DNA from: Pagrus major
Taxonomy: Eukaryota; Chordata; Actinopteri; Spariformes; Sparidae
Direction: 5' to 3'
Assembly (NCBI RefSeq): GCF_040436345.1
Contig: NC_133230.1
Location: 20,532,197-20,596,196 of the forward strand
Length of the DNA stretch: 64,000 nt
Each line of letters opens with the position of its first letter. The stretch's first letter is position 1. Position numbers and translations under genes: made by a program. This document shows, one piece after another, positions 1 through 64,000 of this stretch. Below the pieces are notes generated by a model. The model saw only the letters and a program-made list of their open reading frames with translations. It was not told the DNA's origin and ran no database searches.

Positions 1-1270
1 ACACACCCGAAAGTCACGTAACTGACGTTGACTCATATAACACTCAACAAAACCCATGACTGAAACCTTGTAGAGCTGGTGACTGAACCAACTAGGTTAA
101 CTCTACTTCCAGAAAGCTGTAGCTATAAATATTGGCGGGGTGTGTAGTCATTTTAGTGATTTTCACCTCTTTTAATACTTTTCTGTGACTTTTTCCTTTT
201 TCTTCGTTCCTCTATTTCTCAGCCCATCACAGTCACTTCCTGGAGTCTCCACTGGCAACAAGAAGACTCCAGGAAGTTACTGCGACCAGCCAAGAAATGT
301 CAGGCTGACATGAGTCTGGTATGGATCTTCTCATCTAACTCTCAGGAAGAAAGTCAACTTGAACATGCAAAATGTTGAACTACTCCGGTAAAATAAATAA
401 AACAAACTGAGTTGGATCGCATACACAGTAAAAACAGCATATTTAAGGGAATACTCTGATTAAGATGGGACAGCTCTTTAAATCCTTGACCAATCTCCAC
501 TAGCCCCCACACCCAACCCAAAGCACAATATCAATGACACCAAAAATACTGTAGCAAAAATAGTTACAACAAGCTTCAGGTACAGCTGAGCTGCTTGTGC
601 CTCCTCGGAGAGAGTGTACACATATTACAGTACATCTCTGAGTTACATTCAGCCCTCCGTCTGTCTGCTCTCTCACTGCAGATGGCTTCACAACTAGCTG
701 CCCTCACCCTCAGCCTCCCCGAGCTCTGCCGCCGAGGAACCAGATATCACCCGTGCCCAGATCACTCTGTCAGTCTGCCGGGGGGAGCCTGCTCACACCA
801 CCCACTCTGATGGGAACTTTCACCTCCACTCATGTCCAAGTGCCACAGCATGGACAGAGTATCTCTGATGGCAGTCAACCCCAGTCACTTTCATTACTTT
901 TAACCTTTTTAACTTGCAAATGAAGCTGTAGAAGAAGATGGAATTCCTGTCATGGAGCGTCCGATAGTTTAAGATAATCTGTACATTTAGGGTGGATGTA
1001 TCTTCTGTCACGGTTGATGTTTGTGTCCATGAGACAGGTTCAGTAGATGTTTTAACCGCTGTCTATACATTTATACATTTATAGACTGCTCCTGTATTCT
1101 TAAGCTACTTTCATCTTCAGGCTATTCACCCTTTCTAACAAGCCCATTATCAGGGTCTGAGGCAGCTGAGTTGCAGTCTGAGGTCAGTGGCGAAAACGCT
1201 GCATTGCGGCATTTAGCAATCTGTGTTCCCCAGGTGAAGGACACGTGGAATCAGCTTGGGGGATTTGGAG
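1..1270 (-). other. tmem63c 3' UTR and downstream flank
   Basis: This stretch follows the tmem63c stop codon on the minus strand, and part of it must be 3' UTR. I see no convincing coding exon on either strand: the open frames here are short and lack splice context or recognisable motifs. I could not place the polyadenylation signal; there is a possible ATTAAA (minus strand) near 171-176. In mammals NGB lies beyond TMEM63C, but no globin exon is visible here. Confidence 0.5.
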
Positions 1271-4200
1271 TTACTGGTAGCCCACAGGGCTGTCCATGAG
1301 TGGGCTGGAGCAGTAGGGGTCCGGTGGGTCTTGGAGCTCAGTCTCATGGGTCTGGGAGGGGTCTTCGCACTCTTCTTCCTCCACCTGGTCGTGGCTTGAA
1401 CTCCTGGAGCTGACCATGGCGCCGTAGCTGTGGTGGGCTGGGGAGGGCATGGGAGTCAAAGCCAGCTCTGGCTCCAGCAGCACGGACGCCACAAACAGCT
1501 GAGGGAGGAAGATCAACATACAGTTTATGATCGTGTCAAACGGTTAATTACTTCCCACAGGGAGCATAGAAGATGAAAGTTTGTTTTTCAGTAAGGGTTT
1601 GTGGTGGTTCCCCACCCTACACTTACGGGGTAAAGATACATGTTCAGATCTTAACTAATTAATAATTCTGAGAGTTCATAACCTGAAAAATAAGGTGACT
1701 GGCAAAGATAATAAATCCAGCTTTGAACTTTTGCCTCAATACGTCATGGGGGTCATTGTGCATGTTTTAAGTGATCAAAGAAGTATTCAGAACATTATTT
1801 AATCAAAAGTAACACATATTACAAGTTGTTTATAAGATGATCATATGGTTTGTTTTTAAAATACCTGCAAAGTAACTAGAAACTAATGCTATCAGATAAA
1901 TGTAAGAGTTAAAGTATAATATTTTTATGATTTTTTATAGTATAGCACTTGAGAAAAAGTATTTGTTCATCACTTCTTACAGGTGCTTTTGGTTATTTTA
2001 ACCGATTTATTATGAATCACATATAAATTACAGTATTTTCTTACCATAGTTTATTAGAGTGGTTTTGTTGCCTATTAAAGACTTGAGCAACGCTATTAAA
2101 TTCATATCATAAGACTGATGTTTTTTGACGCAAATGCAGCACTGACAGTAAATGCACCAGCCTGGAAACTCAGCGTAACTTTTACACCAATAAAAACTGA
2201 GCCTAACGTGTCAAGTTTCAAGCCTCTGACAGTTGTCACTGCTAGAAACGTAGAAGAAATACATAAAATACACAATATGCTTTGTAGATTGTGAACACTT
2301 ATTTAAAGTATATGTTAAGATTCCATTTGCAAAAACACATAACTCAATTTGTATTTATTCTGAATCCTTATGCTTGTGTGTGTGTAATCCCAGGATTATC
2401 AATCAAAAAAATTATCCTGTAAGATATGTTTTAATGATGAACTGTCAGGCTAATAGGATAAAATGTTATACTGTACACTGGAGGCAGTGGTGGATGTTAC
2501 AGTAGTCCTGTCTGCATCAGTGAACGTCCCCTCTGCTGGCTGATCAGACATCTGAAACAAAGAAAAAAAACATACCTTTCATTCAGCATTAGTGCATCTT
2601 CAGCTGAAACGTATCTCAGTGAGGTGTGGCGGAGCTGACCTGGTAGCTTGTTGACTTGTCTGGTTGCTTCTTAAGGCACAAGCGGAAGAGGGAGAAGGCA
2701 ATAGAGGAGAGCAGGGACGCTGAGGTGAAGAGGGTGATGGGATGCATTGGACCTGTGAGGGGAGATTGCAAAGTCAATTTTGCAGTTTGATGGCAGTAAA
2801 CTTAGGACTCAGTGACAGCTAAAGGTGCTGTAGCAGGATAGAAAAATGGAAGTGATACCTAATCTGAGCATGGAGAAGAAGAGCAGCCAGAACATGCAGA
2901 GGACGGGAGCCACGATGACCTGGCTGATGGCCGCCCTGTGGATGCGCTGGTTGAGTTTGGTGGGAACGTATGCATAGTAGATGTTGTATCGGTCAACCAT
3001 GTGCTTGAGGATCACATAGAGCAGACCTGGAGGGGCACAAGAAAACACACAAACACTTACTTCAATGATCAGTACTTGAAGTATGAAAGAGAAAAAAGAT
3101 TGAAAGGTCCAGTGTGTAAGATTTAGAGGCATCTACCAGTGATTGCAGGTTGCGACCGCATGAACAACCCTATTATATACCCCATTTCTGCCCCTAAATC
3201 CTACATATTGCACATTTAAATATCTTAAACAGCATCCACAAAGCATTCAAGCAAGCAGATGGAAGGCAGTGCAGTTGATTTAAGGCTGAAAGACAGAAAT
3301 CCTTGTGGTTCTTTAACATCATATTTTAGATTTTGTTCTCTCCAAACTTCACCAAACCCCACACATACAGTAAGGTTTGAGGACCTCAAAGGTTTGGCAG
3401 TTAGATGAAATGCTGTGTTGCTTCTTTGTGGTTCTACCCAATGAGGTTTAACTCAACCAGTGAGATTGTATGTATGTACTGCCTCAGAAAAATGTTTGTA
3501 TCCAGTCTGCAATAAGCTAAAATGCACAGAACAGCAGGGTATTATGTATGAAAGGGCCCGATCGGGCTTTGAGGATTTGACTGCTGAAGTAAATAGAAGC
3601 TTTTTGAGCTCTGGGCAGAGACAGGAGCAGAGTGGGCGTCTGGCTCGCAACTCACTGTGTCTGGGTGTCTGGGACTACAGCAGCAAATTCACACAGTCTG
3701 CATCGGACTGGCAGGCAGCAGAGGAGAGTGAGGGCGCAGTATGAGGAGAGACACACACACACAAGACTGAGAAGGAAGGTGATGGGATGGGGGAGAAAGA
3801 CAAAAGGTGGAAAGAAGGAAGAGGTAGATGAGGATAAAGGAGAATCACTGTGCTGTGTGTTGCTCACCAAAGGGTGTAATGATGGGACATGTGATGCTGT
3901 AGGTCATACTGACAGCAAAGATACACATGGTCCAGGCGTACTCCAGGCCAAACTGGAACTCATAGGCCTGACTCTGTGGATGAAAACACAAACAGTGAGA
4001 TTTTCACATCTCAGCACAGAACACAATCTAATGTGCCTGACATGTAAACGCCGTGATAAGTATGAAAGGCTCGGCTAACCCGCTTGACATGAATGCGCTC
4101 AGCCTGGGACTTGGCGAAGCAGAGGCGGAGGGCATACACCGTCAGCGCTGGGATGCGAAGCAGCTCCATAGCCGTGCCAATCAGACTGGATGTAATCACA

Positions 4201-7200
4201 TAGTTTACAAAGAACGCACCGTTGTCAGGGAGAAACACACACCTGCAAAAAGGAAACGAGGAAACCTGTGAGTGCTGAAATGTCCTTTTACATTTGCCTA
4301 AATTTGTCCGTGACTTTAAAGGTGCAATATGAAAAAAAAAGAGAAATCGTACTGGAATTTGACATCCTTTTCATCCAGGAAGTGGACATCAAAGAGCCAC
4401 GTGAAGAACAGGTCCAAACTACAGAAAGAATGAAATATGAAAAGGACGTACTTCTAAAGAAGTATGAATATTTTAAAGTGGGTAAAATCAAAAGAAAAAA
4501 TAAGTTATATGTTTGTTTTGAGAGTTAGTGTACCTGGACAGACCAAGTGAAGGCAGGAGGATGACCATGAAGACCAGCAATAAAAAACACTTGTGCATCG
4601 TCACTTGATTCTCACCAGATCTGAGACATTAAATGAAAAATAAGGGATCATAAGAACATCATTATGCAATACATATTTAGTTATAAAATCAGCGCAACTC
4701 CCTTCAACATAATCAGTTTATAATGTGATATAATGTAATGTAAAGTCAGCTGACGCCACATTTACAGGACTGCTGGGGTTCATTAGCACGAACTACGCTT
4801 TTCACTCCAGTAAACAGTCGATTTGCATTCGGTCCTTCGCACATCACGCCTGCACAACACGTTTGTGGGGGTGGTTATGTAAAGAAAGGGTGCTCATAGG
4901 TGCTGCGCGAGGTTGTCTCCTTATGCACAGTTGTTCTGCTCCTCCTCCCGCTAGTCACCATGTGCCGCTCCTCTGCGCATGGTGACTACTGTGCATATCA
5001 TTATCCTCACATGGAGATCTCTATGACAACCTGCCCAGAATAACAGTGCAGGGAGAGTGACAGAGAGAAGGAGGGAGAGAGGGGGGAGAGCGTAAAAAGA
5101 GCAACAGGGTGAAAGAGAAAAAAAAATAATTGAGATGAAAAAAAAAAAAAAAGAAATGCTGGGAGTTGAGAGGAAGACATGCTACACATGAAGGGTCCAT
5201 TTGAAGAAGCAAAGGACAGGCATTTCCATTTCAGAGGAGAGAGGAAAGTGCTGGCCGATGGCTGGTGAGTACCTGGTCCAGTGGGACTCGAAGAAGGCTG
5301 AGTAGTAGACGATGAAGGGCAGGAGCACCGAAAACGCCCACAGCAGGAGGGTCGGGAAGAACTGGGTAATGACTGGGCTCTGGATTTGACAGGAAAATGG
5401 TTAATTAATGACTAAGAAGAGGGTTAAAAAGGTGGCGTTAAGGCCACATGGTTCAACTTAATCTCAAACTCCTGACCCGCAGGCTCTCCACAGGCCTCGT
5501 GACGTTGAACTTGTCCATGGTGTTGACGATGATGGCGGGAGTTGTGAGGAAGAAGAGCAACAGGAAGAGGAGGATATTGAGGAGGACACAACGGAGCCAC
5601 CAGCGAGATCCACACACTGACAGGTTTTCCCTGGTGAGGGGAGAAATAACGAGCATCAATTCACAGTCATCCAGCAAGACAGACAGGACAGTTAACACAC
5701 CACTGTCCCCTGACACTCCTCTACTGTATGTATTGACATAAGCCTGAAATAGCCACCTCTCTGTATGTGAGTTTCCACTGGAGAGCAGCACACTTCAGCG
5801 CTCAGTTTTAATGAAGGAGCAAAAGTACCTGCTCCAGTCGTCTAGTTAGTGCAAAAACACATTCGCACACTGCGACCAAGCAGGCGTGAAGCACAAACAG
5901 CGAGTGCTACCATCTCTTTGGTTTAATCTCCCATACATATGCATCACTCATTTGTTACATAATCTCGCTGGGACTGCCGCATTTGCTTTCCAAGATGAGA
6001 AACATGCATTACGGCTAATCCAATCAAGGACAGGGAATGAGCTTTAAATGGCGTTTAAGATCTGCTACAAACAAACATCAAGAGCTAAAGGAAAAAAGAA
6101 ATAGGAGCTCTGATGCAGATACTCTGACAAAGCCGAAGTGCATCATTTGCATAATTTGTACCTCTTGTCTGAATAAAAAGCTTCTTGGAGCTCCATCATT
6201 ACAAGCTAATGTTGCATCGACAGGCAAAATTACAGCCCGCAGAACTTTGGTTTGAAGTGTAGTCACGATACCAAGCTTTCCAAAGATACCAAATATGTCA
6301 GGGTTAATTACAGGGAAATGTGTCTAAATGATGCATAAGTCATGTAAAACTGGATATTACACTCAAAATATGCGTCCGCATGGGTTTGCTCCTTGTGCTC
6401 TGGTTTCCTCTCCTCAGTCCATGCAGACCTGCAGGTGTGAATGCGAGTGGGAATTGTTGTCTGTCGGTATACCATCAATTCTTGTCCTCATTACCAACAA
6501 TGCAACTTAGCCACTGAGTGGTATCACTGGAGATAACATGCAGCTTCTTCTGGAGCCACAAGGCTTTGTACTACTTTTTTACATATGCAGTACTACTCCT
6601 CATGACCTGTAAACACACTTTAATGTGTAAAAATCGGTGGAGTTACCCTTTAAGTTGTAGGAAAGTAGTATGATGTTTACTTTGTGGCCAATTAAGTGAA
6701 ATAAGACTTAAGGGGACCCTTAAAGTGAAAAACTATCTGAGTTCCAGTAATGTCAGTACTGACCAGATGATGTCACTGGGAGCAGGTGCGTAGTTGACCC
6801 CCCATTTGTGCGACTGCACCACAGTGGTGATGCTGGACTGCTGCGGTCTGCGACGGCAGTGCACGCAACTGTAGTCCTTCACAATTCTGGAAAACAAAAC
6901 AACACGTACAAAAGTGCTGCAGAAATCTGCATCAGCAGCTTTTATGTGTCCCCATGAATTTTATGTCGGCTCCCTGCTGTGACAGGGTTTACGTGACGAG
7001 AGGGCCTGACAGTCATAAACCTCCGTGTCATTCTGTTGTTTACTCACACCGCAGTCATCCTCTCATCACGGAAAGTCACGAAGGCGATGCCCAGCCTCTT
7101 CATGGAGATGCGGTTCTTCTCAGCGTTAAACTCGTCGGTCCGCTTTTCCTCTAACTCGCTGTAGTACTGTTCTGCATCCACCTGCGCATAAAAAGTTAGA

Positions 7201-10200
7201 GCACACATTACTCACTGCATCTTTCACTCACAGAGTTCCCCAGATTCACAGTGGCAAGATATGTTGTTGCTGCATGTGCCTACTTCTGGATTGCAGTGCC
7301 ATCCAGTGGTAACATACTTTCTGCGCAGCACAACTGACTGATCCCAGTAATGTTGATAAAAAGCACCTTTTCAAAGCCACAGATGTCGCAGCAGAATATC
7401 TGAGCACACGGATGGGTCTTGATCAGGATCTTCCCCTCCTTTTGGGCCTTTGTAGCAAAATACAGCCTGCCTTTCATCGCTTTGCGCCTGCAAAACACAT
7501 CAACATCCTCAAACAAGAGTCTCACACTGATCACAAACTGTGCTGCTCCAGTCTGTAACAGGTACTGTACCTCTCTAAGTCCAGCCTCATCAGCTTGTGG
7601 ACATCGAAGCAGAATCGAATATCAGTGACCGTACAGCTGGGGTAGGCCTCACTGGTGAATGGAGGAAAAGGACTTCAGGACATCAGAATGACGGGGATGA
7701 GATTGTGCATGTACATGTGTCTGGTCAGGGATTCCTTGTGATTTAACTTGACTTAACAATGAAATAGAGAAGAAAACATGCGTACTGGAAGTGTTTGGTG
7801 ATGAGTCCTGGGTCAGAGATCTCTCTTGGTATGCAGGTGATCATCAGTGTCCTGGCTACCTGCAACACATAATGCAATTACCATGATGAGTAATTATAAA
7901 GTGATATCAGCCATGCTAGCAGTGTGGCTCCATCGGTCTACCAGACAGAAATATATTGAGAATAACAAGGAAAAATTTGTCCTGAGAGGATGAATCCCGA
8001 TTAGGCCTGTCACAGTAACTACTTTGGTTGAACAATACATTGTCCCAGAAATACTTAAAACACTGTTATTGTCATTTTAAGACCATTTTGTGCCACTAAT
8101 ATAATGATAATATAGCACCAGAATACTACAAGTACACCTTTTCAAAGAATGAACTTCTAATTCTTTTAATTTATATTCAAGCATCCTAAATAAATAAAAC
8201 AAAAGAAATAAAACCATGCAACCAAAAATTGCATGTTAACATAATCGGCAATATCGGGGGCAGCAAAAATTGATCGAGGTCATGTACATATATGAATAAG
8301 TTGATAAGATATGTATGAGAAGTAGATAACTTAATTTCTGTGACAGACATTTGGACACATACCTGTAAAACTAATGTACTTAGCAAATTACCGAATTTTA
8401 GCATGCTAACATGCTAAACAAGAGTAATGGATGCTTTTGCAGACGAGAAATGACCAGGCCTTGATGTTTAATGGTCCAGTGTGTAGGGAGATCCCTCGAT
8501 AAAAACACAAAAGGCCATCTCTAGAGCCAATTTTTTTTGTCCACTCTAGGCTACTGTAGAAACATGGCTGTGCAACATGGCAGACTCCTTGGAAAATGAT
8601 CTGCTCCTTGTTTCTAGATGTAAGAGGCTAATTCTAAGGTAACACAATGATTATTTCAGGTTTCAGGTGATTATACACTCATGAAAAGATAACTATAAAT
8701 ATTATATTCCATTTCTGCCAATAGATCCCTTTAAATCCTACACACTGGACCTTTAATCAGTGTGATGTGCTGGTGACAGACCTTCTCATCCTCTCTGTAC
8801 TCCAGCCGTATGGAGTGGTGAGCCATACACAGCAACGTCATGATGAAGTAGACCAGAGCAAAGATGCTGTGGAGCCACAGAAAGTTGTCCCTGTGAGGCA
8901 CAAAAACACTGTTGTGACTTAAACAAATATATATAGTTCAGTGTGTTTTCATGGTCCTGCGCTATTTCACGAGATCTGATGTCATTCACAAAGTGTTGGA
9001 CTTACTTTGCGCTAACATTAGCCAGTGTTGTTCTTCCAAAGTTTTCAGGACTGTCTCCTGTAGGAATAATGAAACACGACAGACAGCGAGACATTTTAAT
9101 TTCTAAATGACTTGAGGGAAAACCCCTCCTCTTTTGTCTGAGGCAACGATGAAGCAATGTCACTATTAAGAGAAAACCCTCTCCATCCAAGTTTAATGAC
9201 ATCTCTCTCATCTCAATGAAATTTCACACAAAACTCAAACATCGCAGTCATGCCTAACTCTGCTGTTTTAATTTGGGCACCCTTTGTTTGCCGTCGCCAT
9301 GGCAGCCTGTCAACGGGTGCTGGTTTATTTAATGGCTGGGGTGACATACTGCTCTATAAGATGACAGCCAGAAGTAATAAAACCGTTTCTGTGGAAGGCC
9401 CAGCTCCTCGTAGACCCCATAATGGCTCCTGCCTTCATCCTGTTAGGGAACGGCCTCGTCAACACTTCCTACAAAATAAGCACTCAGCTGCCAAAAGGCA
9501 TTTCTGCTTCTATTTAGCAACCCCTGACACCTACATGTGTATGTTAAGAGGAAATGAAGCACTTTCTATTTCTATAATCCTACTTGGGGAATTGCCACTG
9601 GTATGCTAGCAACTCAAAATAAATGAAATGTAGCCTTTGTGTACTGCATGTAAATAGTAGTTGTACTTCATACTGTTGTTTTATGGGCAATTCAGAGTTA
9701 AAATTATCCTTTGAGTTTACGTGAGTTTTGATTTTATTTTGTTATGTGAGATGATTTGGCTTTTTTTAAACTCAACTTTACCACAGACTGTTGAAAGCTT
9801 ATGTTTCTGACCATTTAACTAACAAACAATCTGGTGTGTAGATGTGTGTGATTGTCTCTGTGTGGCCTGGCTTCTCTCCCTGCGAGGTGCCCCATGTGTC
9901 TCTCCCGATGGTTAAGGATATCCCTCGGCTTTTCAAACAACTGGCTAGGCCATCATGTAGGGACTAAAATACCCAGGAGGTTCCCGGAAAAGTTGACCGG
10001 CAGGATTACGGCCAAAGACAGCAGGCAAACCACGGTCATGAGCAGGATGATGTGGCGCTGGAAGGACAGGTACGTGACGGCGTCGATGCCGCATTTGCTG
10101 CGTATCTCTTCGTCCCTGCGGAAACAGAGAGGGTAAGCCTTCAGAATCTCTTAATCCCAAACTTTCTACGCTGCATGATAAAAACAAAGATGCTGCAAAT

Positions 10201-13200
10201 GGTTCAGTAGTGGAATTTGCACACAGGCAGTTGTGATGAAAACCAGAAGAATATTAATCTATCATATGTACGCAGCTTGTACTGCCAGGAGCAATGGGTC
10301 GACAGCTGATACCTCATCATGAGTCAAACTGTGGCACCATTACTTTGGTGTCAGAAGCTGTGGTAACCAAGCTGGAAGGTTCAGGAAACCAAGTGTCATA
10401 AAAAAAGAAAAAGAAAGGAGGTGCATACTGGTCTCATTGCAGCCCACACATTGCGAACTCGCAGGGTGGGTTTGCACTTTCCCAGGGATCCCAGGGTGAG
10501 CCACTGGCATGAGAGCTAAAAACAGAAGCACCCAAACTCCACCACAATACTATGGAAACCATGGGCAGCGTGAAAATGGCCTTTTTTACAGGCCTAAATC
10601 TGTTGTGTGCAGTCAGACTCCAGCAAGTGCAAATATTCAAGGGGAAACCACGGCACCAGCGGTCACATGAGCCCAGACTCGTTTGTTTTCCCTGCTAAAT
10701 GAGATATAACACGAGACTTTACATTTTGACTCTGACATCAGCTTTGAAGACAGAGGGCCAATAAAAGGATGGAAGCTGAGATGAGAGAAGGGTAAAATAA
10801 TTGCAAGGGCAACTGCTTTGTGCACTTACTTCATATGGTAGAGAGATGAGAGCCACGAGCAGAAGCCCTGGAAGGAGAGGAGAATCATAAAACATCCAAT
10901 GGATTCGTTATTAAACATAATAAATAACACATGTATGCAAGTGTGTGCACACCACGTCTGGCTACTTGCATGCATCCACTATTTGCATACTAATAAGGTC
11001 TGCAGAGTGACACAGAGATGGGGATTTAATAGGTCTAGCCTGGAGCAGTAACCACTTTACTGCAGCCTCAGCTTTGTGTAGGCACAGGGCGATGACTCCA
11101 GTCTGACTCTTTGTCTTACACCGTTATAAACATACAGGGAGTGACCTCAGTCTATCACCCAGGTGTCATGGAGTCACAGACAGTCCAGCTGAGTCATGAT
11201 CCAAACTTCACTCTTACAACAGTTGACACAGTGCCATTTCAGACAAGTGGACTTTGTTATAAAAGTGCAGCATGCAGCAGTTTTATGTCAGGGACACATT
11301 TACTTGTAAAGAAATGAGAACATGACCAAGACTGGTAGAATGTGGGTGGTATTGTTGATCGTAGTGTTTCTCTTTCTTATAAATGAGATGTGTTTCTTTA
11401 TTTATTCTAGCTCTGTTTGTGTCTTCACCAATCACAATTTTATTGCCGCTAAGTGTCCAACTAGCTAAACGCTAACTTTGTCTGCCTGCTGTTTTTTGCA
11501 GGACAGAAAACACAAAGTGGGTTTATCGGAGCTTTCCCATTGAAAACCTGCCTTGCTGGAAACTAGGTTGATGATAATGAAGCTCGAGTGTTATAAACTG
11601 GGCTAACAGACGCTAAAAACATCCCAAATCGCTGAAAGGATCTGCTGAGTTACTCTCTGTGGTTTAGCGTGACCCCTTTCACATTACATATACTGTAGTT
11701 ATCTGATACATTGTCATCTACAAATGATTAATTAGTGCAGCTTTAATTGGGAATCTAAACCATGCAGGTTTCAACACATAAAACAGCCTATGCAAATATT
11801 TTATCAGGTACGAAACGCATTAAAGATTTTTGTTAGACCTTTAGGACACATAAAATGTGTTTTGCTGACAGAGATTGGGTGTAAACAAAACAGTGTTTGT
11901 TTACGATGAAATCCACAGGGCACCTTTAATTGCTCTGAAAATGCAATTAAGGGGTTCCTTGGTGCTTTAAGGAGCTGATGAACAACTCACCATGTCCTTG
12001 GTCTCTGAATCGGAGGGGCTGGACTCTGATGGAGACTTCTCTTTCTCACTTGGTTCTCCATAAAACAGGGACGTGAGACTGAATTGTGAAGATAAAAAAA
12101 GAAATAGCGAGATCAACATATCGATTGTGGCCTGACAGGACCTTATCAATACAGTCTATTTTAAACTCAGTGCCGTGAAGGAGATCACAACTAAGACATC
12201 ATATAACTGCTGCAGACAGTCCCAGGGTACCTGTGTGAAATCAATCCCTGTGTGTTTATGTGTGTGTTGTGTGTGTGTGTGTATACACAGAGAAGACATA
12301 AAACACATACAGTAAGGTCGAATCTAATAAAGCCAATGTGATGATTGAATTTGTGGATATTTCTCTGTGGGCCACACCAATGACAGTTCAACAGCGTGTC
12401 AAATTAAGCAGCGTAATTGAATTAGTATGAGAGCGGACCGCCTGGCAAAACACACAGATGTTGCTTGCCCTCGGGTACTACGAAGCCGCTGCCGGTCAGG
12501 CAGAACTAATCGAGCCTGCAAACCCCTGAAGAGGAGACTCAGGTCAAACAGAGGTAAACCACTGCAGACTCAAGCAGACTGCCGGGTGGACCTCGACTCA
12601 TTTTGAAACCTTAAAGGTATCTCAAGTGATTATTCAATTAGTCGATCAAACAATTGTTTAAAAGATATGCTCAGTGATGGCTTAAATACTCACAAAGCAA
12701 GTCTGTGTTAATACGCAGATGAGAATAGTTCTACGAAGAAGCATTACTTGCTTGTGCCCAGCAGTTTTAGGAAATGATTTATCTTTAATACAAATTAAGC
12801 TTGTATTTATGACCTGCCTCATTACTAGGAATCAAAGGACTTCGGGATGGGTGCCACAGACAAAGTTGGAAAAGTATGGAGAGATGGACCAAAACGTTGC
12901 CTGCTTCAATCTTTACATGGGATTTGTTGCTAATAAGAAAAATATAGAACAACACTAATGTTTCAGCCTTCTCCTTGAAGTTATTTATCAAGGGAGGATG
13001 CTAAACATTGGCTGGTTCATGCTTCCTACATGTGAGGATTTGCTGCTCATCTCAGTTTTTATTGCTGTAAATTGAACATCTGCTGTTTAAAGGTATCCTT
13101 TTTTCACATTTCTCTGACATTTTACCTCTTGAACGAAACAAAAATAAGCACTAGATTAACTAAAGTAGAAAGCATTAGTTAGTTGCAGCCCGTCTTTACA

Positions 13201-16200
13201 TATACTGTGTATGTGGATAATAAATGATCACTCCAATAACAACAAAGTGTAGAAGCTCCTTGCACTAATTTCCTTCCTACGCAGTACCACTTATACTCAG
13301 CAGAGGGAGCTGGAGGCCTCAGGATCAGGACTGGGTCCACTGAGACTTTTTTCACCATCTTATAGTTGACGTGGCTCACAGACCCACAACTGAGTCAGAT
13401 TTTTACCGTAAGACAGCGAGTGATGGATTCACCTGTCATTCTCCATCAGCAGAGCCAGGCGGCCATAATCCCACGCAGCCTTCCTCAGACAGGAGAAGAT
13501 GAGCAACAGGAACTGTAACACAGGACAAGACCATGAATGCAGAGCTCCTGAGAATCTCATTTACACAACCACACACACATTGTCCTCATCTGCTCTGGGC
13601 CTAATATCATGCCAAACCTTTCCATTTATTTGATTTGAAAGCTGAGGCCAGTCTCCATAAAAAGCCTACAAACAAAAGGTTCAAAATACAGCAGCAATAA
13701 TGAGCTATCGTCTTTCTTTAGAGTAGTACGTGGTTGTCTTGGAAACTACCAGAAACAGGTCAACATGCACACGGGAAACACATGCTGAGCACTAATGACG
13801 AACGAGTGTGGTCAATAGCAAGAATAAATCTGAAAAGCCTCCATTCTGCCACAAATGAAGAGCTTATTGTAAGAGAAGAAAGCCTTTTCAATGACATATT
13901 AAGGTTCTCAACAGTGGATTCATGCTGAACAGGCCGGGTTAAATATCTAAGAGCCGAACAGGCCGATGATGGATGAATGTTGACAAATGCAAATTGAGTA
14001 AAAGTGCTGATGAATGTTTGATTTTAATTATGATGTTAACTCATTTGAGTTTGGAAGCCATTTGTTTTAGTGTGCAGGGGTGACAGCAATGTTAATAAGA
14101 AGAAAGCGCCCATAAATGTTGAACGGTTCTTTCTTTAGTGATGCAGGGCTCATGCATACACAATCAGGGCATCCTTGACTTGACTGAGGCTTGTAGATGA
14201 ATCATGAGCGCGTGTTCACATTAGCAGTCAGGGCCCAAAGTCCTTCTACAAATAAGAATCTCTCCAGTATCTCTCAGTTTTTCCATCTCCTCCCTGTTGT
14301 TTTATTATATTTGGTCTCGATGCGTGGGCATGCTCTCCTCCAGTCCCACAGATGATTTATTCTCTATGATGGTGGGATAGATGCAGAGGCGTGCTCCCGT
14401 CACCTGGGGGCGGGGGGGCGGGGGCGTGTTTTGACTCGTGCTTGTCATTAAGAGACAACACGCAACCCTCTCCGTTGTCTTGACAACCAGGCAGCGATAA
14501 AATGAGCCAATTAAAAGACGGAGGTGGCAGATTGAGAGTGATAGCAGTGCAGAGATCAAGCTTGACAAGGCCTGACAGTGGAAAGGAGGTTGTTGTGAGA
14601 GCCTATCATCATCCGAAGACAAATAGTAAACATGTGTTATTGTATGTGAAAGGAAAGATAAAACATGTACATTTAAAGGGACAGTTCACTTGGAAATCTA
14701 AAATACATATTTTTCCTCTATTTACGCTATTAATCTATCCAGATTATTTTGGTGTGAGTGGTCCAGTTTTGGAGATTATGTCTGTAGAGATGTCTGTCTT
14801 CTTTTGAATATTATGGAACTAGATGGCACCCGACTGGAAGAATAATGCCCTGGTTCGTCAAGATAATTGCTGTGAACAGCTTCATGCAGGAACTATTTTC
14901 TTTCTGTGTCACCATGCAGAAGGAAACATCCATCTACTCATGGACAAGAGGTGAGCTAACTAAGCTAGCTAATTTTACAGCTCAGCCAAGTAGGACTCAA
15001 TTAATATTTACATCCTGAGCTGTCATTAGCACTAGCCTCTCATCCACTCGCTTCCTTCTGTGTGGTGTTACTGTGTAGTTCAGTAGAAAGAAAATAGTTC
15101 CTACAGACAGGCAAATATCTCCAAAACTTGACAACTCACACCCAAACAATCTAGATGGATAAATACTCTACAGGCAATGTATTTTGAATTTTTGAGTGAA
15201 CTGTCCCTTTAATGCAATTTGCTATATATGACATACACCTAATGTGTGCTTGCATTTGTGTGCATTGTATGTTTTTATGACATCTAAAACCCCAACAAGG
15301 AGGAGACAAATAAAAAAGATCCACTGTGATTTGAAAGGCGAAGTCTAATTTGAAGTCTGTGTTCATTTTTTGAGGCTTTTCACCGATGAAATAATAAAGT
15401 GCCCAGCTCAGCAGAGGAATATGAAACATAAGAAATATTACTTGGTTATCTGAGCCGGGAACTCTTGATTAAAAACACTCAAAGACATATAAGGTGAATA
15501 TACAGTTAAATAGAATGATTTTTTTCCCTATTCCCACAGCATGGCCTTGAAAGAACACTAACCCATGGATTTGTTGAAGTGAAACAAAGCACAGGTCTGG
15601 CTCTATATAACCTGTTGTCTCACTGCCAGCCCAGCTGGGCTGTCTTCCGCAATGGCCGAGCGGTTAAAGTATGTGTAAGTTCGATCGTGTCCTGTACGCA
15701 TGCGCACAGCCCCTGAGATACCGAGGTTGCAGTTTCGCATCCAGACGAGTACGAGTCCGTTTCTAGCTACAAGCTGTACAGTGCCTGTGTAGGTTGTCTA
15801 TGCTGTGTGACCACCCCTCCCACTCTGTTTTTGTGATTCCTTGTGTTTTTACCTGTTCATGCACATTTATGCATATAATACGGCTCGATCGATTATTGGC
15901 CTGGCCAATTATCAGTTGCGATATTCAGCATTTTTCTGACATTGGAATCAGTGTTTTTATCTGATTGTCGATAGAAATAAGTTAATTCAAACATGCACTC
16001 ATTTGGCTGTGATGCAGCATGTTACCCGGAGAGTAACTTATAACTAAAGTTAATACATTAATGTGGTGATTAAAAAGAACAATATTTGCTTCCAAATACA
16101 GTGGAGCAGAAGGATAAAGTACCAGAAAATGGAAATACTCAAGAAAAGTACCTCAAAACTGTACTTAAGTACAGCACCTGAGTAGAAGAACTTAATGAGA

Positions 16201-19184
16201 TTCCATCACTGATTTTGAATGAACAAATGCTTAAAGGCATTTCAGCTAAACTTTGTGTTGGAGTTTGTATTATTCCAATTTCTAAATATCTACACCAAGT
16301 TTTACATCTCTGCTGTAAATGCATAATGGTTCCACATGTCCATTATCTGTCTGCTTGATTACTGATAATCAGCATTGGCCCTGAAAAAACAAACATACTG
16401 GTTGACCCCTAATCCATTGTATGTGTTGAGTCAGCAGAAATTGATATTTTTAGACGACAGATACTAACCAGGATTTTAAAACGTGAATGTGTTATCATGT
16501 ATGTACATATTGACCAGTACTGTGTTCTTGTGAAGTAAAAAGGGTAGACTGTCATGCATTGGCTATACTTAAAGTATCAGACATAAGGCTGTGTGTATCT
16601 AATGCTGAACAGTGATTAAAACAAGATGTACTCATTACATTCAAATGGTCTTATAATCTACAAATGAACTTAAAACAATGGTCATCATTCCCTGTGGAAA
16701 AAAAACAATACCAAGAACAATTCCTTCTTGCCAAGAAGGGAGGGTCAGATAGTGTTACAGCTCCATATGAAATGTTCATACGGTTTGCCTTTTTATTTAG
16801 CATACTGTAGGTAGATAAGTTATTTTGCTCATTATCCTAAGCATATTTTTGAGTTCACCAGATTCTCCTTAACAGTAAGACTTTATCTTTGACTTTTGGT
16901 AATCCCAGAGAGGACTTGTAGGCACCAGAGCTGTATCCTTTACCTGGGTGTAGACAATCTTCATTGTGTCCTTGATGCTATCACTAGGGGGCACCAAAGT
17001 CTAACATGTGTAAATCTAAAGGCCTTTACAAAGTGGCTGCGTAAAACGTCTGTACCTGTGCACATTAAACGGACAGACTCCTTGTGTTATGGCTTGAACG
17101 ACTTTGATTTAGCTTATAGTCCGCCTCACCAATCAGAACATAACTGATTAATAGGCTAATAATATTAATATTAATATTAATAATCATCATCATCATGACC
17201 TCTTCCTTGCTTATGTAGCTTGGTGTCATCTGTCATCTTTGACTTGCACAGTGCAGGGATTCTGTTTTTCATAATGGTCCCTGTTCCCAGGAGACCATTT
17301 GCTTTCAACATATCCACTACTTTGACAGAGGTGAAATACCTGTCAAAGTACAGGTGTGTTCCTCTTGCAAGAGACTGCGCCATCTGAGCGACTGCATTCA
17401 GACCAGATCAACTAGAAAGCCTAGCTTACGCATTGCTTCTTATCCATAATAAAGGATGGTGGGTGTCGTCATTTTGTCCCTGCTCAGACTCCTCACAAAC
17501 TGATGTGTCGTCATCTGAGCTTTCAGTTTCCTGCTCTACTGTCTCCTCCACCTCATCACCTGACAGCTCAAAGTCTGACTCCCCTTCCACTATTCTGAGT
17601 AAAATCCTTTCTGCCTCACTCAGCTCTCTGTTTTCTGAAGTATGGAAATTGGTAAAAACAGGAGGTAGTAAGTCCTGCTGTCCACTACAGAGGACATTGC
17701 ATAAAAGTTGTGTTTTGAAAGGGTTAAAATGGTTGTACATTTCTAAAATCTTACTTAATTGAAGTTAAGACTCTTATATTGAAGAAACTATTTGATTAAT
17801 AGCAATAGAAATATCATATCTGCAGAAAAATTATCACGTGCCTCTCTTGTTGCCATAAAATGTGAAAAGCTGAGATGGCAGCCATTTTGAAAAGAAAGTG
17901 CTTGTCCCTAATAGCCACACCCCCACAACTGTGGCATCACTAGAAAGCCCGGGATGTCCTCTAGACAATACAGTCTGACTCAAATAGATTGCATGAATGG
18001 TGCTTGAGTTAGAGGTCTCAGACTCATGTCCCCCACAGAGGACAAAAATTAATTGCTGGGTCATCTGAGGATAAGGACATCTGACCATCCTTTGCAGGGT
18101 CACCGGAGGCTGGAGCCTATCCCAGCATGCACTGAGACACCAACAGTCACAGTCTGTCATAGAGAGTCTCGAATTAACCTAACTGCCTGACGAATACCAC
18201 ACATTTTGAATGTAATTTCATGTTTGAAACCCATGAAGGAGAGCATGCAAACTTCCCGGGTTAGAGTTAGACCCCAGGATCTCCTTCTTGTAACAGCTTC
18301 ACCACCTGACACAGTATACACGACCCTTGCAATACTCAATAAAAGTGTGTTGGCATGTTTCCAATACACAGCGTGTCTGCATTCATTTCACTCATTCATG
18401 TATGATGTCCAGCACTCCGAACACTCCTCATGCACCTCTTGTTGTCTGTTTAGATCAGGGCACTTCATAACATCTCAATGGGGTGTTGGCAGCTTTGGAT
18501 TTATTCAGAGACCTTGTTGTCAAGGTCCTCTAAGCTGCAGCAGCACACAAAGAATAGATGATTCAGAGTGTAAAAGGTGGACAACAAGCTTCCTGTTAAA
18601 GAGAGGACATGTGATTCTAACTAGAGCTGAAATTAATCGCTGATTAATTGATTTGCCGATGGCTAGAAAACACCTACTTTAATAATTGATCATTTCCATC
18701 CTCTCCTCTGTTTCAAGCTTCTCAAATGTGAACATTCTCTGGTTGTCTATTACGCATAACTTAAAAAATTCTGCTGGTTTTATTAAAGCTGGTATTATAA
18801 ATGGTTATTATAGAAAGTGAGACTAAAGGAAAATGGCAGAACAATGTTTTGAAAGCTGTTTCATATCAACATTTACAAACAAATGGTAATTGACAATAGC
18901 TTTACTGGATTAAACTGTGTATATTATTGTGTGTGTGTGTGTGTGTGTCTGCGTGTGTGTGTGTGAGTCTGTACCATCCACAGCACCCCATTGATGGCGA
19001 GGACCGTGGGCACCCCTCCAAACGGCAGACCCTGGAGGACGCTGCTGCGGGAGTGCGAGCGGTAGCATCTCTCAGCAGTGCTGTTATCCTCCCCAAACTG
19101 GTCCAGGAAGCTCAGAACATCCAGCTCCAAAGCTCTCCCCTCCACAGGGGGCGCTCTCGTCACAAACAGCTCAGAGTGCGCCAT
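1271..19184 (-). CDS. tmem63c: TMEM63C, calcium-permeable stress-gated cation channel (OSCA/TMEM63 family)
   Basis: TMEM63 proteins are membrane cation channels gated by osmotic or mechanical stress. I assembled 21 coding exons on the minus strand, 5' to 3': 18975-19184, 13433-13512, 11991-12078, 10830-10867, 9973-10115, 9006-9057, 8782-8890, 7786-7859, 7571-7651, 7367-7487, 7048-7181, 6764-6886, 5477-5630, 5273-5379, 4534-4620, 4080-4242, 3868-3973, 2859-3026, 2640-2752, 2501-2551, 1271-1498. All splice phases agree and give 2430 nt (809 aa); human TMEM63C is about that length. Family hallmarks seen are [11 protein letters not shown]-like ([15 protein letters not shown], aa 47-60), [10 protein letters not shown] with NDSLTSL (about 85-100), YLSFQRHI and LPVNFSG (about 155-183), a cytosolic RNA-binding-like RTLMIT...PREISDP loop (about 243), FFLTTPAII and MDKFNVT (about 440-460), [12 protein letters not shown] (about 474), [17 protein letters not shown] and the C-terminal FVASVL. 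Hydrophobic segments fit about 11 helices. Start MAHSEL is chosen as the first in-frame ATG of its exon. The 51-nt exon 2501-2551 is the least certain. Confidence 0.95.
3100..3219. mobile_element. Short MITE-like element in tmem63c intron
   Basis: The left end (AAAGGTCCAGTGTGTAAGAT at 3103) and the right end form imperfect terminal inverted repeats: the reverse complement of the right end starts TTTAAATGTGCAATATGTAG. Both ends match the AAAGGT(C/G)CA(A/G)T(A/G)TGTA-type termini seen at several other places in this window. There is no coding capacity. It lies between tmem63c exons 2859-3026 and 3868-3973. Confidence 0.6.
8468..8756. mobile_element. MITE with about 20-bp terminal inverted repeats
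   Basis: The left end has GGTCCAGTGTGTAGG at 8473. The right end carries its exact reverse complement, CCTACACACTGGACC, ending near 8751, followed by TTTAA. The body is about 290 bp, AT-rich and non-coding. It is inserted in the tmem63c intron between 7859 and 8782. It shares termini with the element at 3100. Confidence 0.75.
12251..12282 (+). repeat. (TG)n microsatellite
   Basis: An interrupted TG repeat in the tmem63c intron between 12078 and 13433. Confidence 0.85.
14406..14426 (+). other. G-quadruplex candidate
   Basis: The run GGGGGCGGGGGGGCGGGGGC contains G tracts of 5, 7 and 5 separated by single C residues. The 7-G tract can supply two 3-G runs, giving four tracts with one-base loops. 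On the tmem63c sense strand it is a C-rich run. It lies in the intron between 13433 and 18975. Confidence 0.6.
14672..15212. mobile_element. About 540-bp MITE ending in TTAAAGGGACAGTTCACT
   Basis: The left end at 14673 reads TTAAAGGGACAGTTCACT. The right end ends AGTGAACTGTCCCTTTAA at 15212, an exact inverted copy. The subterminal sequences (AAATCTAAAATACAT and its counterpart ATGTATTTTGAATTTTTG) also match imperfectly. This terminus is common in perch-like fish genomes, from general knowledge. TTAA at both edges fits a piggyBac-type target, which is an inference. Confidence 0.85.
15649..15745 (+). other. tRNA-like sequence (possible SINE head or tRNA pseudogene)
   Basis: TGGCCGAGCGGTTAAAG at 15653 is a good RNA polymerase III A box of the Ser/Leu tRNA type. 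About 65 bases later AGTTTCGCATCC (15731) is only a rough B box, and I cannot fold a convincing cloverleaf. A decayed tRNA or tRNA-derived SINE fits better than a functional gene. Confidence 0.35.
17157..17197. repeat. AT-rich simple repeat (TAATAT/ATC units)
   Basis: A run of ATTAAT units followed by four ATC triplets. It abuts the 3' end of the piggyBac remnant. Confidence 0.8.
17177..17740 (-). pseudogene. piggyBac-type transposase remnant, internally deleted
   Basis: Two minus-strand coding fragments are visible. At 17640-17426 there is an acidic N-terminal region ([12 protein letters not shown] and [12 protein letters not shown], about 40 Glu/Asp-rich residues) typical of piggyBac-derived transposases. 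At 17425-17177 there is the DDE-domain segment [20 protein letters not shown] followed by [14 protein letters not shown], a signature of PGBD4-like elements. In an intact transposase of about 580 aa these are separated by several hundred residues, so the middle is missing and the C-terminal Cys-rich end is absent. It lies in the tmem63c intron between exons 13433-13512 and 18975-19184. It cannot encode an active enzyme. Confidence 0.85.
18085..18270 (+). mobile_element. LINE-like dispersed repeat fragment
   Basis: GGTCACCGGAGGCTGGAGCC, TATCCCAGCATGCACTGAG, AGTCTC.AATTAACCTAACTG and GAGCATGCAAACTTCC are all pieces of a very widespread teleost repeat that I recall as a LINE 3' region. The copy is gapped and degraded. 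Family assignment was not checked. Confidence 0.55.
18621..18890. repeat. Dispersed teleost repeat (ATTAATCGATTAAT-type)
   Basis: It begins AGAGCTGAAATTAATCGCTG and includes ATTAATTGATTTG and CTCAAATGTG. Related copies are at 40965-41226 and 59020-59313. It is non-coding and lies in a tmem63c intron. Confidence 0.6.
18929..18965 (+). repeat. (GT)n microsatellite touching the tmem63c exon 1 donor
   Basis: An interrupted GT repeat ends about 10 bp from the splice donor at 18973-18974. On the transcript strand it is a CA repeat just inside the intron, a position where length can modulate splicing. Confidence 0.9.
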
Positions 19185-19198
19185 CAGCACTGGACCAT
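19184..19198 (-). promoter_or_regulatory. Four-codon uORF overlapping the tmem63c start codon
   Basis: At the 5' edge of the first coding exon an out-of-frame ATG at 19198 opens the minimal reading frame ATG GTC CAG TGC TGA. The last A of its stop codon is the first A of the tmem63c start ATG (TGATG arrangement). If the exon begins at the AG acceptor at 19201-19202, every transcript with this start carries the uORF. Termination-reinitiation control is an inference. Confidence 0.45.
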
Positions 19199-22100
19199 AC
19201 CTGAAGGAGAAAACAGAGAAATAAACGCCTTTAGCCAAGTTTGGTCAACTCTTTGAGACACATCCGCTGAAGCGCTCAGCTGCCTGCACATAATATTACC
19301 AAACCCAATATCTAAGCTTCAACCTGAGAGGCTAAAAAAACCCACCACACTGAACTTCACAATGGCTCTTCAGAACATCTATGTTTTAAACAGTCTATTG
19401 TTGTAAGTAAGGCCGTAGCATGTAGTACATTGAGAAACGGTGCATTTTATTGCTTATGAATGTAATTTCATGTGTTATTTCTCTCTCAGAAGAATCATAG
19501 TCCTGTTTTAAACAGGAGCTTCCAGTCTTAGTCATATCATCTGTTGCCATAGTGGCCAGCTTTTCAACAACCTACACCAGCCTGTATTTATAAGGACTGA
19601 GAATTACGATGTTTTGCGATTTTTAATGGAGACGGTGAGTAGTGGTGTGGTGTTGGTAATAAGCTATGAAATTGGAAGTTAATGCTCTGTTTTCAACATT
19701 CAACCGTTCTGACTCATTTTGCTCAGTGTCTGCTGCTCACTCTAAGTGCAGTTGTGATAGTATTTGCAAGGATCAATGTGATGATGACCACGGTCCATTA
19801 GCAGCCATTGATCTGTGTCTGTTTCTGTATCTGACAAGTCAAAGTGGAGAATTCACATGAAAGCGACAAGCTAACTGGATGACAGATACACTGCAGGCTT
19901 TTTAAAAAGCCATGAAATTCAACAAGAAGATGCTAAGAAGCCCATTCAGCGACATAGCCAAGAAGATATTTCTTCTGTGGGAATAACGTGACAAGAGTTG
20001 AAGCTTTAAATGTGTGTTGCACAGCTTGTTGGGGATTGGCTTTTTGTGTATTTCCCTCTGTCGAGAGAAGCATGTACAGGATATGATCATTCACAGTGCC
20101 ATGACCACAGAACGGAGGTCTGAACCATCTGTCCTCCAGCAGCACACATTCAGCTCACTTTCGATCAATACAGTCCCGACTCCCAGCTGCTCGGCTTGTG
20201 TACACTCCTCACTGAATAAACAGTCTGAGGAAATGGAGCAGTAACAGAGTGCTGACAAAGCTTTGCATCAATACTGCGATTCCAGCTGAGTGAAAGGCAT
20301 CAATCATTGGATTTCATGGGAAAAATGACGATCAACAATACATTCTGAGACGCTGTTACTGTGGCAGAACGGCGTGGTTGGTAGTAAACACAGCGCCGCA
20401 GCAGTAAAACGGCAGCCAAAACTGCATCACAACCCCGCTGCTGTCCAACTCTCACAAGACTCATGAGGTAACAGGAGAGGAAGCTAAAGGCCTCCAAACT
20501 GGCAAACACGATTAATCACTGCGCCAATGATGTCACTTCCTGAGAAGCTCCATCACCGTTTTGTGAGGCATTTTACCAAACAGCACTTATTGTGCAACAG
20601 AAGCCACAGCATGATGTCTAATGTAGGAGGCGAGCTGATCAATGGCAGCGCTGCTGGACTGCTGTACATCACACTGTCAGCAGAGAAGCACAAAAATACA
20701 AGCCAGTAGCCTTTTAGCAGCTCTTTCAGCACCACTTTAGTCTCATTCTTACTTCCTGTTGTGAAACTGTATAGCTTGCAGTCAATATTCAGATGCCGTC
20801 AGACACACAGCATCTGAAACTCCCTTTGGAGACAACTCGGGAGAAGATTCACCGAGGATGGGTCACAAAGCAAATCCATAACACACACACAGGCTGCAGA
20901 GTGTTTCCACAGAAGCCGATGTACCATCAACCACGCTTTCTCTCTCTACCAATAATGTATTAAGCCATCGATATGCACAGAGGGATTATTTACAGCTAAA
21001 ATGGATTAATAAACACACAGGCGTACACTAGAAGGAGAGAGCATCGGTTCTAAAATCAAACTGAGAGTCTCCTCTTGTTAAATGGTTGATCACATGGTTA
21101 TGTTATGGTAGTTTAATCATGGGCCTTTATCTCACTAGATTCTTTTCATTGTAAATATAGTGAATAACAGATTTTAGGTGAAGATTTGTGTCTAAAATTG
21201 TCAAATCTTCAAACAAACTGATGGATTAAACTAACTTGATTTACAAGAGACGTTTGAGGTGTGTGATCAATAGTCCAATAAATCAATAAAAACATCAAGA
21301 TTTAGTCTTGAAAGCTGTTTATTAAAATAAAAGTCATTGCTTGTGATGGAAGTATGGTGGTACTGTTGCCAGATTCCTGCCTGTTCTTTAATTAATTCAA
21401 TAATCATTTTGAAAAGCCTAAAAATGGAAAGCTGCGTCGAACTACTCCGTGACTATTTTTAGACTCCTGTGATGAGCTGATGGTAGCAAACAAATCAAGA
21501 GCAGCAACAGGAGCTAAATCAAACAGAAATGACGCCTCAACATGGAAGAAAGCAAAACTAGCAAGCTGTAAACTGGGAGGACACAGAGCTCGAACAAAGT
21601 TTGACATGCAGAAGCTTAAACAGACCTTTATCGCCTCATGGAGCAGTTCTTCTTCCTGCATCAGACCAGTCATTCACTTTCAACGCTGCTGGCTGTTGAT
21701 GCTAACAGTGAAACTCCTCCTCTCCACCTCCAGAACAGAGCAGGATGCTGAGGGATACAGGCTGACTGTGGTGTGGTTTCACACAACATTTGGACAAACG
21801 TCACAGCATGACTCAGCAGTTTAACTCCACGGATATTCTCTTGCTGTCACACCTCTCACATATAAACACTCAAACTTGCTCACAGTTATCCCACGGTGTC
21901 TATTTCCTCTCCAGCTTACTGAACTCTGCAAATCTGAAGTCTTTCTAATCCTCTCCCTCTGCTCATTTCTCTCCTCATCCCTCAACCGGGCTGCCAAGCC
22001 AACGCAGCAGATTACAAACTGATGTTTGGCTTGGGAGGCAGTGTTGTGCCTCCCTCTGGCAGCATGAGTGAAATCGCTCCTCTGTGCTCAGTTAGACTAT

Positions 22101-22519
22101 TATAATCACAGATGCTGAAGTCAGTGCAGGAGCCGTGAGCTGGGTGATGCGATATACCTGAGTTTGAGTCAGAGAAGCAGAAAAAAAGGGCGAGCTGTGA
22201 AGAGGGAAAGCTAACTCAGGTCAGCTAATCTGCTCATCGCACCAGAAAAAACAGCTGAGGTGTCCGTGTGTGTGTGTTTTTGTGTGAAACAGAGGGGCTA
22301 TCATCCCCGAGGTGATACAGACAAAACAATTAAACTGGGAGTCAGAAGATCGATAACTTGCAATAAACCCTGATTCAATCCAGATGCCTATAATCAGTCT
22401 CTCATAATACTTTGATCAAATCAGCTTCAGCTGTAGCCCTGCTTATTATGTTGGTGCTGTCACCAACTACACATTTATATAAAGAAACAAGACAAGACAG
22501 GAATATTGTTTACCATGTT

Positions 22520-22840
22520 TGCCATCTTCATTTAGCATGCTAGCATATGCTAACTAGCACTTAACACAAAGTACAGCTGAGGCCAAAAAAACTAAAATAA
22601 CTGGTAGTGAAAAAGGAAAAGTCAGGGGTTTGCCAAAGTCAGTAAGATTCATCCTCTCGGGAGCATCAATGAATGTACAATAAATTTCAGCCTACACATA
22701 ACTAGACATTGCTCGTCATGGAGCCGTGCCACTAACATAGCTAAAAACCCTGGGGAGATGGTGGGTGATGGTGCCCAACAAAGTTCACTGCCAAGATTTA
22801 AACCAAGTGCTTTAGCATCCACTACTCACTTTTATCATCC
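22520..22840. repeat. Dispersed teleost repeat (AGTACAGCTGAGG-type)
   Basis: It contains CATGCTAGCATATGCTAACT, ACACAAAGTACAGCTGAGGC, AAAAGTCAGGGGTTTGCCAA and AAGATTCATCCTCTCGGG, the order seen in a well-known fish interspersed repeat. A shorter piece with the same GCATGCTAACATG wording is near 8400. Confidence 0.6.
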
Positions 22841-24629
22841 TCTAAATTACCTCACCAGATGCCTAAACAAGTGATTTGTCATGCTGAAATGAGGATCTGG
22901 ATCTATGTTTTCATGTATAAAGCCATGACAGGTAACATATTTACATCCAAACATGTTTTAAGAGACTGGTTATTTATTCCCAGTGGCACCAAAGCCTCAT
23001 CAACAACATAAACCATTTGGTGGACAGCCCCGGAAGAGCGTTCCCTCTCATCGTCACAACATTCTTTCGGATCAAGATCCATGACCTGCTGGAGGGAATG
23101 AAAGACAGATTGCCCCTTTTTTGCAGAAGAGAGAGCAGAACCATTAATAAAATGTGAACTTGCGTTGACTTCCAAAGCTCTGCACCTTATCAACTGTCAG
23201 CTACTGTGAGATAGCTGATAGCCGCCGCCCCCCCGAAGGACAAGTAGCAATCACCATAAATAAAAGAATAATAGCTTCAGAGTTGCTGTTTTCTGTTCTT
23301 GACTGCAGCGGCTGCAGCCTTGTTTTCCCCATCCACTCTTCTGTTTGTGCTGGCAAAGACTGTTCTCTCAGCCTGAGACAGCGATACCTGCACGGTAGAG
23401 AAAGGCTTGACGTTTCCCCAGTCGTCGACTTCATCTCAAAGGCCCGAAGCTGGTAGAATATGCATGAGTGATTTCTAGCTGTGCTCTGCATGTTAATATA
23501 AAGCCCAGACACTGATTATGGAAATTCTGGTGTTTAAAAGGTGTTCAGTTAAAACAATCCGTCTCTAATTAACTGTTAACAAGCCATCAAAGCTCCGCTT
23601 ACATGAGATGACATGTCCTGGAAGCTAATCTTTTCCAGTACTTTTCACTCGTGGTGTGCTGAGAGGCATGGGCGCATACCAAGAAGGTGACAAGAGGTGG
23701 ACATAATAATGTAAATACATCTTGACTTAAAGAATGACAGCTTTAAAGTACATATTTTTTTTGGTAATTGGGCAGTGGAACAAGGTGAAATCACAACGCT
23801 GACATAGAAAGTTAATATGGCAAACATGCTGCTTTTTAGACATCCAGCAGACATGGAGGAACACTAGCATCATGGATGTGGGAACTAACGGCAGCAGAGA
23901 GAGCAAGAAGAGAGAGCGGATATGGACCACAGGCTGTACAAACTTTCTTTGACCATGGAGCCTAAATTAGCTCTACAATTATGTGGTTCAATCAAGTGTT
24001 CAAACTACACTGCAGACTGGAGTCTCTGTTAATAGTTATAGATCAGCGTTATATACGTCCTTGCCTCTATGAAACGTCTGCATTATTACAAACTATGAGT
24101 CTGTTTATCCCTGGCACTGACAGGCACCTTTGGTGATCACATGCTGTCACACGTCACGCACCTGCAAGTACAACATAGATGGTTCGGCCTCTTTGGATCT
24201 CTGTTGGTTGCCTGTAAATTCCTACATCAGCCCAGAATGACAAACCTCAGTTATGGATGGCAAATGCACCGAACTGAAATTCAACCTTTGTGGCATCATT
24301 TGTCACTGTGACAATGTTATTTCAGGATTCCGAAGTCATTTTCACTGGGAGTTTACATTATTTTGTCTACCCCCAACGAACTATTTTTACTCCTCTATTT
24401 TCTGCAGGCCATAGTTAAGATATCCAATAATACACATGAACCAGGGGCTGAATTGTGGTTTAATAATGTCTTATCTAAGCAGCACTCCAACATAATCGTG
24501 GCCAGAGTTGATGCGCATTTGCAAATCACATGAGGGGTGTAATGAGACTCCTGCAGCTTATCTATGCTCTCATTCAGTTACATCCATTCCATTGCAAAAA
24601 CCTGGAAATTACACCTGTTTTGGCTTGTT

Positions 24630-24919
24630 GAACATCTCATTTTAAAACTATATGCTGCTTAACAGCCTTCACTCTTCTGTGGCGGCTTTCGACAGGATTT
24701 GCGGAACCTGCTGTGGGGATTTGCTCCCTGCTAGGCATTATTGAGTTTGGCCAGTAATGCTGGCCTATGAGGCCTGGCTCTAATTCAACCCAAAGGTGTT
24801 TGATGGGGTATAGGATACTGCGTTCTGGACGTGACTCTAAAATATAATGGTATGCCGAAGCATTATGATTTATTTTGCCAAGATTGGAAGTGTCCACATA
24901 CTTTTGTCCATATAGTGCA
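24630..24919 (-). mobile_element. Tc1/mariner-type element fragment
   Basis: The minus strand starts TGCACTATATGGACAAAAGT, the terminal sequence of a common fish DNA transposon I associate with the Tc1/mariner superfamily. It continues with coding-like decay (LILY-type PIKHLWVELEPGLIGQHYWP). Only one terminus is clear, and the copy is truncated at the 24.6-kb side. The superfamily assignment is from memory. Confidence 0.55.
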
Positions 24920-27900
24920 TCTTCTCTGTAGTTTATTGGGATATCATGTGTGAGTGCATCTTATTTTCAGCTCTGCAGGAGCTACAGGGCCTCCGCTGTG
25001 ATGGTTTTGGTTTGCGGGTGGTGTTGGTGTGCGACCCTCGTCAGACTCAGCCTGAGGGGGAAGAAGAGGGCGGAGGTTTTTAGCACAACCTGCTCACCAC
25101 CTGCTCAGTGGAGGAGGGAGGGGGCTTCACTCTTTTCATACCTCAATCTCTCTCCATCCCACAACAACACAAACACAGATCACTGAGGTGTGTCTGCTCA
25201 GAGGACACAGTTAATGCAACCTCCTCCGCCCAGCCTCTTTCTGAAGGCTGAATGAGGTGTAGCATGACCGGAGCGATGACTGAACACACGGGCCGTGCTC
25301 AACAAACCAAACACCTGCTTCCTGTCTGGCTGCACATGCTCAGTAGGGCCCCAGGGGGGATGCTGAGTGTCTGCCCTGCTGCTCCTGTGTGGACTGAGCC
25401 ATTCCTCATTAGACCCCATCTGGCATCGGTGATGGCTTCACTACAGCATATGTGTGCGTGCTGGATGCTGAAACAGTCTAATCTGTGTTTTCTCTGCAGA
25501 CCTCCGAGCTTCTGGAAGATTCCACCCACAGCCTATTACACTGCAAAATCTGCTGGAGCTAATCCTTAAGATGGGCCTGTGAGAAAACCTAAGTCTCAGA
25601 GTCAAAATTACCTCCACACCCACATCTACAAAAGTGCAAACACAGAGAGAGATATTAAACAAAACAATAACTGAACAACTGATCCATTGGATATACTTCC
25701 TGTCATTAGTCTAATGGATTAATTTACAATTTACTTCAGCTCTAATGGGAAGTATGTGTCATTTGTACTTAATGGATTACCACTAGAAGACAAAGTCTGT
25801 TCACATCACAACATCTGATGTACCCACAAGTATAAAAAGAGGTCCTGCATGTATATCAGATGGGACTTCTGGCCTCCAGTGCGCACACAACAGGCAGGGT
25901 AAAATGTGTGACAAGTGATAGGATCAGATAAGATCAGATGCTTCTTCGTGGTGTTATAGGAAGCGTATGGCAGCATGCTCTTTGCTGCCGAGTATCTGTG
26001 TACATCAGTGACAATGCCGCATGCGTCGGCATCACTGTGACGGACCCCTGTGGAATAGCAGGAAAGTTCACAGCAGGAATCTCAAACAGCAGGGAGTCAA
26101 TTCACCATCAAAGACTTAAAAAGAACAAAGCCGAGCCTATGGTACATAACTGCTGTGGCTATAAAGCAGGTGGAATACAAATGGAGGTTTCACAGCGAAC
26201 CCTGATATCATAAGCTGCTTTCTTCAGTCTGATATTGTGTTTGTGTTCGATTTTCCGTCGAGAGGCTTCACCAAAGTATTTCCTGACATTTTTATTCATA
26301 CCCGGCAGCCAGTGACATGTGGTTGGGGAGATGACTCACAGGAATACATCTCACATATGATGCAATCTTGGATGTATTGCACACACCTGCATCACACATC
26401 TCACCGCCATCGCCACCACCCTCATCATCATCACTACCAGAGTGGGCAGAGAGGGAAAGTACACAGGAAGATATGTGTATGTGTGTGGTGCTACACAGTA
26501 GTGTGTGCAATCTGTCAACAGCGTGGGCTGCTCCTCTCAGATTCTCAGTCTGGGCTCAAATGGAGATCTAACTCTCATTCATTACTGGATTAAAGGCAGC
26601 ACAACAAATACATCCACCTGGAGCGCTACGACAATTTATACCATCACCAGCCTCAACACATTGTATTCACATGTCTTTGCACGTTTTTTTGTGCTTTAGG
26701 TGCATGCCTCTTCAGTCACTAGTATGTTATAGGTGAAAACTTCCTGTTCACTTATCTTCTCTTTCAAACTTGAAATATGAAATTCCCAATCTTCGTTCTC
26801 TGGACGTTTTTGCAATTTGTTGTTCCCAAAGTCTGAACGGAGTTGGAAAGAAAGCCTGCACGGAACAATCTAAAGAATGATCTTAAACTTCGGGATACAA
26901 ATACTGTACCACTGAACAATTTTTTGTGATATCCATTGAGTCCAGATGAAACGTAATGCCATTTTCAAACTAGGTCAAATATAAAGTCACACTTCAGGTT
27001 ACATGTTTGATATCCTTGGAGCTTAAACTTTACTGTAATGGACATTCTTCATCTGCACACTGTTTGGTCTGCATCTTTAACTTTTTCCACGTGAAGCAGA
27101 GCAGAAGCAGAGCAGATGTCATTTTGATGCTTTGCACTGTGAGAAAAAACAAATCGATAATGGAACGGACTTCATGGACCTACTGTTTGATCATTCAGTG
27201 CAGCTGGAGCTGTCCACCTCCTCGCGGTGCTGAAACAAACACAGATAGAAAGAAGCCAGGCGGATAAAGTAGATCCATGTACAGAGGCTTACGCTTACAT
27301 GCCACTTTCTATTGTCCGCCTGTTCAGCAGCTGTTTGATGCTGTATATCCCTCTCCCTGCTGCAAGCTCCTTTTTCAATCTCAGCTACGAGTCTCCTGAA
27401 ATATTAATGTCTGTGTGATACTTGAAGATGACCAGCATTCATTTGCTCTCTCACTCCAGTCACTCACTGTGTGTGCTCTTACTTTTGCAGTGTCGGATCA
27501 AATTTTAAAGTGACAGGCATTTACATACGAAAACACAGCATACTAACGCCACAGACTGAACAAATCAATTACCTATAAAATACATACATTTAATTTTGTG
27601 CTGGAGTTTATTAGCTTGTTCGTTTACTTAATCTAAAGCATCCGTTGACATGTAGGAAACATTTCACTTCCATAACAGTCCAAACAGCGACCAGTTTAAT
27701 ATACTTTTTACAGCAACATTTCAAACCTACAGGGGTTGGTGGGCACCAAAAGTGTGAGTTTAAAGCCACGACATTCTTACATCACTGTTACAGTAATTAA
27801 GGACATTCACTGAAATCCCTCTTGCAATTTCTTACGTCTTCAAAGCATATTAAAATCCATAAAGGGGAGGCTGGAATAAACTCCTCTCTAATTAACACTA

Positions 27901-28052
27901 ATTTCATCATCGCTGCCATTAATCATCAGATGTGATGAGCTGTGTGTGTTTGACCTCAGCTTACATAATCAGAGCCAGACTGATACTCATTTTGTGGGAC
28001 TGCTGATGATACCGATATTGGGGAGTAAAAAATGTGGATATACCAGCCGAGT

Positions 28053-28818
28053 TTAAAGGTGTACCTTGTAAGATTTGGCAAACATACAAAGGTAGCTCTA
28101 AAACTATAGGGGGCAGCATAACCGTTTACTCATGCTCACTATGCTGGACTTGCTGCTCTTTGCTGTAGCTTTCTTCGGCTGTAGAGACCAGCCGCCATTA
28201 GCAAGTAGCTCAGCTAAGCTGTGGAGCTAAGTTGCCATATTGGCTAACTAGAGCCTGCCCGCAACGCAACCTCGGATGACCTGTGGAGTCACAGCGGGCA
28301 GGGCTCAGTCAACTGGGGATAAAGTAAGGAGGTGATTTACAGCGGCTCTGCCCTGGACTATGTATCCACGGACGAGTCACAGTGATGTGGCACCAAACCA
28401 GAGGTGATTGTGGGAAGGCATACTAAGACTGTTTTGATGAGCTTTATTTTATTTCTGTCGAAGTTTGAATGTAGTGTGTTTTGGATGAGTTAATGAGGCA
28501 TTTAAGCTCGTCTTAGTCTGATGAAGAGGGAAACTTGAATTCAGAAGGTGTATGGTTGTATTTTTCTGTTTAGTAAGAAAAATAGGTACAAATATTTCCT
28601 TTCTTGACAATTGTGAGTTTATTTCTTTTTTCTTATTAGACTACGAAGCGTACTTGACGCCATCTTCCAGCTGTAACTACATGGGTTATACTATCAGACT
28701 ATTGCCTCTTGTGGTACAAAGTGGTAGTAGGACACAGGATGGACCGGGGATAAGGATCTGTTCGTTTTTTTAACGTTTTAAGCTAAAGTTTTGTCCATAT
28801 CTTATAAATCGCTCCTTT
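28053..28818. mobile_element. About 765-bp MITE of the AAAGGTGCAATATGTAAGA family
   Basis: The left end reads AAAGGTGTACCTTGTAAGAT. The reverse complement of the right end reads AAAGGAGCGATTTATAAGAT, an imperfect inverted repeat that continues into GGCAAAC/GGACAAAA. The interior includes AGGGGGCAGCATAACCG and GGTGATTTACAGCGGCTC. The same interior words occur at 60661 and 57820, so partial family members lie elsewhere in the window. Confidence 0.7.
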
Positions 28819-29888
28819 CACAATAACCTTATTTTTATAAAATGACATCAGTGCACTAAAACAGCAAACTGTGCAGAGGATTTAAGAATCAAGCATCACC
28901 CAAGCATCTTTTTCTGCATTATAATCTCTAAAGAAAAGATGTCTGTGCATATCAGACAACATATAAAAATAATAAATCCAAAAATAAATCTGGCATTTCA
29001 AAGGCCACTTCCTTTCATCGCAGTCAGGCGCAAATGGCACAAGTCGTGAATTAATATATCATGCTGTATGACTTAATATAATATACTATGGTGTCTCTTG
29101 ATTTTAAAATTACAACCCTACAAATAAAAGATTCAACCAAAGAGATTTGTGCATAATCAAAAACATGAATGGTATAAAAACAGCTATGACCTTAGTTTAC
29201 CTTTTACAATGGTATGTGAGAGGGCAACAGAGCCAGTAAGACGGTTGTTAAAACCTCCTGAATATACAGCAGAATAAGCAACAGGTCAAACTACTTACTT
29301 GACCAATAAAGGCTTTGTGTCTGTAGTAAATCACACACAGTTCAGACTGAACAACAACAAGCTACAGCACAGAGAAGACAGCATGATCACAGCATGGCTG
29401 GAAACCTAAACAATCCTTATTTATTAGTATAATCGCAATGGGAAATCCAAATTACAGTTAAAAGTGCTCATTAAAGCTCCACCAGCCAGCAGTCTCCATG
29501 ACGAACAATAGGTGTTGTAGTGAGGAGGAGGGATGTATCTGTTTTGGGGTGTAATAGTCTGACACGTTGCCAGAAAACATCCTCATCCCACCCGACCAAT
29601 AACAGCACTGCGCCACGATGCAGGAAGCGTTTGAACGATTACATTTCACACCATTTTTTAAAAAAAATCGAGCTTTTATTAGTGAAAGAAAAGCTGCTTC
29701 TCTCTCTCTAAAAACAGACATTATTTGTGTGCTCCCCCTCTCGCTGCAGCACTCACTGACAGTCTGCACACCCACCTTCCTCCAGCTCTGTAACTTGATG
29801 AAAAACGATTGCGCCATAAATAAATCCCTCCGGCACGCGTTCACATCACCAAATCGGACACACGAGGTTCAAAATGCGCATCGCTCAC

Positions 29889-30060
29889 CTTGGAGAAGCT
29901 TCCTGATCGCTGGCGTCTGCTGCTGATGGGGGGGATGCTGTGTGTGTGTATGTGTGCGTGTGTGTGTGTTTTTCTCCAACACCAAGAAACAAGAGAAACT
30001 CCCACCTACTCAGGGGCCGTCTGACAATTCAACACCTGCCTGAAGGCTGCTAAGGGAGCG
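29889..30060 (-). other. tmem63c: Candidate non-coding first exon and promoter region of tmem63c
   Basis: The coding start exon begins at a splice acceptor (19201-19202), so at least one upstream non-coding exon must exist. The best donor seen is CTTCTCCAAG|GTGAGC at 29887-29889 on the minus strand. It follows a stretch with a (CA)n tract and C-rich sequence. The upstream limit is arbitrary. The true first exon could be elsewhere; transcript data would decide. Confidence 0.3.
29939..29969 (+). repeat. (TG)n microsatellite
   Basis: An interrupted TG repeat inside the candidate tmem63c first exon/promoter region. Confidence 0.85.
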
Positions 30061-30784
30061 ACGAGGAATGTTTGAACTCTCAGATCTTTTTTTTTTGTGT
30101 GTGTCTCTAATTTTCACGATATCAATCGATCATTGGTCGAGCATGTATACATATCTGATCAGCTGTCCAAATCAGAATGACTCATTTTGCAGATGGGGCT
30201 TATAATTAGGCTATATTTTATAAAACTGAAAAGAAATCAGCAGGATGGTTCGAGCAATGAGATACCACACCTTAAACAAAATGTGGATCTGTTCCGCCTA
30301 TAAAAACAGCAAAATATAATGCATCTATATCACCAGTCTGACTGCCCTGTAGAATAAAATCAGTGAGGATGTATTGCCACCTACTGGAAAACTTCCTTTC
30401 TTGCACTGTTTCAAATTTCTACAGACTAAACTGAGTTATTGTCTATCTTTTTCCCCCTCCCTTTGCTTAATAAAGACTTGATTGGTATAATGAGCAATCA
30501 GTGGTGGAAAACAACCTTCTCATTCACTCAAGTGCATTGAAGTACTTAAATGTTTCCATTTCATAGGCCTACCAATTTATACTTTCCCTACAATTCAAAG
30601 GCAAATGTGCTTTTTTTTCCTCCACTGGGAACTATAAAGGACTTGCTTCACAAATTAGAATATTACATTTGTATTCATATATGATGAGCCTATAAGATAT
30701 GATGTATATTTATCGATTAAACTACTGCCAACAGTGTGTAGTTCAAATGAGCTCCACCAAATTTAACAGTACATTTATGCATAG

Positions 30785-31310
30785 ATAACACTTTATAATA
30801 AGCATCATTAATATATGATACATTTATAGTTAATTAGATTAGATTTTTCACTGTCAACAAACAATGAAATGCTTTATAAACTATGTATAACCATTTATAT
30901 AAAAGGTGCAATATGTTAGAATTTGAGTTGAAAATATCCAAAAATGGTCTAAAGCTCCAGTGTCAGTGGTGTAAACACTAACACTCCCCAGATGCTCCAA
31001 GCTCCCAGTCCAGACCGCTATCTGCACGGCTAACTAAGCTAACTCGCTAACGGCAGCTACAGTTAGCAACAGTTAGCAGTGACTCCGGTGATATGCTGCC
31101 CTGTTTTTCTTAGAATTAATTATAAAGGTTTATAAACATTAGAAGTAACTTCCTAATGGCCATCCAAATCATGTTTATAGATGAACTACACAGTATTTAT
31201 TAACCATTTACAAAGTATTATAAACATCAGTTGCAATTTTACAACAGTGAAATAACTATAAACTACAGTTTAATGAACTATAAATGAACCTTTTATTTAT
31301 GATAGACAAT
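30785..31310. mobile_element. Nested dispersed elements upstream of zdhhc22
   Basis: An AT-rich repeat starts AACACTTTATAATAAGCATC and resumes near 31120 (ATAAAGGTTTATAAACATTA) to about 31310. Between them, at 30901-31100, sits a fragment starting AAAGGTGCAATATGTTAGAA, a member of the family at 28053 and 60611. The order suggests insertion of one element into another. Confidence 0.5.
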
Positions 31311-31769
31311 ACCAAGTGTTCATATGCACATTTATTTAAAGTATAACCTACTTTAAGTTGCCTACTTTTTGCTTTTATTTGACACAAAACCCAAGTGTTT
31401 ATGTATGTACCCCACTGTTATTGCTGTTATTGCTATTTTACTATTTTATTTTGGAATACCAATATAACAAAATAAGAGCACTACACATGTAAAGGTCTAA
31501 ATATTTTTAAAGAAAAGATTTATTGTAAGAAACGTCAATTTATGCAGCTTTCCCTCCACATAACTCTATGAGGATGTAGTCTGCTGCCTATAAGGGTGAG
31601 TAAATTGGGCTGTACATTAAATTCAAAGGCGGGTAGAGTAAAACAATAAATAAAACATAAAACCAGGAGGAAAAACAGACGCATCCAGACCAACAGGCGG
31701 CGGTAGACAAAGGAGCAGACACCCCGATAATGAGAAGAGACGTCGATGTGGCTCCACAACACCTTGTGT

Positions 31770-31851
31770 GCGTTTGAATGAGTGTGCTGAGCTGTGAGCC
31801 GAGGCTCCGCGGTGCTGAACGGACAGCTCCTCCGCTCCCTGACGTCTGCAG
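31770..31851 (+). other. zdhhc22: Candidate non-coding first exon of zdhhc22
   Basis: The first coding exon of zdhhc22 is preceded by CACACAG|AC-ATG, a good acceptor two bases before the start codon, so an upstream exon is expected. A GC-rich plus-strand stretch ending GACGTCTGCAG|GTAGGC at 31851 is the best donor seen. The transcription start is not defined. Confidence 0.35.
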
Positions 31852-33452
31852 GTAGGCAGCGATCATGACGGATTCACTGCATAATTGTTTTAATTGCATC
31901 GTCATGGGAGTTAAATGACTGACGCCATCACTGGCACCGGTCTCATCTGTTTCCTGGAGAAAACAGGGAGAGGAAACTGCGATAGTCCTTGATTGAGATG
32001 CATATGCTTTCTGTCATCTAGGGCATTCACTGGGCTGCTCATTGCTGTCATATAGAAGCCATAAGACCCAGGTTTAGGTTTAATCTGTGGCTGCTCCTTC
32101 CTCCCTTCTTATGTTGGTTTGATTCTCTGTGATTGACACATCTGTTAGTGCTGTAGGTTAGGAGATCACAGTGAACATGGTGAGATATTCTTGGTATTCT
32201 CAATGGCCCCTGGGAGTCCCCAGACCCTAGTTTGCAAAGAAATTAGTTTTTCATCTGCAGCAGACTCTTTATTAAATGAGATCACATCATCTGTCATGAT
32301 GTCTTTTTGCCGAATAGAGGGTGTGTTACTTTCACCACGATGCTACATGTGAATAGATCTAAACTGAATCCTAGAATCAGATTTTATTGGCAGAGTATGT
32401 AGAAGGAATTTGCTCTCAATGTGCTTACACACAGGACAATTACCAGGAAGACAGAAACAGACAAGGAAAACAACACTGAAAAAGATAGGTGACAATAAAC
32501 AGAACCATTTAGGTGGGAAAATAGGTGTATATATTTGGGTTGCGACGGTATGATATTTTCATGGTACAATAACCATCTCAGAAAATATCATGGTTTCATG
32601 GTATATGGTATATATGGAAAACAGAAGGGTATTTTTGGTTAAACAAATGCTTTATCATGATTTAAATAAAATAAAATACTGAATTTGCAAATATATTTAA
32701 ATCTGAACTGTAAGTAATCAGAGGATATTATGATAAACATAATATTTGGGAATTATTTACTGTTGGATGACCAATTGGTTAGGGTTAGGAAAAGATCATG
32801 TTTAGGCCTACCTGGCTCTGTCGCCAGGAACATTTCTGCTGGGAATTGTCTTGTTTAAAAACATATCCTGTGGTTCTGCAAGTGTTGAAATGCTGTCTCG
32901 AACATTGGTCCCTCACTTGGCAGATAAAAAAAAAACATTTAGAAAACTCAAACATACAGATTTTCACCCTACCCCTCATTTCCGAGCCCTCTTGCCCTTC
33001 AGAACAGTTGTGGTTGAAAACTCCCTCTGTAAAATGGCCATTTCCAATATGGCGTCTTCAGCTGTGGGGATTTCTCTTGTGTTACTGTAGCAATTCTGAT
33101 ATTAACACAATGCCATTGCCATTTATCTTAAAATACACATGGCCTCTGAAGAACCTCTGTTTGGAGGGCCATGTAGCCGTGACATTTTGCCTTACCCTTC
33201 TCTCCCAACAAGAATCGCTCAGGGCTCAGCGGTATGGGGCAAGGGGGTTATTGGGATCGGCCGTTAGCTTATCTGTGGTTCGCACGAACGTACAATGCCA
33301 GCATGTTATTCAGCTGACCTCTAACCTCTCACTTCTTCATAGTAAACCTTTAAAAAGGAGACTTATTTTGTGTCAAATTGCTTCATCATCACTCCTCTCC
33401 TCTGAGCCTCTGACATTAACACTGCTCACTGTGTCTTCCCTCTCACACAGAC
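31852..33452. other. Probable zdhhc22 first intron, no gene seen
   Basis: Mostly unique AT-rich sequence, with a repeat-like piece near 32370-32520 (TTTATTGGCAGAGTATGTAG) and another near 32540-32620 (TTGCGACGGTATGATATTTT). A long plus-strand open frame at 32798-33670 overlaps the real zdhhc22 start in another frame and has no domain. Confidence 0.5.
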
Positions 33453-34371
33453 ATGTTCACCAGGATGTTAAAACTGAGACTTCTCAATGCTGTAGCACCT
33501 GCATACTTCTTCATGGCTACAGCAGTCACCTTCATCTTGCACTTCTGCTTCTTCATCCCAACTATCTTCCCAAACCCGGACACATCGCTGAGGGGGTCTA
33601 CGACTCTTCACACCGTTGTTTTCCTTTTCTTGATGTTCAACGCGCTGGGAAATTACATAATGACTATTAAGTATCCTGCTGAGAGCGCCAACGAGACAGC
33701 GGTTCCAGTGTGTTCGCCGCACTGCTCGGACAAAGTGGACGCGCACTACCTCCTGAACGGCCGGCATTTCTGCAAACTGTGTAAGAAAGTCATTCTCAAG
33801 AGGGATCACCACTGCTTTTTCACAGGGAACTGCATTGGCAACAAAAACATGCGCTACTTCATCATGTTCTGCATCTACACGTCATGCACCTGTTTGTACT
33901 CCTTGGTTCTCGGTGTGGCCTTTCTAACAGTGGAGTACTCCATCTCCTTTGAGAACCCGCTGACCTTCCTCACTCTCCTCCCCCTCTCCACTGGTTACTT
34001 CTTCATGGGTGAGTTGTTCAGCTCTTCCAGTTCAAGCTGATAAAAGAAAATGTGCTTAGACTTAAACTTTCCCTTCTCTTCGTCTCCCCACAGGAACAAT
34101 CTCAGGCTTGCAGTTGTTCCTGGTGCTGATGCTGTACGTGTGGCTCGGTATCGGCCTGGTCTGTGCAGGTTTCTGTTGCCAGCAGGTGCTGCTGGTGGCC
34201 CGGGGACAGACCTGGTGTCAGATGCAGAGGGGGCAGCTTGTGGAGAACCGCAGCCCCTGGAAAACCAACCTCAAGGACGTTTTTGGTACCCGCTGGATCC
34301 TTGGCCTTATTCTGCCTGTGCAGACTGTGGATACGTGCTCTGATGACACAGATGCACATAAACAGGACTGA
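33453..34371 (+). CDS. zdhhc22: ZDHHC22, DHHC-type protein S-palmitoyltransferase
   Basis: DHHC enzymes transfer palmitate from palmitoyl-CoA to cysteines of target proteins at ER/Golgi membranes; the active-site Cys is autoacylated first. Two coding exons, 33453-34008 and 34094-34371 (donor ATGG|GTGAGT, acceptor CCCCACAG|GAACA), join in phase to 277 aa; human ZDHHC22 is 263 aa. Hydrophobic segments lie at about aa 12-38 and 52-72, then the cysteine-rich domain (FCKLCKK at 106-112, DHHC at 118-121, FFTGNCIGNKNMRYF to about 136), then helices at about 137-163, 168-185 and 190-215. DHHCFFTGNCIG and the second-exon VCAGFCC and RW-LGL-(L/V)P match the vertebrate ZDHHC22 pattern. ATG 33453 directly follows the acceptor; an internal ATG at 33465 (MLKLRLLN) aligns better with my memory of the human start and is an alternative. 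The gene is divergent from tmem63c and convergent with cipc. Confidence 0.95.
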
Positions 34372-34635
34372 GCGATAACCGTATCGATAGCTCTAAATAG
34401 GTCACGAGTTGTAGAAAACGCTATCTTGGGATCCATGTGGTGATTGATTTTAAATACTTAATGGATGCTTGACCTTTAAAGTAGTCCATGAAATAGTTAG
34501 CTGTTAGCACACATTCCTTTAAGGACAGGAGCCATATATCAGTGTGAAACTTTTGAATAAGTGCATAGTGTAAGTGTGTTAGGTAAGTGGCTTTTGACAA
34601 GGCAATATTAAGACTTATAAGTTGGTTGTTTAGGA

Positions 34636-34988
34636 CAGTGGTTCTCAGCCTTTTCAAGTCGCGACCCACAAGAAAAATCAGGTTGGGTTTTTGACCTCGC
34701 TCCAGCACTTGGACTTTTATCTCACACCATCCTGAAAGTGCCAAAATAAAAATAGAGGGTTTTGTGTGTGTGTGTGTCCAATCAGAACCGTGTGAACACA
34801 CTCTCTCACAAACACACTAAATAATATTTTAAGTCAAATTATATCACTGGTTCAGGCAATGCTAGTAAAAAACATTCCCCGATCTGAAATATGTTATTTT
34901 ATTTTTTTCTCCACAACCGTCTCACGATCCTTGGAAATTATCTTGCGACCACCCTCAGGGGTCCCGACCCTCAGGTTGAGAACCAATG
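34636..34988. mobile_element. hAT-like MITE with target-site duplication
   Basis: The left end CAGTGGTTCTCAGCC and the right end GGTTGAGAACCAATG are inverted repeats with two mismatches. The flanks GTTTAGGA (34628-34635) and ATTTAGGA (34989-34996) agree at 7 of 8 bases, as expected for an 8-bp hAT target duplication. It lies in the 3' flank of zdhhc22 and is non-coding. Confidence 0.8.
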
Positions 34989-35099
34989 ATTTAGGACATC
35001 CTGCAGTTTAACGTGCACTACCACATGCATCAGATTATAAAAATGGCTTTGCATAAGTGCATGCAATCACAGCTACGCAGTTTTTTATTATGCTATTTT

Positions 35100-35440
35100 T
35101 TTGAACGGTAATACTTTAAATTAGGGTGCACATACTTAGCATTAACTAGTTATATATTGGTAGCACATTGCCACTTTATCAGTAACTATCAAGCTTTTAC
35201 TAATGCCTATTCTGCATGACCATATTCTACAACTACTAGGCCATTAATTAGGAGTTTTCCTTCAATAACCCCCTAATTACTGCTTGTTGAGAGTAAGTAA
35301 GGAAGGTGTTGCTCAGTATGACCTTCATAAGGTCTTTCTAATTAAGAAAATGTTCCCCATTCTAAAGTTAGTAGTTTATTAACCCTCACAGGTTATATTA
35401 GTGCATTAGTTATGAGCAACACCTCTCTTTAGGATGGAGA
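35100..35440. repeat. Dispersed repeat (AATACTTTAAATTAGGGTGC-type)
   Basis: This AT-rich block contains ATACTTAGCATTAACTAG, CTACTAGGCCATTAATTAGG and TTAGGATGGAGATC near its end. The wording matches a repeat I recall as common in fish. It is followed at 35558 by AAAGGGGCACTATGTAGTTT, another dispersed terminus. Confidence 0.5.
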
Positions 35441-38400
35441 TCATATTCTGAGTTTGAACGACTTCTTTTAGAGGTTTTTTTTGACACCATTAACATGGAA
35501 GATTAGCAAAAACTAGCGATAAGCAAATGGGAAGATCAAATTTATTAAGTATTATTAAAGGGGCACTATGTAGTTTTGGAGGAGAAATTCACAAGAAATT
35601 TACAATATTAATGAGGTAATAATAATTTATCTTTTCCATAACTGAATAAACAAGCTGAGAAAAAGTTTTGTCGTCCACGAAACATTTCTGGAGCTTCACA
35701 GCAGAACAGTGTTGCGGCATTCTCCTAAACAACTGAAGTAGATGGGGTTTTGGGAAATGTTTTGTGGACTACAAAACTTCACTTGACTTTCCATCGACAT
35801 GGAGGTAAAGGACAGAGTTTTCATTTCTGCATGTGTACCCTTATATAAAGTGTTACCATTCAACGCCTGCGCCATGCGCGCTCTGAGATTACCAGTAGTG
35901 TTATTCTTCCACACTTCCCTGTAGGATGCTACGATGTGACATTCAGGAACTTTGTGGTAGTTTTTACAACAATAATATACTCTGACGTTAAGGGCTAGCA
36001 GACAAGGGAACCATAATATGTGTCTACAGCGTAAACTGCCAGGCTTGACGACACCGCTCTGACAATAAGCTGTCCCATGTTAAGCCTGATGTTTTCTACT
36101 CAAGTGAATGTGACTCATGACACTTTGATGACGGAAAAGTAACATGCTCCTTTTTAAGAACGGGTGGGGAAATGGGAAGATGATTATTATTATCCAGGGT
36201 ATTATTCACAATGTGCCATAAACTCATGCTTACAGATGACCCCAAAGATGAGATATCCACTATACTGCTAATGATAGGGCGCTCTGTATGACAATAGTAG
36301 GGACTTTTCACTGTTATGCTGCGACATATTCAACATCATGTCAAAGATGTTTTGGACTTCAATAAATATACTTTTTAGAGCTATTTTGTCTATTCCTGTT
36401 ATACCAATAAAAGTGTTCAAATCACAATGTAAGTATCTTATTATTTCTTATTAAAAACTACACTCTGAGCTACAAAGTTTACCGTGTTCATTTTTTAAAA
36501 AAAATATTAGACAAATTATGTGGAGCAAACTCCTGCACACTGTCTAACTTGCAAAAATGTTGGTAAAAGACCATCAGGCAAAAAATAATAATGATTTTAA
36601 TCTTATTTTTGAATGCTTGTTATTTACCTTCTATTATTTTATCTTTATATTTTCTGGGGGCTGGTTGGGTTTTTTGTGTGCATTCGTCTCTAAATCCATT
36701 TAATTTCTGTCCTACATTTTGTCTATCACTTGTAAAGCACTGTGAATCACATTTCAATTGCATTGAAGGTTGCTTTATAAATAAAGTTTGATTGATTGAC
36801 TGATAAAGTGAAATAAACGACTGAAAGGAAGTGATCTTCAAACAGTTTTTATGACAGTTCATTGTTAGTCAAAGTGACTTTTGCTAAAGAAACAATACAG
36901 AAAGCACATTTCACAACAAGAAAAAACAATCTCTTAAAAGTGATCTTAAAATTATTTTTGTAACCCTCCTTCTGCCCTTTATAACCAAAACTGCCTCCTT
37001 TATGTCTTAGTTTTAAAACTATGCATGAATAGAAAATGTTGCAACAGTGCGGCACTGATGCTAAAATAAATAAGACAGCAATTAACTTTAACTTAACATC
37101 TTAAACTGAACTGTTTTATGTTTTAACTTGTCTTCATGCTATTCTCTCTACAACAACTCTGGATGTATTTCCTAATCAGGGCATGGTTTGTTTTGATTCG
37201 AAGAATATTAATTCTTTGGAGACCTTAAAGTACATTCAAACCCCTTCCACATGAAGTTTACAAGCTAAGCTGCTCAAGCATTGATATGAAATACAAACAT
37301 TAACATATTCAAAAAGGCACAGGCATCCAGATAAACATTTATATTCACATTGTTTTATCAAGACACGATGCTCATTTAGGGATACAAGTTGTAACATTTT
37401 TCTAAAAATGTTGTCAGTAATCTTAAAACTAAAGTGCAAGAGTCTGTAATACGAACCTTAAAGAACCTACTGAGCTGTCATTTTCTTTGCCTTGAGGTTT
37501 CAATAAATACACATCACACTAAGCTTAAGCAGCAGGTATGAACATGGCAACAAAAAATGCAAAATGCGAAAAATATTATGTGGCTACAGCACTTGACTTG
37601 CTACAGTTTATGCTTTTTGCAAATTCCTACAAAAATCTTTAAGGTGTGTTTTGAAAAAAGGAGCTTGCTTCACCAGAGAACAGGCAAACGTGTCGAAATG
37701 TGCTTTGTTTGTTTATGATATTCACACAGCTTTAGTGTTAGTCAGAAACATAACTTTGAATAAATAATACTGACACCAAGTAACAAAATTATTAAAAATA
37801 TAAACAAAGTTATGATTTTGCCATCCCTCTGGACTCTCACTGTGAGCCACCCTTGAGAATATAAGCTGTTAGTATGTACACTTCCTCACAAAGGAGGCAT
37901 GTGCTTAAGTTTCATTTACCATCCGATTTAAAAATAAAGTTAACAAAATAATTAGACTTTATCCTATTTGAAAAGGTGCTTTAGGTTTTCTATTTGAAAA
38001 AGTAAAGATGATGCTTATATTTCACTCTAAAGCCATCACATTCAAGGCATGTATAAAGAACTAACCCCATGTGGCCTCACATGTTCTGTAAGGCATGCGT
38101 TTTATGCAATCAGGAGTTCAATATATAGAAGCCATAGCCCTATTGCAAGTGATACTTGCCATTTCGATGCAGGAGAGGCAAGAAATTTCATTATAGGCAA
38201 GGGTTTGAAATGTAAGCATGCTTCTTAACTCCCACTTCAAATTAGTGGATGTGCTTCAGCTTCGTGTTAGACCAGCAGTTCTAAATGTTTCTCGCTCTGC
38301 AGCCTGCAAAATTTAAGATTTTCTGTACTCTCCTGACAAAAGTATACGCAGTTTCGTTATAGGTTATTCTTTAAGTTGTAACGCTAGATGCTGCAATGAC

Positions 38401-38506
38401 TAAAGCTTTTCCTGTAAAGATTTCGTGATATACGTTTTCACATTCAATAAATCACCTTGAGAAGCTCTGATTGAGAACTGCTGGTCATGTCCATCAATAT
38501 ACTGTA

Positions 38507-40412
38507 TCACTCCAGGATTATTTGCGCTTTAGCTCCCCATTGTTCCTTGTCTGTGTGCTGCAGAGAGAGCTGCAGTTTAGACCAGAGCTGCGGGTCACCG
38601 CTGCTCAGAGCCTCCAGCAGCAGAGTCGTCTGCTCCTGAAGCTGCTGCAGCTGGCCTTGCGTGCGCTTATTCTCCTTGATCAGCTGATCCGTGCGCATGG
38701 TGATCCCCAGCAGGCCAGATTTGTTGAGAATGTTGTAGGTATTGCTGAACCGTTTCTGTTTGTCACTGTCCATGGAGGAAGGATCCTGGTACTTTTCAGC
38801 ATCCATCCTGTCGCTGTCAATCTCAGTCCTGAATTCATCTGTGTAGGGCAGCAGAGAGCTGCTCCCTGCAAGCGGGGAGAGAGACTTGTCACTCAGCTGC
38901 TCCTGACTCTCAGTTGCCGGTGATTGGTTGTTTGCTGCTTCAAAGTTGGAGATGGGTTTGATTGGAGTCTGCAGCACTGGCTGTGGGCTGGAGGAGCCAT
39001 AGAGCCGGTGGCTGCGGTGGTGCCTCCTCTGCCGCTGGTCATATCTTGATGTGGAACTTGTCCTCACCTTGGAGGATCCCACCCTTTTAGTGGGAGTGTC
39101 CGCAGGGTGTGGGGCGATTTTGGGATAGGACTTGAGGATGGGCATGTAGCTTTTTGATTGTCGGATATTGTCAGAGCCTGTCTTTGGAGAGCTGCTGCTG
39201 CTATTTGATACCATGGGCTGAAGAAGAACCACCTGTGACTGAGGCATCACTTCTAAGGGGGAAGGAAAGCCCCACTGTTTCTCTGCTGGAGCCATCTGGG
39301 TCGGCTAAAGAAAGAAGAAATAATATCATGTTAAAGTGCATTTGAGGAAGATGCAACTTGCTGTGATGCAACACGTTCAAATGCTCTCCCTGGTTTAAAT
39401 CAAATTTCAGAGAAAAAAATCCCCAATTGTCAGACATGCGTAAAGAAATACACAGCATGAGGCAGAGGCATACATGCTGCTGTTCTTTACCTGCTTTAAG
39501 ACAAAGTTGTTCATGATGATCATTGGAGACAGTCCTGGGTATGACCCTCCCATCACAGCCACTTGCGGACCAGCCGGGTCCTGGCCGACAATCGACCCGT
39601 TCCTTCCTGCATCTTCAGAGTCAGTCAGATCAACTGTGCTGAGGTACTCAGAGCTGGCATCTGAGGAGAAGAGGACAAGTATAAGGGTCTCATTATGCTC
39701 TAAAGCAACACATCAACCTTTCTATTGTGAACCTGAGGCAGAACATTAGTACTGTGACAACAGTGGCAGATGTAGATAAGCATCTGGAATAGGATACCAT
39801 CAACATGATGAGGAGGGCTAATCCAAATCCAGGTCAGCCTTCAGATTGTAAATAATAGTCATAAGGAGAATTGACCCAGTAGAAGATAACCTACATAGAA
39901 AATGTGACCTAGATTGCTACATTTGATTAGGGTTGACCTTGTTTTTGGACTTGGTCGTTTCTTCTAATCATGAAAATGCGAATTATATATGCATATACCC
40001 AATCACAACACGTGCCACACTGGCAATACAACCGCGTTAACATAAAACATACACTGGGATAAACAAAGTATTTAAAGCTACTGTAAGTGTTGTCGTTGTT
40101 TTAGCTAACTTCCTGTCCGTTTTGCAGTTAGCAATCCCCTCTCTCCTCTCTACGTCACCACATGAACATGCAGCGGTAATCTCCACACAAGCAGAGAGGA
40201 CAGCCTCTTTATGGAGTTTTCTATCCTGGTTAGATGAGGTGGGCAGGGATACCATAAATATCACTTACAGCAGCTTTAAGGAAAGGGCAACGTAATTGAA
40301 TCAAACCTGAGAAGCCTGAATCTCTCTCGAGGTCAGACTTGGAAGCTCCAAGGTGTGTTACCCTGGTGAATGCTGATGTCCTGTGCCGGTTGAGGCTACT
40401 AAAACTGCTCAT
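38507..40412 (-). CDS. cipc: CIPC, CLOCK-interacting pacemaker (circadian repressor)
   Basis: CIPC binds CLOCK in the nucleus and dampens CLOCK-BMAL1 transcription. Three coding exons on the minus strand: 40307-40412, 39491-39660, 38507-39304; phases agree and give 357 aa (human 399). The first exon carries SDLERDSGFS, split across the junction into DASSEYLS, matching the human DSGFSDGSSECLSS region. The second ends LSPMIIMNNFVLKQ, matching human LSPMVVMKNVLVKQ. The third has SYMPILKSYPKIAPHP (about aa 140) and the conserved C-terminal helix QKRFSNTYNILNKSGLLGIT followed by MRTDQLIKENKRTQGQLQQL (about aa 275-325), the predicted coiled coil near the CLOCK-binding region. The middle is Ser/Pro/Gln-rich and poorly conserved, as in mammals. 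Start MSSFSSLN is the first ATG after the acceptor at 40424; a non-coding exon must lie upstream. Confidence 0.95.
40009..40014. promoter_or_regulatory. Canonical E-box CACGTG in cipc intron
   Basis: A perfect CACGTG lies between cipc coding exons 1 and 2, 0.4 kb from the start codon. CLOCK-BMAL1 binds this hexamer. Function here is inferred from CIPC's role; a 6-mer is expected by chance every few kb. Confidence 0.25.
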
Positions 40413-40964
40413 GCTGGTCTCTTCTGAAAAAAAAAAAAGAAAAAAAAAAGGAGAGTTAAGAGTTGAAAAGTAACTGACAAGAATAAAACACTTAACAAGA
40501 GCAAAGCCTAGCAAGGCTTTGATGGAGATCAATGTACTTTTCCCTTTAATTAAAGGTATGTGAAAGCAAAGACTGGAATATAGGTTAATTAGAACCCAGT
40601 GAGACTTAAAAAGTGAAGAGACACAGTTAACTTTTAACCATAAAGTTGCTTGTGTATTATTTACACTCTATTACTTGGTGTGTTTCCATCCTGCTTAGCC
40701 AGTTAAAGTTCTTGATTGCAGGGAATTGTTCAGCTCAGTTGGTGGCGGAGGACATTTCACAGACTGGATTACTATTTAATCTGTGCTCACATAAATTATC
40801 GACAATTAACTTAGAGCTAATGACTGGTCAGTAGGTCACTGCAATCTCCCTGATCAGTCTACTCTATACTTAAGAAAATCAGAAACACCAGTTTCACGTT
40901 AAAAAAGGTGTCACAGCAGCCCTGCTATAAATACTTCCCTCCTTAAAATAGTTATTATTATTAA

Positions 40965-41226
40965 ATTGTTGATTATTTTCTTGAATAATTGATTAGCTGT
41001 CTGGACTAATATATGTCAGAAAATGTCAGTCAGTTTCCACAGCCCAAAGATATTCAGTTTACTTGCATAGATGAGTAAAGAAACCAGAAAATATTCACAT
41101 TTAAAAAGCTGTAATCAGAAAATGTGGACCTTTTTGTTCTTTAAATAAATGCTCAAACCGGTAAATCTATTATCAAAAGAGATGGGACCTAATACAATAG
41201 TTGATAAGTTATCAGTTAAGCTTTAA
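40965..41226. repeat. Dispersed teleost repeat (ATTAATCGATTAAT-type)
   Basis: Words shared with the copies at 18621 and 59020 include ATTATTTTCTTGAATAATTG, ATGTCAGAAAATGTC and CCACAGCCCAAAGATATTCA. It sits immediately outside the left end of the composite element that starts at 41281. Confidence 0.6.
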
Positions 41227-41461
41227 CTGAAAGGGCTACTTTACAATGCTTTGGTGTTGAGCAAACTGCACAGATTATTATACGGGTCAATGACGTGATG
41301 CAATTTTTTTTGTGTTCTTATGGTTCAGTTGAATTTAAAAAAGGTTAAAATTGGAAAATAAACGTACAAATTACTTGCATACATTCTCTTTTTTAAGACC
41401 TCATCTAAAATTTCTGGATTTAATCAATTTTCAGAGAATATTCAGGGGATAATGGCAAAAA

Positions 41462-42052
41462 TGTCAATGAGGTGTAACCATAAACACATTGTACCAAATA
41501 GTTTAACTTGTTCAAAAAAGGTGAAATTCTCAATAAAACACCCTATCAACTAGTTTGGCATAATCTTACATTTGTGTTGTTTAATAATGAATAAAATAAA
41601 TGGAACACCATTGTTCTGAATATTATAATTAATTTGGGGAATTGTGTTTGTCAAGTCAACTTCCTAAAGTGTCAAGGTGGTGTAACCAACATTCAAGGAG
41701 CCATTTTGTTAATTTGTGCAAGAAGACCATGTGACAGGAAATTATATCACAGAGAAGGACCCCTGATTAGCCTAACTGCTGCATGATGAGGTTAGTAACT
41801 CTCTTTGAAATCTTGATAATTTGACATTTTTAGGGTATGGTCAGGTGTGCTTAGGGTTACATGTCAAATGGTATAACCCCAGGAAAACATTTATCATTCA
41901 TAATAATTGTAAAAATAAGTATTTATTTTAAAAAATGTGTTTGAAATCTTCACACCAAGGCCATGTGCTTACATAGGGGTCCATCATAATGCCTGTTGAA
42001 TTTGAATTTAAATTAAAATGTCAAATGGTGTAACCGGTTACACCATCTGACT
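41462..42052. repeat. Left cluster of TGTCAAGTGGTGTAACC motifs
   Basis: Copies are at 41462-41479 (TGTCAATGAGGTGTAACC), 41670-41687 (TGTCAAGGTGGTGTAACC), 41862-41878 (TGTCAAATGGTATAACC), 42019-42035 (TGTCAAATGGTGTAACC) and, inverted, 42036-42052. Spacing is about 160-210 bp. The last two face each other and form a 34-bp near-perfect palindrome with a perfect 22-bp core (42025-42046). Such subterminal motif clusters are transposase-binding sites in several transposon families; that role is inferred. Confidence 0.85.
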
Positions 42053-42367
42053 TTTATTACATTCCTTTTGGTTAGAGGCTGATTTTGTCAAATATCAGTA
42101 GTTTATGATGCTGATTAAAGATGTAATATGAACTAACTTACTATGTGGAACTATTTTCAAGTGTTAAGTGTTATATTTCTTATGAAGAAGTGGTGATTTA
42201 TCCACAACTTTATTATCAAAGCTCTGGAAGGTTAGGATAAAATCATTATTTTGCATGGTTTTGATATTTTTTAAATGTTTAGCTTTAATATATATTTGTA
42301 TTCCATTCACTTACAATTTTAAGCAATATATAGTGCAATATATGTAATTTCATAATGTAGCAGAATG

Positions 42368-42440
42368 AAGTGGGTGAACAGTGACAATGTTGAACATAAA
42401 CCTGCTGTTCATGTTCAACATTGTCACTGTTCACCCACTT
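42368..42440. repeat. Perfect 30-bp inverted repeat beside the satellite
   Basis: Arms 42368-42397 and 42411-42440 are exact reverse complements (AAGTGGGTGAACAG... against ...CTGTTCACCCACTT) around a 13-base loop. It lies 34 bp left of the first satellite unit. Either strand could form a stable cruciform or RNA hairpin. Confidence 0.95.
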
Positions 42441-42473
42441 TAAAAAGACTTAAAACTCCAATAATATGAGCAT

Positions 42474-45400
42474 TGTCCAACTACGTTGCCTTAAAACAGA
42501 AAAATACGTCTTCTGCCCTGAGACCAGGAGAGATTCACCTGCCCTCAGACAACTTCTGCCCTGAGACCAGGAGAGATTCATCTGCCCTCAGACAAAATTG
42601 TGGGAAACAATGGTCTCTGCCCTGGGACCAGATGAGACTAAACAGCCATGAGGAAAATCCTACAAAACAATTTCTGCCCTGAGACCAGAGGAGACAGTTG
42701 ACTCCCTTTTTTCCAACTACGTTGGCCTGAGAACAGAAAAATACGACTTCTGCCCTGAGACCAGGAGAGATTTACCTGCCCTCAGACAACTTCTGCCCTG
42801 AGACCAGGAGAGATTCACCTGCCCTCAGACAACTTCTGCCCTGAGACCAGGAGAGATTCACCTGCCCTCAGACAACTTCTGCCCTGAGACCAGAAGAGAC
42901 AGTTGACTCCCTTTTGTCCAACTACGCTGCCTTAAAACAGAAAAATACAACTTCTGCCCTGAGACCAGAAGAGATTCACCTGCCCTCAGACAACTTCTGC
43001 CCTGAGACCAGGAGAGATTCATCTGCCCTCAGACAAAATTGTGGGAAACAATGGTCTCTGCCCTGGGACCAGATGAGACTAAACAGCCATGAGGAAAATC
43101 CTACAAAACAATTTCTGCCCTGAGACCAGAGGAGACAGTTGACTCCCTTTTTTCCAACTACGTTGGCCTGAGAACAGAAAAATACGACTTCTGCCCTGAG
43201 ACCAGGAGAGATTTACCTGCCCTCAGACAACTTCTGCCCTGAGACCAGGAGAGATTCACCTGCCCTCAGACAACTTCTGCCCTGAGACCAGGAGAGATTC
43301 ACCTGCCCTCAGACAACTTCTGCCCTGAGACCAGGAGAGATTCACCTGCCCTCAGACAACTTCTGCCCTGAGACCAGAAGAGACAGTTGACTCCCTTTTG
43401 TCCAACTACGCTGCCTTAAAACAGAAAAATACAACTTCTGCCCTGAGACCAGGAGAGATTCACCTGCCCTCAGACAAAATTGTGGGAAACAATGGTCTCT
43501 GCCCTGGGACCAGATGAGACTAAACAGCCATGAGGAAAATCCTACAAAACAATTTCTGCCCTGAGACCAGAGGAGACTCCCTTTTTTCCAACTACGTTGC
43601 CCTGAGAACAGAAAAATACGACTTCTGCCCTGAGACCAGGAGAGATTTACCTGCCCTCAGACAACTTCTGCCCTGAGACCAGGAGAGATTCACCTGCCCT
43701 CAGACAACTTCTGCCCTGAGACCAGGAGAGATTCACCTGCCCTCAGACAACTTCTGCCCTGAGACCAGAGGAGACAGTTGACTCCCTTTTGTCCAACTAC
43801 GTTGCCCTGAGAACAGAAAAATACGACTTCTGCCCTGAGACCAGGAGAGATTCACCTGCCCTCAGACAACTTCTGCCCTGAGACCAGAGGAGACAGTTGA
43901 CTCCCTTTTTTCCAACTACGTTGCCCTGAGAACAGAAAAATACGACTTCTGCCCTGAGACCAGGAGAGATTTACCTGCCCTCAGACAACTTCTGCCCTGA
44001 GACCAGGAGAGATTCACCTGCCCTCAGACAACTTCTGCCCTGAGACCAGAGGAGACAGTTGACTCCCTTTTTTCCAACTACGTTGCCCTGAGAACAGAAA
44101 AATACGACTTCTGCCCTGAGACCAGGAGAGATTTACCTGCCCTCAGACAACTTCTGCCCTGAGACCAGGAGAGATTCACCTGCCCTCAGACAACTTCTGC
44201 CCTGAGACCAGAGGAGACAGTTGACTCCCTTTTTTCCAACTACGTTGCCCTGAGAACAGAAAAATACGACTTCTGCCCTGAGACCAGGAGAGATTTACCT
44301 GCCCTCAGACAACTTCTGCCCTGAGACCAGGAGAGATTCATCTGCCCTCAGACAAAATTGTGGGAAACAATGGTCTCTGCCCTGGGACCAGATGAGACTA
44401 AACAGCCATGAGGAAAATCCTACAAAACAATTTCTGCCCTGAGACCAGAGGAGACAGTTGACTCCCTTTTTTCCAACTACGTTGCCCTGAGAACAGAAAA
44501 ATACGACTTCTGCCCTGAGACCAGGAGAGATTTACCTGCCCTCAGACAACTTCTGCCCTGAGACCAGGAGAGATTCACCTGCCCTCAGACAACTTCTGCC
44601 CTGAGACCAGAGGAGACAGTTGACTCCCTTTTTTCCAACTACGTTGCCCTGAGAACAGAAAAATACGACTTCTGCCCTGAGACCAGGAGAGATTTACCTG
44701 CCCTCAGACAACTTCTGCCCTGAGACCAGGAGAGATTCACCTGCCCTCAGACAACTTCTGCCCTGAGACCAGAGGAGACAGTTGACTCCCTTTTTTCCAA
44801 CTACGTTGCCCTGAGAACAGAAAAATACGACTTCTGCCCTGAGACCAGGAGAGATTTACCTGCCCTCAGACAACTTCTGCCCTGAGACCAGGAGAGATTC
44901 ATCTGCCCTCAGACAAAATTGTGGGAAACAATGGTCTCTGCCCTGGGACCAGATGAGACTAAACAGCCATGAGGAAAATCCTACAAAACAATTTCTGCCC
45001 TGAGACCAGAGGAGACTCCCTTTTTTCCAACTACGTTGCCCTGAGAACAGAAAAATACGACTTCTGCCCTGAGACCAGGAGAGATTCACCTGCCCTCAGA
45101 CAACTTCTGCCCTGAGACCAGGAGAGATTCACCTGCCCTCAGACAACTTCTGCCCTGAGACCAGAGGAGACAGTTGACTCCCTTTTGTCCAACTACGTTG
45201 CCCTGAGAACAGAAAAATACGACTTCTGCCCTGAGACCAGGAGAGATTCACCTGCCCTCAGACAACTTCTGCCCTGAGACCAGAGGAGACAGTTGACTCC
45301 CTTTTTTCCAACTACGTTGCCCTGAGAACAGAAAAATACGACTTCTGCCCTGAGACCAGGAGAGATTTACCTGCCCTCAGACAACTTCTGCCCTGAGACC

Positions 45401-48136
45401 AGGAGAGATTCACCTGCCCTCAGACAACTTCTGCCCTGAGACCAGAGGAGACAGTTGACTCCCTTTTTTCCAACTACGTTGCCCTGAGAACAGAAAAATA
45501 CGACTTCTGCCCTGAGACCAGGAGAGATTTACCTGCCCTCAGACAACTTCTGCCCTGAGACCAGGAGAGATTCACCTGCCCTCAGACAACTTCTGCCCTG
45601 AGACCAGAGGAGACAGTTGACTCCCTTTTTTCCAACTACGTTGCCCTGAGAACAGAAAAATACGACTTCTGCCCTGAGACCAGGAGAGATTTACCTGCCC
45701 TCAGACAACTTCTGCCCTGAGACCAGGAGAGATTCACCTGCCCTCAGACAACTTCTGCCCTGAGACCAGAGGAGACAGTTGACTCCCTTTTTTCCAACTA
45801 CGTTGCCCTGAGAACAGAAAAATACGACTTCTGCCCTGAGACCAGGAGAGATTTACCTGCCCTCAGACAACTTCTGCCCTGAGACCAGGAGAGATTCATC
45901 TGCCCTCAGACAAAATTGTGGGAAACAATGGTCTCTGCCCTGGGACCAGATGAGACTAAACAGCCATGAGGAAAATCCTACAAAACAATTTCTGCCCTGA
46001 GACCAGAGGAGACTCCCTTTTTTCCAACTACGTTGCCCTGAGAACAGAAAAATACGACTTCTGCCCTGAGACCAGGAGAGATTCACCTGCCCTCAGACAA
46101 CTTCTGCCCTCAGACAACTTCTGCCCTGAGACCAGGAGAGATTCACCTGCCCTCAGACAACTTCTGCCCTGAGACCAGAGGAGACAGTTGACTCCCTTTT
46201 GTCCAACTACGTTGCCCTGAGAACAGAAAAATACGACTTCTGCCCTGAGACCAGGAGAGATTCACCTGCCCTCAGACAACTTCTGCCCTGAGACCAGAGG
46301 AGACAGTTGACTCCCTTTTTTCCAACTACGTTGCCCTGAGAACAGAAAAATACGACTTCTGCCCTGAGACCAGGAGAGATTTACCTGCCCTCAGACAACT
46401 TCTGCCCTGAGACCAGGAGAGATTCACCTGCCCTCAGACAACTTCTGCCCTGAGACCAGAGGAGACAGTTGACTCCCTTTTTTCCAACTACGTTGCCCTG
46501 AGAACAGAAAAATACGACTTCTGCCCTGAGACCAGGAGAGATTTACCTGCCCTCAGACAACTTCTGCCCTGAGACCAGGAGAGATTCACCTGCCCTCAGA
46601 CAACTTCTGCCCTGAGACCAGAGGAGACAGTTGACTCCCTTTTTTCCAACTACGTTGCCCTGAGAACAGAAAAATACGACTTCTGCCCTGAGACCAGGAG
46701 AGATTTACCTGCCCTCAGACAACTTCTGCCCTGAGACCAGGAGAGATTCACCTGCCCTCAGACAACTTCTGCCCTGAGACCAGGAGAGATTCACCTGCCC
46801 TCAGACAACTTCTGCCCTGAGACCAGAGGAGACAGTTGACTCCCTTTTTTCCAACTACGTTGCCCTGAGAACAGAAAAATACGACTTCTGCCCTGAGACC
46901 AGGAGAGATTTACCTGCCCTCAGACAACTTCTGCCCTGAGACCAGGAGAGATTCACCTGCCCTCAGACAACTTCTGCCCTGAGACCAGGAGAGATTCACC
47001 TACCCTCAGACAACTTCTGCCCTGAGACCAGAGGAGACAGTTGACTCCCTTTTTTCCAACTACGTTGCCCTGAGAACAGAAAAATACGACTTCTGCCCTG
47101 AGACCAGGAGAGATTTACCTGCCCTCAGACAACTTCTGCCCTGAGACCAGGAGAGATTCACCTGCCCTCAGACAACTTCTGCCCTCAGACAACTTCTGCC
47201 CTGAGACCAGAGGAGACAGTTGACTCCCTTTTGTCCAACTACGCTGCCTTAAAACAGAAAAATACAACTTCTGCCCTGAGACCAGGAGAGATTCACCTGC
47301 CCTCAGATGACATTGTGGGAAACAATGGTCTCTGCCCTGGGACCAGATGAGACTAAACAGCCATGAGGAAAATCCTACAAAACAACTTCTGCCCTGAGAC
47401 CAGGAGAGACAGTTGACTCCCTTTTTTCCAACTACGTTGCCCTGAGAACAGAAAAATACGACTTCTGCCCTGACACCAGGAGAGATTCACCTGCCCTCAG
47501 ACAACTTCTGCCCTGAGACCAGAGGAGACAATTGACGCCCTTTTGTCCAACTACGTTGCCCTGAGAACAGAAAAATACGACTTCTGCCCTGACACCAGGA
47601 GAGATTCACCTGCCCTCAGACAACTTCTGCCCTGAGACCAGGAGAGATTCACCTGCCCTCAGACAACTTCTGCCCTGAGACCAGGAGAGATTCACCTGCC
47701 CTCAGACAACTTCTGCCCTGAGACCAGGAGAGATTCACCTACCCTCAGACAACTTCTGCCCTGAGACCAGAGGAGACAGTTGACTCCCTTTTTTCCAACT
47801 ACGTTGCCCTGAGAACAGAAAAATACGACTTCTGCCCTGAGACCAGGAGAGATTCACCTGCCCTCAGACAACTTCTGCCCTGAGACCAGGAGAGATTCAC
47901 CTGCCCTCAGACAACTTCTGCCCTGAGACCAGGAGAGATTTACCTGCCCTCAGACAACTTCTGCCCTGAGACCAGGAGAGATTCACCTGCCCTCAGACAA
48001 CTTCTGCCCTGAGACCAGGAGAGATTCACCTGCCCTCAGACAACTTCTGCCCTGAGACCAGAGGAGACAGTTGACTCCCTTTTGTCCAACTACGCTGCCT
48101 TAAAACAGAAAAACATGAATTCTGCCCTGAGACCAG
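42474..48136 (+). repeat. Hierarchical satellite array, 5.66 kb
   Basis: Three building blocks are visible. Unit A (43 bp) joins CTTCTGCCCTGAGACCAGG to AGAGATTCACCTGCCCTCAG and ends ACAA. Unit B (76 bp) contains CAGTTGACTCCCTTTTTTCC and GAACAGAAAAATACGA. Unit C (about 77 bp, seven copies) contains TTGTGGGAAACAATGGTCTC and CATGAGGAAAATCC. Unit A itself splits into two related halves of 21-22 bp sharing CTGCCCT(G/C)AGAC. A+A+B makes a 162-bp higher-order unit, for example 45504 to 45666. Blocks of about 1 kb repeat again: 44856-45089 recurs at 45853-46086 (offset 997), and 42473-42682 at 42914-43123 (offset 441). Open frames through it are artefacts, since 43 and 76 are not multiples of three. 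Confidence 0.97.
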
Positions 48137-48218
48137 TTTTTTCTTCATTGAAAATAATAAAGTTCAATTGACCTTGTTTCTTCAACAAACAATGGCCTTT
48201 GACTGTAGAAGCAACATA

Positions 48219-48584
48219 GTCAGGTGGTGTAACTGGTTTGTGTCAATTGGTGTAACCAGTATTTTTCATAAAAATATTATGATATACAGGAAAATTCATG
48301 TGGAATAAGATGTAATCCTCTATTGCAATGTATTAACATATTTTTTTAACAGTTTATACATAATTTGTCAAATATTATTTAGAAAACACAAAGTGTTTTC
48401 AGCATTTGTCCTGCTCTATATCACAAAAACGCATACAATTTTAATTTAAAATAATCCTAATAAAATCTATTTTCATGTGATATTTTAAAATTAAGTAACT
48501 GTTTTCATAAGTACACTTGCATACACTCTAGGTGGAAAGAAATATTTAATATTTCTCCTTTTGTTGTGGTTACACCACTTGACA
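48219..48584. repeat. Right cluster of TGTCAAGTGGTGTAACC motifs
   Basis: Copies are at 48219-48235 (AGTCAGGTGGTGTAACT), 48241-48257 (TGTCAATTGGTGTAACC) and, inverted, 48568-48584 (GGTTACACCACTTGACA, an exact inverse of the consensus). It mirrors the left cluster across the satellite, supporting one element that includes both shoulders. Confidence 0.85.
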
Positions 48585-49504
48585 TTTTCAGGGGCAATCG
48601 GTCTTACCTTTTGTAAAAAATAGTTCAAATGCTATTTCAAATTACATGAAACCAACATAAATACAAAATATACATTTTAGCAAACCTGATGCAAGCTTTT
48701 AAAACATTTTTTTAAAACATTTTTGAATTGCTCATAATGCAAACCCTTGTTTGTCACTGACCCATACAGATTTGTGTTTCTAGCATTGTGTCGACCTTAT
48801 TTACCAATACACATCCCTACAAATAGGATGATGTTGTGTTTGGAACAGGTCACTGAATAGGACGAAATACTTAGCTAATTAATATAAGCCCAGGTTATTA
48901 TAAGTTATTCAAAAAGTTAAAGTTAGTTAGGTGGCAATAATAAAGTTATTTATTTATTGAACTGAGCTTGACATCAAGGGGCCTGTTTACACCCACGCAG
49001 CCAATTGGACTGACGCACAGAGCTACTGTAATGTTGAGTGATGCATTTCACCATTGCTCAAAGCAAGGTAATGAAGAAAAGTGCCAAAGCAAACAAAAAA
49101 AATCATAAGTTTGGAGTCTAAACTGTTCAATATTCATGACTTGTTACAACTAGCTAACCTAGCATTGATGTTGTTTACACACGCAACTTCGTCAACTCTA
49201 ACTATTGTCTGTTTACCACAGTTAACATACTGGTGACTGCCTCACACTGCTTAACTTTGACTTTTTTAGTCAACTACGCAGCTGCAAGTAGTTAATTATT
49301 AGCAGGAGGGATGCACCATTAGCTAGCTGTTATTGTCTGTCTCCACGGTAGACTGGCTCACTGTTTACTGCCCTGCCCCTGCACTGTTAGCTCAGTTAGC
49401 CAGCTAGGTGACGCTAGCTACCGTATTTTTATCTTATATATACAGCACATCACGAGACAGTCGATAAGCTATTTAGCTAATAGTATTATTTTCGCAAATC
49501 TTAC

Positions 49505-49590
49505 CAAGACGCCCTTTACTTGAAAACAAATATCCGTTTATTGTGGCATCCAGGGTTGTAGTTAAATTATACTCGACTCTGGTCTCACGT
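49505..49590 (-). other. cipc: Candidate non-coding first exon of cipc
   Basis: A minus-strand donor GGGCGTCTTG|GTAAGA lies at 49503-49505, downstream of pgf and upstream of cipc's coding exons. If used, the cipc first intron is 9 kb and holds the whole satellite element. The 5' limit is arbitrary. A common fish repeat (TTCTTCTTTGTGGTTTTATG, near 49601) adjoins it, which weakens the call. Confidence 0.3.
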
Positions 49591-49725
49591 TAGCTTCTTC
49601 TACTTCTTCTTTGTGGTTTTATGGCAGCTGGCATCCTTAATGCGTCATTACTGCCACCTACTGGAGATAATTAGCTCCTACAGTGGCATATTTGTGATAT
49701 TCTTCCCCATCACTCTTCTTCTCCG

Positions 49726-49785
49726 AATAAATAAATACATAAATAAATAAATATTATTATTATTTATAAATAAATACCCCCCCCA
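49726..49785 (+). repeat. (AATA)n tract followed by C8
   Basis: Repeated AATA units with interruptions end in an uninterrupted run of eight C residues. Confidence 0.85.
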
Positions 49786-50659
49786 CACTGCCTTGTTGTT
49801 GTTTTTGTAGTGAATATAATTTCCATATAAACATTGCTTGTTACATGGCTCCTCAGCCTCCTAATATGGACTGAATGACTCGTTCTTACCTTTCCTGTGT
49901 ATGAAACATGGTCTACAGCCTTAAATAAAATAAATCACACAAGACAAGCTGACAACCATAACAATTTAATTAAAAAATAAATATTTAACTGAAATAAAAA
50001 TACTAACACAGTAGAAATGTTACTTTTTACATTTTCATAGATTTTCTTCGTGTAGTACATGAAAACAAAAATGACAAAAGAACATCCTTTTACATAACCT
50101 ACTTCAATTGATCCCTTCCTTAATGCAGTGTTTACAAAAACAGACAAAGGAAGTCACCTGTGGTGTGGGGCTTATGGTAGTCTTGTGTCATCGAGGTGGA
50201 CACAAATATGCACTGTTTAACAGCACAAAGCAGAGAAATGCTTTTAGGACTGTGAGAACCCTCAGTCACAATAAGATAAGAAAACAATAACTATAATTGA
50301 TGCTCTTTAATAGGCATCAATACTAAATGAGTATTGCTTGAGGGTGCCGATTACTGTAGTATTGATCTGCCCATTCCTACTAGGCTTGTCACATTGGCTT
50401 TGCAGCCTACTACGCACCTCCTGGTGTGCTTTGAAATGTACGGATGTCTGTATTATTAGAACACTGTCTCTTGCAGCAGGCCTGGTCATCCAGAGCTGTA
50501 GCCACTTATTAGGAGCGCATCCACGTTTTTCAACTGCTCCTTTTGTGAAGAACATATTCAGCCATGACTCTGACTTCATTTATAACACATATATAACTAA
50601 CAATGTATCCAACCTGCCAAAACAATAAAAGAACAATTTTGATTTTTGACAATTTGATC
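49786..50659. other. Intergenic stretch between pgf and cipc
   Basis: AT-rich, with no recognisable exon on either strand. It lies beyond the likely pgf poly(A) site and before the putative cipc promoter. Confidence 0.45.
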
Positions 50660-51380
50660 GGTTATTTATTTGTACACACTCATCAGTGGAAATAAAACTT
50701 TTCTTATAAATATTGTTCTTATTCAGAAATTAATTGACAGTAAAACACTTTAAACTCAAGTCTATTCTTTCATAACTGATTGGTAGAACATTTGAATAAG
50801 CTGACGAAGTGATGGACTTTCCAGTAAAGCAGTTTTGATCACCGTTTCCACAAACACTAGAGGGAGACATTACATTATTGCATGTACAAAGCAGCTGCAC
50901 ACTCAGTCCAACATAAGCTGCTATGACAAGTCAAGGCCTTTTTGGAAAATGTCCGAACAAATGATGGCAAACTTTTTAAAGGTTGCTGGTCCAAATATAT
51001 TCAAGCTGTATCAATAAATATAGACTTTAAACACCTTTAAATACCAAAGAAATGACCAAATTACATTAAGTGACACAGTACTAACTAGTATAAAAGAGAA
51101 GGCATCGGTCTGTTTGGTTCTACATTGCACTGGCTCCCAGGCACGTCCATTGTGTCAGGTGTGTAACAGCAGTGTTTCCACCAATCAAAACACACTTCCT
51201 GTTGAAGCTCGTCATCACAAACGCTGAGCCCATCAGCAGGAGGGGCGTGTCAGCGAAACATCCCAGCTGTTTGAGCCTCTGGCTGCAGGCACAGTATTGA
51301 TAGGAGACTCTTGATGCTGACGATGGGTTGGGAATAAATAGTGAGCCACACTGCAACAGGGGGTCGGGTCGCCACTGCAG
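50660..51380 (-). other. pgf: Probable pgf 3' UTR
   Basis: It follows the pgf stop codon. A minus-strand AATAAA (overlapping TTTATT at about 50664-50670) is a plausible poly(A) signal, giving a 3' UTR of roughly 0.7 kb. No other gene is visible in it. Confidence 0.4.
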
Positions 51381-54300
51381 TTACCTGCGAGGGATCTGGC
51401 ACCTGAAATGCAAACGGAAGAATAATGCATCTTTAATGCTGTTAATCGATAGTGAGACATGAAGTCTGTGTCGCAAGAAGGTGCCATCACCTGTCACAGT
51501 CTTTTGTTTTTTGTCTCTCCTTCCTCTTCCTTCCTCTTCCTCTTTGCCTTCTCCTACAAGATGAACAGAATTACCAATGAACGTCCATTTTCTGAGATTG
51601 AAAATAACTATTACTTTCAACAAGATGTTCATGTTCTTACCTTTCGACCTTCACAATAGGTTTCCTGATTCTGAGGAACAAATGTTTCAATAAATTAGAA
51701 AGAAAATCCTTGTTAGTTTATAATCACTGTAAGTATTTTCCAACCCTGTCTCTTAGAAATTACGCTCATATAAAAGACCCTGAAACCTCTGCGTGTCATT
51801 GAAGTATTTCTCTATGTCAGTATCAGTCCCATTGTTGTCTGCTGCTCAGCCATATAATTGTGTAACTTTGTTTCTATTCCATGTTCCCTGTCAAAGCTCT
51901 TGCTTTTCCATATGATATATTTGTTCTGTTCGAAGGGGAAAACAATAAAACTTCTGATCACAAAAGAAATTTCGCTTACAAAACTTAACGCTGGATTATG
52001 TTCACTGGCAACAGCTTTCGCTGACAAAGCATTTTTGTACTAAACAAAACTCATGTGGAAGAGGCTGGGGCTCACATCTGTCATGTGGTCAGGTTTAGGC
52101 AGCAAAAAGCACGTTTTGTATGGATAGAAAAAGATTGTGGTTTTGGTTAAATGCTAATAAAGTAGCCTATTCCTCTGTAAACAAAATTTTTTTGTTGCCT
52201 AACTCTAGCCAAGAAAAATCTTAAACATGCTCTTGTTGCTCTGAGAGGATATTGTGGGAAAACAAAATATATTCTCAGCGAACTCTGTGGTGAAATATTC
52301 AATGTGAACATTCTGTTTCTTGGCATATACATTTATTAGAAAGGTTTCCTCATTATGTTGTTAAAAGATCATTTCCAGGAGACAGGGTTTGTATTTGCAT
52401 ACTTGTGAATATTTCATGTCACAAATTATGACTTGTTTTCTTACCTACATTCACATGTCTGGTGCTCCACAAACGTCATCTCAACATATTCTTTATCCGG
52501 CTCTGATGGCCTGATTTTCAACAGCTGAGGGACGAAGTGTGTCAAGATTTTCAATAGACTTCAATCACAGTACACACAGTAAAGGATCAGACAAATTTGA
52601 CAATTTCTCTGCACACTGTCCATGTCCTGTACCTGCATGGTGACGTTTGTGGTTTGGGTGGGATGGCACTCCAGGTTTTCGTCGCCACAGCAACCTGCAC
52701 ACCTCACCAGCGGCACACAGGAGGGGCTGTAGATGTGCTCCACCTCTGTCGGGTACTCCTGCACCACCTCCACCAGCTTCTCGATGGTCCGGCAGAAGCT
52801 GCGACCCCACACCTCTTGGAACATCAACACTATGGACGAGAGTAGGAAGATGATTGTGGACCACTTTGCACAAAAAAAACGAGTCACCTTGTGCTCCTTA
52901 TGAGGAATCTTGCTCAGGTAATGGTACTGTATATTTACAGAGCGACATTATTATCTGTCCACCTCTCTGTTGTTTTTGCTTACTCTCACAGTATGCCCTT
53001 CACGTATTCAAGACAGTAGTAATGTAGTCAACTAGTCAATTAATTGCAATTCTCCTCAAAACTGTCCCAAAGACAACCAGTGGAGGGTAAAATAATACAG
53101 GCGGGGGTAGGTGAGTGTCCTCAGTACGCTCTGAGAGGCCAAATGAGTCACGATCTGAGTGGACTAAACCCCCACCATTCTTGTCTGACCTGGAAATACT
53201 AATATAATATAATAAAATAAAATGTTCTTCTTTACATACCTGAAATTCTGTTTATTTTATATTGCATAATGTAGAAAATGATTGTTCAAACAAAATTGTA
53301 TGTTCAACAACCAAAGTGATGTCAACTTTTGGTCGCTAGAAGGCCATCTCAAAATATCTTGATAGCTGATGCACACTGATGTCACTTGCTAAAACACAGA
53401 TGAAAGATTAGTCTCCAACGATGCACAGTGTGGACTAATGATGTGATAATCGATTGGTTGTCTAGTCGATTATACACACACGTAAATATATGTCTAATTT
53501 ACTTTTACTTGTACTTTTGATACATTTTATATCAGATACAAAACAGATTTTTACTTAACTACTCTGGTATTTGTATGGGTGACTTTTAGTTTTAGTAATA
53601 TTTTAACCCAATATCTTTTACTGACTTATGGATAAATGGTCCTGCTATAGATGAGCAGTATCAGTGTGTGCCTCAATAATCCAACAATGGCAACCTTATA
53701 CCATGTCCATAGAAACTTAAAACCAGATGCAATACGCCTGTTTGTATCCTGTTTTCATTCTGCAGTAAAAATGTTTGTTTAATGTACAGTAGGCTTTCCT
53801 GTGGGGGTATATGTGTGAAAGTGTCCCAGTTGCACAGACTGTGGGGGAGGAACAGGGACCACTATGGCCGAACAAACAGAGAAGGAAGAGAAAACAAACA
53901 TTGGAAACATGGCCATGAACAGAACCCTGCTGGAGCTGGAGCTGAGCTGCCCCACAGGCACCTCTGGGACTGCAGTGACCCCCGGAGGTCACCGAATGGA
54001 GCCTGACACCACAACAGCCGTTTATAAAGGCAGACAGGCTGGGAGGAGACGGCTGGGGAAGCTTCTATGGTAGGGAGATGAGGCCACGAACTATAATGTT
54101 GTACAGTGCAGAGGGCCAGTTCACTGGCCAGTTACAGTTCCCTGAGCTGACTGTATGTCTGCTTCTCATCTGGGCTTTTCTGTTAAATGTCAGATTTTCT
54201 TCTTGCTGCAAGTTCGACAAGTCTTTAATTTATTTCCCTGTTAGTGGCCTTAATTTACAGTGATGTGAGGGAGGGAAAGGATATGTGTGGGGAAGGTAGC

Positions 54301-54660
54301 AGTTGAGTAATCCCAGCTAGTTCAGACATGTCCTGCTCTTCTCTAAATTCAAATCAGATTCATTGAACTTGCATAAACTGTTAGTTAATTGATCTTTCTC
54401 AACAGTGCATGACAAACACAGTGTAGGAGAATACACGTCTGTTCACAAGTATTTTGTCAGAGCTGGCACCAGTCATTTGCTTAGCGTCAGACTTCCATCA
54501 GGATATTTTTTTTTTTACCACAAGCACTGTAAAAGCAGAGGCTCGTCAAAATAGTTGGGGAACTACTTGTTCTGAGTAACACTTAGAGACGATTTCAGGA
54601 ATAAAATGAGGAGAAATTCTTACCTTCAGTTGTATTGTTTATCTCTGACAAGGGTAGACT
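51381..54660 (-). CDS. pgf: PGF (placental growth factor), VEGF/PDGF family; first exon not found
   Basis: PlGF is a secreted cystine-knot dimer that signals through VEGFR1. Six exons are seen on the minus strand: 54624-54660, 52633-52829, 52445-52524, 51641-51664, 51491-51553, 51381-51402. Phases agree; together they encode 140 aa plus stop. The 197-bp exon has the length and phase of the VEGF-family knot exon and reads [35 protein letters not shown] and TNVTMQ, closer to PlGF than to VEGFA. The next exon gives [18 protein letters not shown] and ends CECR. A 24-nt microexon, then a 63-nt exon rich in Arg/Lys ([15 protein letters not shown]) is the heparin-binding insert, and the last exon gives CQIPRR. 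Sequons lie at INNTTE and NVT. The 37-nt exon [12 protein letters not shown] precedes the knot. The signal-peptide exon should lie at higher coordinates, possibly outside the window. Confidence 0.92.
53779..54073. other. GC-richer open segment in pgf intron
   Basis: Within the intron between pgf exons 54624-54660 and 52633-52829 this segment is open on both strands over about 180-210 bp and has a more even base composition than its surroundings. The plus-strand frame is polar ([12 protein letters not shown]...). The minus-strand frame contains a hydrophobic run ([15 protein letters not shown]). No homology is recognised. It could be a conserved non-coding element, an old insertion or chance. 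Confidence 0.25.
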
Positions 54661-57325
54661 CTGAAAAAAAGAGAAAAAAAGAAACAATTACTAATTAAAT
54701 CATTGTGGTTTGACTACATAATTTAGTGTAAAACCCATAATCTTTTTAGCTGGGTATCCAAATTAAATGGTTGAGATGGATAACAGCAAACATAAACTGA
54801 AAACTGGAACAACTCTGGTGGTGAGATCTGGAACTACAGTGAAATAAAGCAGTCGATCACACACCTTCTTCGTCCACCCGGCAGTGAAAAAAGTCTTTCT
54901 GACATGCAGCTGATCCAGTGTATCACATCACTCTTCCTCTGTGTGCCCAACTGTTTAGGTTCAAAACCTGTTTCCTGTGGTGTAAGATTCATCTCTCTAT
55001 TTATTTTCCCATTGATAGTTTCCCCTCCGTAGTTTTTCCCATCACTCAATGATAAACAGAGTGCATTTCTCATTCGCCTGGGAAAATACAAAACCTCTAG
55101 TTGACTCCATTTCAGGAAGGGAAATCTACGTTTTGATAAAAGAAGAGCTGGACTGGCGACAGACAACCTGCCTCTGAAATCTCTCCTCATCACTGGGGTT
55201 ACATTTCACACACCTGATGACATTTCTACTATGACACTGATAGGGACATTAACTGCGAGCGTTGGACCAAAAGTTATATAATAGCAAACAGACAGAGAAG
55301 GACTTTCCCAAATTATGGCAACAAGGACTGTTACTTCTTCCACAATCTTTGTGCGAAATACTTCTACTTTCTGTTCTGTTATGAGGGAAAATGAGTTTGA
55401 GGATAACATCAGTCAGCACCGAGCTACACTTGGCTATTTTTTTCCAAAGAATGTGATTAAAGAGGAATGTCCTGCTTTGATGATGATGATGCATTCACAC
55501 TCACAAACATTTCAGAGGTTCCTGTCACTGAGATAAGTGTCTTTGGGACAGATCTGTCTTCTCTGCAGCAGAACATCATGTATGACAGATATCAATAGAT
55601 ACACAAGAGCTTCCAGGCAACCACTTAGGTTCAGCACTCCCTGTGTTAGCGGGATCTGTTCTTTTTTCCCCCCAAAGTCGTCTGGCCAAAATGTACAGCT
55701 GTTCCTCTGACAAATGAGTCGTTCTATAGAGTGGCGTTCACTGAACTGTGTCGCCTTTACAACAGCACCACAGGATATAAGCTCCACTAGGAGAGTCTGC
55801 TACATGCACAGCATGGGAAAGTCACAGTTCAGTTTAAGTTTTTGTGAAAAGTCACTTCCACTCTCTGGGGCATTGATTATTTTTTTTTATCCTCTCTAGC
55901 AATGCCAGGCGGATCAAATAAATCCTTTTCCAGCGTTAATTGGCATATGATCTGCCCTCTCTCTTCTTGTCTTTGGGTGTTCATGAGGTCTGCTCCGCAT
56001 CACAAGGGCTTCTTGGCTCTGGACTCGGTTGCCGTTCAGAAATGTGGTGAGGTGGGGAGGATTTCTGACCTCGGTCATGGGTTAAGGCTTGACATGGCGA
56101 GGAGGCATCTTTGGCACCTCGTGTGGTTGAGAACAGAGGAGTGAGCTGGCAGCAAGAAGCTGCCAGATTATAAAAGGCTGCATGAGGATCCTCACGTAGC
56201 CATTCCTTCCCTCTTTGTGCACTTACAGTATTACTGGGTGATTAATGGTGACTGGGAGGTAATTCACCTCTGGTGGAAAGGGAGAACCACTTTACATCAG
56301 TAAATGTGTATAAACTTGTCCAGTAAATCTGAGAGGCAGGATTGCTTTAAGTAGACCTCTCAAGGTTTCCCTCACTTCATTCCCTGATGACCTTCTTCAG
56401 GGAGTTTTTTCTTCTCTTTGTCGTGTGTCATTTTCATTTATTGTTTTCATAATGTAGTGTTAAGACCTTTGAGACTAACTGAGATTAAGGGCTATACAAA
56501 CTTGACTTGACCTCACTATAAATTCTTCTACTCTTGGCTAATAATAAAATACTTTGTGTCCCCTGTGTTGTATGAGCAACATCAGGGTTTTGGAAAACAC
56601 AACAACTGTTGTGAAATCATTTAAAATGTGACATTCCAATCCTGGTTAAAAACATCACACAGAATCAAAATATCTCCACTGCGGTACATTTTGTAAACTG
56701 GATTTCCCGCAACATGTATTGCAGCGGATGGTAGATTAAACGTTAAAAAGTTGGGCGATGCACAATAAAATAGCCCTAAAAGCAGCTGAGGAGGGAAATA
56801 AAAACATATAAAACTGATTAAATGCAGCCAGAGGTTGATTTTATTACAACTTCTCCAGAAACATCCACTGCGGGAAAAAAAAATCCATATGAGAGAGGAT
56901 GCTTGAGTAAGGAAGACGTGGACAAGTTACATAATGCTGGAATAAAAAAAAAAGTGGGCAACCCACACAAGTTTCACTGATCTCTGTCAAGGTTGTTATG
57001 CAGAAGGACTACTGGCCTTCAAGGAACAATTACTGTCACTTAATCAAATGATCTAAGAGAAAAGATCAAATATGCCCAAATTGGTTCATTAAGGTTGCTC
57101 ATTACTCCGAACTGCAACCATATGCCTTCAATTCATAATATGACATTGTGAGAGGCAAAAAAATATTTGAACTTTACTGTAATACGCATTTTTCCTTTAA
57201 TAAATGACTTCAAGATTGTCATTGATTTACTATCTAACATTTTGTACTTTGTACATCTGGTTCTCAGTGACCTTTTGCCAACTTTTGTTTTACCAGACTG
57301 ATTTGCAATAGAAGGTCAGTTAGTC

Positions 57326-57373
57326 ATAAGATTGAAAAACACAGGTTGGGAGACCTGTGTTTTTCAATCTTAT
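57326..57373. repeat. Perfect 21-bp hairpin
   Basis: Arms 57326-57346 and 57353-57373 are exact reverse complements around the loop TGGGAG. The arm core is GATTGAAAAACACAGGT. It lies upstream of pgf's visible exons. The tight six-base loop and perfect arms suggest a recent palindrome-forming event or a fold-back MITE. Confidence 0.95.
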
Positions 57374-57380
57374 TCCTGGG

Positions 57381-57476
57381 GTGCTCTGTCCTGCATTTTT
57401 AAATGTTTCCCTGCTCCAAGGGAGGTATGTTTGAGCAGGGAAACATCTAAAACATGCAGGGCAGGGGGCATTGAAA
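57381..57476. repeat. Second inverted repeat next to the 21-bp hairpin
   Basis: ATGTTTCCCTGCTC (57403-57416) and GAGCAGGGAAACAT (57433-57446) are exact inverse copies. The pairing extends imperfectly outward through CCTGCAT/ATGCAGG. With the preceding hairpin it makes a double fold-back of about 150 bp. Confidence 0.85.
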
Positions 57477-59019
57477 ACAATGCTCCAAACAACTAGGGGC
57501 CAGCGTATCATCAGACTAACCACTAACTTGTGCTAACTGTAGTTAGTTAGCTAGTTTTATCAGTTAGCTGTGCAGCAAGTGGTCCTATTAGTTGACTCTG
57601 ACTGCACTGGGAACTCGGAGCACTGGGGAGTATTATTGTTGTTTACAATGCTAGCATGGGAGCTGGGGACCACTGGGAGGAGGAGGTTTTAAGGCCCAGG
57701 AAGGGTCCAAATAAGGGGAGAATGCTGCGGCAAAAGGACCGTGTTCAACAGCCTCCCAGCTGGACTGGGTCCGAGCACAGCCTCAGAGAGACAGAAGCCA
57801 GTTAATACAATACAGAGGTGATTTACAGCGGCTCCGACCAGGTCTCTGACTTAAGGGATGAAAAAAACACGGCAGGAAGAGAAGACAAGAGAGGTGGGAA
57901 GCAGAAGAAGAGCAAAAGACAGACTATGACTACTTGAGGTACAGTGTGGTATTGCAAAACAGGCTGGACTGGGGCTAGCTGGTTAGCATGCTAACTTTAG
58001 TAGTTATCTCTTCAACACAATAAATAGACGTCTTTGATGTTTCTTCACATTCTGTTGATAATTTTAGTGACTTTTTGACTATTTTAAACTAAAATCTGCT
58101 CTCTAACTCCTTTAAAACCACTATAGCAGCTACAGCAGTAAAGAAACTGGGGCATTTAGGGGTCAACAGGCTTGATTGCAAAGCCACATTAAAAACTGGT
58201 CTCCTATGTTTCTGAAGTCTCCAGTGAAAGTCTGTAAGCTGCTGGCTGAGAGTTTGCTCCATCCTCTGGGTCAGATCAGAGGACCTGTTGTGTCCCTGGG
58301 CTCCTGCTGTCAGGCCACAGAGGCTCCGGACCTCATTACTCTCCACTCCCACACAGCTGAACTGCGTCATCTTTAACCTCTTTGCTTAACTCCATCTGTC
58401 AGAGGAAGGGCAGCATACGTAGGGAGCAAAAACAAAACATGATGGGGACGCAGCGTTATGGTCATATAAGATTTTTCAACTTTGAGGGTCAAGCTGGGGA
58501 GCATGGGTTGACGGGTAATTCAACAGCAGGTACGCTGGCCAGTAGCCAAAGAGATCTGGACACCAGCCAGTATGTTTCACAGTGCGCTTCCTGAAGAGTA
58601 ATGGAACTGACTTACAGATGTAAAGTAATAAAACATGCAGATAGGTTTCTTTGGAGTGTTTAGCCTAAGTAGATAGGACGACTTCTTGTGACGTGACTGG
58701 ACTTGAAGATGATGCAGAACTGGATTAAGTCATCTGGGTTTTTTTTCTCCTTTCAATTGCACAACAGTGACAGTAAGAGTGAGCCATGTTTTGGCGTGTT
58801 CTGTTTATTTAGATCGATTTAGAAACGATGGCTGTTCTGTTTTGTCTTTTCGCTCATTAAATCAACAACATCAGTCCTGCAGTTCTTTGGCAGTTAATTC
58901 ATTTTAGCTGGAAAGCACAGCGTGAACAGGAAAGTAGTAATAACAGGTATAAATTGATGCTACTACAGCTGTACTATTAGATTTATAGTCTTCTAATGAG
59001 GCTCCTTCATCATCTTTGA

Positions 59020-59313
59020 CTGCAACCAACGATTTTCATTATTGATTAATTCTGCAGATTATTTTCACACTTAATAGATTTATCGTTTAGTCTATAAAAT
59101 GTCAAAAGAAATGTGGAAAATGCAATTTCCCAAAGTGACATCTTCAAATTGCTTCTTTTGCCCAACAAACAGTCCAAATGACAAAGACTGTGCGTTAACT
59201 ATCATAAGTAACAAAGACAGCTGCAAACTCTGACATTCAAGAGGCTGGAACCAGCAAATGTTTGACAATTGTGCTTGAAAAATGGCTAAAACAATCAATT
59301 ATCAAAATAGTTG
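59020..59313. repeat. Dispersed teleost repeat (ATTAATCGATTAAT-type), longest copy
   Basis: It starts TGCAACCAACGATTTTCATT, passes through TCTATAAAATGTCAAAAGAA and CTTTTGCCCAACAAACAGTC and ends ATCAATTATCAAAATAGTTG. The arrangement matches a very common fish repeat. Copies at 18621 and 40965 are related. Confidence 0.7.
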
Positions 59314-60610
59314 GCCGCGACCACAGCTTTCCTTCTGATTACTTTGTAACAGGCACAGACTTTCAACAGAATCATTAGTGAGAGGCAACTCCTTAAAATT
59401 TGGACTCATTTAAAGCTAAGATAATCAGCAGTGCGCTGTTCTTGGTTTAATTTGGGCCAGCTTTGGAAAACCCCTCTTCAATTCTTTTTAAGATTGGGCA
59501 TCACGCCATTGTTTACATTGCTTTCCAAAAGGGTCTACTTTCAAACGTAACCTTATTCGGTGAGGGTGACAGTGTGGATAAACAGACCACGGATGAGATG
59601 CAGGCTTGTGGTTTGGTAATGTCTGTCAACTAAATCTGCTCTTGAACAGAGTTTGGTAATTTAGGGGAAGTATACAGAGGGCAGCTTTTTTGGCAAAATA
59701 AAAGCTGAAAAGGCAAAGCTGGCAAATATCCCAGCCATAATCCAGACCAGTAAAGCACCTGCATTTACAACTCGCTGAAAACATATAGGCAAGGGTGGGA
59801 CTGTATTCTGGTTTTAGTCTGACTGAAAGCTGACTGTGAACACGAGACCACACAGGACAGAGAGCACTAAAGCAGAACAAGCGAATACAAACACAGAGAC
59901 AGCTAGACGAGTGAGAAACAGAGCTACCTCCCTGCCTCACTGATCCCACTCATCCATCCTTTATCGAGAACCAGATTCCACATCATCAACACCATGACCG
60001 CGACATTAATTCTCAGGGTTCTCAAAAGGGCCTGTGGGTCTCTGTATCTGTTCTCTGGCACTGCAAGAGAAAGCCAGGTTCTGTTTTGTATACAGGCAGC
60101 GGGTGAACCTACAATGACAGCATTGCCATTACGGTCTGACAGTATCCAGCTGGGTCTCTAGGGTGGTCGGGTGAGAACTTGTGATCACAGAGCAGGGCCA
60201 AAACACCAACACACATCAACAGAGTATGTGGTAAATGTGCCACAACAATTTCCCAAGTAATGTGGGTCAATGGAGCCTTTGAGCTATTCCACAGAAGACT
60301 GACACACCTTTGGTAGGGGTATGAGTCAAAGCCACAAACTACTACAAACAAACAGATGTGCTATTCTATGATTGTGAAATGTGTTCAGTGCATAAAAATA
60401 CATTTTAACTTCGAGCAAAATAAAATAGGAATAGTTCGACTTGCACAGCTGTCCTGTTGAGAGTTAGATGAGAAGATCAAGACCACTATTATGTTGACAT
60501 TAGGATACTTCCTGGAGTCACCGCAGGTTTCTTGGTGAGAATCGAGATTCAAGGAAGTCTCTATGTGGGTAAAGAATAGTCTAGCACCTTACCCCCTTTG
60601 AAATATAAAC

Positions 60611-60800
60611 TTAAAGGTGCAATATGTAAGAATTGCCCACCTGTCAAATTCATACTCCAAACAAATAGGGGGCAGCATAGTGACAGGGTAACCGCTAACT
60701 GCTGTTAACTGTTGCTGCCATTAGTTAGCAAGCTCACTTAACCATGCAACTAGCAGTGGTATTAGCTGACTCTGCCCAGACTGCTTTATGCTAACATGTG
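60611..60800 (+). mobile_element. Partial MITE of the AAAGGTGCAATATGTAAGA family
   Basis: It begins TTAAAGGTGCAATATGTAAG and continues through AGGGGGCAGCATAGTGACAG and a GTTAGC-rich stretch like the interior of the element at 28053. The far end is not recognisable. Confidence 0.55.
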
Positions 60801-61120
60801 CTAATGGTCTTTTGGCCCTAGCTTAATGCACACATATAAGAGTGGTGCAAATAAAACGTTTCCCAAATTGTCAGACTACTCCTCTTAGACTCTTCTCTCA
60901 AGATAAAGATAATTGTATACTTAACAATCGTAGTTGTCTAACTTCTGACAAAAAAACCCAGTAAAATACGGTCAAGTGACAGGGGCGAGGTAAGGGTCCA
61001 TATAAATGTTGATTTAGATAAACACCATTTCCTCAGTATAAGTCCATTAATGCATGCACAAATGTCCCCCTTAAGACACACAAACCCACACAAACCACTG
61101 TTTAAACCATGCTGTCTGCA

Positions 61121-61145
61121 AACACACACACACATACACACACAC
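61121..61145 (+). repeat. (CA)n microsatellite
   Basis: A short CA repeat with one interruption. Confidence 0.8.
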
Positions 61146-62303
61146 GACACAGGTCTTGAGATAAGGCTGACCGGTGGTAATTGTGGTCTCTATTACAGTA
61201 AACGCTGTTCTCCCTGTGTAAACCACAGTAAATTACATCCAGATGGGAGATTAAAGCTCGCTGAGTAGACGGCTGCCCCGAGCGCCACCGCTCCTCCTCC
61301 TCCGCAGGAGGAAGGAGAAATCCATATTTCCTGAATGCGATTGTGACCCTCCCTTGGGCCAGGACATTACAACTAGAGAGAAATACCACAACAGTGCAAA
61401 TAAGAGCCCTATCAGTCAGCAGGTCACCACTACGACATGGCCCTGCATTTGAACTAGAAAGATGAGTAGTGAGACTTTTAAATGTTTGATTGTGGACAAC
61501 TGAGCTGCATCTGGACAAAGACTGTTGCTCTTGTGAAACCTGCAAGTGGTGTTAACTGTCGATGTTATGAAATACTTTTGCTTATGAAACTAACTGGAAA
61601 AATGTGACATCTCTATTTGGATAGTTATGAGCAAGAGTAAGAAAAAACACACAAACACAGTCACATGTGTGCGATACAGATGGTCACACTCAAGTATTGT
61701 TTTGCTGCTTGTGGTGATGTAAAGGAAACACCTGTGTAACGTCACGTCCTCCCTCACACACACACTGAGCAAAAGTTAAGGCTCACTGCCTTTTTTAGCA
61801 CAGAGACATGAGGAACGTGCGTTACCAGTGGAATGATGAATCTAACCGCAAAGTCAAAGGAATTAGGCTAGTAGTTTTTCCTATATTTGGTTTCTATGGT
61901 AATATCCAAGGAAAATGCTGAATCTTCAAACAGACAAAGAATTTCATAATCTCATACCAGGGAGGCTTATAATTCTCATCCTCCGCTGATTTTCTCAATA
62001 TAACAGAAACATTTTTTAGAGATGAATCCTCAGTTGTGCTGCAGTGCACGTCTCCAGCACTCGAGTGGAAATGCTGACTAATGCCAGTAGGGTTTGGCTG
62101 TGTTGATGCAAGATTTCACCTGCATTTTATATACACAATCACTATGACAATAAAGACAAGGTATCGCACACAGACAAACCCAGCTTTGTTTTGGTGGTGG
62201 ATAAAGGCAGGGAAAAATGTCAAATGGGCAGGAAGCAACAGGTATTAAAGATTTTGGCAGTACAGGCCAGGATTGCAGTGATTTACACAGTGTTGTAGTT
62301 TAA

Positions 62304-62331
62304 ACACACACACACACACACACACACACAC
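62304..62331 (+). repeat. (CA)14 microsatellite
   Basis: An uninterrupted CA repeat of about 14 units, likely polymorphic. Confidence 0.95.
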
Positions 62332-63586
62332 TGTACATGCACAGTGTGTGGATTATATACCCACAGGAAGTACCAATAACACACTGAACAGGAGAATGTG
62401 TCGAGGAATGTGAACAAAATAAACGGTGGATGGGAGTTATATTATATTCTCCATTAGAGAGCCGCAGTGACAGGGTGACCAAGAGGACACCATTGTTCTA
62501 AAAGGGAAACCCAGGTGCTTCCAGCCACTGTCAATAGCCATATATGCATTGGCTAAGGACAGTTTCAAGAGAGTGATTCACAACAGAAAGCACAAATGAT
62601 TTAGAATCACAAGTATCGAGACTACATAAATTCGAGTTGCATCAGCAATTTTGAGGCTGTTTGTTGATAAATCCCATCCTGTGATTTAATGTAATCAGCA
62701 CTAGTTTAGATCAAGTGTAAACCCACCATGATGTCACCCGTTGGTTTGTGGCCTCAAATTTGGCATTAAGGCTGTCGCCACCTTGGTTTTTTTGGAGCCA
62801 GAAGTGACCATGTTTGGTAGAAAGGGTGGAGCTGAGGAGGATATTGTGCCGTGGTAGTGACTTGTCTCTCACAAGGTAGCCACACCCTAAAATATAATAA
62901 TAATAACAAACATAATTTATAAAATGAACATCATGCTGTATTGAAGAAGACTTGAAGCTAGCAACTGAGGCCATAAACTCAAAAATATGTTTACCGAGGT
63001 AATAAATCAAGTGAGAAGTAGGGTCTTTTTCTCATAAGCTTACATACAATCGGACTTCTTTTTGCAACCAGTGGAGTTTTTAATATAGTTTAAGGTTTAG
63101 ATGCATTATCTTTATACTAAGCTGCAGGCATGTATTTAAATCTACTTGACCTTTACGCTTACCATAACACTGACACGTAACTTTAATGCCAATGGCTGCA
63201 ATGGTTGCTACCTTGGTGCTATGTATGTAGCTGCCAGCTTTGAAAATGACGGTTAAACAGTAGTGATGGCTCATTTCCACAACGGAACAGCTGTGTTACT
63301 GCTAACATACGGCACACCAATGGTTCCCAACATCCCACAAGGTGTTGCAAGATGAATGTGAGGGGTAGCGGGGTGCCATGTAGTCTAGTGGAAGGGAATC
63401 ATTCACTACCAGGTAATTAACTACTGACATGTAACCAATGATGATGGGACACGAGTAAACATAAGTGGTAGACTTCAGGTACAAGGCTGAGCACTGCTGC
63501 AACCCACGATCTTAGTTTTTTATCATACATTTAAACGAGGGTGAATTTCCTATGATATAAAAGTACAGCATATTTCTACTACTACA

Positions 63587-63630
63587 CACACACAAACGGA
63601 CACACACAGACAAACACACACACACACACT
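63587..63630 (+). repeat. Interrupted (CA)n microsatellite
   Basis: CA runs interrupted by AAACGG and GACA, ending in a clean stretch before CTGAGC. Confidence 0.85.
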
Positions 63631-64000
63631 GAGCTATGCTGTAAATCCCTGGTAGTAAAGCAGAATCATTAAGCAGAAGTGAGGTTAACCCCACCCTCTC
63701 TTGGCCACCCCACGTCTCATAACGGACATGAATGAGTCACGAGGACGCTGACGACAGCTCCAGCTGTGACACTGATGAGAAATCATCATTATCAATTAGT
63801 GTCACATATTTATGGGTATGAGAATGGCTGTAGACAGACATTTATAAATAGCATTCCCAGCCACATGGCCAATGTTTGCTTTTTCCACTTTGGTACGCCA
63901 GTCTGACAGTTAACTGTGGGAGCTGGCAGGACAGACACCTACCAGAAGAGTCTCAGAAAAGAGTTGCTAGCATGACTGTTGCTAGTCTCCTAAAAATGTG

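Follow-up and report, generated by a model that had tools for sequence, protein, structure and literature searches.

Structure of the element upstream of cipc

The window is a 64,000-nucleotide stretch of Pagrus major DNA (contig NC_133230.1, forward strand positions 20,532,197 to 20,596,196). The start codon of cipc is at position 40412 of the window, on the minus strand, and adjoins a splice-acceptor-like sequence (judged by eye and unscored). An element of 7,480 bp, bounded by positions 41284 and 48763 as read from the sequence, is located further upstream. A placement in or near a cipc 5′ UTR intron is plausible, because only ~0.86 kb separates the element from the splice-acceptor-like sequence. 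Related copies are dispersed in the genome, and the element belongs with them to a family of defective cut-and-paste elements. Most likely, it is a non-autonomous DDE transposon with satellite cargo, a kind of element already known from other animals.

The terminal inverted repeats are GGGTCAATGAC (41284-41294, plus strand) and GGGTCAGTGAC (48753-48763, minus strand). Each is 11 bp in length and, because of one mismatch, the pair is imperfect. Direct reading places the tetranucleotide ATAC on both sides of the element (41280-41283 and 48764-48767). An earlier note on this DNA had described 12-bp inverted ends next to TA, with edges at 41281 and 48766. The matching ends are present, at the shorter length given above. 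Conversely, the edges required correction to 41284-48763, and the sequence duplicated at the flanks is ATAC, 4 bp long, rather than TA.

Inside the termini are a left shoulder (41284-42472) and a right shoulder (48137-48763), both on the plus strand and both with matches elsewhere in the genome. The shoulders enclose a plus strand satellite array (42473-48136), in agreement with the 5.66-kb core noted previously. The array is 5,664 bp long and is built from modules of 43 bp (A), 76 bp (X) and 75 bp (Y), with all units in the same orientation. Our parse of the modules gives 65 copies of A, 30 of X and 7 of Y. The longest open frame within the array is 123 codons. This copy lacks a transposase gene, and relatives with the same ends carry a broken one.

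Both shoulders contain sites for a common motif, GTCARNTGGTGTAACC, as the earlier note had proposed. A motif scan found seven sites matching at 13 or more of 16 positions, compared with 0.07 expected from 100 first-order Markov shuffles, a test that is partly circular because the pattern was drawn from these same sites. A sister family, L041, serves as the independent test. In the left shoulder, plus strand sites are at 41672-41687 (the weakest listed, 13/16), 41863-41878 and 42020-42035. The last of these forms a palindrome with a minus strand site at 42036-42051. In the right shoulder, plus strand sites at 48219-48234 and 48242-48257 are followed by an inverted, minus strand, site at 48568-48583. 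L041 has six motif sites, and the spacings of 157 bp (41863 to 42020), 23 bp (48219 to 48242) and 326 bp (48242 to 48568) are identical in the two families. The families differ in the first spacing on the left, and the site at 42036-42051 is without a counterpart in L041 at the same threshold.

A hairpin formed by inverted duplication is present at 42368-42440. Its arms (42368-42401 and 42407-42440) are 97% complementary, so the hairpin is real but falls just short of the perfect one claimed in the earlier note. By visual inspection, the second arm corresponds to a 39-base stretch that other copies have at that place, turned into its reverse complement. All 20 other copies fetched have one arm only, so the hairpin, found in one copy of the 21 compared, is neither a family feature nor part of the common architecture proposed for it.

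Dispersed copies, termini and target duplications

The shoulders, termini and flanking duplications recur throughout the genome. Among the 40 of 71 left shoulder candidates that were scored, which include copies carrying transposase remnants (see below), most full-length relatives are 93-97% identical to the left shoulder and one is 86% identical; 29 of the 40 matches start exactly at 41284. The right shoulder is found elsewhere at 87-98% identity (40 of 67 candidates scored). The exact 20-nt left terminus has 38 matches in the same genome, and the right terminus has 53 with up to three mismatches. In both cases, the reversed control gave none. For 12 copies read at both ends, the 4-bp target duplication is exact in nine (ATAC, ATAT, GTAT, ACAT, CCCA, ATCA, AAAT, TGCT and TTCC) and one base off in three (AAGA/AAAA, ATTA/TTTA and ACCA/ACCT). 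Duplications of this length at multiple copies rule out a TA duplication. Thus, target duplications do accompany other copies, as the earlier note had anticipated, but they are 4 bp long and are not TA.

The copies are of two classes. Outside the class with transposase remnants, 19 paired copies span 1.2-12.8 kb, and a satellite array was seen in at least 10 of them. Copies of 1.2-2.0 kb are at C12:19741856, C11:13008765, C15:31730882, C12:16379585 and C14:17062600. We fetched 20 other loci. Six are of the satellite class, with array extents of 0.5-7.9 kb. The other 14 measure 3.6-3.7 kb and have remnants of a transposase between the same shoulders. The remnant class is one old insertion that was multiplied inside a larger duplicated block. 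The left shoulders of the seven satellite-class copies, including that upstream of cipc, differ by 2.2-4.0%; by this measure, the satellite-class copies are fairly recent. Taken together, the multicopy shoulders, common termini, target duplications and differing array lengths support the original suggestion of a non-autonomous transposon with a satellite between its shoulders.

In the copies read, no intact cognate transposase was found, and all 14 copies of the remnant class are broken. We infer that the satellite class lost the transposase gene, rather than never having one. The transposase piece has 110 genome matches. The closest outside the remnant class belongs to L041 (69% identity over 104 residues), the right end of which is GTCATTGACCC; its left end was not found. 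A more distant relative, L042 (44% identical), has an open frame of 588 codons with D, D and E residues, spaced by 81 and 32, in conserved blocks. The motif layout of the present family is missing from L042, which has one weak site. Pfam gave no meaningful match and no model backing the DDE reading, and searches with the remnant pieces returned sub-threshold, unconvincing matches only. The L042 protein had no match in the viral contigs searched and one among PDB sequences (a transcription factor subunit, E 0.075).

Growth and origin of the satellite array

The same tandem repeat, in variable copy number, is inside all seven parsed copies. For each type of module, the nearest module was in the same element at a frequency of 0.57 (A), 0.72 (X) or 0.48 (Y), compared with 0.20, 0.22 and 0.20 in shuffles. 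All 19 occurrences of one A variant are in the copy upstream of cipc, and all 23 of another are in the copy L009. Duplications within the arrays extend to 3.0 kb at 98.6% identity, and the L027 array has no block duplication. Variants private to one copy, together with the duplicated blocks, suggest that the arrays grew in place, and array length appears to have changed separately in each copy. This signal of private growth is partial, because the commonest A variant is found in all seven arrays and A modules diverge, on average, almost as much within an array (4.7%) as between arrays (5.6%).

The satellite could instead be an independent host sequence, captured by the transposon and also present as free arrays outside elements. 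We consider this unlikely, but keep it as a rival because 5 of the 22 satellite clusters listed (C15:25436414-25439094, C16:5986886-5991566, C18:25349647-25350820, C22:19926555-19929116 and C18:30837400-30839831) had neither a terminus, left or right, nor a scored shoulder in their vicinity at the stringency used. In addition, among the matches listed, the modules share no match of more than 14 bases with the transposase remnants, L041, L042 or the shoulders. On the same listed matches, we rejected the transposase gene as the source of the array. Conversely, the other 17 clusters adjoin a same-strand element end, within 6 kb on the left or 4 kb on the right. The left array junction is identical in all seven aligned satellite-class copies and the right junction is the same in five of six, with L010 lacking that stretch. 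Moreover, the end searches behind the cluster test drew on 40/71 left and 40/67 right scored shoulder candidates and an exact left terminus pattern, which weakens the case for free arrays.

Proposed mechanism and related elements

We favour, with a probability of roughly 0.88, a family of non-autonomous cut-and-paste DDE-type transposons in which the array is cargo. The expected targets of a transposase made elsewhere are the GGGTCA ends and the GTCARNTGGTGTAACC sites, which recur in both shoulders. Such an enzyme would excise the element and reinsert it elsewhere through a presumed cut with a stagger of 4 bp. In the satellite class, which has no transposase gene, the tandem array between the shoulders would be a passive cargo. 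Within each inserted copy, the array may then grow or shrink as blocks are duplicated or lost; candidate processes are unequal exchange, replication slippage and gap repair.

Three further explanations fare worse. The first is that cipc has co-opted the insertion for its regulation. The position of the element, about 0.86 kb upstream of the splice-acceptor-like sequence that adjoins the start codon, would suit such a role. However, CACGTG is absent from the whole element and the shoulders resemble copies on many chromosomes, making co-option very improbable. The idea that the insertion matters for cipc does not stand; nothing in the analysis indicates an effect. An array-bearing Helitron or foldback element is less credible still. 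Helitrons make no target duplication and encode a Rep/helicase gene. The 4-bp duplications and DDE-like gene remnant of the present family contradict such an origin. The hairpin near the array might suggest a foldback element, but it is private to the copy upstream of cipc, and the family has 11-bp inverted ends in place of long inverted repeats. Central arrays are frequent in Helitrons (PMC12628747), and Tetris, a foldback element, has arrays within its long inverted repeats (PMC4079207). Finally, the idea that inverted repeats flank a tandem repeat by mere chance has nothing in its favour and is refuted by the shared ends and the target duplications of copies dispersed in the genome.

The preferred reading, a DDE-type transposon with satellite cargo, places the family beside several known systems. 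The element is perhaps Sola2-like, and its transposase lineage may resemble that of Sola2. The Sola2 elements of amoebae are flanked by AT-rich duplications of 4 bp and end in inverted repeats of 12-13 or 21 bp (PMC3627910). The duplication length is shared; ATAT, ATAC, GTAT and AAAT fit the AT-rich pattern, but CCCA, TTCC and TGCT do not. With CCCA and TTCC among them, the present duplications are not consistently AT-rich.

In Xenopus, the MITE-borne satellites Xmix/Xstir and miDNA4 are carried by, or arise from, non-autonomous class II elements; Xstir is listed as a derivative of the inverted repeat, and miDNA4 as located inside a Tc1-mariner MITE (PMC9659126). The present family is alike in being a non-autonomous class II element with a satellite. 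It differs in having copies of up to 12.8 kb, 4-bp duplications and three interleaved modules. Similarly, Tetris/DAIBAM of Drosophila virilis is a non-autonomous element whose internal tandem repeat varies in copy number, as here (PMC4079207). Unlike the present family, with its single central array, 11-bp ends and 4-bp duplications, Tetris/DAIBAM has a foldback structure, in which the repeats are part of the long inverted repeats, and its duplications are of 8-10 bp. The same source states that the repeat alone fills some assembly contigs, whereas fiber-FISH found no array of the repeat alone.

The subterminal sites are conserved between two families of a transposase lineage for which Pfam yielded no model. 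Copies of one element with very different array length and order could make the steps of satellite growth readable copy by copy. A bolder proposal, which we hold to be doubtful, is that array growth is coupled to transposition in a DDE lineage outside Pfam, with excision gaps repaired from the sister copy inside the array and each jump re-sizing the satellite. If that were true, the family would provide a natural assay of how satellites are born, in which a single genome offers copies of one recent element at lengths of 1.2-12.8 kb.

Copies of the window element

The window covers C16:20532197–20596196 of the source genome. The window element lies at 41284–48763, with its satellite at 42473–48136. 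As read in the sequence, the left end (from 41280) is ATAC followed by GGGTCAATGAC, and the right end (up to 48767) is GTCACTGACCC followed by ATAC. We searched the source genome (785.9 Mb, 25 contigs) with both shoulders. The left shoulder gave 40 scored matches among 71 candidates; full-length matches were mostly 93–97% identical, with one at 86%, and 29 of the 40 started at the proposed terminus base. The right shoulder gave 40 scored matches among 67 candidates (87–98% identity). Counting the remnant class, there are 38 exact matches to the 20-nt left terminus and, when 3 mismatches are allowed, 53 to the right terminus; reversed controls gave 0 in both cases. The window element belongs to a family and is no isolated case. 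The earlier note, which proposed a non-autonomous transposon containing a satellite, with multicopy shoulders and the same ends in other copies, had the right kind of element.

For 19 of the 38 left termini, none of them in the remnant class, the partner right terminus lies 1.2–12.8 kb away. Another 14 are 3.6-kb remnant-class pairs and 4 are unpaired. In a single 9.1-kb pair, at C21:1209836, the right part contains the remnant gene. The array was detected in 10 of the 19 paired copies outside the remnant class; the other 9 were unread or absent among the matches listed. Twenty loci of 10 kb each were fetched from the shoulder matches: 6 belong to the satellite class and 14 are satellite-free copies of 3.6–3.7 kb. 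On contig C6, two same-strand left shoulders lie ~5 kb apart (11743021–11743955 and 11737463–11738579); these may be two copies in tandem, or one inserted within the other.

The hairpin of the window copy (−36.6 kcal/mol folded as DNA, z −12) is absent from all 20 other fetched copies. Hence, contrary to the earlier note, it is not part of the element architecture; it is a private inverted duplication that arose, most simply, by a template switch. The motif GTCARNTGGTGTAACC has 7 shoulder sites at ≥13/16, compared with 0.07 expected from shuffles, a test that is partly circular because the pattern was derived from the same sites. The remaining 56.5 kb of the window contains 5 matches at ≥13/16.

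Around the element lie cipc, identified by PF15800 (E 7.5e-49), and genes of the PDGF/VEGF-domain and DHHC types, one of each; this gene content points to a vertebrate, probably a teleost. On the minus strand, cipc has its start codon at 40412. Judged by eye, a splice-acceptor-like sequence lies 11 bases upstream of it; hence, a 5′ UTR intron is likely. The element is ~0.86 kb upstream of this sequence. A scan of the element found no CACGTG, and we see no reason to link it to the clock. Elsewhere in the window, at 17426–18178, are two open frames, the first acidic, with no Pfam match; we take these to resemble a decayed piggyBac-like transposase.

Insertion marks and the transposase remnant

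The 4-bp flanks are identical in 9 of 12 copies read at both ends, and match at 3/4 bases in the remaining 3. Target duplications are thus present as the earlier note expected, and they are of 4 bp rather than TA. Amoebal Sola2 elements are described with AT-rich 4-bp duplications (PMC3627910).

The fourteen 3.6-kb copies are flanked alike by GCGT/GCCT, except that L014 shows GTGT and L015 shows GCTT. Downstream similarity to L014 extends for kilobases in 13/13 compared copies, being fragmented in L018. Hence, we count the fourteen as one insertion inside a larger duplicated block (L014:3846–10000 and 13 sister loci, L013, L015–L024, L026 and L028). The L014 block also contains an open frame in which Pfam recognises the integrase core (rve). 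Block copies on C9, C14, C19 and C24 are within ~125 kb of the contig start, which suggests subtelomeric exchange.

The broken gene of the remnant class contains SDGPVTQYRN and HGKGAPDGVGG blocks. A hand-joined fragment of it gave 110 genome matches. The closest outside the remnant class, in the sister family L041, is 69% identical over 104 residues. The right end of L041 is GTCATTGACCC, then ATAA; a left end was looked for and not found. L041 has six motif sites, and spacings of 157, 23 and 326 bp are the same as in the window element. L041 departs from the window element in the first left spacing and shows no counterpart of its palindromic site at ≥13/16. Outside the gene, blastn similarity to the window element is short and scattered only. 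The more distant L042 is 44% identical and has a 588-codon open frame (L042:1780–3543). Its D239, D321 and E354 each fall in a block conserved in L041; the blocks of the last two are also conserved in the remnant. A Pfam search with the L042 protein gave no meaningful match. Proteins of the L041 and L042 type may be Sola2-like. By eye, the surroundings of L042 show a different, GTGTGAC-type motif.

Two further relatives were seen. One (C11:318826–319251) is inside a 2,259-codon open frame, possibly a fused or domesticated gene. The other, a 314-codon frame 41–44% identical to the transposase, occurs at 17 places, 14 with equal score and several near contig ends (e.g. C9:145149, C24:131392, C23:290175 and C14:199853).

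The satellite array

Three modules make up the array: A has 43 bp, X 76 bp and Y 75 bp, and all have a ~23-bp core in common. Our own parse of the window array gives 65 A, 30 X and 7 Y; module order and proportion vary among the 7 parsed copies. Array length also varies, as had been predicted: A-unit extents in the 6 fetched satellite-class copies are about 6.1, 7.9, 1.4, 2.5, 3.0 and 0.5 kb.

The nearest module is in the same element at frequencies of 0.57 (A), 0.72 (X) and 0.48 (Y), compared with 0.20, 0.22 and 0.20 after shuffling. Some variants are private to a copy, one being found 19/19 times in the window copy and another 23/23 in L009. At a search floor of 97% identity, L010 has internal duplicated blocks of up to 3.0 kb (98.6%) and L027 has none. 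The commonest A variant is present in 7/7 arrays, and A modules differ on average by 4.7% within an array and by 5.6% between arrays. The simplest reading of these sequences is that the arrays grew after insertion, from a common starting array.

A 256-nt satellite query gave 589 matches, with 38 of 123 candidates scored. The matches listed (~150 of 589) group by eye into 22 clusters. Seventeen have a same-strand element end nearby, a left end at up to 6 kb or a right end at up to 4 kb; no such end was found at the other 5, which are candidates for free arrays, for decayed elements or for elements with unscored ends.

No earlier description of the family was found in the open literature, a negative that carries little weight with Repbase and most subscription journals outside the search. 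Satellite-bearing or satellite-producing elements are known from frogs, flies, bivalves and others (PMC9659126, PMC4079207, PMC12628747). Thus, the kind of element is not new.
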